IMG/VR virus record: IMGVR_UViG_3300025132_000007 | Location: 1 to 47,023 of that record | From: a virus | Reading direction: 5' to 3' (one strand) | DNA: 47,023 bases | Shown: positions 1 to 47,023 of the stretch, one piece after another | Position numbering within the stretch: position 1 is the stretch's first letter | Layout: each line of letters opens with the position of its first letter | The notes under the pieces: model-generated | Seen by the model: the letters and a program-made list of their open reading frames with translations, nothing else | What the model was told of the DNA's origin: nothing | Databases searched by the model: none | Position numbers and translations under genes: made by a program

Positions 1-99
1 TAAGGTTGTCCTTTATGTTATGATTAAAAAATTGAACCGGGGCGCAACAAGGGCTGAGGTACAGGCTGTACACCTTTTTTCAACGAAAAGTATAGGGTA
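1..99. repeat. Terminal direct repeat, copy 1 (circular assembly overlap)
   Basis: These 99 bases are identical to the last 99 of the window (46925-47023). A perfect end repeat of this length is the usual sign of a circular molecule assembled with a fixed word length, so the natural unit is 46,924 bp. A true packaged terminal repeat cannot be excluded without read-coverage data. The repeat lies wholly inside the leader of the leftward gene that starts at 46925. Confidence 0.9.
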
Positions 100-213
100 T
101 AGCCCTGTACCGAAGGGGGGTCGGGGTACTGTATATCTCCCTCACACATTCTACACTAAATTTTTGAGATTGGGGCGTAGAGAATCCCTGTTCTCCATTT
201 ATACTTTCAATCT
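1..213. other. Untranslated, hairpin-rich leader of the first leftward gene
   Basis: About 210 bases with no convincing gene. On the circle this is the upstream region of the leftward gene at 46925. It contains several short GTAC-centred inverted repeats: GTACAG-G-CTGTAC near 61-72, a GTACC...GGTAC hairpin near 108-130, and GAGAA...TTCTC near 180-195. Read leftward, TATAAA near 198-203 could be a -10 element, but its -35 is poor. An open frame at 20-217 exists on the + strand but has no SD site and overlaps these hairpins, so I do not call it. A structured 5' untranslated region is the simplest reading. Confidence 0.5.
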
Positions 214-411
214 ATGAAATCTGATAAAATGCCTGTAATAGAGAAAATGAACCCGGAAACGGGGAAATTTGAGAAAGTAGTTGAATTAAGTGAAGATGCT
301 ATCCGAATAATGAACATTTTTGATGCTGAACAGAAGATAATGGAACGCATATTTCAGATACAGGATTGGAGGTATGGACTTAAAGGAGTACAACATATAG
401 AATACGACTGA
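214..411 (+). CDS. Small protein of unknown function (65 aa)
   Basis: No family recognised. The composition looks protein-like: an N-terminal NPETGKFEKV segment, then a charged amphipathic helix. A second possible start (MPVIEKM) lies 15 bases downstream, and neither start has an SD site. It is the only rightward gene candidate before the repeat-rich control region and would be antisense to a leftward transcript starting near 470. It may therefore be a real leader gene of the late operon or a chance frame. Confidence 0.4.
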   Translation: MKSDKMPVIEKMNPETGKFEKVVELSEDAIRIMNIFDAEQKIMERIFQIQDWRYGLKGVQHIEYD

Positions 412-425
412 ATGCAGGGATTACT

Positions 426-472
426 ATACTGTATAATATTCTGTATAATAGTCTGTATAGTTACTATACAGT
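426..472. promoter_or_regulatory. 12-bp phased CTGTATA repeats and 19-bp palindrome
   Basis: CTGTATA occurs at 429, 441 and 453, exactly 12 bp apart, inside near-identical 12-bp units (ATACTGTATAAT, ATTCTGTATAAT, AGTCTGTATAGT). The third copy pairs with an inverted copy to make the perfect palindrome CTGTATAGT-T-ACTATACAG at 453-471. TTACTATAC also repeats at 421 and 461. The block lies between divergent transcription units, upstream of the terminase genes. It is most likely a cooperative operator for the late or early switch; a replication iteron block is the alternative. Confidence 0.65.
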
Positions 473-501
473 AAAATATACTATTACAGTACAGTTGTCA
501 A
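473..501 (-). promoter_or_regulatory. Candidate sigma70 promoter reading leftward
   Basis: Read on the - strand there is a consensus -35, TTGACA, at 501-496. It is followed by TATATT at 480-475 (15-bp spacer) or TATTTT at 478-473 (17-bp spacer). Transcription would cross the CTGTATA repeats and the structured leader before the leftward gene at 46925, so a protein bound at the repeats would block it. The spacing is not ideal and the start site is untested. Confidence 0.4.
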
Positions 502-523
502 GTCAGTATATATATTATACTAT

Positions 524-1300
524 ATGGATTTTATAACTAGAAAATTTAAAAAAAATGAATACCGAAATGTCACCTACCCTGTGTACTCTAAAGAAGAAGC
601 AAGTAATAGAGAGATAGAGTATAAGTCTTGGAAGGAGTGCAAAGAAGGTGATTACGGTATTAGCGATGATGGATATATTGCTGAATGTATCTATAGAAAG
701 CAGTATAAAGACGTAGATCAAGTCACATTTCCTTATGGGAGACAATGGGTCAATAAGTCTAAACTGGAGTATCTGCCTCATAGAAGTGCGGGGCAGTACT
801 CTCAGGTGGGTGTCAGACCTTGGCACGAACAAGAAGCCAAGAAAACCCGTACTAAAAATGTTGTAAAAGCATACGCTGCTATGATGTTGGGCGGTGAAAA
901 GATTGATTGGAACCTACTTGGTAAAATATATAGAAAAGATCAGGAAAGACCCGATTTAACTGCTCGAAGACTATTTAAAACAGAGAGGATTCAGAAAATG
1001 TTGGATGATGAGATACAAAAAGCCTTAAAAGACAGGGATATTGCCCAAGGGGATGTCCTTGATATGTTACTGGGTGCTATAGAAATAGCTAAAGAAAACA
1101 AAGATCCATCAAATATGTTAAGAGGTGCTGAACAATTTGTTAAAATACTCGATATGCTACCTAAAAAGAGTATGACTACGGATACTGTGCAGATTGATAT
1201 GTCCAATACCATACTGGATCAGATTGCAACCGAAGAAAAAAAGAGTCTTAAAATGTCTCAAAAAAAGGAGCTTCCTTATGAAAAACCACAAGAAGCATAA
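524..1300 (+). CDS. terS: Terminase small subunit (258 aa)
   Basis: Probable DNA-recognition subunit of the packaging motor. The N-terminal ~100 residues (TYPVYSKEEA..., then GDYGISDDGYIA...) match a segment I recognise from terminase-associated proteins of uncultured marine phages. Residues ~110-220 are helical, with the pattern expected of a TerS oligomerisation core (ARRLFKTERIQKMLDDEI, then GDVLDMLLGAIEIAKEN). It immediately precedes the large subunit, separated only by a small overlapping gene. There is no SD site before the ATG, and AT-rich promoter-like DNA runs right up to it, so the mRNA may be nearly leaderless. The assignment rests mainly on position and fold pattern. Confidence 0.75.
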   Translation: MDFITRKFKKNEYRNVTYPVYSKEEASNREIEYKSWKECKEGDYGISDDGYIAECIYRKQYKDVDQVTFPYGRQWVNKSKLEYLPHRSAGQYSQVGVRPWHEQEAKKTRTKNVVKAYAAMMLGGEKIDWNLLGKIYRKDQERPDLTARRLFKTERIQKMLDDEIQKALKDRDIAQGDVLDMLLGAIEIAKENKDPSNMLRGAEQFVKILDMLPKKSMTTDTVQIDMSNTILDQIATEEKKSLKMSQKKELPYEKPQEA

Positions 1301-1442
1301 AAAGACGATTGTTATAAAGGCAACAGACTCAAATAAAGAGAAATTAGCTTCATTTATGCACGTATTAAAGGCAGTAGCTGAAGATATGGGTCTAGAAGTT
1401 GCTGATGCCGATGTACACGCACTTGTTGGCTCTGATTATTAG
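1278..1442 (+). CDS. Small protein between terminase subunits (54 aa)
   Basis: Starts at the ATG preceded by AAAGGAG (7-base spacer) inside the end of terS, overlapping it by 23 bases, and ends at the first base of the large-subunit start. The N-terminus is very basic (KNHKKHKKT) and the C-terminus acidic. No family recognised. The tight packing in the terminase operon suggests a packaging accessory, but no function can be assigned. Confidence 0.65.
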   Translation: MKNHKKHKKTIVIKATDSNKEKLASFMHVLKAVAEDMGLEVADADVHALVGSDY

Positions 1443-2932
1443 TGTCTGATAAGAAAAGAATAGAAATTGCCTCTAAATTGAGGCACGATATGGTCTTATT
1501 TGGCAAAATATGTATGTCAAATATGTTTGCGGTCAATTCTCCCAAGTTTCACTACGATATAGCTGAACATTTACTAAATCCCGATAAGAAACAAATCAAT
1601 ATTGTAGCACCTAGAGGACACGCTAAGTCTTCCATAGTGGGTGGTATATTTCCTTTGCATCATTTAATGTTCGGGCAAGGGCAGAAATTGGTTGTTTTGG
1701 TGTCTCGAACACAGGATCACGCAGTTAAACTGTTGGGTCTTCTAAAAGATACGATGGATTACTCTGAGTCTTTTCGCTCCATATTTGGCTACTGGGGGCA
1801 ACATAGTGCTAGAAGCTGGTCTAAGTCCGAAATAGAATTAAAAGACGGTTCTATGGTCATTTGCAAGGGTACAGGGCAACAATTAAGAGGTATTAAGGTT
1901 GGAAATCAGAGACCTACGCTAATTATAGTGGATGATCCTGAAGATGAAAACAATACCAAAACTGCTGAAGCTATGGAAAATAACCTAAGATGGCTCCTTC
2001 AAAGTGCAGTTCCTTCATTAGATCCTATGAAAGGCAGAATTGTCATAATTGGTACGCCTCAGCACCAAAGATGTATGGTGGAAACCTTAAAAGCTATGCA
2101 CGGATGGGTAAACTTAACCTTTAAACCCGATTTCGATAAAAATATTGCTCTTTGGGAAGAATGGTGGAGTATTGAAAAACTTCTTGAAAAGAAAAAAGAA
2201 TTGGAATCTATTAATAGGTTATCTGTGTTCTATAGGGAATATGCCTGTGAAATTGTAGGAGATGAGGACCAACTCTTTAAAGCAAACGATTTTAGGTATT
2301 ATGATGGTGACTTTATTCGTAAAAAAGGAAAAAGTTATTTAAGAATAACCTCATTGGATGGTGAAAAATGTGATAAAATGGTTCCTGTAAATGTATTTAC
2401 GGGTGTAGATCCCGCATCAAGCGTAAAAAGGGGAGCAGATTATTCCGTTATTTACAATTTAGCAGTTGATGATGAAGACAATCGGTATTCCTTGCCTTAT
2501 TACAGAAAACACGCTACTCCACTTACTTTAGCAGAAGCAATTGTAAACAATTTTAGACGATACCGTTCTGAGAAAACAAGAATAGAGTCCGTAGGCTATC
2601 AGGAAATGTTACGAGAATACGTCTTAAAACGCTCTAGAGATGAAAATTTATTCATCCCTGGTTTGAATATTAAAGAAAACCCTAGAACCTCTAAAAGCAA
2701 CCGCTTAGAATCTCTTCAGCCTATATTTGCCAATCATAAGATGTTTTTAAAGGAAGATCAGCAAGATTTAATTAATGAACTGTTACTTTTCCCTAGAGGA
2801 AAGCACGATGACCTCTTAGATGGTTTATTTTACGCTAATAAAGGCTCTTATGTGCCTTATCATAAGTATGAAGATGCTCCACTTATAACCAAAGGAATAC
2901 GAAATATACTCAGCGACTGGCAATTAGTTTAA
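1442..2932 (+). CDS. terL: Terminase large subunit, ATPase and nuclease (496 aa)
   Basis: DNA-packaging motor that translocates and cuts the genome at the portal. Visible motifs are Walker A (APRGHAKS, residues 56-63), Walker B with the catalytic acidic pair (LIIVDDPED, 160-168), and a coupling-like IIGTPQ at 202-207. The C-terminal RNase H-fold nuclease shows its metal ligands at D323 (GVDPASS) and in KHDDLLDGL around D456, D457 and D460. The length is normal for the family. The start is GTG, overlapping the preceding stop (TAGTG), which implies translational coupling. Confidence 0.95.
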   Translation: MSDKKRIEIASKLRHDMVLFGKICMSNMFAVNSPKFHYDIAEHLLNPDKKQINIVAPRGHAKSSIVGGIFPLHHLMFGQGQKLVVLVSRTQDHAVKLLGLLKDTMDYSESFRSIFGYWGQHSARSWSKSEIELKDGSMVICKGTGQQLRGIKVGNQRPTLIIVDDPEDENNTKTAEAMENNLRWLLQSAVPSLDPMKGRIVIIGTPQHQRCMVETLKAMHGWVNLTFKPDFDKNIALWEEWWSIEKLLEKKKELESINRLSVFYREYACEIVGDEDQLFKANDFRYYDGDFIRKKGKSYLRITSLDGEKCDKMVPVNVFTGVDPASSVKRGADYSVIYNLAVDDEDNRYSLPYYRKHATPLTLAEAIVNNFRRYRSEKTRIESVGYQEMLREYVLKRSRDENLFIPGLNIKENPRTSKSNRLESLQPIFANHKMFLKEDQQDLINELLLFPRGKHDDLLDGLFYANKGSYVPYHKYEDAPLITKGIRNILSDWQLV

Positions 2933-2996
2933 GTTAGAGCGTTGAGGATCGGAAATTCTCCTCGATAATATTACCGCCATAATTATCTAGCAATAT

Positions 2997-5171
2997 ATGG
3001 CGCACGAAAGACATCCCGAAGTAATCAAATCAGAAAAGTTGCTTGACAACTATCACGAAGGCAGAGCGACGTGGGCAACCCAAGCAATGGAAGACGATGA
3101 ATTTCGTAACAATCAACAATGGAAAAGTGAACATAAAAGAGTATTAGCCAACCGCTCTCAAGTTCCAATCGTTGATAATATAATTTACCCCGCAGTAGAA
3201 CAAGCTAAAGCACTTCTAACTGCCAATAAACCAAAGTTTCAATCCGCAGGCAGAGACGATTCCGACAATAAAGTAGGTCGCCTGTTTTCGGATATTATGG
3301 CATATATATGGGATATTTCTAATGGGAATGTTGAGTTAAAGCAAGTTGTTGATGATTACTATGTAAAAGGTATGGGGGTTATGCAGACCTATGTAGACGG
3401 AATGGCTGATTTCGGACGTGGTGAAATAAAGATAAAAAGCATTGACCCCCTTGACCTCTATTTAGATCCTAACGCCAAAGATCCCTTTGCTAGAGATTCG
3501 GCTTGTATGATTGTTTCAAAGCGCATTACGGATGAGCAAATAAAAACAATGTACCCAGCTATGGCAGATCAATTAGATGATATGATGACATCATCTTCTA
3601 ATAACAGATACCCAAGCACAACTAGAGAAGGATCGGAAGATCAAAGGATTGGCCCGACTGAAGACGACGATGGATATTATCGTCATTACGAAGTTATAGA
3701 TCGCTATGAAAAGGTTAAGCTTCCTTATTTCCATTTATTAGACACCTTAACGGGTGAAGAAAATATAATGAATGAAGAAGGCTTTAATGAATTTGCTCAA
3801 GAGCCTGCAATCTTTATGGAAAATGCTCAAGGGGTTCAACCCGTAACTGAGCAAAATGCAGTTTTAGAGTTATTACAAGTATACGAAGCTACAGGCGGTG
3901 TGTATCATATGATGCCCGATCCTGTAACGGGTCAGCCTTCAATAATGCCCGGTGAAGAACACGAAGGTGCTATACCGAATTCAACAACACGAATTACTCC
4001 TGTAACAAAAAAAGAAATGATTGATGAGGGTGTCATTGTTCTCAATCAGGTATTAACCGATAGAATTGAAAGAATTCTCTCTGTTGGAGGAGTCTTATTA
4101 GATCACAGCATTATGGATATTGATGAGTATCCAATTGTGCCACTTATGAATAGACACAACAGAAATCCATATCCAATGAGTGATGTGCGATTTGTAAAGC
4201 CTATTCAAGAGTACATAAACAAATTAACATCTTTAATTATTGCTCACGCATCCAGTTCTACCAATACAAAGCTTCTGATTCCTAGAGGATCTATGGATAG
4301 AAAGCAGTTAGAACAAGAATGGTCAAGAGCGGGTACAGGAGTCATTGAATACGATCCTGAGCTAGGACAACCCATAGTAGCGGGTCCCATACCTCTTCCT
4401 AATGAGCTTTATAAAAACAAAGAAGATGCAAAATCAAGTATTTATCATATTCTAGGGATACATCCTTTATCACAAGGTGATCCAAGTGCTGCTCCACAAA
4501 CATACAAAGGAACAGTAGCTATTGATGAGTATGCCCAACGCAGAATCAAGTCTAAGCTAGATGATATTGATGAGATGCTAAATCAGATTGGTAAAGTGGT
4601 GGTACAGATGGTACAACAGACATACACAGACGAAAAGATCGTTAGACTGATGAAGCCAGATGGTAGAACAAGTGTGGCAGTTCTAAATAGACCAGTATAC
4701 GATGATTTTACTGGTGAGATTGTAGGTCGTGTTAATGATGTCACCATAGGTAAATACGATCTAATTGTGGTAAGTGGTTCTACGCTACCATCCAATCGTT
4801 GGGCAAGATTTGATTATTATATGCAACTGTATCAAGCAGGCATTATAGACCAAGTTGAAATATTAGAACAAACTGAAGTTGCAGATACCGAAGGCGTACT
4901 TGAAAGAACGTCCATTATTCAGCAACAGCAGTCAATGATTCAGCAACTCCAAGAAGAATTAAAGAAAACAAGAGGCGATCTTCAAACGACAGAACGTGAA
5001 AGCGTTCACGATAAGAAACGCGTCGAAATAGAAAAATTTAAACGTCAGTTAGGTAGAGCTAGTGACAAAACAGCTAAAGCAGTTGAATTGTATGAGGCTC
5101 GATTAAACGACCTACTGAAAACGGAACGGGAAGAAGAAGCAGAAACTCAAACACCGGTTGCTGTCGGATAG
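2997..5171 (+). CDS. Portal protein, P22-like (724 aa)
   Basis: Dodecameric ring at the unique capsid vertex through which DNA enters and leaves. The length, and the N-terminal sequence with its NNQQW and VDNIIYPAVEQAKALLTANKP segments, fit P22-type portals. The last ~130 residues are a long charged, Gln-rich coiled coil (from about residue 635), as expected for a portal barrel extension. The gene lies between terL and the scaffold, its canonical place. There is no clear SD site; a short GAGGA...TCCTC hairpin sits in the 64-base gap upstream. Confidence 0.9.
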   Translation: MAHERHPEVIKSEKLLDNYHEGRATWATQAMEDDEFRNNQQWKSEHKRVLANRSQVPIVDNIIYPAVEQAKALLTANKPKFQSAGRDDSDNKVGRLFSDIMAYIWDISNGNVELKQVVDDYYVKGMGVMQTYVDGMADFGRGEIKIKSIDPLDLYLDPNAKDPFARDSACMIVSKRITDEQIKTMYPAMADQLDDMMTSSSNNRYPSTTREGSEDQRIGPTEDDDGYYRHYEVIDRYEKVKLPYFHLLDTLTGEENIMNEEGFNEFAQEPAIFMENAQGVQPVTEQNAVLELLQVYEATGGVYHMMPDPVTGQPSIMPGEEHEGAIPNSTTRITPVTKKEMIDEGVIVLNQVLTDRIERILSVGGVLLDHSIMDIDEYPIVPLMNRHNRNPYPMSDVRFVKPIQEYINKLTSLIIAHASSSTNTKLLIPRGSMDRKQLEQEWSRAGTGVIEYDPELGQPIVAGPIPLPNELYKNKEDAKSSIYHILGIHPLSQGDPSAAPQTYKGTVAIDEYAQRRIKSKLDDIDEMLNQIGKVVVQMVQQTYTDEKIVRLMKPDGRTSVAVLNRPVYDDFTGEIVGRVNDVTIGKYDLIVVSGSTLPSNRWARFDYYMQLYQAGIIDQVEILEQTEVADTEGVLERTSIIQQQQSMIQQLQEELKKTRGDLQTTERESVHDKKRVEIEKFKRQLGRASDKTAKAVELYEARLNDLLKTEREEEAETQTPVAVG

Positions 5172-5195
5172 ACAAATCGGAAGGAGAAGATGATA

Positions 5196-6110
5196 ATGGA
5201 AGACCAAGTACAAGATGTCGTTGCTGAGGAAACTACAAACGACAATACAGTTAACGAGAGCGTAACTGACGTTCTAGAACCGTTTAGCCCAGATTTCAAT
5301 CCTGAAACGGGGCAATATGCGGGAAATGAAAGGGTTGCAACTGAGCAACCTGTAGCAGAGCAAGAGGCGGAGCCTCAAGAGCAACGCTACGAATATTGGC
5401 AAAGTAAATATGATCAGAAGGCGAGTGAGTACAACAGAATGGAAGAAAAGATAAAAGAACTTGAAACTGTGGAGCCTATAGCAAAGCACATCAAGGACAA
5501 TCCTTGGATTCTTGACAATGTTGCATCATCACTCTCTGGTAATTCCCCTAAGGTTGCCGGTCAACCCGAATCTCAGGGCTTACCAAAGAAACCCGAAAGA
5601 CCTAGTAAGCCAAGCAATTATGATCCATCAGAAGCGTATATGGATCCTGAATCAGCCAGCTTTAAATATCGTGATGCACTCGATAATTACCGTGAAGACT
5701 TGGTTAGCTACCAAGAAAATATGGAAATACATCGAAATCAGGAAGCTGAAAGACAGTTTCAGATGCAACAGGAACAACAACAAAAGGCTATGGCAATTCA
5801 GCAACAAGAAGCTATGCAAAGAAACTTAATGGAGAATTATAACTACACTCCCGAAAGAGCGGGTGAGTTTATTAAATATTATTCTTCTCCCGATAGTATA
5901 TCTTTAGAGAATCTAGTTGCTTTAGACAGAATCAGGAACGCTCCAAGTACCGCTGAGGTGGATACGAGACAGAAGGCTGAGATGATGAAGAATCGTCAAA
6001 ATCGGGTAAATATTCCTCCCCCTCCAAGTGTTGGCGGTGGAGAAAACCAACCTCAATACACAGATGAAGACGCATTTAATCTCGGTTTAATGAAAAATAA
6101 ACGAGTTTAA
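5196..6110 (+). CDS. Capsid scaffolding protein (304 aa)
   Basis: Acidic, helical, low-complexity protein placed between the portal and the major capsid protein. A Gln-rich coiled coil occupies roughly residues 175-220, and the C-terminus carries a Pro-rich IPPPPSVGGG linker and a basic end (MKNKRV) of the kind that contacts coat protein. I chose the ATG at 5196, nine bases after AAGGAG, over the ATG six bases earlier, which lies too close to the SD. No protease signature is visible. The assignment rests on position and composition. Confidence 0.8.
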   Translation: MEDQVQDVVAEETTNDNTVNESVTDVLEPFSPDFNPETGQYAGNERVATEQPVAEQEAEPQEQRYEYWQSKYDQKASEYNRMEEKIKELETVEPIAKHIKDNPWILDNVASSLSGNSPKVAGQPESQGLPKKPERPSKPSNYDPSEAYMDPESASFKYRDALDNYREDLVSYQENMEIHRNQEAERQFQMQQEQQQKAMAIQQQEAMQRNLMENYNYTPERAGEFIKYYSSPDSISLENLVALDRIRNAPSTAEVDTRQKAEMMKNRQNRVNIPPPPSVGGGENQPQYTDEDAFNLGLMKNKRV

Positions 6111-6126
6111 AAACTAGGAGAAGATA

Positions 6127-7452
6127 ATGGCGGCAAAAACGCTAACAACTGGCGGAAGTTCGGGTGTTTTATACACAGATCGTAGAGATTTTTACATTCG
6201 ACCTAACGTCGTAAAAGAGTTGTGGACAGACGTAACTCCATTTACAACGACTATTTCAAATAGAAACGTAGTATCTGGTTTACCTGACCCAACTTATAAA
6301 ATGTTTGAACATAGAAACCCTTGGCAAAAACAAGAATTTCAATTTGCTGGTACAGTTACAGTTACTGATGATAAAGCTGTATCAAGCGCAGTAGATATTG
6401 ATAATGTTGTAGGATTAGGCGGAACAGCAACTGCAGCTGATAGTTCTTGGCTTGGGCTTCAAGTTGATATTTGGGATTCAGCAAAGACAACCAAAAGAGG
6501 TTCTGCAATTGTTGCTGTAATTGACGGAAACAATATTAAACTAAAAAATCTTTCTAGTGCGGCTGGAGATGATTCGGGTGATATTGCTGTTCAAAATGAT
6601 GATTATGGTATTATAGTTGGAAATGCACACGGTGAAGGAACTGAGTCTCCTGAAGCTTGGGCAGATGAAATCGAAGTAGTTTACAATACTTGTCAAATAT
6701 TTAAGACTCCACTACAAATTACAGGAACTTTATTAGAATCTTCCTTGCGTGGTGAATCTTCAGAATTGGCAAGACTTCGTGATATTAAATCTCAAGAACA
6801 TAAGATACAAAAAGAAAGAGCTTTCTTGTTTGGGCAAAACCCATATGGTCTTTCAGGGTCATTTGCAAATCTTGAAGATATGACAGACGGAGCAACTACA
6901 TCGGGTAATGTTCTTAGAGCAACAATGGGTATTATACCATCAATTGAAAAGCACGGAGCTACCTCAGGAGACGATCAAAATCAGTTTACAATTTCTGAAG
7001 CTAGTTATAGTTATGGGAACTTTGTAGATGATATGGAAAAAGTTTTCCAATATGTTCCTGAAGCTGGTATGAAACGTGCTTTTGCTGGGATGGGTGCTAT
7101 GAGTTACTGGTCTAAAATGGCGGGTAGTTCAGGATTGGCTGGAAACTCTGGTTGGACAGTAAATCTAGATAATATGCAAAGAGACACTCTTGGTTTTAAC
7201 TACAGAGTTCTTGAAACACCTCACGGTGCATTGCAGTTAATTCCAACTCCAGCATTGCGTGGTCCTTATAACAATCATATGCTTGTCGTAAGTGATGAAA
7301 ACCTTTCTTTGATGCAGTATCGCGCGCCAAAGTTTCAGGCTAACATCAAAACTGATAATGCTTATGATGGTGTAAAGGATCAGTATATGTCTGATGAAGG
7401 CATTGGCGTAACTCTAATTGAAAGTCACAAGCTATTCAAAATCACAGCGTAA
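6127..7452 (+). CDS. Major capsid protein, SU10/DUF5309-type HK97 fold (441 aa)
   Basis: Forms the icosahedral shell. The segment VVYNTCQIFKTPLQITGTLLESSLRGESSELARLR (about residues 188-222), followed by a helix ending in KERAFLFGQ, matches the SU10-type major capsid family. The C-terminal third (ALQLIPTPALRG..., MLVVSDENLSLMQYR) fits the P-domain of the same fold. An inserted beta-rich region at about 75-180 is probably surface-exposed. SD AGGAG is well placed. No prohead protease gene is recognisable nearby, so maturation cleavage may be absent. Confidence 0.88.
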   Translation: MAAKTLTTGGSSGVLYTDRRDFYIRPNVVKELWTDVTPFTTTISNRNVVSGLPDPTYKMFEHRNPWQKQEFQFAGTVTVTDDKAVSSAVDIDNVVGLGGTATAADSSWLGLQVDIWDSAKTTKRGSAIVAVIDGNNIKLKNLSSAAGDDSGDIAVQNDDYGIIVGNAHGEGTESPEAWADEIEVVYNTCQIFKTPLQITGTLLESSLRGESSELARLRDIKSQEHKIQKERAFLFGQNPYGLSGSFANLEDMTDGATTSGNVLRATMGIIPSIEKHGATSGDDQNQFTISEASYSYGNFVDDMEKVFQYVPEAGMKRAFAGMGAMSYWSKMAGSSGLAGNSGWTVNLDNMQRDTLGFNYRVLETPHGALQLIPTPALRGPYNNHMLVVSDENLSLMQYRAPKFQANIKTDNAYDGVKDQYMSDEGIGVTLIESHKLFKITA

Positions 7453-7464
7453 GGGAGGTTATTT

Positions 7465-7875
7465 ATGGCTAGACCTTATTTAGGTGGTTCGAGTGCAGGT
7501 ATAAAAGCGGTAAGTGCTGATGTGACATTACAACCTGCAGATTCTGGTAAAAAAATAGTTGTTAATGCAAGCGCAGCAGCAAACTTTACAATTACTTTAC
7601 CAGCAACTGCATCCAGCAAAGGTTTTGAGTACGATATAGTTCTTGGAGTGGCAAGCAATGCTGCTTCAGAAGTGTTGGTTACTTCAGATACAAATATTGT
7701 TGGAGGGTTGATACTAAATGGCACGGGAGCAGTTACTGCAATAACATCCGGTGCAAGCAGAGGATTTGGAGATGCTTCAGACGCTGGTTCACGTATGCAC
7801 ATAGTTTGCGATGGTTCACAATGGATTATCTTAAATGCAAATAGCGATGTAGCATTTGTTACTGCATTCTCTTAA
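7465..7875 (+). CDS. Head decoration or head-fibre protein (136 aa)
   Basis: Beta-rich protein directly after the capsid gene, with a strong SD (GGGAGG). The pattern LQPADSGKKIVVNASAAANF...ITLPA...RMHIVCDGSQWIIL is closely echoed in the C-terminal half of the 226-aa tail protein at 18418-19098 (SEKDSGKVILMKADSDNAVVSLPKP...FIRIFCTGSNWFVIGG). Both appear to carry the same small beta domain, which I take to be a surface or adhesion module. Position suggests a capsid decoration protein. Confidence 0.65.
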   Translation: MARPYLGGSSAGIKAVSADVTLQPADSGKKIVVNASAAANFTITLPATASSKGFEYDIVLGVASNAASEVLVTSDTNIVGGLILNGTGAVTAITSGASRGFGDASDAGSRMHIVCDGSQWIILNANSDVAFVTAFS

Positions 7876-7898
7876 TCGAGATAACTAAACAAAACGTG

Positions 7899-7923
7899 TT
7901 GGGGGGGCTTAATGCCCCTCCAA
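7899..7923 (+). terminator. Strong GC hairpin after the capsid genes
   Basis: A 10-bp stem (TTGGGGGGGC / GCCCCTCCAA, one G-T pair) with loop TTAAT lies between the decoration gene and the connector genes. No T-run follows, so it is more likely a leaky terminator, pause site or 3'-end stabiliser than a full intrinsic terminator. It would let capsid transcripts exceed tail transcripts. Confidence 0.55.
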
Positions 7924-7936
7924 TATCGGAGACACT

Positions 7937-8278
7937 ATGACACAAAAACAAATGATAGAATTGGTTCAGCAACATCATCCCGATATGGGGCAAACTGAAG
8001 CACGGATTCATTTAAGTCACGCATTAAGAGATTTTTGTGCAAAATCTAGAATATTGAAAAAAACATACAGATTAACAGTAGCAACTAATAGTACAACGGG
8101 AAATGCTAATACTTATTATCCTTTTACAGATTTAGCTGATCTTGCGGATACGTCTACTACAGACGGAGAAAGGATTTTAGAAATTGAGAGAGTGGATTAT
8201 GATGGATATGAAATACCAAGGATTACTGATGGTCACGAAAAATTCATTCCAGATGGTGAAGCTGTAGGTAATTTCTAA
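7937..8278 (+). CDS. Head-tail connector subunit, N-terminal-type (113 aa)
   Basis: Helical start (QKQMIELVQQHHPDMGQTEARIHLSHALRDFCAKS), then a beta segment with YYPFTDL and RILEIERVDYDGYEIPRI. This is the usual appearance of podovirus adaptor proteins that bind under the portal. It ends in the start codon of the next gene (TAATG), so the two are probably translated together. They look like the two halves of what is one adaptor polypeptide in related phages. Confidence 0.6.
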   Translation: MTQKQMIELVQQHHPDMGQTEARIHLSHALRDFCAKSRILKKTYRLTVATNSTTGNANTYYPFTDLADLADTSTTDGERILEIERVDYDGYEIPRITDGHEKFIPDGEAVGNF

Positions 8279-8691
8279 TGAGTGATAAAAAAAATGCAGA
8301 AAAAAAAGTATGGTGGATTCATAACAATAAAAGTATAGGACTCGCTCAAAGAACTGAAAATACTGATGGTTCAAAATATTCTGCTATAGCATCATCCGAT
8401 GCGGGTAAGTATGCCTACATCCAAGCGATTGTAATGGATGAGGGATTTGGAAAAGTAGATACAGCTTCAGAATCAATAGGTATGTTAGAATCTCCAAGCA
8501 TACCCGAAGAATTCCACGAAGCTCTGACCTACTATGTTATTGCCAAGGGGTATGAAAAAGTACCTGAAGGAAAGGGTTTAAATCAAGCTATGTACTTTAG
8601 AAGGCTTTATAAAGAATTGGTTAACGAAGCTAAAAGAAATTCAAACAGAGAAAAATCGGGTGTTTACTCGGTGAAAGGGTATGATTTTTAA
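8278..8691 (+). CDS. Head-tail connector subunit, C-terminal-type (137 aa)
   Basis: The segment IPEEFHEALTYYVIAKGYEKVP followed by a long helix (FRRLYKELVNEAKRNSNR) matches the helical C-terminus of phage head-tail adaptors. It overlaps both neighbours by TAATG junctions. Presumed partner of the preceding 113-aa protein in the portal-tail interface. Confidence 0.65.
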   Translation: MSDKKNAEKKVWWIHNNKSIGLAQRTENTDGSKYSAIASSDAGKYAYIQAIVMDEGFGKVDTASESIGMLESPSIPEEFHEALTYYVIAKGYEKVPEGKGLNQAMYFRRLYKELVNEAKRNSNREKSGVYSVKGYDF

Positions 8692-9416
8692 TGTCGTATT
8701 CACTTTCAATAACTTTTAAAACTGGGATAGAAGATTTAATAGGAACCGTTGGTGATGATGATTTAATAACTCAAGCTATTAGACAAGCTGGTGCTGATGT
8801 AATTAATGCTATGCCACATCAGTCATTAGCTAGATACACTAGAACAGCAGCAATCTCTACAGGGGCAGACGGAATTAGCATTAGAGATTATCACGTAATT
8901 TCTGTTGATAAAGACAATTATCAAGCAAAACAAATTCCCGTATCTGATAAAGAAAAATACAACAATGTAACTTCTATATACGGGGCAACTAACACCGATC
9001 CTGTGTACTACATAAAAAATGAAACTTTGTTTGTTATAGGAAATGCGGGGTCAAATGAAACAACTGCAAATGTAAACTATATACCTATTATGCCAGTATC
9101 GGCTTCTAGTATGAATACAACTGTAGAACACGGTTCTACTGAAGATTTCAATTTTCCTCAAGAATGCGATCATTTATTAATAATAGGCGGTGCTATGTAT
9201 TGTTTAAATAGGTTGATTTCAGATGCAGTTACTCAGATGAAAACCTATATCAATACAGATGAAGATGTTGAACTTGCAAATGCTCAACAAGGAATCATTG
9301 ACAGATATACTGCTTTAAAGCAGTCTTTAACTCAAGATTATAATTTAAAATTACAAATATTTTTAAACCAAGACACCCATGAGAGGAGTCAAGCTCGGGA
9401 AGGTGTCGTAGCTTAG
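8691..9416 (+). CDS. Tail adaptor / connector protein (241 aa)
   Basis: A helical N-terminus (DDLITQAIRQAGADVINAMP), a beta-rich middle (YYIKNETLFVIG) and a long C-terminal helical region containing the hydrophobic pair FPQECDHLLIIGGAMYCL. This arrangement is typical of phage connector or tail-tube-A-like proteins just downstream of the adaptor. It is translationally coupled to the upstream gene. Confidence 0.6.
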   Translation: MSYSLSITFKTGIEDLIGTVGDDDLITQAIRQAGADVINAMPHQSLARYTRTAAISTGADGISIRDYHVISVDKDNYQAKQIPVSDKEKYNNVTSIYGATNTDPVYYIKNETLFVIGNAGSNETTANVNYIPIMPVSASSMNTTVEHGSTEDFNFPQECDHLLIIGGAMYCLNRLISDAVTQMKTYINTDEDVELANAQQGIIDRYTALKQSLTQDYNLKLQIFLNQDTHERSQAREGVVA

Positions 9417-9426
9417 GAGAAACAAG

Positions 9427-9702
9427 ATGGCTGAATTACAAAAATATTCCGTAAAGGAATCACTAAATCAATTGTTATACGATAGCGCAGTAGCAGTTAC
9501 CCCTAATGATGGCGCTGATGTAACTGGAGCTCCATACAAAGCATTATATGTAGGTGTCGGAGGAGATGTTAGGCTAGACTTAAATAATAGCGGTGAAGAA
9601 ATTGTATTTAAAAATCTAGCAAGCGGTCAGGTATTACCCGTTGTTTTTGATAGGGTAGACGCTACAGGAACAACTGCAACCAATTTAGTAGCGTTGAAAT
9701 AA
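9427..9702 (+). CDS. Spike base protein, RCAP_Rcc01079-like (91 aa)
   Basis: The motifs AVAVTPNDGADV, KALYVGVGGDVRLDL and LPVVFDRVDATGTTATNLVALK match the spike-base protein family first seen in a gene transfer agent. Such proteins seat head or tail spikes on the virion. It has SD AGGAG and lies directly before a small gene and the large fibre gene, consistent with anchoring that fibre. Confidence 0.75.
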   Translation: MAELQKYSVKESLNQLLYDSAVAVTPNDGADVTGAPYKALYVGVGGDVRLDLNNSGEEIVFKNLASGQVLPVVFDRVDATGTTATNLVALK

Positions 9703-9830
9703 TGCTAGGGGCAATCAGACAAGTAGCGGTGAATTTTGCTCAAATGGTATACGATATTGGATGGGGCGGAGCAGAAGCTTCTCAGCTTAAATGGAAAGAT
9801 CAAACAGAAAAATGGAAAAATTTAGGGTAA
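9702..9830 (+). CDS. Small protein before the fibre gene (42 aa)
   Basis: Starts at a TAATG junction with the spike-base gene and ends five bases before the fibre gene. The sequence begins MLGAIRQVAVNFAQMVYDIGW and continues as a Trp/Lys-rich amphipathic segment ending WKDQTEKWKNLG. It fills the gap exactly and looks coding. No family recognised. Confidence 0.6.
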   Translation: MLGAIRQVAVNFAQMVYDIGWGGAEASQLKWKDQTEKWKNLG

Positions 9831-9834
9831 GATT

Positions 9835-11565
9835 ATGTCTAGTTTAGAAAATAAAAAAATAAGTGAATCCTATAAAGACTTACTACAAGTTTCAAATTCA
9901 AATAGTGGTGTAGATGCTACACTCAGAACAGTAGAAGATGGCGAAGGAACTTCTGCTGGTGTCCAGTTATCAACAACAGATACAAGTTTTAATGGCAATT
10001 ACATTTTAAAAGAACAAGGCAGACAGAACCATGTAGCCAATACAATGTCATCACCTTATTATCGCTTTGATGGTACAAGCGATTATATAAGTTTAGGTAC
10101 TGATGCTAAGTTAGACATTACTAAAACAATAACCCTTTCGAGTTGGATAAGAGGTCATTCTTCAGGTGGCGATACATCTTTTTTTATAATTTGCAGAGAT
10201 GATGATGCTACTCACCAACAGTATTTTATAAACTTTAGTATGAGCGCTTTAAGTTTTAGAATTTTTGATGGTGGTTCTGCTCAAACAGTTTCTTATTCAG
10301 TTGATTTAAGAGATGACAAGTGGCATCATGTAGCAGGGACTTATGATGGTTCAAATTTAAAGTTATATCTAGATGGTGTCGAAGTTGCTACTCAAGCGTA
10401 TAGTGGCAACATAGATAGTGAAGGAACAAATGAGCCAGTATTTATTGGTCAAAGAGGTGATAATGCTAGAAGATTTTATGGAGATATAGCACAGGCACAA
10501 ATATTTAATCTTGCTCTTAGTGCAACTGAAATTAAAAATCTTTATTCTGGAGAAAGTTTACCATATAAATACAAAGGTGCAAATAATACAAACATTATTA
10601 ACAATGTAGAGCATTCAGATTGGGCAGATGGCAATACCTCGCATACAGATAACCAATCAGATGCAGATGGTGGAACTGATGCAGTTTTGATTGCTCCTTC
10701 CTCTGCAACTGATAACTATTTTTACGACTCAGCATTGTCAGTTACTAAAGGTAAAAATTATAAATTTTCTGTTCAATTAAAGTCTGCGAGTGGCACACCT
10801 ACAATTGATATTATTTTAAGAGACAATGGTACATCAAACAAAACTTCACAATCCTGTACTTTATCAACGAGTTGGCAAACTTTTGAAGTAGAAAGAGTTG
10901 CTGGAGCAAGTTCTTTGGATGTTTTTATTGGAGGATACAATAGCTGGACAAGTTCCGAAGGAAATATTTATGCTTATAAACCAGAAGTATCAATTAGTGG
11001 TTGTGTTGCAGAATTTGATGGTACAGGAATTGCGAGTGATAAATGGCTTGATAAATCTGGTAATGATTTACATGGAACTGTATCTGGTGCAACTGTAGAA
11101 AATGCTCCTTCTGGTGATGATGGCTTGGTTTATGAGGAAGGTACTTGGGATCCAATAGTAGCAGAATATGGGGACATCACAAAGGCTATGCTTAAGTTAA
11201 ACTCTTCTGTCGGTAGCTATGTTAGGGTAGGTAATATGGTTACTGTAAGTGCTTTTATAAATATAGGTGACCCAGCTAGTGGGGGTGCAGACCCTAATGG
11301 TGACGCTAGAAATGGCGTCTCGTATCCTATGGGGATTCATGGACTTCCTTACACTTCAGAAAATGTAGGAACAAGACCAGCGTTATGTTTTGGAGAACAA
11401 TATTACTTGGCTCTTGCTTCGGGGTCTTTTCTCGGTGGTTGGGTACTTGAAAGTTCTACTAAAATTTATTTACTGGAAGCAACAAACGCTAATTACTCAA
11501 GTGTTTTAAGAGATGAAATAAGCAATAATGCGTTTTTCAGCTTTACTGCTACATATAAAATATAA
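9835..11565 (+). CDS. Tail fibre / receptor-binding protein with LamG-like domain (576 aa)
   Basis: A concanavalin/LamG-like carbohydrate-binding domain spans about residues 78-245, with the hallmarks YYRFDGTSDYISLG, WHHVAGTYDGSNLKLYLDGVEV and a closing GDIAQAQIFNLALSATEIKNLY. A second beta-sandwich follows (about 255-385, ending in a fragment of another LamG unit, VAEFDGTG...DKSGNDLHGTVSG). The C-terminal ~140 residues (EGTWDPIVAEYG..., GLPYTSENVG) resemble trimeric tail-fibre tips. Probable host-surface glycan binding; no enzymatic motif seen. Confidence 0.75.
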   Translation: MSSLENKKISESYKDLLQVSNSNSGVDATLRTVEDGEGTSAGVQLSTTDTSFNGNYILKEQGRQNHVANTMSSPYYRFDGTSDYISLGTDAKLDITKTITLSSWIRGHSSGGDTSFFIICRDDDATHQQYFINFSMSALSFRIFDGGSAQTVSYSVDLRDDKWHHVAGTYDGSNLKLYLDGVEVATQAYSGNIDSEGTNEPVFIGQRGDNARRFYGDIAQAQIFNLALSATEIKNLYSGESLPYKYKGANNTNIINNVEHSDWADGNTSHTDNQSDADGGTDAVLIAPSSATDNYFYDSALSVTKGKNYKFSVQLKSASGTPTIDIILRDNGTSNKTSQSCTLSTSWQTFEVERVAGASSLDVFIGGYNSWTSSEGNIYAYKPEVSISGCVAEFDGTGIASDKWLDKSGNDLHGTVSGATVENAPSGDDGLVYEEGTWDPIVAEYGDITKAMLKLNSSVGSYVRVGNMVTVSAFINIGDPASGGADPNGDARNGVSYPMGIHGLPYTSENVGTRPALCFGEQYYLALASGSFLGGWVLESSTKIYLLEATNANYSSVLRDEISNNAFFSFTATYKI

Positions 11566-11606
11566 CTTAATTGGATAATTGAGTTGGAACAAAGAAGGAG
11601 TCTTAA

Positions 11607-11984
11607 ATGGCATTAGAAAAAGTGGTCGAAGTAGACCAGATAGAAGTAAAAGGTGATTACTCAATACAAGTAAGAACTGCAACAAAAGTAATGGATAGTG
11701 GCAATCAGATTGGTAGTGCAAGTTATCATCGTCATGTGGTTCATCCAGATTCTGTACTTACATCAGAAGATGCAAAGGTAAAAAAAATTGCTGAAGCTTT
11801 ATGGGGCGATACAGAAAAAGAAGAATACTTTGTTATGCAAAATGGGCATCCAAGTGGTGAACCAGCAAATAGTTGGACAGCAGTTCAGCTTAAGCAATAT
11901 TTAAGCAACAATAGTGTTTCTTATACAGAGTCAGAAGCAAAGTCTAGTTTATTAACTAAAGCGAAGGCGAAATATTCTGAGTAA
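11607..11984 (+). CDS. Fibre-associated protein of unknown function (125 aa)
   Basis: Well-placed AAGGAG. The opening (MALEKVVEVDQIEVKGDYSIQVRTATKVMD, with SYHRHVVHP following) resembles small proteins that follow fibre genes in many marine phages, though I know no function for them. No TM segment or catalytic motif. It may be a fibre assembly factor or minor tail protein. It ends at the start of the next gene (TAATG). Confidence 0.6.
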   Translation: MALEKVVEVDQIEVKGDYSIQVRTATKVMDSGNQIGSASYHRHVVHPDSVLTSEDAKVKKIAEALWGDTEKEEYFVMQNGHPSGEPANSWTAVQLKQYLSNNSVSYTESEAKSSLLTKAKAKYSE

Positions 11985-12265
11985 TGAAAAAAGACAGAAC
12001 TTTAGTTAAGCAACTGCAAATGAGTATAGGCATTTATTTATTTTCAATCTTTATGCTATGTGTGCTTTTGTTTAGCATGGGGTGTAATGGTTCTTATATA
12101 GCTGGCTATTCATTAGATCCCGATACTACAGATCACAACTCAACAATCTTTAGTGAAGTTACAGACTCTAGTGGTTATGTGCATTGGTATGTAAAAATAT
12201 ACGACGGAGAATTGTGGTGTTATTTTCACAATCGTTATGAGATGGTTAAGCGTGTACGAAGATAG
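11984..12265 (+). CDS. Probable small lipoprotein or membrane protein (93 aa)
   Basis: A hydrophobic N-terminal stretch (about residues 14-33) ends in LFSMGCNG. This resembles a lipobox around Cys34 but has Ser at the -3 position, so lipid attachment is uncertain. The rest is aromatic-rich and would be outside the inner membrane. It opens the lysis region and could be a spanin-like or superinfection-exclusion protein, both speculative. Confidence 0.5.
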   Translation: MKKDRTLVKQLQMSIGIYLFSIFMLCVLLFSMGCNGSYIAGYSLDPDTTDHNSTIFSEVTDSSGYVHWYVKIYDGELWCYFHNRYEMVKRVRR

Positions 12266-12344
12266 GGAAATACACTTTTGGATTGGAGTATTTGCATTTG
12301 TTTGGGTATTTATTTTGGTAATTAGATGGCTAATGGGACTGTAG
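12252..12344 (+). CDS. Mini-protein with one TM segment (30 aa)
   Basis: A GTG-started frame overlapping the previous gene by 14 bases and the next by 19. It encodes VYEDREIHFWIGVFAFVWVF and a short hydrophobic tail: a short charged head and one continuous membrane helix. No SD is evident. Its place in a run of one-TM lysis-region genes and its uninterrupted hydrophobicity make it credible as a mini-holin or pinholin-like peptide, but chance is possible. Confidence 0.4.
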   Translation: MYEDREIHFWIGVFAFVWVFILVIRWLMGL

Positions 12345-12664
12345 ATGGAAAACCTAAAACCGCTAGAAGTATACGAGGCGATGTCATTGATGACAATCTC
12401 GCCCTCTCTATTAATATTAAGTGGTTGGGTCAGCTTTTGGTACTTGTTGGTGGACTTGTTTACGCAGCTTGGCGTGTCGAAAACCGCATCACAGTATTGG
12501 AACAACGCATGGCTGAAGCTAATGACCAAATATCCGAACTTGTTTCAAAACATATATCTGAAGAACGTATTCGATATGAGCAAATGGAAAAGGAACTTCA
12601 ATGGTATCAAAAAGAATTAAACCTAAATCCTCTAAGTTGGCGAAAAAAGAAAAAAAGAAAGTAA
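12326..12664 (+). CDS. One-TM coiled-coil protein, lysis region (112 aa)
   Basis: A charged N-terminus, one TM helix (about residues 34-49, WLGQLLVLVGGLVYAAW), then a coiled coil (VENRITVLEQRMAEANDQISELV) and a very basic end (WRKKKKRK). This is the architecture of several phage holin/haemolysin-associated proteins. It is the first of four consecutive genes with one TM and a coiled coil. Which of them forms the actual membrane lesion cannot be decided from sequence. Confidence 0.65.
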   Translation: MANGTVDGKPKTARSIRGDVIDDNLALSINIKWLGQLLVLVGGLVYAAWRVENRITVLEQRMAEANDQISELVSKHISEERIRYEQMEKELQWYQKELNLNPLSWRKKKKRK

Positions 12665-12726
12665 TAAGCTTTATAGAAGTTTGTGCAAGAGTAGAATCAA
12701 TTATAATGGGCAATGGCAAAAACTAA
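12601..12726 (+). CDS. Overlapping basic mini-ORF (41 aa)
   Basis: Begins inside the end of the preceding gene in another frame and ends 14 bases into the next one, filling the 48-base gap between them. The product starts MVSKRIKPKSSKLAKKEKKK and continues hydrophobic (VISFIEVCARVESIIM). The basic half is largely forced by the Lys-rich code of the overlapped frame, so coding status is weak. Confidence 0.25.
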   Translation: MVSKRIKPKSSKLAKKEKKKVISFIEVCARVESIIMGNGKN

Positions 12727-12997
12727 TCCTATATCAGATTCAAGTAGTTTAGATATTAGCCTTCCTATGCTAATACAAGCTGTTACTTTTATAGTAATGT
12801 TAGTTTGGGGTTATAGTCAATTGAATGCTAGAATATCATTTTTAGAATATCAAGTTGCTATGAATGAACAACACATTATTGACTTAGAAGAAGACGCTGA
12901 AAAAAATCAAGATGCTGAGATACCTGCTGATATTAAGCAAAATCAAAGAATTGATTATATTGAAAAAGAACTAGAAAGATTAAGAAATAGTAACTAA
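12713..12997 (+). CDS. One-TM coiled-coil protein, lysis region (94 aa)
   Basis: One TM helix at about residues 19-37 (MLIQAVTFIVMLVWGYSQL), followed by a heptad-patterned coiled coil (ARISFLEYQVAMNEQHIIDLEEDA) and a charged C-terminus with RIDYIEKELERLRNS. The plan matches the previous gene, including the short gap between helix and coil, which suggests a shared fold or an old duplication. Ends in TAATG with the next gene. Confidence 0.65.
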   Translation: MAKTNPISDSSSLDISLPMLIQAVTFIVMLVWGYSQLNARISFLEYQVAMNEQHIIDLEEDAEKNQDAEIPADIKQNQRIDYIEKELERLRNSN

Positions 12998-13317
12998 TGG
13001 AAGAATTTTTAACATTGTATTCAGAAGCTGGAATGATAGGCGTAGTGGGTGCAATGTTTGTCTTTATGGTTTATCAAAATGCTAAACGTGCAGATCAACA
13101 AGGTGAAGCCATACAAGAATTAAAAATAGAAAATAAGGGTCAATCTGAAACTTTAGAAAACCTGGAGGGTATTGTGTTAAAAATGCTAGACAGATGGAAT
13201 AAGTCAGATGACATTTCTTTACGTCACCGTGAGGATATAACTAAAGAGTTAAATGAACTATCAGATAAAGTATCTTATATGTCCGGGAGAATTAACGGTG
13301 GGAGTAGCAGTAGGTAA
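12997..13317 (+). CDS. One-TM coiled-coil protein, lysis region (106 aa)
   Basis: A short N-terminal periplasmic or cytoplasmic stub, a TM helix at about residues 12-27 (MIGVVGAMFVFMVYQN), then coiled coil (IQELKIENKGQSETLENLEGIVL...). The form, MEEFLxxxSEAGxIGxxGAMFVFM followed by a coil, resembles small phage membrane proteins annotated as putative holins. Overlaps the next gene by one base. Confidence 0.65.
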   Translation: MEEFLTLYSEAGMIGVVGAMFVFMVYQNAKRADQQGEAIQELKIENKGQSETLENLEGIVLKMLDRWNKSDDISLRHREDITKELNELSDKVSYMSGRINGGSSSR

Positions 13318-13529
13318 TGGACTACGAAAAAGTAGATGTATATAGAAACGATGTTAAAGATCGTCTCACAAGAATTGAAACAATCCTTAACAGGGAACTT
13401 CCCGATATAAAGGATCAGTTAAAAACTTTAAATGGAAGAACAAGGTCGTTAGAAAATTGGCGTAATTATATGCTGGGCGGTATGGCAATAGTAACCCTAA
13501 TAATAAGTTGGAGCAGTAAATGGATATAA
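13317..13529 (+). CDS. XhlA-like haemolysin/holin-associated protein (70 aa)
   Basis: A heptad-rich N-terminus (VKDRLTRIETILNRELPDIKDQLKTLNGRTRSLE) followed by one C-terminal TM helix (YMLGGMAIVTLIISW). This is the characteristic plan of XhlA-type haemolysin proteins that cooperate with a holin in lysis. Its topology is the reverse of the three genes before it. Overlaps the next gene by ten bases. Confidence 0.65.
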   Translation: MDYEKVDVYRNDVKDRLTRIETILNRELPDIKDQLKTLNGRTRSLENWRNYMLGGMAIVTLIISWSSKWI

Positions 13530-13747
13530 AGTCAATGTTTATGGAAATGGCAGAACATCAGGCAAAAAGGTTGGAAGAAGAAGCTATTAAGTCTCTTAGT
13601 TCAGATGAAATGGCTGTAAAAATAGCAACCTCAATAAATAAAAAAATAGACATACCTTTTGTCAGCGAAGAAAAAGAACAGATATTCTTTGAGAAAATTA
13701 TAGACGTTGTAACAGACGTAATTGAAGGCATCTTTAAAGGCAAGTAA
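13520..13747 (+). CDS. Small soluble protein, lysis region (75 aa)
   Basis: A helical, charged protein with an amphipathic C-terminus (IIDVVTDVIEGIFKGK) that could associate with membrane. No family recognised. It lies between the XhlA-like gene and the endolysin, with two bases before the earliest frame of the latter, so it is part of the lysis operon by position only. Confidence 0.5.
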   Translation: MDIKSMFMEMAEHQAKRLEEEAIKSLSSDEMAVKIATSINKKIDIPFVSEEKEQIFFEKIIDVVTDVIEGIFKGK

Positions 13748-13797
13748 CCTTGTTATTAAGATGGGTATTGTTATTTACCTTACTAGGAGAAAGCGAT

Positions 13798-14274
13798 TTG
13801 CTAGACCAAAAACAAATTAAAGAGATTATAAAATCTACTTTAGAAGATATAGATCTTTATAGTGAAGATGCCTTAAGCCTTATCTACAACACAGGATTAG
13901 TTGAAAGTAGGTATATGTATCTAAAACAGATTAAAGGTCCTGCAAAAGGTCTGTTTCAATGCGAAAGCTGGGTAGCGGTAGATATATGCAAAAACTATCT
14001 TAAGTATAGAGAGTCATTAATGAAAAAAGTGGCAAAGGCTTGCAAGTTGAAATGGTATTACTTCCTTGAACCTAAAGAAGTGGATTGGGAACACATATTA
14101 ACTACCAATGTAGCGGCACAAATAATTATGTGCAGATTGCACTATAGAAGGGTTCCTAAGCCTTTGCCCAAAACGATTGAAGAACAAGCAAAACAATGGA
14201 AAAAGTGGTATAACAGTTCAAAGGGCAAGGGAACAGTAGAAAAGTTTATTGAAATAGTTAAAAAATATGGCTAA
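13798..14274 (+). CDS. Endolysin, lysozyme-like / transglycosylase fold (158 aa)
   Basis: Probable peptidoglycan-cleaving enzyme for host lysis. The segment GLVESRYMYLKQIKGPAKGLFQCE has the catalytic-Glu (E36) plus GPA.GLFQ signature of phage lysozyme-like proteins, and the remainder is helical with a basic end. I chose the TTG at 13798 because AGGAG lies eight bases upstream. The frame is open back to a TTG at 13750, which would add a hydrophobic LLRWVLLFTLL signal-anchor; that longer form would be a SAR/secreted endolysin and should be kept in mind. Confidence 0.65.
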   Translation: MLDQKQIKEIIKSTLEDIDLYSEDALSLIYNTGLVESRYMYLKQIKGPAKGLFQCESWVAVDICKNYLKYRESLMKKVAKACKLKWYYFLEPKEVDWEHILTTNVAAQIIMCRLHYRRVPKPLPKTIEEQAKQWKKWYNSSKGKGTVEKFIEIVKKYG

Positions 14275-14304
14275 CGGGTGTGGGGAAGCTTTTGAAAGGA
14301 TTGT

Positions 14305-15066
14305 ATGAAGATCAAAGACAGAGTAGTGGTATTTCCAGATGTCCATTACCCCAACCACGATGAGAAAGCTTTTAAATGTGCTTTAAACGTAATAAAAGAA
14401 ATAAAGCCTACAGGCTTTGTATTAATAGGAGATTTCGTTGATGGAACATCAGTCTCACATTGGCAATGGAGCAAAAAGAAAAGACCTCCTCTTGAGTATC
14501 AACTCCCTTCTATCATTGAAGAAATTAAAAAAGGTAATGAAGGGTTGGATCGAATTGATCAAGTCCTTAAAGAAGTCAAATGCAAAAAAAAGCAGTTTGC
14601 CCAAGGAAACCACGAATTATGGTTTGACCACTTCGTGGAAGAGAACCCGTACCTTAAACATCTCGGATCAAGAAAAGCCTTTGGATTCGACAAAAGAGGC
14701 TATGAGTGGCATCCCTACGGTGAAATCTTTAAAGTTTTTGGAAGCAAGTTACACGCTTATCACGGAGGACACTACATGGGAATTGCCCATGCAAGAACTC
14801 ACGCCTTACAAATGGGATGCAACATCATTTACGGGCATACCCACGATTGCCAAAAATCCGTCATCACCCACATCTCAGGACCACACATGGCATATTCAAT
14901 GGGATGTTTAGCTGATATGGATAAGGATTATTTAAAAGGCAGACCTACTAATTGGACACATAATGTTGGTGTAGTGGATATACTCAGTAATGGAAACTTT
15001 AACTTAATAGCTTTAGACATACAAAATGGAATAACTACGTATGCGGGGAAAATAATAAGTGCCTAA
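14305..15066 (+). CDS. Calcineurin-like metallophosphoesterase (253 aa)
   Basis: All metal-ligand motifs of the family are visible: DVH (D12, H14), GDFVDG (D43), GNHE (N102, H103), H153 in YHGGH, and GHTHD (H178, H180). Such enzymes hydrolyse phosphomono- or diesters; the substrate here is unknown. It lies within the virion/lysis operon rather than among replication genes, with SD AAAGGA, and overlaps the next gene. It could act on nucleotides, on DNA or RNA ends, or on a virion component. Confidence 0.85.
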   Translation: MKIKDRVVVFPDVHYPNHDEKAFKCALNVIKEIKPTGFVLIGDFVDGTSVSHWQWSKKKRPPLEYQLPSIIEEIKKGNEGLDRIDQVLKEVKCKKKQFAQGNHELWFDHFVEENPYLKHLGSRKAFGFDKRGYEWHPYGEIFKVFGSKLHAYHGGHYMGIAHARTHALQMGCNIIYGHTHDCQKSVITHISGPHMAYSMGCLADMDKDYLKGRPTNWTHNVGVVDILSNGNFNLIALDIQNGITTYAGKIISA

Positions 15067-18000
15067 AAGAGTACATGAAATAAAAGGGTTTCACAAGGGG
15101 ACTATAACATTCCCTTCTGATACAGACATTGACAATGATGCTGCAAGCTATAGTTTAAATGTAGACCCTATGCAAGAAGACGGTTCTTTAAAGGGAATAC
15201 AAAAAGACAAAGAAATACCAATAGCAGACTCGACCTCTGATAAAACGACTATTGACGGAACCCAAACAAGAAGTACTTCTACCTTAAATGTTGCAGATAA
15301 TGCCAGTTTTGCAAGTTCTGGTATTGTCGTTCATAGAGATTCTAATGGAGATGCTCAATCAAGCAGTTATACGGGTAAAGCAACTGATGAAGGTGGTGAT
15401 GATTCCCTTACTGGTGTTTCTCAGCAACTTGTAGGTTCTGGAAATTATGTAGGTAGTAGAGACCTTTATGAAGGGGCAACAACATTTAATGCTGATAAAA
15501 TTGAAATGATTAACGATGCTGGGACCAGACACATTGCTTATTTTGATGATGCTGATGATTATATTAAGAAAATAGAAAATCTATATTCCAGTACAGTACC
15601 ACCTACCAAAACAACGCTATCTACTGGAACTGAATCTGTTACTGGTCTTCCAAGTATGGTAAAGAACAACAAAGAAATTCATATAGGAATGGGGAACGGT
15701 TCAGCAAATAAACCTAGATGGTGTGGTATAATTTCACACGGACAATTTGGAGGATCAGCCCCTAGTGGATTGCAACTTAAAGATGCTGAACTTGACGGTC
15801 CTACGCTTATTCCTAATTTTCACAAAGCAGTTGATTCCGGTTCATATATTTACGGAGTAGAATGGGGTGGCAATAAAATTTATAAACTTCTTCAAAGTGA
15901 TTATTCTTTATATGAAACTAAAATGATTATTCCTCAGGGAGGTGATTTACCTCAGTTTAGTGCGCTTGCAAAAGCAAGTGATGGTAACCTTTGGGCTTTT
16001 TCATTAACAAAAAAAGCATATAGTGATAGTGGAACAGAAACTTTAGGAGAGTGGTACAAAATATCCGCTACAACATTAGAAATATTACTTACAGGAACAA
16101 TGACAGTTGCTATTGGAAACGGTTTTACGACTTACGGATACAAAGGACCAGACTCTACTCCCGGTTCAGGAGACAAATGGGTTGTGACAGATATGATTGA
16201 AATAGGTGATTATTTGTGGTTTGGTGGATCGGTTGGCATTACTGGAAATGCTCAAGTAGCTTACGATAAAAATTGGCTGTTAAACCAAGATAAAGCTAAT
16301 TTTCTTCAAGGCGCAACAGTTTCAGTTAATAGAAGATCATTTAATACAGAAGATGGAGGAAACAATACTCAAGGGTATTTTTATTTAGGATATAGTACCG
16401 GTCCTTTATTTCCAACTGCTATTATCCCCCCTATATGCCTAGTTGATCCAAAACACGGATCGGGTTCGACTACAAGTTCAGGCAATAATGAATATTGTGG
16501 TGTGGTAATGGAGTGGTATCATACAGATGGATCAACAAGTTTGCACGATCACGTATCTCACGGTTTAAGAGGTGCTAGTAATGCTGTTAAAAACATTGGT
16601 ACTGCTATAATGAGTATAAAATACGATCAAACTCAAACTGCAAATATATCAAATTGGGTAACATGGAGAAGCGGTATAAATGACTGCAGAACAACAAGTG
16701 GTAAAATTATAGGAGTTAGTTCTTGTGGTAATGCTAATATTTATTCTGTAGTTAATAGTTCAACATCATATTATACCGATTTGTATTCCCATGTGGCATA
16801 CGATCACAATACAGATTACACATCAGACAATCAAACTATCTCAATGATTGATGCAACAGAAACACAAGATATAAATCGTGGTGTAACTGTAATAAAAGAC
16901 AACAGTTCTCAAGTTGATATTCATATCTTTTCAGGGTCTGGTGTAGGCAGATGGATGACAGACTTAGGAACAGCTAATGCTGGTACTTTTACGGTTCGAT
17001 TAGAAAGTAGTTTAGAAGTTGTTTTAGCAGAAACTGGTGTTGATAGCAGTCTTCATACTTCAGGAAGAAAGTATTATTATAAAGCATCTTATGTTTATGA
17101 CGGGTTTCAAGAATCACCTTTAAGTGATATGACCGTTATTACATCTACGGGTAAACAAGTAGAAGTTGAAGTAAGGATACACGATACAAGCGGTCTTTCT
17201 TCTAGGGTAAGTCATATAAATTTATATATGGCTGATAGCGCAGGGGATGCCCATTCTCCTGAAGGGTTTTATAGATATGTTACAACATTTGATTTAGATA
17301 AAACTTGGAATTCAATTGCTGATCCCGCTCAAGCTCCTGATTGGGGGAGTTATTATAATATATTTTATAATCATTCTAGCAGATTAACCGCTTCCTATGA
17401 AGCAAGAGTTGGTATATCTGAAGTGTTAGATAGCACAATGGTAAACTATGGTATATCTGCTGAATTAAATAGTCAGTTGTTTGTAGCTAGATGTTATCAT
17501 AAAGATGTAACAGACGCTTCTAATTATTTGTTTAAATCTAAACCTTACAATTACGATCAGTTTGATTGGACAACAGATTTACTTATTCTACCTACATATC
17601 CAACTGCAATAGCTTCTTTTAATGGTCGGATTTATGTATTTGATGAAAACAATATGTATAGGATTGAACCTAATAATATGTACATAGAGGACGTAAAAGA
17701 AGGCGTTGGTTGTTTAAGTCAATATTCTGTTTGTGTAACGGATTATGGAATGTGCTTTGCAGATAAGCATTACGTTTATTTGTTTGATGGTAATCAAACT
17801 ATTCCAATTTCTATGAAAATAAGCAAAGGCGGTTCTTCTAGTGATAGTTGGGATAATTTAGATACTGCCCATAGTCCAAGAATAGCTTTTCACAATAAGT
17901 TAAAATCGTTTCTAATTACGTTTAAAAACTCTACAACATATTATGTGTGGGCATACAACGTAGTAAAAAGAAGATGGGATTATTGGAGACCGTTTAGTAT

Positions 18001-18421
18001 ACATGGAGCATCAGATAATACAGCAGAACCAAAAGGATTTTTTTACGGAAAAGATGGAGAGGTATTATTTAGTTGCAATAACAATATGTACGATATGTTA
18101 GCAGATTCTACAAATAAAAGGTCATTTGATTGGTACAGTAAGCAACTCACATTAGGTCAAGATACACAAGTTAAAAGATTTAATAATTTTAGCCTTACAG
18201 GAAGTCCTTCAGGATCTTTAGGAACCAATGTTAGTATAAAAATTGATGATACTGCAGTTACTGAAAGTGCAAATGATGGAGGTAGTGGATATACAAACTT
18301 TATAATAAATACTAAAAGTGGCAAAACAGTACAATGGCTGCTTAGTAGCCAAAGTGGAACTGTAGATGCTTTAGGTGTTGTTTACAGAAGAAAAGTACCA
18401 AATGCGGAGACTGCATCGTGA
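15059..18421 (+). CDS. Large tail / DNA-stabilisation protein (1120 aa)
   Basis: GTG start overlapping the phosphoesterase. A Ser/Thr/Gly-rich beta protein. The C-terminal third contains YPTAIASFNGRIYVFDENNMYRIEPN, VGCLSQYSVCVTDYGMCFAD and YVYLFDGNQTIPIS. This is the repeated-blade look of podovirus tail tube B or P22 gp10-like proteins that close the portal channel. It is much longer than those relatives (typically 450-800 aa), owing to an N-terminal extension of unknown function. Confidence is high that it is a virion tail protein, moderate for the exact role. Confidence 0.65.
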   Translation: MPKRVHEIKGFHKGTITFPSDTDIDNDAASYSLNVDPMQEDGSLKGIQKDKEIPIADSTSDKTTIDGTQTRSTSTLNVADNASFASSGIVVHRDSNGDAQSSSYTGKATDEGGDDSLTGVSQQLVGSGNYVGSRDLYEGATTFNADKIEMINDAGTRHIAYFDDADDYIKKIENLYSSTVPPTKTTLSTGTESVTGLPSMVKNNKEIHIGMGNGSANKPRWCGIISHGQFGGSAPSGLQLKDAELDGPTLIPNFHKAVDSGSYIYGVEWGGNKIYKLLQSDYSLYETKMIIPQGGDLPQFSALAKASDGNLWAFSLTKKAYSDSGTETLGEWYKISATTLEILLTGTMTVAIGNGFTTYGYKGPDSTPGSGDKWVVTDMIEIGDYLWFGGSVGITGNAQVAYDKNWLLNQDKANFLQGATVSVNRRSFNTEDGGNNTQGYFYLGYSTGPLFPTAIIPPICLVDPKHGSGSTTSSGNNEYCGVVMEWYHTDGSTSLHDHVSHGLRGASNAVKNIGTAIMSIKYDQTQTANISNWVTWRSGINDCRTTSGKIIGVSSCGNANIYSVVNSSTSYYTDLYSHVAYDHNTDYTSDNQTISMIDATETQDINRGVTVIKDNSSQVDIHIFSGSGVGRWMTDLGTANAGTFTVRLESSLEVVLAETGVDSSLHTSGRKYYYKASYVYDGFQESPLSDMTVITSTGKQVEVEVRIHDTSGLSSRVSHINLYMADSAGDAHSPEGFYRYVTTFDLDKTWNSIADPAQAPDWGSYYNIFYNHSSRLTASYEARVGISEVLDSTMVNYGISAELNSQLFVARCYHKDVTDASNYLFKSKPYNYDQFDWTTDLLILPTYPTAIASFNGRIYVFDENNMYRIEPNNMYIEDVKEGVGCLSQYSVCVTDYGMCFADKHYVYLFDGNQTIPISMKISKGGSSSDSWDNLDTAHSPRIAFHNKLKSFLITFKNSTTYYVWAYNVVKRRWDYWRPFSIHGASDNTAEPKGFFYGKDGEVLFSCNNNMYDMLADSTNKRSFDWYSKQLTLGQDTQVKRFNNFSLTGSPSGSLGTNVSIKIDDTAVTESANDGGSGYTNFIINTKSGKTVQWLLSSQSGTVDALGVVYRRKVPNAETAS

Positions 18422-19098
18422 GTATTTCTAAAAAAAGACCACTCACTATTAACGAGGCTAACCCTAACGAGTTAAACAGAATTATACAATCATTATATGA
18501 TGATTTAAACGAGGTTATTAATGCTGTAAATAAAGGTAATACAAGCATTGAAAAAGATTCTTTTGGTGGAAAAAGTGGCGATATTCAAGTTGCAAAACTA
18601 GGTGATGGTGATTACGAATTACAATCTAAGTCCGATGAAGGGTGGCTTGCTACCCCAATGGAATTAAAAAAAGAAAAACAAAAATCTATTTCAAAAAATT
18701 CTGAAATAATTACAATTACGAAAACCACAACACTATCAGAAAAAGATAGCGGTAAAGTAATTTTAATGAAAGCTGATTCTGATAATGCAGTTGTTAGCCT
18801 TCCAAAACCTAAAAGCGGTCTTGAGTTTCTTTTTGTTCAAACTCAAAGCAGTGCAGGAAGCACCTTTAGGATAACTCCTGTTAATGCCAATATAATTGGA
18901 TACGCTTCAAAACAAGAAGGGTCAAATGCAGATGCAACAACTGCTGATGGTTTAGTTTCTGTTTTAGATGGCAGTAGCGGTAAATATATTCAGTTAACAA
19001 AAGCTACTGGGCATCAAGGGAATTTTATTAGAATATTTTGTACAGGTTCGAATTGGTTTGTAATAGGTGGAGTAGGAACATTTGTTCACGAAGCTTAA
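18418..19098 (+). CDS. Tail protein with decoration-like beta domain (226 aa)
   Basis: Coupled to the previous gene by a GTGA overlap. The N-terminal ~60 residues are helical (LNRIIQSLYDDLNEVINAVNK), a likely attachment or trimerisation segment. The C-terminal domain (about 105-226) shares its pattern with the 136-aa decoration protein at 7465: xDSGKxIxxxA...A, then LP, then a terminal I-x-C-x-GSxWxxI. It may be a short fibre or tail-tip protein sharing an adhesion domain with the head. Confidence 0.6.
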   Translation: MSISKKRPLTINEANPNELNRIIQSLYDDLNEVINAVNKGNTSIEKDSFGGKSGDIQVAKLGDGDYELQSKSDEGWLATPMELKKEKQKSISKNSEIITITKTTTLSEKDSGKVILMKADSDNAVVSLPKPKSGLEFLFVQTQSSAGSTFRITPVNANIIGYASKQEGSNADATTADGLVSVLDGSSGKYIQLTKATGHQGNFIRIFCTGSNWFVIGGVGTFVHEA

Positions 19099-19122
19099 AA
19101 ATTTAGATAAGGAGAGTTAATT

Positions 19123-19965
19123 ATGGGATGGTTTGGATACCCAGATGATATGGATCACGATTTTAGTTTTGAATTAGACACAGTTGATTATACCCCAAGT
19201 CCGGGGCTACTTGCAGGCATAGAAGATATTCAAGGAATGGCAGGTGTTCAAAGGGGTGCTGGAAAAGAGTTTCAGCAAGCTTATAGGCAAATGCTTGACC
19301 CCGGTTCTCAATCGTATCAAAGAATGTTTAGTGAGCTTAGAAAGAATGTAGGAGATACTGCTTCGGCTACAATAACAAACACTAACAGAGAGTTAGCAGC
19401 AAGGGGTATAGGCAAAGGCGGTATATCAGGTATGCTAGGTGCTGTAAATATGAATAGAGCGGGAGAACAAATTCGCCAAGGAACTACAAATATTTTGGAC
19501 ATGGGATTAAATAGAGCAAGTCAGTTTGGATCTTTAGCCAATACTGCTTACGGACAAGCGGGACAAATGTATGGACAAGCTGGCGGATTACTAAGCGGAA
19601 TTGATGCTCGTGGTTTACAGGCTAATTTATTTAATGCTGATGCTAGAAATACTTACAATCAGTATCTTGCTATGGCTAATTACAATCAAGACATTGCTAA
19701 CAGAGATGCTAAGTCAGCTTGGTGGGATAATACACTTAGCTTAGGAGCTGATATTGGAGCGGCTTTTTTAACTGGAGGTGCTAGTATTCCAGCTTCTTTA
19801 GCAAATAGAGCATCTGCCTCACCTAGTGCATCCACTCCAAGTATGAGTATGCCCGAATTTGGAAGCTGGCTTAATAATCGAGGTGGTTTATTGCCAAATC
19901 TTGCTAGCGACATAAGTGATTACAAAAATTTTATAGCGAACGAATATAATCCAACAAAGAATTAA
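19123..19965 (+). CDS. Ejection / internal virion protein (280 aa)
   Basis: An Ala/Gly/Gln-rich helical protein with repeated YGQAGQMYGQAGG and a hydrophobic Gly-rich stretch at about residues 205-225 (SLGADIGAAFLTGGA). These traits are typical of P22 gp7/gp20-like DNA-ejection proteins that insert into the host membrane. Strong SD AAGGAG. First of three consecutive ejection-type genes. Confidence 0.7.
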   Translation: MGWFGYPDDMDHDFSFELDTVDYTPSPGLLAGIEDIQGMAGVQRGAGKEFQQAYRQMLDPGSQSYQRMFSELRKNVGDTASATITNTNRELAARGIGKGGISGMLGAVNMNRAGEQIRQGTTNILDMGLNRASQFGSLANTAYGQAGQMYGQAGGLLSGIDARGLQANLFNADARNTYNQYLAMANYNQDIANRDAKSAWWDNTLSLGADIGAAFLTGGASIPASLANRASASPSASTPSMSMPEFGSWLNNRGGLLPNLASDISDYKNFIANEYNPTKN

Positions 19966-19979
19966 AAAGAAAGATAATT

Positions 19980-20990
19980 ATGGCAATGACAGTACCGGGA
20001 CAACAAAGATCAAATACAAGATTTACATTTGGTCAAAGTGATAGATTTCAAAGAGCAATACAAAACAGAATACAAAATCAAATAACTTCTGAAAAAATAG
20101 TAGCAGATCAAGAGTATCGAGATGATTCTTTGCAGTTGCAAAAAGATAGGATTGATGCAGATTCTACCTACAGAGAGAAAATGACAGATTTTGCTCAAAA
20201 AGAAAAAATAGCTAACCAAGAACACAGAGCAAAAGTTTTGAAACATCAACAGTTTTTGCAAACAGAAGCGGTTAATGCAAATGTTAGAAATGATAACTTT
20301 AGAAAAACGAGACTTGGCATTGAAAGTCTCAATACTTATGGTGCTAATATAATTGACGTAGACGCAGATGGTAATGTTTCAGTTCCCCCTGCAGTTGTAA
20401 AAGACTCCTCTGGTAAGTATGTAAGAAATCCAGAATTACCTTCTCAGGTACAAGTAAATGTGAAAGACAAAAGATACGTTACTTTGCAAGAGCTTTCTAA
20501 TCAAGCAAAACTAACTAAAGCAATAGAAGAATTTTCTGGAATAAATACAATAAAAAATATATCTGAAAAGAAAAAAATAGCAGAAAGTTTTGTTTTTGAT
20601 CCTTTTACGCTTGACCCAAAAGAAAAAGGTGGATTTTGGGGAGGCTATTTTAATGAAGAACAAGCTTTAGACAATCTATACAAAGAGAGACAGCGTTGGA
20701 ATTCAATGGCCAATACAGTTAGTGTTCTTGAAAAAGACAATCCTAAAAGAATAGCGGTTCTTTCGGCTTTAAAAAAATTAGCTTACGGGGAAGGTGGATC
20801 CAAAAACGATATACAAGATGATGGTTTAATGCGTACGCCTAAAAAAGAAGAAGGAATGTGGGATACTTTTTGGGATAGGTGGGATATAAAATATAGACCT
20901 ATGTGGGGTTTTGATAGGCAAGAGTATAGATTAAAACAAAAAACATTATCTAATATTCTAAAAGCAAAAATTGCTCAGTTAGAAAAATAA
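19980..20990 (+). CDS. Coiled-coil internal virion protein (336 aa)
   Basis: The N-terminal ~110 residues form a long charged, Gln-rich helix (FQRAIQNRIQNQITSEKIVA, then QEYRDDSLQLQKDRID). A globular region with a terminal coil follows. The position between the other ejection-type genes and the composition suggest an internal head protein that leaves with the DNA. No enzymatic motif seen. Weak SD. Confidence 0.6.
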   Translation: MAMTVPGQQRSNTRFTFGQSDRFQRAIQNRIQNQITSEKIVADQEYRDDSLQLQKDRIDADSTYREKMTDFAQKEKIANQEHRAKVLKHQQFLQTEAVNANVRNDNFRKTRLGIESLNTYGANIIDVDADGNVSVPPAVVKDSSGKYVRNPELPSQVQVNVKDKRYVTLQELSNQAKLTKAIEEFSGINTIKNISEKKKIAESFVFDPFTLDPKEKGGFWGGYFNEEQALDNLYKERQRWNSMANTVSVLEKDNPKRIAVLSALKKLAYGEGGSKNDIQDDGLMRTPKKEEGMWDTFWDRWDIKYRPMWGFDRQEYRLKQKTLSNILKAKIAQLEK

Positions 20991-20996
20991 TAATCT

Positions 20997-23900
20997 ATGA
21001 ACCCATACGAGTTACAGCGTTATATATCTGTATATAATCAAAATCCGTATATATTTGGTGATGACTTTGTAGATGAAATAGAAAAATCTTCTAAAGAATT
21101 TGATATTCCATTTCAGAGAAATATACAAGCTGAAGGCACTAAACAAGACAATTTAGTTAATCAGTTTTTATCAGGTGTATCTTCAGGGTTTACTACATTA
21201 GGATGGGCTGAAGAGCCTACAAGTTCAGCGGGTCAAATAGCACACAGTATGGGGCATTTAATAGGCTTTGCTCCAGCTATTCTTTCAGGACCTCTAGGGT
21301 TTGCCGCTAAAAGAACTGGCGTTAAAGCACTTGGAACTACTGCAAAGTTTCTTAATAGAAAATCAGTTCCTTTTTATCTTGCTGAAAAAATAAATAAACC
21401 TATATACAAAGGCTTAGGCAAAGCTGGTGTAAATGTAGATGAGTATTTAAAGAAGGGTAATGTAATGGCTGACATTGCTACTTCTGCTCAAGAATTGGGT
21501 GTAGCATCTGCAATTAGTAGCGTATGGGGTGGTACTGACGAAGTAATGGATTCTTATGTTCACGGTGCAATATTTGGTGGTGCATTTGGATCTATAGGCA
21601 ACTTTGTCAATATGGGTAAAATGATGAATTCAGCAAATCCCGCAGTTCGCAAAGGTGCTGAAGATTTTATATGGAACAAAGTTGTTAGAGCGGGATTGGG
21701 ATCAGCGGTTCAAGGTGGAATGGCAACTGCTCAAGGCGCACCTACATCTGTTCAGCTTTATGAATATTTATTAGGCGGGTTTTTTGGATACAAGCATCCT
21801 AATGCTAAAGTTAAATCTGGAAGGCAGTATATAGATTCTTTTTACAATAAAGAAAATCACCTTTATGGAGATAAGCTTTTTGGCAAAGAGCGAGAAATGG
21901 TGTACACAGAAGAGTTTAATAATCTTGATCCCGTTGCTAAAGAATACGTTACAAACCATTTTCAAAAAAGTATAGGTGAAAGATTTAAATACTACAATCC
22001 GCAATTAGAGCTATTTAAAGAAGATGACGCATCTGTTGCATCAGTTTTAATGAAAGCTGAATACTTAAATCACTTTAAAGAAGAAAATTTTGCAAAGCGT
22101 AGAAATGAACTTTTAGAAGAACGCAAAAAAGATAAGTTATCTGAAGAAGAAGAAACATTAGCCAAGATTAGAACCTTAGATGATATTGATGCTGAACACC
22201 AAAGATTACAGATAGGAAACATTGCAGCTGAGATTACAGATAAAGTAAATGGATCTAAGTCAAAAATGTCCAAAGAAAGTGATACTATTTATAATAAGCT
22301 AACAAAAGAGCAAAGAGAGGAAATAAAAAAAGGCAATGTAAATGTTGTATATGAAGTAATTAGTGGTTCCAAAGATAGAACTATGGATTTAAAAGAAGCT
22401 CGTGACATTTTAAATCTAGATAGACCTACATCAGATCAACTTGAAATTGATGCTCCTGTACATATACGAAATATGCTTACAGAGATTGAGTCTAATTTAA
22501 AAGTTGAAAAACCACAGTTAGATATTCTTAATGACATTATTGGTATTTACAATGAGTCTAGAAAAAACAGAGAATCTTTTAAAGAATTCTTTAGTCAAAT
22601 AGAAGTTTCTTATCCCGAATATGTTGCAACAAATAAAACAAAAAGAGAGTTAAAATCTTTTTTTAATAGAGTATCTGAAGAAGTACTTCACAATCAAATT
22701 ACTTATGATCCTATAGGCAATAAAATTATATCTATTAGAACTCACGATTTAAATGGAAAAAGAGTAGCAGATAACAAACCTCCAGCATCAGATGAGATTT
22801 ATTTAAAAAACAAAGATGTAGAAGAACCATCTAAGACAACTAAAAAGCGTTCACAAAAAACATTACCCCCTGATTATCAAACTCAAGAATTAAAAACCAT
22901 AAAATGGGGAGATAAAATTCTCAATCTTTACGATAAGGTATATAATTCTGTAACAAAGAAATTTGTCAGAGCTATGGATCGTAAAAAATGGTGGGGATTA
23001 ACTCAAAAAACTGATGAAATAAATGAGTACTACAAAATCCCTAAAAAAGATAAAGGCGTAGAGAGAAAGTTTCCTTATCACCCTAAAGCGATTGAATCTA
23101 AAAATGTAGGTGGTAAAAGAACCTGGACTGTTAATCTTACAGAGTTTGAAAAAATGGTAGCAGATTTAATGAATATTGACCCTAGAACTCGTGAATTTAT
23201 TCAGGCAGATTTTAGAGAATGGAACAAAGAGTATGGGGTAGGAAATAAAGCAAGCACACAGGCTCTTAAAAAAGCTTACGACATTTATCAAAAAGCTTTG
23301 TTATCTAACTATCTGTATGAACCTTTTGCTCAATTTAAAAATGCTCAAGACAGAGTAAAAAGAGAAACTTTAATTGCCGCCACTGGGGTATCTCAAAAAA
23401 TAATTGATAAATATCCTAACTTTGAAATGGTTATAGTTGACGACATTCCTAGCGGTCAGCATAAAACAAATAGTAAAGGCGTAGAACACGAGTTTTTTTA
23501 CACGACAAAGGATGGTAAGACCTTAAGTAAAAAACGCTTATATGAGAGTGAAATAGACGGTTATGGAGTACTTCCTATGGAGCTTTATAATGAGATATTA
23601 AATGCAAATGGATTTGATCTAAGTACGTCTAGAATAAAGCCAACTATTGCCGCTTGGGTTAACGGTGAACTGTTTTTATTTAAAGGTGGCTTTCATCCTT
23701 CAAAACCTGAATATGACGTTGCTTTAAAAAAGCCAAACAGAGCAATTGTAATGCTTAGTGCTGCCAAAGTTATGCCAAAAGGAACTCAGATTTATCACGG
23801 ATTAGCTTCTAAAAATGCAGACGGTTCAGCTAAATACGAATTTAAAAAACGAGGTACAAATAAAACTGTTAAGAACCCAAGATCTATTAAGATTAAAATG

Positions 23901-26900
23901 GAAGATTTACGGATAGATTATGGAGTTCGTGAAGACTCACATTCTATAGAGACTCAAACAATTAAAAAACAGTTTCACGTTTTATTAAACTCACTGCAAG
24001 TTTCTAAAGGCGGTTTTGACGCATTAATGAATACTGCTTTTGCTCCCAATATAGAAGGGAAAACAGAAGCAAATAGAGTTGTTAGAAGTTTATCTGAAAA
24101 TCCTGAAAACCCTATTCCTAATAATTTTAGAATAAAAGATATTGGCGATAAAGAATTTGTTTACCTAGTTAACAATCCCGGTCATCCTTTATTTAGAAAA
24201 CTTTTAATGGATATGATTAATAAGACGAAGTTTAGAGAAGTTTCTGATTCTTTTGGTGAAGAAGCCAGTCTTATTGAACTTAATGATTATGTAAACAGAC
24301 TTCAAAAATGGGCAACTTATTCTGAGTTTAACCCTATTGTTACAATGATAGAGCCTGAACTTTATCAAGATATGGTTCTTCGTTACAGAAAAAACAAATA
24401 TTTATACCCCGAATGGGAATTTTCAGGTGCTATGTGGGGTGCAGGCGTTGATCCCGTTACTAAAATAAAACACGGAGCAATTAAAAAAGGTACATTCAAA
24501 CTAGGTGAAGATGCTGATATTCCTGTTAGTTGGGGAAACAATGAAACCTTACAGAGTTTATGGAAAAAGTATCAGTCTAATTTAAAAAGACTTAAGGACC
24601 CCAAGCTTAAAAAGGACAAGAAAAAACTTGAAGCCCTTAAGACACAAACTGAAACTATTAAAGATGATTTATTAGATATTGCGGTAATGAGAGTTCCGTC
24701 TCCAGCGGTTAGTGGCACTCGAATGCTCATATTTGACGGATTTGTTAAGAATAATGGTAAAAACAAAGATTATGGAGCTTATTTAAACCCCGAAGATCAT
24801 TACTATTTAGATGGTATGGACGTAGATGGCGATAAAGTATTTATATATCAAGGTTTACCCAAAAAGTTTAGAGACACAATTAGAAAAAATAAAGATGAGC
24901 TTTCTATAGATATAAATGGAAAAAAAGCTACTTGGGAAAATAAAGCACCAGACTTAAATAAAGATTTTGGAACTAGAGAAGCTCCTGATTTTATGAAAAG
25001 CAGAATTAGTCAATATTTACCGTTTTCTTTAAGAAAGTCCGGCATTGCAGCCTACGATGGCAAACAAGGTATGGGATCCGTTGTAAATGCAAAAACAATT
25101 TTAAACTTTATGACCGCTGATATTATTGAACAAGGTGGTAAAGTAACTCTTGATTTAATTTCATCTAAAGGAAAAAAATACGGAACTGTAACTCTTGTAA
25201 CAGATGAAGCCACATTAAAGGGCGTAAAAGGGCTACGAAGAATGGCGGTAGAAGCATCGTCAAGAACTGCTGATAGTTCTGAGTATTGGGAAATGATGGA
25301 TGCTTTAGAAATGAGAGATGTTTTGTTAAAAAGTGCCTTTAAAATAATTCACGCTAAAAATCTTAAAGGTAAAAAAATAGATTTTAAATACAATGATATT
25401 AACAATACTCAATACGGTGATCTTGCAGATGTAAATAGCAAACTTTATGGTAGAGATTGGAGAAATAATAAAGCTTGGAGTATAGAAGAAGTTCAAAGAT
25501 CAGTAGAAAACGCATCCTCTAAAGAATACAAAATGAATTCAATATTGTGGCTAGCTAATAAAATGGCTGGTAGCAGTATAGATATACGTTATATAAAAGG
25601 CAATAAAAGATGGAGAGACCATATTAAAACGTATAATGAAGTTTGGAAATCCCCCGAAATACGTCAGTATTTTGCTAGAAAAAAGTTTAAAATAACTCCG
25701 CTTTACCTAGAGACAGATTATGTAGAATTAGAAAAAAGAGTTTTAAAACTGATTGATTCAGAAGAAAGTAAAATGCGTCCAATTGATTCTATATCTGGAG
25801 ACAACCTTAGAGCAATGGGATTAAGGGGAGATAAAAACCTTGATCCTCGTTATCAAAAACTATTTGACCAAGCTTGGAAAGATGGTGTAATAAAACCACA
25901 CGAACCTTTAAAAGAAGCTAAACTGTTAATAAATGATGCTATGGATCTTTATAGCGGTATTGTACTTGGTAAAAAAGGTTCAGAAATTCGTGATTTAATT
26001 ATTGAAAATGGAGGCACAGAAAAACAAGCATTAGACTTTTTAGGTAAACTAGCTGAATTTGCAGTTATACCAAAAGTTCAATACAGAAATAGATCTAAAG
26101 GTTTAAAAAAATCACACGATCCTATGAAGTTTGCTACAGATGATGTAGACAAAGGCATAGCAGAAATTCAAAGAAAAATAAGTAAAGAAGCTAAGGCGTT
26201 AAATATAGACAGGCAAAAAGCATTAGATTACTTTCATTTTTATATGTTAGGGTCAATTTACCCTCAACCATACACAAGCCAACATTCTTTAAAACTACAT
26301 AGAGATTCTATTGTTAAAGAAAGAAAAAAGCCACTAAAGGATAGAGATACTGACTATATACGGTGGGCAGAATCTATAGATCAAAATTGGAATAAATACT
26401 ATAACAAAACAAGCTTTACACGATTTCCATTAGAGTCTAAACAAGTTCCTGAAAGAGTTAAAAAAGAATTTATGAGTGGTTTTGGCAGAATGTGGGATGT
26501 TATTCAAAGCGACCAACCTTTAAACAAAATTAATGAATTTTCAGGGGAAGCATTATATCCTGAAACTGTTAAGTCAAATCAATCGGGTACTAGAACTAGA
26601 AAACAAATAGAAACTAAAGCAGTTTTAGAAAGGTTTTTTGATAATATTTTTAAAGGAAAAAAGATTGAAGATCTTCCTAAGGATGTTATTCCTAAAGACA
26701 TACCAAAGGTTTTAAAAGATTTAATGACCGATCTTAAAAGTATGCCTGAACCTTTTTCTGTAAGGATAGAAGAATTATTTGCGGGATATACGCTAGAGGC
26801 ATTTGGAAAATCTAAAAAAGTATCTAATGCTACTTGGGATGACATTAGAAACTTTCAAAGATTTATTCGCAGAACAAAAGTTTCAGCATCCAACTCACCT

Positions 26901-29900
26901 AAAGTTAAAAAACTTTACTACTATTTGTTCCCCGAACGAGTGGGAGAAAAACAGTTACAATATGATGCAAGTCAAGTATACAAAAGAACCGTTCCTTATG
27001 AGGTTAAACCCGGAGAGATAGCTTTTATTGATATAAGATTGCCTTTTAGTACAATGCAATATTTAAGTGAATCTTTTAATCAGATATACAATTTTGAAAA
27101 TATAGATAAAGAGTACAATCAGGAATACACACAAAGATTTTATGGGTGGCGTGATCAAATACTCGGCATGGAAAATGGCACAACAGAGTTTTCACAATTG
27201 CATAGAGCTGCAATAGCAAAAATGTTAGCAGAAAGAGAATCTGTAGGAAAACAAGGTAGCAAAGCATCTAAAAGAGCTCGTAGAGAATTCTATAGTGAAC
27301 TGTGGGAAGAAAACAGACCTTTTTATGAAAGTCTTAAAGATAAAGTTTATAAAATAACTGAAGGTGGAAAACTTGTAGAAAAGACTGGTGCTGAAGTAAT
27401 GGAATGGATTACAACTAAACACCGAGATTTTTTTAACGGGTTTTATCAAAAATGGATTAGAGCATTAGATAGAGAAGGTAATTCTATTTGGGATAGAATA
27501 GACTCTGAAAACAAGTACGGTATTATTGATGAACTTGTAGAGTTTAATGGCGCGGGTAGAATGAACCTAGAAAAGATAAGAAAAAAACTATTACAACCCG
27601 CATCATTTGGTAAAGGTAGTGTTATAGAAAGATTAATTAACAATTCTTCTTTATCTGTTGATTTATTAAACAGAATACAATATGAGATAATTTTAGAAAA
27701 TAGAGTAATAGAAAAAGGGTATAAGACAGATTCGGTTGAAGCTAAAAAGTTTAGAGAAAGAGTTAGGAAACCGTTGTTATCAAATGGTGAATACAATCCT
27801 CAATCGTATACTTCTGTTGGGTATGTAGAAGAGTTCTATTGGCCTCAGATGGATCATATGGCTACTAAACAAAGTAGAAAAAGAGTAAAAAAATACATCA
27901 ACGAACAAATAGGCATACTTAGACGTGAAGCTGGTCGTTATGCAGATGATTTATTAAATGGAAATGTTGAATCCACCGATAAGTACAGAATTAAAAAACA
28001 ATTTATTACTCAAAATAAACAAAGCGCAGAAGAATTAACTGCTGGCAGACTTACTAAAGAAGAGTTTGTTAATCGTTTCGTTATCCTTCAAGAATATGGA
28101 TTTGAAAGAAGTTTTAACTCTAGCACATTAGAAGATGGAGGTGCAGGGGAGATTGCGTACAAATGGCTTTCAAGTAAAAAGAACAGTAGAGATTCATTAA
28201 AAGATATTGGATTTAATGATAGACCCGGAAGTGGTAGAGAAAGAGGTGAGTCTCCTATGCCAGCTTTTAGTTTAGAATTTGATGTAGTGGAAAATTATTC
28301 ATCTCAATGGATTACTTCTTTTTATAGAAATTTAACTGCACTTGTTTCACACGATGCTATCAATAGATTTTCACAAAAAAATGTACTTTATAAAAAAGAA
28401 GATAGAGAAGATTGGGAAATAATGATGAAGCTTTATGCTAGAGATGTTATGGGCAATGCTTCTGTCTTTGGACCCGATGTTATTGGGTTAAACAAAGATA
28501 AATTAGAATTAACTAAAAAATATATAGCTAATACAGAAAAGATACTTGAAAAAGAAGAAATTAGCTCGGAGCATAGAAAGCATTACGAAGATGCTAAAGA
28601 AACTCTTAAGAAAGATAAACGATTAAAAAAACTAAGAGGTACTGCTTACTTTTGGTTAAGTGATCAACAATGGGGAAAGCTTTTAAACAAGCTTGTTTCT
28701 AATCGAGTTGGAGAAAAATTATTTCCTGATATACCAAAGTCTCCCGATGCTCGTCAAAGATATTTAATGGATGCAGTTAAAAAGATTGGAACATTTGAAG
28801 CAAAATGGTCTTTAATATCTCTTTTATCACATCCTAAAACTGCAGTAGGTAATCTTTTAGGTGGTAATGTTAATACTATATCAAATAATGGGTTACGTCA
28901 TTTTTTAAGAACAAAAGATAAAGCTTTTTTATTTAATGTGTTTAAAGGTGGAAAGCTTAAAGATGGAACTGAAATAACTCAAGATAATGTAACTACTTGG
29001 CTTAATAGATTTGCTGAAGAATCGGGTGCATTAGAATCATTTATTGTATCTGAAGCATCTCTTGAACGGGGGTTTAGAGGAAAGAAAGTAAAAAACTTTT
29101 TATCTGAATTTGTAGAAGCGGTTAGAGCAGATTGGTCTATGCCCGATCAATCTTTATATGACATTGCTAAAAACCACGGTATAAATAAAGCATTTGTAGA
29201 TGGTGGTGCTTGGTTTATGAGAAAGTCTGAAAGAAGTTTAAGGAGAGATTCTTTTCTTTCACATTATTTAGCTAATTATGAAATATTAAAAGATATAGTA
29301 CCTAACCTTAAGTATGACAATCCTTATTTAGTTAGAATGGCTACAGAAGGAGTTAAAGCAACTCAGTTTTTATATCACTCATCTGCTAGACCCGCTTTTT
29401 CAAGAACTTCTACAGGAAAGATTTTAACTAGGTTTATGCCTTTTGCTTGGAACTCAATACGATTTAGAAGATTAGCATTTCAAAGAGCTGCAACATATGG
29501 TTTTGATATGAATACACTTCCGGGTAGAAGACTTCAAAGAATTTTAACACTTGATATGCTTACTTTTGCATTAGCTAATATATTTACTTCATCAATATTT
29601 GATTCAGCTTTACCACCGCCTATGTCTTATTTGCAAGATACTGCTGATTGGGTATTTGGTGATGAAAAAATGAGAGAAAGAGCGTTCTTTAACCAATGGC
29701 CTCACCCTGCATTAGCACCATTATCGACAATAACGGGTCCTTCATTAAGATTGGTTTTAGCACCTACTAAAGCTTTAATAAATAACGATTGGGAACCTTT
29801 TTTAAACTATCAAGCTTGGACTCTTGCTCCTTTTGGTAGGTTTGCAAGAAGTTTATATAGAACTGCAGATGTACCTGAAATGTGGGTAGAAGAACTAACT

Positions 29901-29984
29901 GGGTTTCCTATACATAGATTAGCACAGAAGATGAAAAAATCACGTAAAGAAACAGAAGAAGAATTAACTGAGGTAGAAATCTAA
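20997..29984 (+). CDS. Giant virion protein with putative two-barrel RNA polymerase core (2995 aa)
   Basis: Almost 9 kb, the largest gene here. Residues ~80-265 hold several Gly/Ala-rich hydrophobic stretches, and ~2605-2625 (SLISLLSHPKTAVGNLLGGN) and ~2849-2870 are further membrane-like segments of the kind found in phage ejection/polyvalent proteins. In between are two segments with double-psi beta-barrel RNA polymerase signatures. The first is D854-G-Y-G857, followed by K896-GG and a second conserved-looking Lys, K924 (SAAKVMPKG). The second is R1232-VP followed by DGM-D1275-V-D1277-G-D1279, the DxDGD metal-binding motif of RNA polymerases. The two segments are about 350 residues apart, in the order seen in single-chain two-barrel enzymes. 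A TADS-containing helix follows at about 1425-1430. If right, this is a virion RNA polymerase injected to transcribe early genes. No SD site at the ATG. Confidence 0.7.
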   Translation: MNPYELQRYISVYNQNPYIFGDDFVDEIEKSSKEFDIPFQRNIQAEGTKQDNLVNQFLSGVSSGFTTLGWAEEPTSSAGQIAHSMGHLIGFAPAILSGPLGFAAKRTGVKALGTTAKFLNRKSVPFYLAEKINKPIYKGLGKAGVNVDEYLKKGNVMADIATSAQELGVASAISSVWGGTDEVMDSYVHGAIFGGAFGSIGNFVNMGKMMNSANPAVRKGAEDFIWNKVVRAGLGSAVQGGMATAQGAPTSVQLYEYLLGGFFGYKHPNAKVKSGRQYIDSFYNKENHLYGDKLFGKEREMVYTEEFNNLDPVAKEYVTNHFQKSIGERFKYYNPQLELFKEDDASVASVLMKAEYLNHFKEENFAKRRNELLEERKKDKLSEEEETLAKIRTLDDIDAEHQRLQIGNIAAEITDKVNGSKSKMSKESDTIYNKLTKEQREEIKKGNVNVVYEVISGSKDRTMDLKEARDILNLDRPTSDQLEIDAPVHIRNMLTEIESNLKVEKPQLDILNDIIGIYNESRKNRESFKEFFSQIEVSYPEYVATNKTKRELKSFFNRVSEEVLHNQITYDPIGNKIISIRTHDLNGKRVADNKPPASDEIYLKNKDVEEPSKTTKKRSQKTLPPDYQTQELKTIKWGDKILNLYDKVYNSVTKKFVRAMDRKKWWGLTQKTDEINEYYKIPKKDKGVERKFPYHPKAIESKNVGGKRTWTVNLTEFEKMVADLMNIDPRTREFIQADFREWNKEYGVGNKASTQALKKAYDIYQKALLSNYLYEPFAQFKNAQDRVKRETLIAATGVSQKIIDKYPNFEMVIVDDIPSGQHKTNSKGVEHEFFYTTKDGKTLSKKRLYESEIDGYGVLPMELYNEILNANGFDLSTSRIKPTIAAWVNGELFLFKGGFHPSKPEYDVALKKPNRAIVMLSAAKVMPKGTQIYHGLASKNADGSAKYEFKKRGTNKTVKNPRSIKIKMEDLRIDYGVREDSHSIETQTIKKQFHVLLNSLQVSKGGFDALMNTAFAPNIEGKTEANRVVRSLSENPENPIPNNFRIKDIGDKEFVYLVNNPGHPLFRKLLMDMINKTKFREVSDSFGEEASLIELNDYVNRLQKWATYSEFNPIVTMIEPELYQDMVLRYRKNKYLYPEWEFSGAMWGAGVDPVTKIKHGAIKKGTFKLGEDADIPVSWGNNETLQSLWKKYQSNLKRLKDPKLKKDKKKLEALKTQTETIKDDLLDIAVMRVPSPAVSGTRMLIFDGFVKNNGKNKDYGAYLNPEDHYYLDGMDVDGDKVFIYQGLPKKFRDTIRKNKDELSIDINGKKATWENKAPDLNKDFGTREAPDFMKSRISQYLPFSLRKSGIAAYDGKQGMGSVVNAKTILNFMTADIIEQGGKVTLDLISSKGKKYGTVTLVTDEATLKGVKGLRRMAVEASSRTADSSEYWEMMDALEMRDVLLKSAFKIIHAKNLKGKKIDFKYNDINNTQYGDLADVNSKLYGRDWRNNKAWSIEEVQRSVENASSKEYKMNSILWLANKMAGSSIDIRYIKGNKRWRDHIKTYNEVWKSPEIRQYFARKKFKITPLYLETDYVELEKRVLKLIDSEESKMRPIDSISGDNLRAMGLRGDKNLDPRYQKLFDQAWKDGVIKPHEPLKEAKLLINDAMDLYSGIVLGKKGSEIRDLIIENGGTEKQALDFLGKLAEFAVIPKVQYRNRSKGLKKSHDPMKFATDDVDKGIAEIQRKISKEAKALNIDRQKALDYFHFYMLGSIYPQPYTSQHSLKLHRDSIVKERKKPLKDRDTDYIRWAESIDQNWNKYYNKTSFTRFPLESKQVPERVKKEFMSGFGRMWDVIQSDQPLNKINEFSGEALYPETVKSNQSGTRTRKQIETKAVLERFFDNIFKGKKIEDLPKDVIPKDIPKVLKDLMTDLKSMPEPFSVRIEELFAGYTLEAFGKSKKVSNATWDDIRNFQRFIRRTKVSASNSPKVKKLYYYLFPERVGEKQLQYDASQVYKRTVPYEVKPGEIAFIDIRLPFSTMQYLSESFNQIYNFENIDKEYNQEYTQRFYGWRDQILGMENGTTEFSQLHRAAIAKMLAERESVGKQGSKASKRARREFYSELWEENRPFYESLKDKVYKITEGGKLVEKTGAEVMEWITTKHRDFFNGFYQKWIRALDREGNSIWDRIDSENKYGIIDELVEFNGAGRMNLEKIRKKLLQPASFGKGSVIERLINNSSLSVDLLNRIQYEIILENRVIEKGYKTDSVEAKKFRERVRKPLLSNGEYNPQSYTSVGYVEEFYWPQMDHMATKQSRKRVKKYINEQIGILRREAGRYADDLLNGNVESTDKYRIKKQFITQNKQSAEELTAGRLTKEEFVNRFVILQEYGFERSFNSSTLEDGGAGEIAYKWLSSKKNSRDSLKDIGFNDRPGSGRERGESPMPAFSLEFDVVENYSSQWITSFYRNLTALVSHDAINRFSQKNVLYKKEDREDWEIMMKLYARDVMGNASVFGPDVIGLNKDKLELTKKYIANTEKILEKEEISSEHRKHYEDAKETLKKDKRLKKLRGTAYFWLSDQQWGKLLNKLVSNRVGEKLFPDIPKSPDARQRYLMDAVKKIGTFEAKWSLISLLSHPKTAVGNLLGGNVNTISNNGLRHFLRTKDKAFLFNVFKGGKLKDGTEITQDNVTTWLNRFAEESGALESFIVSEASLERGFRGKKVKNFLSEFVEAVRADWSMPDQSLYDIAKNHGINKAFVDGGAWFMRKSERSLRRDSFLSHYLANYEILKDIVPNLKYDNPYLVRMATEGVKATQFLYHSSARPAFSRTSTGKILTRFMPFAWNSIRFRRLAFQRAATYGFDMNTLPGRRLQRILTLDMLTFALANIFTSSIFDSALPPPMSYLQDTADWVFGDEKMRERAFFNQWPHPALAPLSTITGPSLRLVLAPTKALINNDWEPFLNYQAWTLAPFGRFARSLYRTADVPEMWVEELTGFPIHRLAQKMKKSRKETEEELTEVEI

Positions 29985-31549
29985 TGAATGCAAAAGAAAG
30001 ACAATTTTATAATGAATTCTTTAAAACCATAGGTATTGACCCCAGTTCTTTTAAAACACCAACTGCAAAACAAAGTCCATATTTTGACGCTCAAGGTAAA
30101 AGAATTCCACAAAAAAGAATTAATCAATATGAAATAGTTTACGATAGTAAAGGTAAAGAACTCCCAAATCCACAAGGAAGAGGATTAATTGATTTAATGC
30201 CAGCTAACCCTAGAGATTTAATAGCTGAAACAGTAGGTGCAAGTATAGGTGAAGCAGTAAATAATCCTGAAGTAGGCGCTGTAGGTGGACTTCTTGCGAG
30301 TATACTAACTGGCAAACCAAAATCAAAACAACAAGTTAGTAATTTTTATATTTCAAATCCTTACCAATATAAAAACTACCCTGTAGCGGTTAAAGATAGA
30401 GCAGTTGCTAAAAACATGGATTCTCGAGTAGGTAAAATTCCATTAGAAGGATTACCAAGGCTTAACCAATCAACTAGTTTAATAAGAGGTTTAGATGCTG
30501 ATGAGGTTGATTGGATTTTATCTGATAAATATGGAAAAGATGCAGTTCCTATATTTCGTGAAGGGCAATGGAGTAATTTTGGCAATATTAGAGGAAAGGA
30601 AAATATTGAAAATATAACACCATTTGATCAGCCCGTTATGTTTGGGAATATAAAGGCTCAGATGTCAGATGTGGATGTTTATAATGCTGAACATTTTGAT
30701 AAATATGTTACAGCTAGAAATCAAGGAGAAGCTTGGGATCAAGCACAAAAGTATGTAAGAGACAATCCAGAAAGACAATTAAGTGTAGACTTAACTCCGG
30801 GGGGTATGCGTTTTTATGACACCAGCCAAGCGGGTACTATAGATAAAATGGGTGGCGATGTTATTAATAACTATATGAAATATATGGGAGGATTAAATAC
30901 CGATCCCGCATATATGAATTTTGAACTTAGCAGACTTGCAGAAACTGTAAACAATATTTATAGAACTGCTCCAAATAAAATAAAGCAAAATAAGGCACTT
31001 TTAGATTTTGTAACACAAAGACCATACAGAATGGGTAAGGATGGACCTGTATTTCCTCGTGAAAATTGGCGGAAGATAAAAAAGATGGGAGATAATCCTG
31101 TAAGAGACTTAATTGATTGGAATAAAATTACGTCAATGCCTAAATATATTAAGGATGAATTTTCAGAGGGCGGAGGATTAATGAGTGCAATTCGTTTATC
31201 AGCTAAACCATCTAGAATAAGAAAATGGGCACAAAAAAGAAGTGAGTCTCCTTTTACTTCACAATGGATAGGTGATATTGTAGGAAAAGAATCTTTACCA
31301 GCTTTACATCCAAAAACTGCAGTAGCAGATAAGGATAGAATTGTAGATCAGTTAAGATATGTGCAAGGGTTGCAAGATCCTGTAAGAAAAGATTGGGGTG
31401 TAGGTTTTGGAGATAGCAATATACTTGACCCACTTATAAGCTCGTTTGATAATAAAACACAAGAAATGATTAGAAAGAATTTAAAATTAGGATTGTTACC
31501 AGCGATTCCTACTTTAAATCAAGAGTTTAATATAGAGGAAAACAGATAA
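29984..31549 (+). CDS. Virion-associated protein of unknown function (521 aa)
   Basis: Coupled to the giant gene by a TAATG junction. It has a short hydrophobic Gly-rich region at about residues 76-110 (VGASIGEAV..., VGAVGGLLASILTG) and otherwise soluble sequence. The central part (FDQPVMFGNIKAQMSDVDVY, then QLSVDLTPGGMRFYDTS) looks like a folded enzyme-like or binding domain, but I cannot name it. Likely ejected with, or a partner of, the giant protein, judged only by position and similar composition. Confidence 0.6.
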   Translation: MNAKERQFYNEFFKTIGIDPSSFKTPTAKQSPYFDAQGKRIPQKRINQYEIVYDSKGKELPNPQGRGLIDLMPANPRDLIAETVGASIGEAVNNPEVGAVGGLLASILTGKPKSKQQVSNFYISNPYQYKNYPVAVKDRAVAKNMDSRVGKIPLEGLPRLNQSTSLIRGLDADEVDWILSDKYGKDAVPIFREGQWSNFGNIRGKENIENITPFDQPVMFGNIKAQMSDVDVYNAEHFDKYVTARNQGEAWDQAQKYVRDNPERQLSVDLTPGGMRFYDTSQAGTIDKMGGDVINNYMKYMGGLNTDPAYMNFELSRLAETVNNIYRTAPNKIKQNKALLDFVTQRPYRMGKDGPVFPRENWRKIKKMGDNPVRDLIDWNKITSMPKYIKDEFSEGGGLMSAIRLSAKPSRIRKWAQKRSESPFTSQWIGDIVGKESLPALHPKTAVADKDRIVDQLRYVQGLQDPVRKDWGVGFGDSNILDPLISSFDNKTQEMIRKNLKLGLLPAIPTLNQEFNIEENR

Positions 31550-31644
31550 TGCCATACGGAAAAGGTACTTATGGAACAAAGCGAGGCAGACCTTCAAAAA
31601 AGAAATCTAAGTCACGTAAAAAGAGTAATAAAAAGAAGAAATAA
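31549..31644 (+). CDS. Small basic AT-hook-like protein (31 aa)
   Basis: Starts at a TAATG junction with the preceding gene. The product begins MPYGKGTYGTKRGRPSKKK and ends in a Lys/Ser tail. GRP flanked by basic residues is the AT-hook minor-groove-binding signature, and similar tiny MPYGKGTYG... proteins recur in marine phage genomes. Probably a DNA-binding virion or condensation peptide. Last gene of the rightward operon. Confidence 0.7.
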   Translation: MPYGKGTYGTKRGRPSKKKSKSRKKSNKKKK

Positions 31645-31652
31645 CTCCTATG

Positions 31653-31923
31653 TTGCCAATATGTTGCCAATCTTAGGATAAATAATTTGTAAAAATCAGC
31701 TGATAATCTATAATTTTATATATGGGGTTTGTGAAATTTCCTCTTAAGGTTATAGAATTGCGAGAGTAGCTCAGCTGGTAGAGCATCACGTTGCCAACGT
31801 GAGGGTCGCGAGTTCGAATCTCGTCTCTCGCTCATCTGTAACTGTACATAATACTGAACTTATAGAAATCACACTTTCCCCGTACCAGTAGATAAATTTT
31901 ACTGGTTGCCAAATAATTGCCAA
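31653..31923. other. Putative attP: paired arm-type sites flanking a tRNA core
   Basis: TTGCCAA occurs five times in 271 bases, all in the same orientation: 31653 and 31664 (11 bp apart), 31791 (the tRNA anticodon loop), and 31906 and 31917 (11 bp apart). Two pairs spaced one helical turn, about 120 bp on either side of a tRNA, have the layout of integrase arm-type sites around a core. A 7-bp inverted repeat (ACCAGTA / TACTGGT, 31884-31906) abuts the right pair and could bind an accessory factor. The crossover point cannot be fixed without host sequence. Confidence 0.65.
31760..31832 (+). tRNA. tRNA-Gly, anticodon GCC
   Basis: A complete cloverleaf can be drawn: acceptor GCGAGAG/CTCTCGC, D-stem GCTC/GAGC, anticodon stem TCACG/CGTGA with loop TTGCCAA (GCC), T-stem GCGAG/CTCGT (one G-U) with loop TTCGAAT, and discriminator T. 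The CCA end is not encoded. It lies 105 bases before the integrase start. It may be both a working tRNA and the attachment core, so that integration rebuilds the host gene. Confidence 0.95.
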
Positions 31924-31937
31924 AAAAGGGGGTAAAA

Positions 31938-32825
31938 GTGCTAAAACCTAACCTATATAGGAATGATAATGGCTTTATATACTATCGTAAAATGATAGAT
32001 AGAAAGCGAGTATCACTTCCAACTCATACCAAAGAAGAAAAAGTAGCTAACAAGTTACATAAGGCTTTAGAGTTTCAAGCTTTAAACAATCTTTATAATC
32101 CTACTGAGAAAATAGCATACTATACTTTTAGGGAGCTGGTAGAAGAATATTTAGCTCATTCGCATGAATGGACTAAAAACAGTAGAAAAATGACAGAAGG
32201 TGCTTTAAGACATTTTTTAAACAAAGGTGTACCTGAAAACAAGAACGCTGCAATCATCGTAAAGGGTAGAGTGAACAGTTGTATTAACTGGGGTGCTAAA
32301 CAAAACATACGAACTAATGTAGTTAAGTTTCAGAAAATAGGATCATCTATACCTAGAACCCGTGTTTTTAATGATGCTGAAATGAAACTAATTCTAAACG
32401 AAACAACACACGATGATTTTAGAAAGTTTATTCACTTTGCTTATTACACAGGTGCAAGACGTTCTGAATTAGAAAATCTTCAATCTTGGGATTTTCAGCC
32501 TTTATATTTTAAAGTAGATGGTAAATCAGGTAGAAGGTTGGTTCGTTTAAACAAACAAGCTAGAATGATTTTATCTGAAAAAGAGGGGATGTGGGAGTAT
32601 AGCGGTGAGTATATGTCTAAGAAGTTTAAAAAGAATCTGCGTAGACTGGAGATTAAGGATGGTAGGTTTCACGATTTAAGAAGAACTTTTGGATACAATC
32701 TAATTGTAAAGAATGACATCCCTATATATAAGGTAAGTAAATTATTGGGACATAGTAGCGTACTTACTACGGAACGTCACTATGCCCCTTTACTTGCAAC
32801 TGATGTTGAGGATTTTATTTTGTAA
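31938..32825 (+). CDS. int: Tyrosine integrase (295 aa)
   Basis: Site-specific recombinase for integration and excision. Numbered from the GTG at 31938, catalytic residues are R174 (TGARRSEL), H245 and R248 (HDLRRTF), H272 (LGHSS) and the nucleophile Y282 (TTERHYAPL). The N-terminal ~45 residues (YRNDNGFIYYRKMIDRKRVSL) resemble the three-stranded arm-binding domain of lambda-type integrases, in keeping with paired arm sites in attP. I chose GTG because AAGGGGG is five bases upstream; the frame is open to a TTG at 31917 inside an arm-type repeat. Bound integrase would cover its own ribosome-binding region. Ends one base before the convergent leftward gene. Confidence 0.93.
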   Translation: MLKPNLYRNDNGFIYYRKMIDRKRVSLPTHTKEEKVANKLHKALEFQALNNLYNPTEKIAYYTFRELVEEYLAHSHEWTKNSRKMTEGALRHFLNKGVPENKNAAIIVKGRVNSCINWGAKQNIRTNVVKFQKIGSSIPRTRVFNDAEMKLILNETTHDDFRKFIHFAYYTGARRSELENLQSWDFQPLYFKVDGKSGRRLVRLNKQARMILSEKEGMWEYSGEYMSKKFKKNLRRLEIKDGRFHDLRRTFGYNLIVKNDIPIYKVSKLLGHSSVLTTERHYAPLLATDVEDFIL

Positions 32826-32826
32826 T

Positions 32827-33042
32827 CTAATCCTCTCTTTGTTTTACTAAATCGTCTACTTCATTTCTTATTTCGTTTTCTGATAACTCTCTCGGATCAT
32901 TATCTATGAAATGATTATACAATTCTTGTTTTTCTAGCATATGCTCATCATTGTAGATTATTGGTCCAAAACATATGTCTGCTGTATTACAGAAAAACCC
33001 TATTATTTCTCTTTCTTTATCTTTTATTATTTCCCAACCCAT
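32827..33042 (-). CDS. Small protein, last gene of leftward operon (71 aa)
   Basis: Convergent with the integrase, one base apart, with no terminator between them. An acidic protein with a C-terminal charged helix (LSENEIRNEVDDLVKQRED). No family recognised. Shares a base with the upstream gene's stop (TAATG), so it is translationally coupled. Confidence 0.6.
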   Translation of the reverse strand: MGWEIIKDKEREIIGFFCNTADICFGPIIYNDEHMLEKQELYNHFIDNDPRELSENEIRNEVDDLVKQRED

Positions 33043-33413
33043 TACTTAACTCCTTTTTCTAATTGCTCTTCTGTTGGATAATCAAGTGTACCTTCTCGTA
33101 CCACTTTTATTTTATACTTTTCGCCAAACCCTTTCATATCTAACAAACCATTTTCAATTGCAAATTCAATTAAATTATCATTTTCAAATTTAAACACATC
33201 ACTAAGAAATACAGGCGAATATTCATATAACCAATCTTCATAATGATCAACTAAATCAGTAGTCTTTACTTGAAACATACTATGTTTATAAATATCTTCA
33301 AGAATGTGTTCTTTGATTAAAGTATCTTTCATAAATGGAGGATGTTTTTCAATGCACCATTGAATAAATTTCTTTTCTTCAATATACAGTATAATTCTTT
33401 TATTTTTTGTCAT
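33042..33413 (-). CDS. Unknown protein (123 aa)
   Basis: Good SD (AAGGAG). A mixed alpha/beta, Phe/Tyr-rich acidic sequence with no motif I can assign. In the distal part of the leftward operon, where accessory genes usually lie. Confidence 0.6.
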   Translation of the reverse strand: MTKNKRIILYIEEKKFIQWCIEKHPPFMKDTLIKEHILEDIYKHSMFQVKTTDLVDHYEDWLYEYSPVFLSDVFKFENDNLIEFAIENGLLDMKGFGEKYKIKVVREGTLDYPTEEQLEKGVK

Positions 33414-33415
33414 TA

Positions 33416-33691
33416 CTACTCCTTTGTGTTAATTAACATATTACGCAATCTCAAGTCACAAGTTCTTGGATCACTATTATCAAATACTCTGTCTTCAATT
33501 GGTACAAAGTCATCTTGAAATCTTATCTGACTTAGCAGTTCAGAAGAAACTACATCTGACCTATCATACAAATTGAACCATTTATGTTTACATCCTTGGT
33601 CTAAACCAATATCAGTATATACGTGATTTTTCTTTTTTGATTCATTTGAAACAGATTGATGATACCAATTCGATTTAACATTCGGGATCAT
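33416..33691 (-). CDS. Unknown protein (91 aa)
   Basis: Start set at the ATG at 33691, preceded by AAGGA, which gives a 17-base overlap with the upstream gene; an ATG 48 bases further up lacks an SD. The sequence contains DIGLDQGCKHKWFNLYDRSDVV and a C-terminal DPRTCDLRLRNMLI. The Cys and His residues are too few for a clear zinc site. No family recognised. Confidence 0.5.
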   Translation of the reverse strand: MIPNVKSNWYHQSVSNESKKKNHVYTDIGLDQGCKHKWFNLYDRSDVVSSELLSQIRFQDDFVPIEDRVFDNSDPRTCDLRLRNMLINTKE

Positions 33692-34043
33692 TTTGCAATC
33701 CTTTTGTTTTGTGTCTTGAAACACTATAGCCTCTTTCATCTACTATTAAAGTAACTAATAACAATAGGTACTGAATAGCATCTGAGATTCTTTCTTCAAT
33801 CTTCTCATCAGAGTATTCAGTACCCGTATTAACGTAATTAGTAATAGAATCCATATGTTTTAATAGATAAACCATTATAACTTGTTTGGGATCAATTTCT
33901 AATCTTTTTCCTACGTTTTTAAAATTAGCGTGTACGTCTTTTTCACCTTGGCTAATAGTGTATTCTATTCTTTTTTTAGAAGCCATTTTATGGGAGTCTC
34001 CTAAAAATCCATCAATAGTATCATTATATCTGTCGTTTGTCAT
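33675..34043 (-). CDS. MazG-like/DUF1599-type protein, tentative (122 aa)
   Basis: After a short N-terminus, the segment HANFKNVGKRLEIDPKQVIMVYLLKHMDSITNYV...ISDAIQYLLLLVTLIVDE follows the plan of phage DUF1599/DUF6378-like all-alpha proteins related to MazG nucleotide pyrophosphohydrolases (H..NF, a DV/KH helix, then D...Y..LL). The metal-binding acidic set is not fully evident, so activity is uncertain. TAATG-coupled to the upstream gene. Confidence 0.55.
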   Translation of the reverse strand: MTNDRYNDTIDGFLGDSHKMASKKRIEYTISQGEKDVHANFKNVGKRLEIDPKQVIMVYLLKHMDSITNYVNTGTEYSDEKIEERISDAIQYLLLLVTLIVDERGYSVSRHKTKGLQNDPEC

Positions 34044-34243
34044 TATGCTCTTGCCTCTTTTTCTTCTTTAAGTATAAAGTCAAAATCTTCTTCGATTTCT
34101 TTTGCTTGTTCAGACTCTTTAAGATTGTTTTTATCGTATATCTGTTCTAATAAAAAACGGATTTGTTGTTCTTGATCGTGTTTATTTAATTCGTGAACAA
34201 TTGAATCCATTACTTTATCTATTTGTTTTTGAATAATGCTCAT
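34043..34243 (-). CDS. Small helical acidic protein (66 aa)
   Basis: Almost entirely charged helix (VMDSIVHELNKHDQEQQIRF..., ending FDFILKEEKEARA), probably a coiled-coil adaptor or inhibitor-like protein. No family recognised. In the co-directional leftward run. Confidence 0.55.
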   Translation of the reverse strand: MSIIQKQIDKVMDSIVHELNKHDQEQQIRFLLEQIYDKNNLKESEQAKEIEEDFDFILKEEKEARA

Positions 34244-34252
34244 TTCAAATTC

Positions 34253-34537
34253 CTATTTGCTAGCGATATATGGGGTATTTTCAGTATAAAATAGCTTGCT
34301 AGAGGTCACTTTTTTTACCTTATCACGTGTTAGGTTGCCTAAGGTTCTTTTAGCTTTCTCGAGCGTATTTTTCTTTGAAACGTAAACCCATAATCTTGAG
34401 TTAAGAGACCATAAGACTAGCTTAAAGTCTTTTCTCTGTCTCATTTTTTTATGTATATCGGGGTTGTTAGTTTGATAACGATAATTTTTATCGCCACGAA
34501 TAAATGGATGTTCTCGCCACATAAATGTTCTATCCAT
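34253..34537 (-). CDS. Unknown basic protein (94 aa)
   Basis: Start placed at the ATG at 34537, which overlaps the upstream stop as ATGGATAG; an earlier ATG at 34579 would overlap by 50 bases. Basic, with MRQRKDFKLVLWSLNSRLWVY and a Lys-rich C-terminal third. The DNA of its last codons (34261-34276) is repeated exactly at 45625-45640. No family recognised. Confidence 0.55.
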   Translation of the reverse strand: MDRTFMWREHPFIRGDKNYRYQTNNPDIHKKMRQRKDFKLVLWSLNSRLWVYVSKKNTLEKAKRTLGNLTRDKVKKVTSSKLFYTENTPYIASK

Positions 34538-34838
34538 TGCACACCTCGCATATTCTTTTGTCACAGGGTATGCCGCCAAAGATATGTTTACTTAAATAGT
34601 CCACAACTTTTTTCTTGCGTACATTAAGTTTATAACACCAATATCTATTGCATCCCAAGCAGAGATAAGGCGGATATTCTGTTGGGTTTTTACCTCGCCA
34701 ACTTTCAATCGCCTTATCTTCTGCAACCAGTTTAAGATCAACCCATTCTTCAGCATCTTCACCAAAGTAATAGATTAAATCAAGTATTCGAGCTTTTCTT
34801 TTACCTCTTTCATCGGCAGTTTCCAATCTGGAAGCCAT
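34530..34838 (-). CDS. Putative zinc-binding protein (102 aa)
   Basis: Two cysteine clusters, CLGCNRYWC in the middle and CDKRICEVC at the extreme C-terminus, suggest one or two zinc sites. The N-terminal half is helical and charged. Probably a nucleic-acid-binding or regulatory small protein. Family not recognised. Confidence 0.55.
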   Translation of the reverse strand: MASRLETADERGKRKARILDLIYYFGEDAEEWVDLKLVAEDKAIESWRGKNPTEYPPYLCLGCNRYWCYKLNVRKKKVVDYLSKHIFGGIPCDKRICEVCNG

Positions 34839-34882
34839 CTGTATATCTCCATACTGACTTCCTTACCATCTTCGTTAAATCT

Positions 34883-35038
34883 TTATACTGACAATCTCCG
34901 TTTTAATCTATCATAAAGGGTTAAGGAGAATACTATTAATCCCAACCCTCCAAATAAAACACCTATCCAAACAAGCAATGCAACGCCTAGGACTAACATA
35001 TTTGCAATCCATTCAGCAATTGTCCAAATAGTTAACAT
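34883..35038 (-). CDS. Small membrane protein (51 aa)
   Basis: The ATG overlaps the upstream stop (ATGTTAA). The product begins MLTIWTIAEWIANMLVLGVA and continues hydrophobic to about residue 42, then ends basic (DRLKRRLSV). That is enough for one long or two short TM helices with a positive cytoplasmic tail. It exactly fills a gap between genes. Candidate for superinfection exclusion or antiholin, without direct evidence. Confidence 0.6.
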   Translation of the reverse strand: MLTIWTIAEWIANMLVLGVALLVWIGVLFGGLGLIVFSLTLYDRLKRRLSV

Positions 35039-35271
35039 TTTTCATCACCGTATTTATTAAGTGTTTTAGTAATCATTTCAGATACTTTATTAAGCCCGTA
35101 ATCATCGGGTTCAAAAGACTGAACATTATTTATATCCATCTTTATCATACGTAAAACTTCTTTTAGTTTTTCTATAATATGGTCTGATTTCATAAGATCT
35201 CCAGAAAGTTTAGCTAACTCACCTTCATAATATGATTCATTATTTTGAAAAGCATCTAAAGCGTTACCCAT
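35032..35271 (-). CDS. Unknown helical protein (79 aa)
   Basis: I place the start at the ATG whose overlap with the upstream stop is ATGGGTAA, because several junctions in this operon have the same eight-base form; the ATG at 35286 is an alternative. Helical sequence with EGELAKLSGDLMKSDHIIEKL, ending NKYGDEKC. No family recognised. Confidence 0.5.
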   Translation of the reverse strand: MGNALDAFQNNESYYEGELAKLSGDLMKSDHIIEKLKEVLRMIKMDINNVQSFEPDDYGLNKVSEMITKTLNKYGDEKC

Positions 35272-35455
35272 TTGGGTGTGTTCCATCCCATATTTCGTCT
35301 AATTTATTTTGCATATTGTCTAATTGATCTTGCCTAAGATGTTCTCTGTAGGTATTGACAAATATCCAAATAGCAATCATTAGCATTGTTATCCATTCCA
35401 TACTGTTATTTACAAACATATGGTAAGCATAATTTGTCCAACTTGTATCACTCAT
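35264..35455 (-). CDS. Small one-TM protein (63 aa)
   Basis: The start at 35455 has AGGAG six bases upstream. One TM helix (about residues 21-35, ITMLMIAIWIFVNTY) is followed by a charged coiled tail (REHLRQDQLDNMQNKLDEIW). Together with the 51-aa neighbour it makes a small membrane-protein pair in an otherwise soluble operon. Confidence 0.6.
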   Translation of the reverse strand: MSDTSWTNYAYHMFVNNSMEWITMLMIAIWIFVNTYREHLRQDQLDNMQNKLDEIWDGTHPNG

Positions 35456-35693
35456 TTTCACTCCTATTTGTTGTTGATGATTTAATAGTTTTTGCACCTT
35501 GGATTTGGTTTCTTATGGCTCTTGGTAGCCTTTTCCATTTATTAAAACTTGATTGTCTGTCTTCTAGTTTTTTATATCTGTTATAAGCGGATCCACCTTT
35601 TGCAATTAATCCTCTTTCAAGCATTTCTTTGTACATACCGACTAAACCGCTTGTGTTAATTTGTGTGTGGTGAGAATTAATATATTTAGTCAC
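35448..35693 (-). CDS. Unknown basic protein (81 aa)
   Basis: I choose the GTG at 35693, with AAGGA upstream and the eight-base overlap GTGACTAA with the preceding stop; an ATG at 35729 would overlap 44 bases. Basic protein with YKEMLERGLIAKGGSAYNRY and NKWKRLPRAIRNQIQGAK, plausibly nucleic-acid-binding. No family recognised. Confidence 0.5.
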   Translation of the reverse strand: MTKYINSHHTQINTSGLVGMYKEMLERGLIAKGGSAYNRYKKLEDRQSSFNKWKRLPRAIRNQIQGAKTIKSSTTNRSENE

Positions 35694-35952
35694 AATTGGG
35701 TCCTTTACAAGCACCTTGATTTGATTCAACTATTTCCTGATCACTAACCAAGTTTGTTGTATTTCTTCGTGTGGCTAAAAGCTCATCATTCGCATCTTTA
35801 TGAAACTTATTCATCTGTGAAGCAAGTTTACCATCTTTGTTTGTTTGGTATAGAGATTCGGTAATTTCTTTTATTTCGTCTAACTCAAACCAAATTCCAA
35901 ATTTGTAAATTTGTTCAGTTCTTGTTTCTGTTTTCATTGTCAATTCAGACAT
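35686..35952 (-). CDS. Unknown protein (88 aa)
   Basis: An acidic N-terminus with FGIWFELDEIKEITESLYQ, then a helical stretch and a C-terminal CKGPNCD that may bind metal. First gene after the inverted-repeat gap at 35953-36080. No family recognised. Confidence 0.5.
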   Translation of the reverse strand: MSELTMKTETRTEQIYKFGIWFELDEIKEITESLYQTNKDGKLASQMNKFHKDANDELLATRRNTTNLVSDQEIVESNQGACKGPNCD

Positions 35953-35978
35953 CTATTTTCCTTTCTATTTAAAGTTTA

Positions 35979-36076
35979 TTGGGGTTCAAACAGCGCCAAC
36001 CATTTCACTTGTTACACATTGCTTCTTTGCTCATACCAAAAGAATTACAGTTTTATGTTTCAAGCTTGAACCCCAA
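35979..36076 (-). other. Intergenic inverted repeat (structured gap)
   Basis: A perfect 11-bp inverted repeat, TTGGGGTTCAA at 35979-35989 and TTGAACCCCAA at 36066-36076, encloses 76 bases with no gene. The right arm overlaps the 12-bp palindrome TTCAAGCTTGAA at 36059-36070. This is one of the few untranslated gaps in the tightly packed leftward operon. It may be an RNA fold, a processing site or an operator. Confidence 0.5.
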
Positions 36077-36080
36077 ATGT

Positions 36081-36284
36081 TTATTTACAAATTGTGCATT
36101 TAATCCTTTTTAAACCATATGTAGGCATATCTGTATATCGAGCAGCGTGACCACCAGTTGCAATTGACCATACCATATCACAAGAAGGACAAAGCTTTAA
36201 TTTTCTTTCAATATGAGCGTGATTTGCATTGTGCTTAAGAGTTTTTGGAGAAGGTCTTAACATTTTCTTTATAACCCATTCCAT
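36081..36284 (-). CDS. Zinc-ribbon protein (67 aa)
   Basis: CPSCDMVW in the middle and KCTICK at the C-terminus form a CxxC...CxxC ribbon, and the N-terminal half is basic with several His. Probably a small nucleic-acid-binding or adaptor protein. It lies two bases after the resolvase gene, so it may be functionally tied to it. Confidence 0.6.
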   Translation of the reverse strand: MEWVIKKMLRPSPKTLKHNANHAHIERKLKLCPSCDMVWSIATGGHAARYTDMPTYGLKRIKCTICK

Positions 36285-36286
36285 AA

Positions 36287-36598
36287 TTATCCTTTTACCT
36301 TTTTTAAAAGTGTTAAAAATTTATCCATTGGTATTAAAGCATACGTGTCTCCACGATCCTCTCTAAATGCTACTATATCTGTGTGTTCACACTTTAAATA
36401 TTTAGGAAGTGTTTTTCTGCGTTTTGCTTGAACTGTATATTCTTCTATCTTTAGATCAACTTCTTCGTGCAGTCCTAATGATTGACCATTGGATCCCCAA
36501 GCGCGTTGGGCTGAGAAACCCCAGCCCTTAGCGTTGTTGACAAGCTCTCGCTCAAAAGAATTACCTTTACGTTTACTTGGGTTGCTCAAGGTAGCCAC
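36287..36598 (-). CDS. Holliday junction resolvase, Hjc-like (103 aa)
   Basis: A PD-(D/E)xK nuclease of the archaeal-type resolvase group. The N-terminal KGNSFERELV carries the helix Glu. AQRAWGSNGQSLG is followed by VDLKI (catalytic Asp) and YTVQAKRRK (the Q/E-x-K position, here Gln). The length (103 aa) suits the family. It probably resolves recombination or replication junctions before packaging, matching the annealing protein upstream in the operon. Confidence 0.8.
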   Translation of the reverse strand: MATLSNPSKRKGNSFERELVNNAKGWGFSAQRAWGSNGQSLGLHEEVDLKIEEYTVQAKRRKTLPKYLKCEHTDIVAFREDRGDTYALIPMDKFLTLLKKVKG

Positions 36599-36777
36599 TT
36601 AGTCCATCTATGTAGAGTAATGCTACATTCCATTGGTCCTACACCAAACCCTAGATTAAAATGCTCACCGTTCACATTGTGAAAACCAACAAACATATTC
36701 ATTAAAGTAAAGAGAACAATTCTAGCACCGACTCCTTCACAATTATCTAACATTTCTAATTTAAATAAGTATTTCAT
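36586..36777 (-). CDS. Unknown small protein (63 aa)
   Basis: Coupled to the primase-helicase by ATGA and overlapping the resolvase start by 13 bases. Moderately hydrophobic, with a single Cys-containing N-terminal segment and FNLGFGVGPMECSITLHRWTKW. No family recognised. Confidence 0.5.
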   Translation of the reverse strand: MKYLFKLEMLDNCEGVGARIVLFTLMNMFVGFHNVNGEHFNLGFGVGPMECSITLHRWTKWLP

Positions 36778-38597
36778 GCGTTTGTCCTATCAAACTCTTG
36801 ATCGTGCAGAACAACGGGAGGTGGTTCTTTAAATATCATATGTTCTTTATTGAACTCAAACATTATTTTAAGACCCTTTCCGTCTCTGTTTTTATCAGAG
36901 TTAATTATTCTTCCATTTGCTGTTCTAGTTCCGTTAAGCGTTAAGACTTTATCAGCTTCTTGTACAACCGTACTTGAACCTTTTGCAGAATTAAGATCAA
37001 CGTAACCAGTTTTAGCTGATTCCTTATTAATATGATGAACTGCTATTACAATACATTCCTGATCAACAGCTATGTCTTTTAGTCTTGTTATAATAGAATT
37101 CATTTTATCAAACTCATTATGAATATTTTTCACAATAATTTTATTGGTAGGATCAACCATTACTATATCTGGATTAAACCGTGCAACTTCTTCTTCAAGT
37201 TTGTCTACATCGGGACATTTATGAACTGGATGTATGTGATCTACTGAATCGTATAAAGCAGACATATCCTTAAGTTCTTCGTGATACTTATTAGATTCGC
37301 TTTTAGAATACCCTAAAGAGATTTGTATAAATCTCCTGTAAGTAAGGTGCCAGGTATTTTCTAGTGACAGATAAAGGATCTTGTGTTTTCTTAACATAAC
37401 AGCAAGATTGGATAAGTATGTAGACTTACCCATTCCTGTGTCACCTAGAAGAATAACAAGCTCACCGGGCATTACCCAAAAGTCAGAATTCCAATTACGG
37501 TAAAGATCTTTAAAGTTAAAAGCACTCTTTGATATACCAGACTTTAGAAACTCTTTATACTTTTCAGCTAATGTACTCATATTTTCAATCGGCATAGAAT
37601 AATCTTTCCGTTTAAAATGAATACATTTTGGATCACAGTATTTAGACATTATGTAATCATTGCACCAGTAATTGTAGCCTTTTTCATAAGCACTATTTAC
37701 AGTACTAATAGCTTCTTCTTTATTGCCAGTCCAACCGATCAATGTTTGAATTACAGTTTCTTTGGGAATACCTGATCGTCTATACCAAGCAGCGATTCTC
37801 ATCATAGACTCATTTCTCTCTCCCGGAATAGGGGGTTTAGACAACAGAGTCTGCATACAAGTCACTACTCTAGTAGGATCAATATCAAATGTAGACCTTT
37901 GAACAGTAACATTGTTATAGACCTTTTCAACTTCAAGCTTTAAATACTGCTTGAGATATGGAGTTACATTTTCAAATGCGTACTTGTTTAAATCTATTTC
38001 ATTAGGGATTGTAGAAGCTTTCTTTTTAATGTCATCTAAACTAAAAGTATTCAGTTCTTTTAAAGTTAATGGCACTTTAAATAAACCGCTCTTTTTGTTG
38101 TAACTAAAAGGAGATCTTATCAATCTTGCTCCGTCATAGATTTTATCAGCATCTGGAAATACACTTTCCAAAGTTGCTTTAACTGAAAAGGGAAGAGTGG
38201 TAGAAGGAGTAAACCCAAACAGATCAGGTAATGTAACGTGAAAACCAGTTCCACTATACCAAATACGTATGTGTTCTTCCTTTATTGACAAATCTTCTAT
38301 TAGATCTGTGTTTACAAAGAATCTTAATGCTTGAAGCCTTTCTTCTTCATTTATTTCTTTATAATCAAGGTCTAGAATAATTTGATCAACATAATAAACA
38401 CCCTTAAAAGTGCTTATAGAATTTCTACCATCTAGATGACTTTGAATTTCTTGATCAAAGGAATACCAACTGTGATATAATTCGTGTTTATTCTCAGCCA
38501 GCCCAATGAGGCTAGGCAGACTATCAATTAAATCTGCCCGACCTCTATTGGCTATATGTCCTGAAGCTATTTCTACGAAGTGTGTTGGATTTCCCAA
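36774..38597 (-). CDS. AEP primase-SF4 helicase fusion (607 aa)
   Basis: Replication protein joining primer synthesis to unwinding. The N-terminal archaeo-eukaryotic primase shows DxD (D76, D78), the SGTGFH motif (115-120) and the basic ARLIRSPFS motif (157-165). A Cys cluster (C312, C321, C325) may hold metal. The C-terminal RecA-like helicase has Walker A GDTGMGKST (385-393), Walker B VMVD (479-482), the HH motif (521-522) and a sensor-like SAKGSSTVVQEAD (538-549). TTG start with AAAGGTG seven bases upstream, overlapping the previous gene by 25 bases. The phage lacks a recognisable DNA polymerase, so it presumably borrows the host's. Confidence 0.88.
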   Translation of the reverse strand: MGNPTHFVEIASGHIANRGRADLIDSLPSLIGLAENKHELYHSWYSFDQEIQSHLDGRNSISTFKGVYYVDQIILDLDYKEINEEERLQALRFFVNTDLIEDLSIKEEHIRIWYSGTGFHVTLPDLFGFTPSTTLPFSVKATLESVFPDADKIYDGARLIRSPFSYNKKSGLFKVPLTLKELNTFSLDDIKKKASTIPNEIDLNKYAFENVTPYLKQYLKLEVEKVYNNVTVQRSTFDIDPTRVVTCMQTLLSKPPIPGERNESMMRIAAWYRRSGIPKETVIQTLIGWTGNKEEAISTVNSAYEKGYNYWCNDYIMSKYCDPKCIHFKRKDYSMPIENMSTLAEKYKEFLKSGISKSAFNFKDLYRNWNSDFWVMPGELVILLGDTGMGKSTYLSNLAVMLRKHKILYLSLENTWHLTYRRFIQISLGYSKSESNKYHEELKDMSALYDSVDHIHPVHKCPDVDKLEEEVARFNPDIVMVDPTNKIIVKNIHNEFDKMNSIITRLKDIAVDQECIVIAVHHINKESAKTGYVDLNSAKGSSTVVQEADKVLTLNGTRTANGRIINSDKNRDGKGLKIMFEFNKEHMIFKEPPPVVLHDQEFDRTNA

Positions 38598-38887
38598 CTT
38601 TTTTCACCTTTAAATACCGACACTTCTTTTAAAGAAACACCTGCGTTTTTGAGCATATAATCTTTTTCATTCTTAATCCCTCTAAATTTTCTCATAAACG
38701 TATCGGGATTGAATCTTTTCTTATATGTACTATATGCCCATTGAGGAGCATCTATTTGTATATGATGAGAGCCTATTACTGTACCCGGTGGAAGCTGTTG
38801 AAGAAATTCAATAATAAGATTTTCAACGCTTAATTTGGGAACTTTCGAACCAACACTTTTAGTTGGTCTTGCAAAATTGAAATCCAT
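38573..38887 (-). CDS. Replication-module protein of unknown function (104 aa)
   Basis: Between the putative ssDNA-binding protein and the primase-helicase. It contains LPPGTVIGSHHIQIDAPQWAYSTYKKRFNPDTFMRKFRG, which looks like a winged-helix-type fold with aromatic and basic residues. It may be a helicase loader or DNA-binding accessory; this is inferred from position only. One-base overlap with the upstream stop. Confidence 0.5.
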   Translation of the reverse strand: MDFNFARPTKSVGSKVPKLSVENLIIEFLQQLPPGTVIGSHHIQIDAPQWAYSTYKKRFNPDTFMRKFRGIKNEKDYMLKNAGVSLKEVSVFKGEKSWEIQHTS

Positions 38888-39534
38888 TAGGATAGGTCAG
38901 GCATTAGGTTGTCTGCGATACTCATTTCTGCTTCGCCTTCAACTTCTTTACTATTCCAAATGGCTCCTAAAGAACTATCGTCATTATAGTTTTTAGGCTT
39001 GTTCTTTCGTGTTCTCCACCATTCTAAAAGTGGCTTTACACCAGCTTCTACAGTTCCAAACTTATAAGGAAGAATTTTTCTTTTGTTATTTCCTTTTGAA
39101 TTAATATCTGTTGTTTCGTATTGAATGACATAACATTTTCTGCCAATACAATCACGCATAGTTTCATCAGAAAGTCCGTTTTTATCTTCATTTAAAGTAG
39201 TGTCAGTAATATCGTGACCAAGTGCTGTAAGAAAGTTTGCAATATTTTCAGAAGGTCCTTGAACTTTGTTATCACCAAATGGAGAACCCCAGCCTACAAC
39301 TTCACCTCTTTCATTTTTTTGGTGATTGCAATTCATATACCAATATATACCATACTTTGATACAGTATCTTCAGGTGTAGTAGCATTTACATTAATGCAG
39401 ATGTCATTATCATATTGACTTTTTTCAGTCGTATTTTTTATTTCTGTTATTTGAGCGCATTTAATCCATACTCCTTTGGGCCAATCTTTATTAGACCCAT
39501 TAGAAGATGAATTTACTTTTCCAAAGCCAGTCAT
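38887..39534 (-). CDS. Putative ssDNA-binding protein (215 aa)
   Basis: A beta-rich centre (GVWIKCAQITEIKNTTEKSQ, then CYVIQYETTD...RKILPYKFGTV) with aromatic residues, and a flexible acidic C-terminus (EGEAEMSIADNLMPDLS), as in SSB proteins that recruit partners by their tails. It overlaps the annealing-protein gene by ATGA, a usual SSB neighbour. No diagnostic motif, so the call rests on composition and context. Confidence 0.5.
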   Translation of the reverse strand: MTGFGKVNSSSNGSNKDWPKGVWIKCAQITEIKNTTEKSQYDNDICINVNATTPEDTVSKYGIYWYMNCNHQKNERGEVVGWGSPFGDNKVQGPSENIANFLTALGHDITDTTLNEDKNGLSDETMRDCIGRKCYVIQYETTDINSKGNNKRKILPYKFGTVEAGVKPLLEWWRTRKNKPKNYNDDSSLGAIWNSKEVEGEAEMSIADNLMPDLS

Positions 39535-40370
39535 TTCTTCTCCATATTTGTTAGTTGTTGTTCAAACTCATCGAGAGTTTTATTTGTTATATTTCCATTT
39601 AAAAACTGCATAGCCGCTTTATTCTTTTCTTTAGGAAGATCTAAGGTCTCAACCTTTTTTATAACTTTATCTAACCTAGTTTTTGTAGGCGTTTTATTGT
39701 TATCTATACCAATCTTAGTATCTGCGATTAGAATTGCTGCCTCAGCTTCAGAAAGACCGTTAAACCCTTTTTGTTTCCATTTTTGTATTTCTATCTTTGA
39801 CTTTGAAGGGCATTGTTTGTGAAGCATCATTTCATTTAGTTTTCTGCTTTGATCACCAGTTACCATACCCGGAATTATATCATCACCAGTAACGTGAGTT
39901 TCTTTCTTATAATCAATCAGCTTAATATCTTCACCAGCCCACAGTTCTATACCCAATCCAGTTAATGTAGATAAACCTTTTGCTAGGCATCTGCGAATAG
40001 TGTTTTGGATTTGAACAGAATCGGGATTTTTAACTGATCTATTTGAATTATCAGTTACAGCAAGTTCCATAGTTGCATTGTGAGTATCGCCTTCTCTGTC
40101 TTCTATTTCAATTTCTACAAATACCAATGCACTTGCATCAGGTAATATTGTATAAGGAAGTAGATATTTATTTCCACCTAATTCAGTTGGAAACTTCTTT
40201 ACTTTATAATCACATCTAGGAAAGAATTGCTTTACCAGATCCCAAGCTTTCGCCCAAGACAAGTAGTCAAATCTTCCTTTCTGTTCAGTCATACCTTTTA
40301 TATCTTCATTACGAAGAACTGCGTACATATCGCACATTTCTTCAAAGTTAGCGTTTTGTGATTCGCTCAT
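39531..40370 (-). CDS. Single-strand annealing protein, Sak3/DUF1071-like (279 aa)
   Basis: Rad52-like annealing protein for phage recombination. Diagnostic stretches are FDYLSWAKAWDLVKQFFP (residues ~33-50), MELAVTDNSNRSVKNPDS and IQNTIRRCLAKGLSTLTGLGIELWAGEDI (~118-150). These fit the YLxWAxAW...IxRCLxKxxxxxGLG...GEDL plan of DUF1071. The C-terminal ~110 residues are Lys-rich and variable. SD AGGAG, following a terminator-like structure at 40402-40476. Confidence 0.85.
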   Translation of the reverse strand: MSESQNANFEEMCDMYAVLRNEDIKGMTEQKGRFDYLSWAKAWDLVKQFFPRCDYKVKKFPTELGGNKYLLPYTILPDASALVFVEIEIEDREGDTHNATMELAVTDNSNRSVKNPDSVQIQNTIRRCLAKGLSTLTGLGIELWAGEDIKLIDYKKETHVTGDDIIPGMVTGDQSRKLNEMMLHKQCPSKSKIEIQKWKQKGFNGLSEAEAAILIADTKIGIDNNKTPTKTRLDKVIKKVETLDLPKEKNKAAMQFLNGNITNKTLDEFEQQLTNMEKK

Positions 40371-40401
40371 TATTCTCCTATTGTTAAATTATTTAAGGGA
40401 G

Positions 40402-40476
40402 TGAAGGGCTGAAAAAAACCAAGAAGGTAGGTAGTAGTAGTGGGTTCTTGGTACAAAAAAAAGATCCAGCCCTTCA
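40402..40476 (-). terminator. Nested hairpin with internal intrinsic terminator
   Basis: Outer stem TGAAGGGCTG/CAGCCCTTCA (10 bp, perfect, 40402-40411 with 40467-40476) encloses an inner stem ACCAAGAA/TTCTTGGT (8 bp, 40418-40425 with 40445-40452). Read leftward, the inner stem is followed by seven T, an intrinsic terminator. The loop is 19 bases of TAC/CTA-like repeats. Both sides of the internal loop are runs of 7-8 T (leftward). It separates the DUF932 gene from the annealing-protein gene and probably sets their relative levels. Confidence 0.7.
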
Positions 40477-40485
40477 TATGCCAAA

Positions 40486-41217
40486 CTATGCCATTGCTCT
40501 TTTATGCAGAGCGATGTGCTTTTCTATTATTTTATTAGGTGGACTTGTTTTTAACGCTTCTGTACAAGCATTGTATAAAGACCACATATTATTATCTTCA
40601 AATTCCTCAAAAGGAGGTTTATCCCAGTTTTTATAAGCATCATTAGATTGATTAGCTGATAACAATTTGTATCCTCTAGCTTTACCTATAAACTCGTAAG
40701 CTTGATCTTTACTTACAGGCATATCCTTCATTGTCTGAGTATCTTTAACAATATTGGCAAAGTTATTATTCGCTTTGTATAAAGCACTTACCAATTTGTC
40801 TTGAAGATCACCTAATACATTTTTAGTATGCTTTCTCATTATAGTGATTTCACCTACGAAAGCCATATTATCACAGACAAATATTCTAGCACCAGCACAA
40901 ACGCCATTTGCCATTGATTTGTCATAACTAGAACGCATACCAATTGCTTGGTGCATTTCTTCATTTTCACCTTTATAGTAGTGAACCCCGAAGAATTTGT
41001 TATAGTTGTCATCTTTATTTTTACCTGATAAAGCATACTGAGAGCCATCATACTCATAACCTTTAAGTAATGTATCGGCTACTTCTTTTGTATTGTCTAT
41101 TATATCTTTATATGGAACAGGAACGTATGTCTCTGTTTCCTGTGGAAGTGGGACATTACAAACTTCATTGTAGTCTGCATTTATTCCACCGCAATGAACC
41201 ATTAGTTTATTCATCAT
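40486..41217 (-). CDS. DUF932 / TIGR03299 phage-plasmid protein (243 aa)
   Basis: Family seen in many phages and plasmids, function unproven. Characteristic blocks are QAIGMRSSYDKSMANGVCAGARIFVCDNMAFVGEITIMRKHTKNVLGDL in the middle and an N-terminal CNVPLPQETETYVPVPYKDII. SD AAGGA; the ATG overlaps the upstream stop. Sits just upstream of the recombination genes. Confidence 0.88.
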   Translation of the reverse strand: MMNKLMVHCGGINADYNEVCNVPLPQETETYVPVPYKDIIDNTKEVADTLLKGYEYDGSQYALSGKNKDDNYNKFFGVHYYKGENEEMHQAIGMRSSYDKSMANGVCAGARIFVCDNMAFVGEITIMRKHTKNVLGDLQDKLVSALYKANNNFANIVKDTQTMKDMPVSKDQAYEFIGKARGYKLLSANQSNDAYKNWDKPPFEEFEDNNMWSLYNACTEALKTSPPNKIIEKHIALHKRAMA

Positions 41218-41459
41218 AAGGTTTTCCTTAGTATGTTTAATGTTTCCATTCTCTTTTTATGAATAGGATGCGGTTCTGCTAAATTATCGGCACGATATTT
41301 ATCGCAATCTCTAATCCATCGTTTATATATATCTTTTGCTAGTTTTTCGTTTATTTCAAACTTGGACACCAAATTAGATACAGCATTTTCTTCTGACGGA
41401 AATCCTAATCTGCTTAAATAAGGATAGAAGTTTTCTGCTTCTTTATTTAAATCAGTCAC
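41214..41459 (-). CDS. Unknown protein (81 aa)
   Basis: Start set at a GTG whose overlap with the upstream stop is GTGACTGA, with AGGAAAG upstream; ATG alternatives would overlap 47-80 bases. Helical, with FEINEKLAKDIYKRWIRDCDKYR and a basic end. Possibly a DNA-binding accessory. No family recognised. Confidence 0.5.
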   Translation of the reverse strand: MTDLNKEAENFYPYLSRLGFPSEENAVSNLVSKFEINEKLAKDIYKRWIRDCDKYRADNLAEPHPIHKKRMETLNILRKTL

Positions 41460-41685
41460 TAAAAAGACTTTCCTGATCTTTATGTTTTTGTTTGGCATCG
41501 GATTGTTTCTTTGCTTGTACAAGAAGAGCATCTAACTTTTGAGTTGCCGCCATTGCTTTAAGGATAGTTTTTTTATCTAACTCTTTTGCCAACTCAGGAT
41601 TTGTTTTTTGTGCTTTTTCAACAAAAGAATCAATTTTATTGAACATTTCTGCCCAAGCTTCTTGTAAATCTGTTAACACTATCAT
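41452..41685 (-). CDS. Small coiled-coil protein (77 aa)
   Basis: SD AAGGAAAC before the ATG. A long helix (EMFNKIDSFVEKAQKTNPEL and a Lys/Gln-rich second helix) ending KDQESLFSD. No family recognised. Confidence 0.55.
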   Translation of the reverse strand: MIVLTDLQEAWAEMFNKIDSFVEKAQKTNPELAKELDKKTILKAMAATQKLDALLVQAKKQSDAKQKHKDQESLFSD

Positions 41686-41866
41686 TTGTTTCCTTTTTTA
41701 ATAATTGTGTATTAAAGTAATCGGATATATCTATTTCTCTTCTGCAAGGTATACATTCTAAGCTAGTTTCAATATTTTTTTCTCTTAACTCAGGATCGTA
41801 ATAAGTGTACGACTGTCCAACTAAATTTGACTTGCAATATGGACATTGTTTGGAATTTATTCTCAT
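41636..41866 (-). CDS. Zinc-ribbon protein (76 aa)
   Basis: CPYCKSN near the N-terminus and CIPCRRE in the middle form a CxxC...CxxC ribbon. The frame is open to an ATG at 41932; I prefer 41866 because the extra segment lies in an inverted repeat (GGCTCT...AGAGCC, about 41881-41937) and does not look protein-like. Neither start has a strong SD. Its end overlaps the next gene by 50 bases, unusually long for this operon. Confidence 0.5.
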   Translation of the reverse strand: MRINSKQCPYCKSNLVGQSYTYYDPELREKNIETSLECIPCRREIDISDYFNTQLLKKETNDSVNRFTRSLGRNVQ

Positions 41867-41945
41867 TATAGATATGAGAAGGCTCTCAACGTGTGTATGT
41901 GGAAGGGGTAAGGAAGCGGTAGTTATTGTCAAGAGCCTACCTCAA

Positions 41946-42296
41946 TTATTTGGTTAGAGAAAAATATCTATGTTTAGCAAACATATAATTAGAAAACATT
42001 TTTCTAATATCTTTGCCAACATACTTATTGAATTCTCGTCGGTCTTTTATCTTTCTAGCTATCTGAATAGCCTTATTGCTATCAATCATTCTCATATAGT
42101 TAGACAATTGCCATTTGGTCATTAAACGAATTTTTACAACTTCATTCATATTTGAATCGTAAAATTCCTTAAATTCTTTTAGGAAATTTTGACTATTATG
42201 ATTGGTGATATGTGGACGATTTGAATTTCGAAACTTTATTGAGTTTGACATCAATATATGTTTCTTTTTGGAAGTTAATCGTTGTTTTATTTGCAT
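41946..42296 (-). CDS. First gene left of the repressor: unknown basic protein (116 aa)
   Basis: Strong SD (AAAAGGAG). A very basic, Asn-rich protein with a probable helical core (MTKWQLSNYMRMIDSNKAIQ, then ARKIKDRREFNKYVGKD). The position, divergent from the repressor gene, is where Cro, excisionase or antirepressor genes usually sit, but no helix-turn-helix is evident. A DNA-binding role is plausible by charge only. Confidence 0.55.
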   Translation of the reverse strand: MQIKQRLTSKKKHILMSNSIKFRNSNRPHITNHNSQNFLKEFKEFYDSNMNEVVKIRLMTKWQLSNYMRMIDSNKAIQIARKIKDRREFNKYVGKDIRKMFSNYMFAKHRYFSLTK

Positions 42297-42312
42297 TGTG
42301 ACTCCTTTTAAG

Positions 42313-42339
42313 ATACTACAAATTGGACATAATTGTCCA
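42313..42339 (-). promoter_or_regulatory. Leftward promoter overlapping the operator
   Basis: Read leftward: -35 TGGACA (42339-42334, 5/6 of consensus), 15-bp spacer, -10 TAGTAT (42318-42313, 4/6), then AAAAGGAG and the ATG at 42296. The -35 is one arm of the palindrome at 42324-42339, so repressor binding would exclude polymerase. Confidence 0.5.
42324..42339. promoter_or_regulatory. Palindromic operator TGGACATAATTGTCCA
   Basis: Six-base perfect arms (TGGACA/TGTCCA) around a TAAT centre, between two divergent genes, 71 bases upstream of the repressor start. The size and place suit a dimeric helix-turn-helix protein. Only one such site is obvious here, so control may rely on a single operator. 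Confidence 0.7.
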
Positions 42340-42409
42340 GTTTAAAGAAAAAATTTTTTATTTAGTGTACAATATTGTTAAGTTTTTTGTGTATGGAGGG
42401 TTAATAACT

Positions 42410-43213
42410 ATGAATAAATATGAAGTAATTAATTGGTTGCGAAAAACGGACTTATCGCTTACTTCAATTTCCAAACGAACCAATATAAGCAGATCAACTC
42501 TGTATAATTGGATTGAAGGAAAGGAGATGAGTGATAAAAGCTATGATAAGCTTGTTTCTATCTATAAAAAGGATATTAGGCTACATAAAGGAACTTTAAC
42601 TCTAAAAATTAAGGATAACCCAATGCTACATAATAAAGGAGTAGGCACAGAGATAGATAGTGAAAGCTATATTGACAAGTTACATAAGATTATCAAATAT
42701 CAGGAAAAAGACATTGAAGCCCTTAAAAAGGCTCCAGCTCAAAAACTGGTTGAACGAGAACTTTGGAACAATGTAAATGAAGATCTTTTAATTGAAACAG
42801 AAATTAGATTAAACCTTAAAAAGTTAGATTTTGGAAGGACTATCAAATCAATAGAAGGAGTAGAAAATCTTTCCAGAGCTTTAGGATATTCTGAATCATT
42901 TGTAAAGTATAAGATTTATAATTTAGGAGAGTATGAACGAAGCAGTGATGAAGCTAGTATAAAAAAGTTCATTACAAATGACAGTTATAAAGGATTAATG
43001 AGCATAACAAAATCATTTTTCAAAGGTTTAGAATTATTTAAAAAACTGGTTTCGAAAGACAAAGATTATTTTCTTGAAACCGACATTCAATACATTGCAA
43101 AAGATGGTTCACTTGTTAATACTAAATGTTTTAATTGGGTTGACTTAGATTTTCACGAATCACATTTTTCAGTTAAAAGCAAAATGGTTATAGGAGGACC
43201 TGAGCTTAATTAA
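42410..43213 (+). CDS. Phage repressor with N-terminal helix-turn-helix (267 aa)
   Basis: Probable lysogeny regulator. I start at the ATG at 42410, ten bases after GGAGGG; 28 upstream codons in frame are hydrophobic noise over the promoter. Residues ~15-37 (LTSISKRTNISRSTLYNWIEGKE) form a helix-turn-helix. A coiled segment lies near residues 74-90, and the rest is an alpha/beta domain without the Ser-Lys autoprotease motif of LexA-type repressors, so induction is probably not by RecA-driven self-cleavage. It is the only + strand gene in the leftward half. A -10-like TACAAT lies at 42368. Confidence 0.75.
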   Translation: MNKYEVINWLRKTDLSLTSISKRTNISRSTLYNWIEGKEMSDKSYDKLVSIYKKDIRLHKGTLTLKIKDNPMLHNKGVGTEIDSESYIDKLHKIIKYQEKDIEALKKAPAQKLVERELWNNVNEDLLIETEIRLNLKKLDFGRTIKSIEGVENLSRALGYSESFVKYKIYNLGEYERSSDEASIKKFITNDSYKGLMSITKSFFKGLELFKKLVSKDKDYFLETDIQYIAKDGSLVNTKCFNWVDLDFHESHFSVKSKMVIGGPELN

Positions 43214-43215
43214 AT

Positions 43216-43249
43216 ATAAAGGGGGCGAAATGCGGAACGCCCCCCTTAT
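43216..43249. terminator. Bidirectional terminator between convergent genes
   Basis: Stem GGGGGCG/CGCCCCC (43221-43227 with 43238-43244) flanked by ATAAA and TTATT, so it extends and offers an A/T-rich side in both directions. It lies between the repressor stop and the stop of the ParB-domain gene. Confidence 0.75.
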
Positions 43250-43263
43250 TAGCTGAAACTTAT

Positions 43264-44958
43264 TTAAACTATATCGTCATAAATAAGCTTCTTATCGAGG
43301 TAAGCTGACTTAACTTCGATACCCTTCCAATCTGCTTCTTTGCTTGTAAATATATCATTAAATGGAAACTTAATACCCATTTGTTCTGTTTTATATTTAA
43401 CAATATCTTTCTTTGAACCCGTTTGCTTAAAAGCATTTCTTAGGTTTGTTGTTGAAATAGCTAAAAGCATATTTTCTTTAATAGTGGTATTTGTATCCCA
43501 ACATAATAAGCACCATTCTTTATAAGACATTGAACCGTCAATCAGTTTTGCAAACCGATCAAGTTCTTGTATGGTGCAACGAAGCATATACTCACGTACT
43601 AAGCAATGAAAAATCTCCTGTGCTAACGCTTTAGGATCGTTATGAGAAATTTCATGTATTCTTTTTAAGTTGTAACCATACTGATGACTTCCAACAGATA
43701 TGTCTTTTAAAGAAATACCATATTCATCTTTCATAATAAACTCTACTTGTTTTTCAGTAGGTTTTCCTTTTCTATAAGTTTCATACAAGTGATCTATATA
43801 TGAATGAACTGTAGCCCTTGCAAACTTCTTTGTTTGAAGATAATATTTTGTTCTTTCAACAGTTTCCTTTGATCCCTCTTTTTTATTTGCTTTAATTTTA
43901 ACAAATACCTGACCATCTTTTAATTCACATCTGCCTACAATCTTATCTATTTCTTTAGGTTTGTTAAACAGTGCTATCATCAGTTCACATAAAGAACTAG
44001 CTCTTGACACATTATCACTCCAGTCATATCGTATATCTGCAACAACTTTTGTTTCAAGCAATCTAGTCCATAGTTCTTTCATTTTCTCGTTAGGATGATT
44101 TGTTAAAGCAAATTTTACAAAACCTATAGTACCGTCATAATCTTCTGTAAACTCTTTAAACAATTGCAATGAATCTTGTCTTTTATTTTGATAAAGAGAC
44201 TGCAATTCTTCGAATTCAGACAATCCTTGACAAAGGTCTATTAAAACATCTTTGCTTTCTTTTATTCCAACCAAGTTTTCATAACGAAGAAAACATTGAA
44301 TTCTATCATCTATACCAAAATAGTCTTTTACATAAGCAGTAAGGCTTTTTGATTTAGAAATCTTAGCAGCCCAGTTCAATGCTTCTCTTTGTATTTGCAA
44401 CGTATTTGTAGCAAACTCTTTCATATCTTTTTTATTAAACTTATCAGAATTAAAAACATAAGGTTTTAACAATTCTTTTGATAAGTTAGAAAAGTGCAAT
44501 CTTTCCTTTACGTAAGCGTGTGAATGACCAAACTTTTCACAGATTTCCTTAATAGTGCTGTCTTTTTTTATCATTTGTTTAAACGCTAGAATTTCCTCTA
44601 AGAAAGATAAATCTTCTCTTAATAGGTTTTCTTCCAACTGAAGGGTAGACAAGTCTCCATTGGGAGCTGGAGAAACAATAACTGGAACTTCTGAAGTAAT
44701 ATTATACTCATTTTCTAATTCCTGAATTGCTTTTAACCTTCTGTGCCCTGCAATAAGGTAATATTTGCCATCTACAGGATCTTTATACACATTTAATGCA
44801 CTTCTTAAACCATTGTTATTAATACTGGTTTTTAAGTTTTTAAATGAGTCTGATTTTGTATCAACGCCCTTACGAACATTGGATACAAATTCTATATTGT
44901 TACTTAATAAGAGTAAAGACTCTTCTGTTTTCGTTACTGTTTTAGTTACGTTTTTCAA
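43264..44958 (-). CDS. ParB/Spo0J-like nuclease-domain protein, long form (564 aa)
   Basis: The N-terminal ParB domain is clear: SNVRKG, INNNGLRSALNVY, IAGHRRLKAIQELE (GHRR at 71-74) and LEENLLREDLSFLEE (109-122). A helix-turn-helix follows at about 135-160 (TIKEICEKFGHSHAYVKERL). The remaining ~400 residues are an all-helical extension I cannot name, much longer than chromosomal ParB (about 280-300 aa). No ParA is encoded, so segregation is doubtful; a regulatory, nicking or CTP-switch DNA-clamp role is more likely. TTG start with AGGAG six bases upstream. Confidence 0.8.
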   Translation of the reverse strand: MKNVTKTVTKTEESLLLLSNNIEFVSNVRKGVDTKSDSFKNLKTSINNNGLRSALNVYKDPVDGKYYLIAGHRRLKAIQELENEYNITSEVPVIVSPAPNGDLSTLQLEENLLREDLSFLEEILAFKQMIKKDSTIKEICEKFGHSHAYVKERLHFSNLSKELLKPYVFNSDKFNKKDMKEFATNTLQIQREALNWAAKISKSKSLTAYVKDYFGIDDRIQCFLRYENLVGIKESKDVLIDLCQGLSEFEELQSLYQNKRQDSLQLFKEFTEDYDGTIGFVKFALTNHPNEKMKELWTRLLETKVVADIRYDWSDNVSRASSLCELMIALFNKPKEIDKIVGRCELKDGQVFVKIKANKKEGSKETVERTKYYLQTKKFARATVHSYIDHLYETYRKGKPTEKQVEFIMKDEYGISLKDISVGSHQYGYNLKRIHEISHNDPKALAQEIFHCLVREYMLRCTIQELDRFAKLIDGSMSYKEWCLLCWDTNTTIKENMLLAISTTNLRNAFKQTGSKKDIVKYKTEQMGIKFPFNDIFTSKEADWKGIEVKSAYLDKKLIYDDIV

Positions 44959-45196
44959 CTATAACTCCTTTTGTTATGGGTTTACAATACCAACATTCAC
45001 AATTAACCTCGTAGAGATGTCCATTTTCATCTGCAATGACATCGTATCCTAGACAAGGTGTATAATTGTGCAGTTGTTTAATTCGTTTTTTAATTAATTC
45101 ATCATCAGTTACAACAATACCGTATCCGTCAAAATATTCGATTAGGTTTTCTATTGTAAGATCAGATAAAGTAATGTTTAGCTCATTTATTGTCAT
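44942..45196 (-). CDS. Unknown acidic protein (84 aa)
   Basis: Start at the ATG at 45196 with AAGGA upstream, directly after a structured leader. Contains LTIENLIEYFDGYGIVVTDD and a C-terminal C.C..C cluster (YEVNCECWYCKP) that may bind zinc. Overlaps the ParB-domain gene by 17 bases. Confidence 0.6.
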   Translation of the reverse strand: MTINELNITLSDLTIENLIEYFDGYGIVVTDDELIKKRIKQLHNYTPCLGYDVIADENGHLYEVNCECWYCKPITKGVIVEKRN

Positions 45197-45218
45197 AAGC
45201 TGTTCCTTGTTAATTTGT

Positions 45219-45291
45219 GTGCTGTGTTCGTGGTGACAATTAATATCCACGTTTCGTTAGGTAGCGACCCTTATTGCCTAGTCCACAGCAC
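45219..45291 (-). ncRNA. Three-stem leader RNA element
   Basis: In the leader of the 84-aa gene, GTGCTGTG and CACAGCAC (8 bp) close a 57-base segment. Inside it are two hairpins: CGTGG/CCACG, and a shorter TAGG/CCTA. The result is a three-way junction of 73 bases ending 23 bases before the start codon. It is not a tRNA: no T-loop, and arm lengths are wrong. Candidate regulatory leader or processing signal. Confidence 0.45.
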
Positions 45292-45370
45292 TTGTATAAA
45301 AAAATTTATTAACTATGCGTACACGATTAGTGCTTTTCAGCCTAATCCACTATTTCTTCCTATTTTATAT

Positions 45371-45556
45371 TTAAAATGTTTTTAATATTTCTTTTTCCTT
45401 TACCCATTTTAATGCATCATCTAAACATTTTTTATGACCATAAGCACCATCTAAGTATTTTATTATTTTATTTCCTTTTCTAATGGTGTAACAAGATCCT
45501 TTAATATGTAATTGATACAGGGGGTAACATCTTGGTTTTCTAATATTGTAAATCAT
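45371..45556 (-). CDS. Unknown basic protein (61 aa)
   Basis: SD AGGAG eight bases before the ATG. Lys/Tyr-rich, with HIKGSCYTIRKGNKIIKYLD and ALKWVKEKEIL. No family recognised. Typical size of early host-takeover genes. Preceded by its own 156-base leader. Confidence 0.6.
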   Translation of the reverse strand: MIYNIRKPRCYPLYQLHIKGSCYTIRKGNKIIKYLDGAYGHKKCLDDALKWVKEKEILKTF

Positions 45557-45624
45557 TACACACTCCTGAAAAATATTGATTATTTTATTATTGACTGTTT
45601 TTTATATTTGAAGTGTTTGAATTG

Positions 45625-45694
45625 TAGCGATATATGGGGTGTTTTAAGACCTTAATCGCTTTAATATGGAGAGATTTAGGGGCAACTGATACAT
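45625..45694 (-). other. Two-hairpin leader of the 61-aa gene
   Basis: Read leftward, a GGGGCCAA...TTGCCCC hairpin (about 45672-45694) is followed by AGCGAT...ATCGCT (45655-45660 with 45626-45631) closing a 23-base loop that carries ACCCCATATA. The first 16 bases (45625-45640) repeat exactly at 34261-34276. No T-run follows, so a leader fold is more likely than a terminator. Confidence 0.45.
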
Positions 45695-45712
45695 TGGCCC
45701 CAGGTTTGTTAT

Positions 45713-45940
45713 TTAAGGCTTGTTAACGCCTTTTTTTAATAAATCTAAATATTTTGTATTGTTTATCAATGCAACTACAATATCTTTACTCACATAATCG
45801 GTGTTTCTTGAGTAAGGCATAAGAAAACCCTCATCATTATACACTTTACCTATGTACCAGCCAGCATTTGATTTAATAGGAGTTAATTCCGATACGTTGT
45901 TAACAAATTTAATATCTTTAATGCCTTTTAATGTTTTCAT
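45713..45940 (-). CDS. Unknown small protein (75 aa)
   Basis: Start at 45940 with AAAGGA upstream; an open frame runs further but without SD and through a structured leader. Contains SNAGWYIGKVYNDEGFLMPY, a beta-rich look, and a basic C-terminus. No family recognised. Early leftward gene. Confidence 0.6.
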   Translation of the reverse strand: MKTLKGIKDIKFVNNVSELTPIKSNAGWYIGKVYNDEGFLMPYSRNTDYVSKDIVVALINNTKYLDLLKKGVNKP

Positions 45941-46139
45941 TTTTATCCTTTTTTTGTTAATAATTTTTAGGGGCAAAGGCATAACTGCCAAAAACTTCAA
46001 TGAAGAAATATTATGCAAACTTCATTACTCTCATTGATGTTTTTTTATTCATTTATATTTTTATGCCCCAAAGTAAAATAGGGGAAGTTTCAACTGTAAG
46101 ACCAGTCATAACTCCCCCTAAGCAATAGAAAGTAAAGGA
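45941..46139 (-). other. Non-coding leader with several stems
   Basis: A 199-base gap between leftward genes. It holds a terminator-like stem (46079-46120, listed separately), then GGGGC...GCCCC enclosing AATGAAG/CTTCATT (7 bp) and a GGCA/TGCC mini-hairpin. The motif TTAGGGGCAA (+ strand) near 45966-45975 also occurs in the next leader near 45666-45675. No gene seen in it. Confidence 0.45.
46079..46120 (-). terminator. Terminator-like stem after the 49-aa gene
   Basis: Read leftward: 11-bp stem TAGGGGGAGTT/AACTTCCCCTA with one G-U pair and a 20-base loop, followed by only TTTTA. It begins 20 bases after the stop of the 49-aa gene. Probably a partial terminator. Confidence 0.5.
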
Positions 46140-46289
46140 CTACTTTCCAAATACTTGCTCTCTAGCTTTTGCCAGTGCTTGGAGAACATTCGGGAAGTTT
46201 TTCTTTGGTATTGAAACCACTACTACACTTCCTGAAGGTAAAAAATGATGAAAGAGACTTTCTTTTGATTGGGTTAATAAATAACGCAT
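46140..46289 (-). CDS. Unknown small protein (49 aa)
   Basis: Preceded by AAAAGGA at proper spacing. The product starts MRYLLTQSKESLFHHFLPSG, continues with a hydrophobic beta strand (SVVVVSIPKKNF) and ends in a helix (VLQALAKAREQVFGK). It is flanked by long leaders and hairpins, so it is expressed as its own unit. No family recognised. Confidence 0.65.
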   Translation of the reverse strand: MRYLLTQSKESLFHHFLPSGSVVVVSIPKKNFPNVLQALAKAREQVFGK

Positions 46290-46478
46290 TGTATATCCTT
46301 TTTAATGTGATTATGGTATAGCTTTGTATTCAATTCGTGTGTTTACTTCGAGGCAAACAGAAACAGCCCAAGTCGCTAAAATGGTACTGGAAACAATCCT
46401 CTTATAAGACTTTCATATAGATTCCTTTTGTTATTAATTGTGATTAGAGTGTTAAAGCGATTTTTATTTGCAGGGATT
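46290..46478 (-). other. Non-coding leader with a four-codon mini-ORF
   Basis: A gap of about 190 bases. Read leftward it contains AAAAGGA followed at normal spacing by ATG-AAA-GTC-TTA-TAA (46416-46402), a mini-ORF that could act as a leader peptide. The element TTAAAGCGAT at 46452-46461 recurs in inverted orientation at 45655-45664. No real gene seen. Confidence 0.4.
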
Positions 46479-46510
46479 AAAAAAGGGGAGTACTATGACT
46501 CCCCCTTAAT
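46479..46510 (-). terminator. Intrinsic terminator after the 134-aa gene
   Basis: Read leftward: AAGGGGGAGT, loop CATAGT, ACTCCCC, then TTTTTT. It starts about ten bases after the stop codon of the first leftward gene. Clear rho-independent form, so most early transcripts would end here and the downstream genes need read-through or their own promoters. Confidence 0.85.
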
Positions 46511-46520
46511 CTGATCGCTC

Positions 46521-46925
46521 TTATCGAACGAGACCATTAGCTGGCTTGATCTTCTGTCCAGCAAGACGCTTGAAGAAACTACCTGCAGTGATCTTACGAG
46601 ATGGGTCTCGTTGGATGAAGAATGACGTTCCCTTGACCACTTCACCAGTTTTCTTACTCACGTACTGGTAAGAACTACTATCAGCCTCACCACGCCACTC
46701 TAACTGGGAACGATATTCTTCCATTCTCTGGAGAATGGCTGGCTGATCAGCTTTATCGCAATCATCCACGAATACGGAAATCTGTGAAGAATCTTCGATG
46801 ATCTGATTCGCTTCAGAGTCAGACATATCTTCCAGAGGCTTTTCGGCAAGTACCTTGTCGAAAGACTGTGTGCGAGAGTTATAGGATGAGAACTTTAAGA
46901 CTAGCTTGTCTAGGTTTATATTCAT
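46521..46925 (-). CDS. First leftward gene: GC-rich protein of unknown function (134 aa)
   Basis: Start at the ATG at 46925 with AAAGGA upstream. An acidic N-terminal half (AEKPLEDMSDSEANQIIEDS, then VFVDDCDKADQ) is followed by a basic, Lys/Arg-rich C-terminus (FFIQRDPSRKITAGSFFKRL). No family recognised. Two sample lines of the gene are 48-50% G+C, against about one third in neighbours, and codons are C- or G-ended far more often. That suggests recent acquisition or selection for very high expression. A strong terminator follows and a long structured leader precedes it. Confidence 0.7.
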   Translation of the reverse strand: MNINLDKLVLKFSSYNSRTQSFDKVLAEKPLEDMSDSEANQIIEDSSQISVFVDDCDKADQPAILQRMEEYRSQLEWRGEADSSSYQYVSKKTGEVVKGTSFFIQRDPSRKITAGSFFKRLAGQKIKPANGLVR

Positions 46926-47023
46926 AAGGTTGTCCTTTATGTTATGATTAAAAAATTGAACCGGGGCGCAACAAGGGCTGAGGTACAGGCTGTACACCTT
47001 TTTTCAACGAAAAGTATAGGGTA
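46925..47023. repeat. Terminal direct repeat, copy 2
   Basis: Exact copy of positions 1-99. It begins at the first base of the start codon of the leftward 134-aa gene (46925), so the gene itself is present once and only its leader is duplicated by the linear representation. Confidence 0.9.

Follow-up and report, generated by a model that had tools for sequence, protein, structure and literature searches.

The stretch of viral DNA analyzed here (IMG/VR record IMGVR_UViG_3300025132_000007; 47,023 nt in full length, hereafter the window) carries one giant ORF of 2,995 aa (20997..29984; all coordinate ranges given here lie on the plus strand). The question it raises is whether this protein holds an RNA polymerase and, if so, whether the phage carries that enzyme into the cell. 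A preliminary description, made from the letters and ORF translations, had read a two-barrel RNA polymerase signature in the protein and proposed that it is packaged and transcribes early genes. Our analysis divides the giant protein into an N-terminal part, a central two-barrel RNA polymerase, and a C-terminal part, on the evidence of the ORF, its conservation, and its homologues. A two-barrel polymerase core within the giant protein is very likely. We also propose with good confidence that the phage packs the whole into its virions as a podovirus-type ejection protein, whose single-chain, two-barrel RNA polymerase reads DNA and transcribes the first phage genes.

The signature residues all lie where they had first been placed. 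The DGYG motif starts at D854 (nt 23556), followed by K896 (nt 23682) and a further lysine, K924; the RVP motif begins at R1232 (nt 24690), and the DVDGD motif occupies D1275–D1279 (nt 24819). The protein has no other DxDGD, and 0.04 would be expected from its composition. Conservation, model strands, and alignment with gp66 of crAss-like phages delimit a predicted first barrel (DPBB-B-like, aa ~846–979; 23532..23933) holding D854, G855, K881, K896, and K924, all invariant, and a predicted second barrel (DPBB-A-like, aa ~1232–1313; 24690..24935) holding R1232-x-P1234 and the metal motif D1275-V-D-G-D1279. Upstream of both, K788-R789 (23358..23363) is identified by conservation and profile alignment as the counterpart of K893-R894 in crAss gp66.

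To see how these residues behave in relatives, we scanned IMG/VR for homologues using three scans without DxDGD in their patterns and one with it. IMG/VR has 216 candidate stretches; dropping near-duplicates, we read 64 non-redundant cores, 16–89% identical to the window protein, and the giant homologues on these contigs span 2.8–3.7 kaa. Among the loci fetched, all that extend into the core carry DxDGD in their giant ORF (locus L013 comprises the C-terminal end only). Twenty-one columns are invariant in 64/64: D854, G855, K881, K896, and K924 in the first barrel; G1021, P1138, and L1185 between the barrels; R1232, P1234, G1248, F1249, G1273, D1275, D1277, G1278, and D1279 in the second barrel region; and P1342, G1355, D1426, and R1561 C-terminal to it. 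Thus, the three aspartates and the two lysines on which the preliminary description had staked the enzyme are kept throughout, with no loss of an aspartate in close homologues. Its DGxG motif held in part: D854 and G855 are fixed, and position 857 varies, the pattern being DGY or DGW followed by any residue. The alignment adds K881, K788 (59/59), and R789 (56/59), which had gone unmentioned. Ten of the 16 residues named in advance sit on the 21 invariant columns (hypergeometric 2.7e-15). Because one retrieval pattern favored columns 1273–1279, we repeated the count without them, and 6 of 11 named residues fell on 16 invariant columns of 1,133 (1.2e-9). An extra member, on the 89-kb contig of locus L001, was reached by alignment search rather than by the DxDGD pattern. 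At 25% identity, it has DKDGD as its motif and retains the catalytic residues, with R1561 replaced by E. Over the full giant protein, the invariant columns form three blocks, at aa ~125–263, 788–1561, and 2486–2971. Neither the window protein nor the alignments matched a polymerase family when searched against Pfam, PHROGs, and PDB sequences.

Next, the polymerase segment (aa 656–1795; 22962..26381) was modeled with AlphaFold2 using the homologue alignment, giving a pLDDT of 87.7 and a pTM of 0.79. A Foldseek search against the PDB gave 13 matches with E < 0.001, every one of them to QDE-1 or RDR2, both single-chain two-barrel polymerases. QDE-1 is the top match (E 3.2e-7), RDR2 comes next, and the two range to 7.1e-4; bacterial beta-prime subunits appear from 7.8e-3 on. 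The preliminary description had asked for a two-barrel fold, and the confident model indeed matches QDE-1 and RDR2 ahead of all else. The matches of the segment are two-barrel enzymes, and the T7-like single-subunit fold was not encountered. The strand pattern of the model would fit two double-psi barrels facing one active site. TM-scores of the PDB matches are low (0.24–0.30, query-normalized; 0.25–0.30 to QDE-1), with a large R.M.S.D. over the whole segment, which we read as a common core with its domains placed differently, or as a fold that may be only partly shared. A 37-residue helix of the model (model residues 687–723; aa ~1342–1378; 25020..25130), which bears the invariant P1342 and G1355, is a candidate bridge helix. 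In a viral structure library, the best matches are unnamed proteins (2.5e-29), followed by crAss-type proteins (5e-9 to 6.8e-3), among them phi14:2 gp66 at E 6.8e-3. The C-terminal 1,200 aa, modeled likewise (confidence 72.9), gave no PDB match below 0.2 and so serve as a negative control for the fold matches of the polymerase segment. The same search was also our attempt to find a known ejection fold in the C-terminal part, and it found none.

We then compared the segment with crAss gp66 using a profile built from a 65-sequence alignment of gp66 relatives. Local profile alignment to the raw gp66 template was weak (probability 6%, P 0.0058). With template insertions dropped, the alignment reached E 1.4e-4 and a score of 52.4 over 423 columns, whereas none of 40 block-permuted decoys exceeded 30.2 and the reversed profile scored 24.0. 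Nearly all invariant residues find a partner among those invariant in gp66; the aligned pairs are K788-R789/K893-R894, D854/D962, K881/K1012, K924/K1065, R1232-x-P1234/R1322-x-P1324, G1248/G1338, G1273/G1359, and DVDGDK/DFDIDK. K896 falls eight residues off gp66 K1027 in this alignment; the lysine spacing is the same, K881–K896 and K1012–K1027 each being 15 apart. At the level of sequence profiles, then, the polymerase of the giant protein is homologous to crAss gp66, and the two enzymes share ancestry. The giant protein's enzyme also seems to be a distant relative of cellular RNA polymerases. As single sequences, gp96 and gp64 of Thermus phage P23-45 gave no significant alignment (gp96 P 0.044), a comparison limited to single sequences.

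The preliminary description had the phage package and use its polymerase independently of the crAss-like lineage. This stands for the capsid and structural genes and falls for the polymerase, given its profile homology to gp66. The window encodes a terminase (phrog_38), a portal (phrog_156), and an SU10-type capsid protein (phrog_1328/PF17236); the capsid and portal of the crAss-like phage phi14:2 belong to other families (phrog_11589 and phrog_6547), so the capsid is not crAss-like, in line with the preliminary description, and we rejected a crAss relative by capsid. The genome is complete at 46,924 bp, because the window has an exact 99-bp end repeat.

The gene order runs terminase, portal, SU10-type capsid, and then two candidate ejection genes right before the giant gene. 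The first encodes a candidate small ejection (channel) protein of 280 aa, rich in Gly and Ala (19123..19965), and the second a candidate ejection protein of 336 aa, charged (19980..20990); both assignments come from sequence and position. Database searches gave no match for the 280-aa protein and no convincing match for the 336-aa protein. The giant gene would thus be the last of an ejection-like cluster and its product a podovirus-type ejection protein; its standing as a virion protein is drawn from this context. We read the context in a subset of the 64 cores, the window and 14 contigs (G001–G009 and G012–G016), and the SU10-type capsid, the phrog_156 portal, and the giant protein occur together in 15/15. 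Within the giant protein, the N-terminal part (aa ~1–300; 20997..21896) contains a conserved block and is Gly/Ala-rich (21.7% G+A versus 6.5–12.8% elsewhere in the protein), which makes it a candidate membrane or channel region. The C-terminal part (aa ~2400–2995; 28194..29981) is predicted to be all-helical, has no known relative, and is the best-conserved part.

A two-barrel fold does not in itself imply packaging, because P23-45 encodes a second two-barrel polymerase that is non-virion (PMC10770324). The enzyme could accordingly be made after infection, serve middle or late genes or act in priming, and stay out of the particle. We consider this unlikely. The core sits inside a protein of 2.8–3.7 kaa with conserved N- and C-terminal parts, the gene lies among structural genes directly after the two candidate ejection genes, and the polymerases of the same layout, crAss gp66 (PMC7886860), P23-45 gp96 (PMC10770324), and N4 gp50 (PMC12633501), are virion components in giant proteins.

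The nearest solved folds also raise the idea that the polymerase copies chiefly RNA, the role of QDE-1 and RDR2 in RNA interference. We know of no use for RNA-templated synthesis in a dsDNA phage. QDE-1 itself binds DNA templates too (7y7r, 7y7s, 7y7t), and crAss gp66, the relative found by profile alignment, is packaged in virions and transcribes early phage genes (PMC7886860), which leaves a mainly RNA-templated enzyme very improbable. Equally improbable is a decayed remnant whose polymerase fold only scaffolds the ejection protein, with catalysis gone. Overall sequence identity down to 16% might suggest such decay, but the metal-binding and lysine positions are invariant while the remainder drifts, as expected under selection for catalysis. 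Least probable of all is that the motif arose by chance in a giant structural protein of an unrelated kind. The absence of a direct sequence-family match speaks for this reading, but the confident model with its specific fold matches, the conservation statistics, and the negative control refute it as far as computation reaches.

For a packaged, single-chain polymerase, supported in its core by the model, the QDE-1/RDR2 matches, and the 64/64 residues, we propose the following mechanism. The two barrels (aa ~846–979 and ~1232–1313) would together make one active site, with the catalytic metal held by D1275, D1277, and D1279 and with K881, K896, and K924 contributed by the other barrel. Packing, ejection, and membrane passage may be the work of the two flanking parts, Gly/Ala-rich at the N-terminus and conserved and helical at the C-terminus. 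The giant protein would be packed in the head and ejected via the tail. At infection, it would thread into the cell together with the DNA or before it, fold again, and carry out transcription of the first phage genes. Head packing, tail ejection, and early transcription are proposed by analogy with the N4 vRNAP, P23-45 gp96, and the crAss cargo proteins (PMC10172136). The protein would be catalytic and is probably shot into the cell along with the viral DNA. Later transcription would be left to the host RNA polymerase, because no second DxDGD motif occurs among the ORFs taken as genes in the complete genome. A search for a phage-specific promoter, by repeats, a consensus scan, and short-word counts, gave no candidate.

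The phage may also be temperate. A tRNA-Gly(GCC) gene (31760–31833) and a tyrosine integrase gene (31917–32825) form a temperate module with a candidate attachment site (31760..32825), and at 42323 lies an HTH protein similar to transcriptional regulators, so that the window carries both integrase and repressor-like genes. An integrase is present in 7 of the 16 contigs tested, some of these contigs being fragments, and the window and 3 of the 16 other loci scanned have a tRNA-Gly close to the giant gene. Two scans of genome contigs for prophage relatives confirmed none.

Two-barrel virion polymerases have been described as single chains in crAss-like phages and Thermus phage P23-45, and as multisubunit enzymes in jumbo phages. 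Polymerases of this kind are known. What appears to be new is the lineage itself, its pairing of a two-barrel core with an N4-like layout, and its temperate setting. A protein search of 50,697 phage records with three members gave no recognizable relative and no convincing match to a named phage. In the literature, we found no description of the lineage, and a survey of two-barrel polymerases may list members (Supplementary Data 4 of PMC10770324). From the sequences at hand, the lineage is seen only in metagenomes and has at least dozens of members. The evidence leaves us evenly divided on the wider proposal that this is a separate, uncultured lineage of podovirus type, temperate in some members, which joins an N4-style giant ejection protein to a two-barrel polymerase entering with the DNA. 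Such a polymerase might start the lysis-lysogeny decision before the host polymerase acts, and in some members the polymerase protein would contain additional enzyme domains. Since these phages are half as large as crAss-like ones and several have an integrase, the part of a packaged polymerase in a temperate life cycle becomes testable. Their small genome and wide sequence spread also offer new material on the minimal residue set of the polymerase of all cells.

Among known systems, the solved structures closest in fold to the polymerase segment are those of QDE-1 and RDR2, eukaryotic RNA-interference enzymes that occur outside virions and have no sequence match to the window protein. Like it, P23-45 gp96 (PDB 8h2m) is a two-barrel polymerase, with DFDGD, in a giant ejected virion protein (PMC10770324). 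However, P23-45 is a long-tailed phage, and its polymerase lies at the N-terminus of a 5,002-aa tail tape measure protein. The gp66 of phi14:2 (PDB 6vr4) is likewise a giant phage protein that contains a single-chain two-barrel polymerase, with the invariant residues in identical order and a significant profile alignment, but it has DFDID where the window protein has DxDGD. The phages differ as well: 47 kb with an integrase and one giant gene here, compared with 100 kb and several large genes in phi14:2. In layout, the giant protein resembles gp50 of N4 (Schitoviridae), a podovirus ejection protein of ~3,000–3,500 aa with an N-terminal part, a polymerase, and a C-terminal part, beside which N4 has two smaller ejection proteins (PMC12633501), as the window does in its two candidates. 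The N4 polymerase has the T7-like single-subunit fold and that of the window protein the two-barrel fold, so the shared layout is analogous rather than homologous.

The window carries an exact direct repeat of 99 bp at its two ends (positions 1-99 and 46925-47023). By this repeat, the record is a complete genome, either circularly closed or terminally redundant. A complete tRNA-Gly(GCC) gene lies at 31760-31833 on the plus strand, where it adjoins the integrase gene, and is a candidate attachment site. The same tRNA was also found in three of the IMG/VR loci scanned around relatives of the window's giant protein (L001, L005, and L017). Besides its integrase, the phage encodes a 564-aa ParB-like protein (43264-44958).

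The 88,986-bp contig that holds L001, G001, has two copies each of the terminase, giant protein, and capsid genes. By this gene content, G001 comprises two related phages in tandem, which would be either joined prophages or a chimeric assembly.

Some of the giant relatives contain additional domains. The second giant protein of G001 (L175:1429-10521) has an AlkB-like 2OG-Fe(II) oxygenase domain (PF13532, E 1.5e-25) at residues 1381-1515, beginning ~85 residues past its DKDGD motif, as well as a weak match to DUF4326. Residues 2646-2739 of another relative, L010:6260-15970, match a putative molybdenum carrier protein in the PDB (3imk, E 5.7e-5). One member of A6, our alignment of giant-protein relatives, matches cpYpsA (E 6.4e-12); A6 does not include L010, and this match is separate from that to 3imk.

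A search of the viral structure library with the model of the window's polymerase segment (residues 656-1795) shows that the best structural matches are unnamed viral proteins, namely A0A516L and A0A516M entries, with an E value of 2.5e-29 and a TM score of 0.54.
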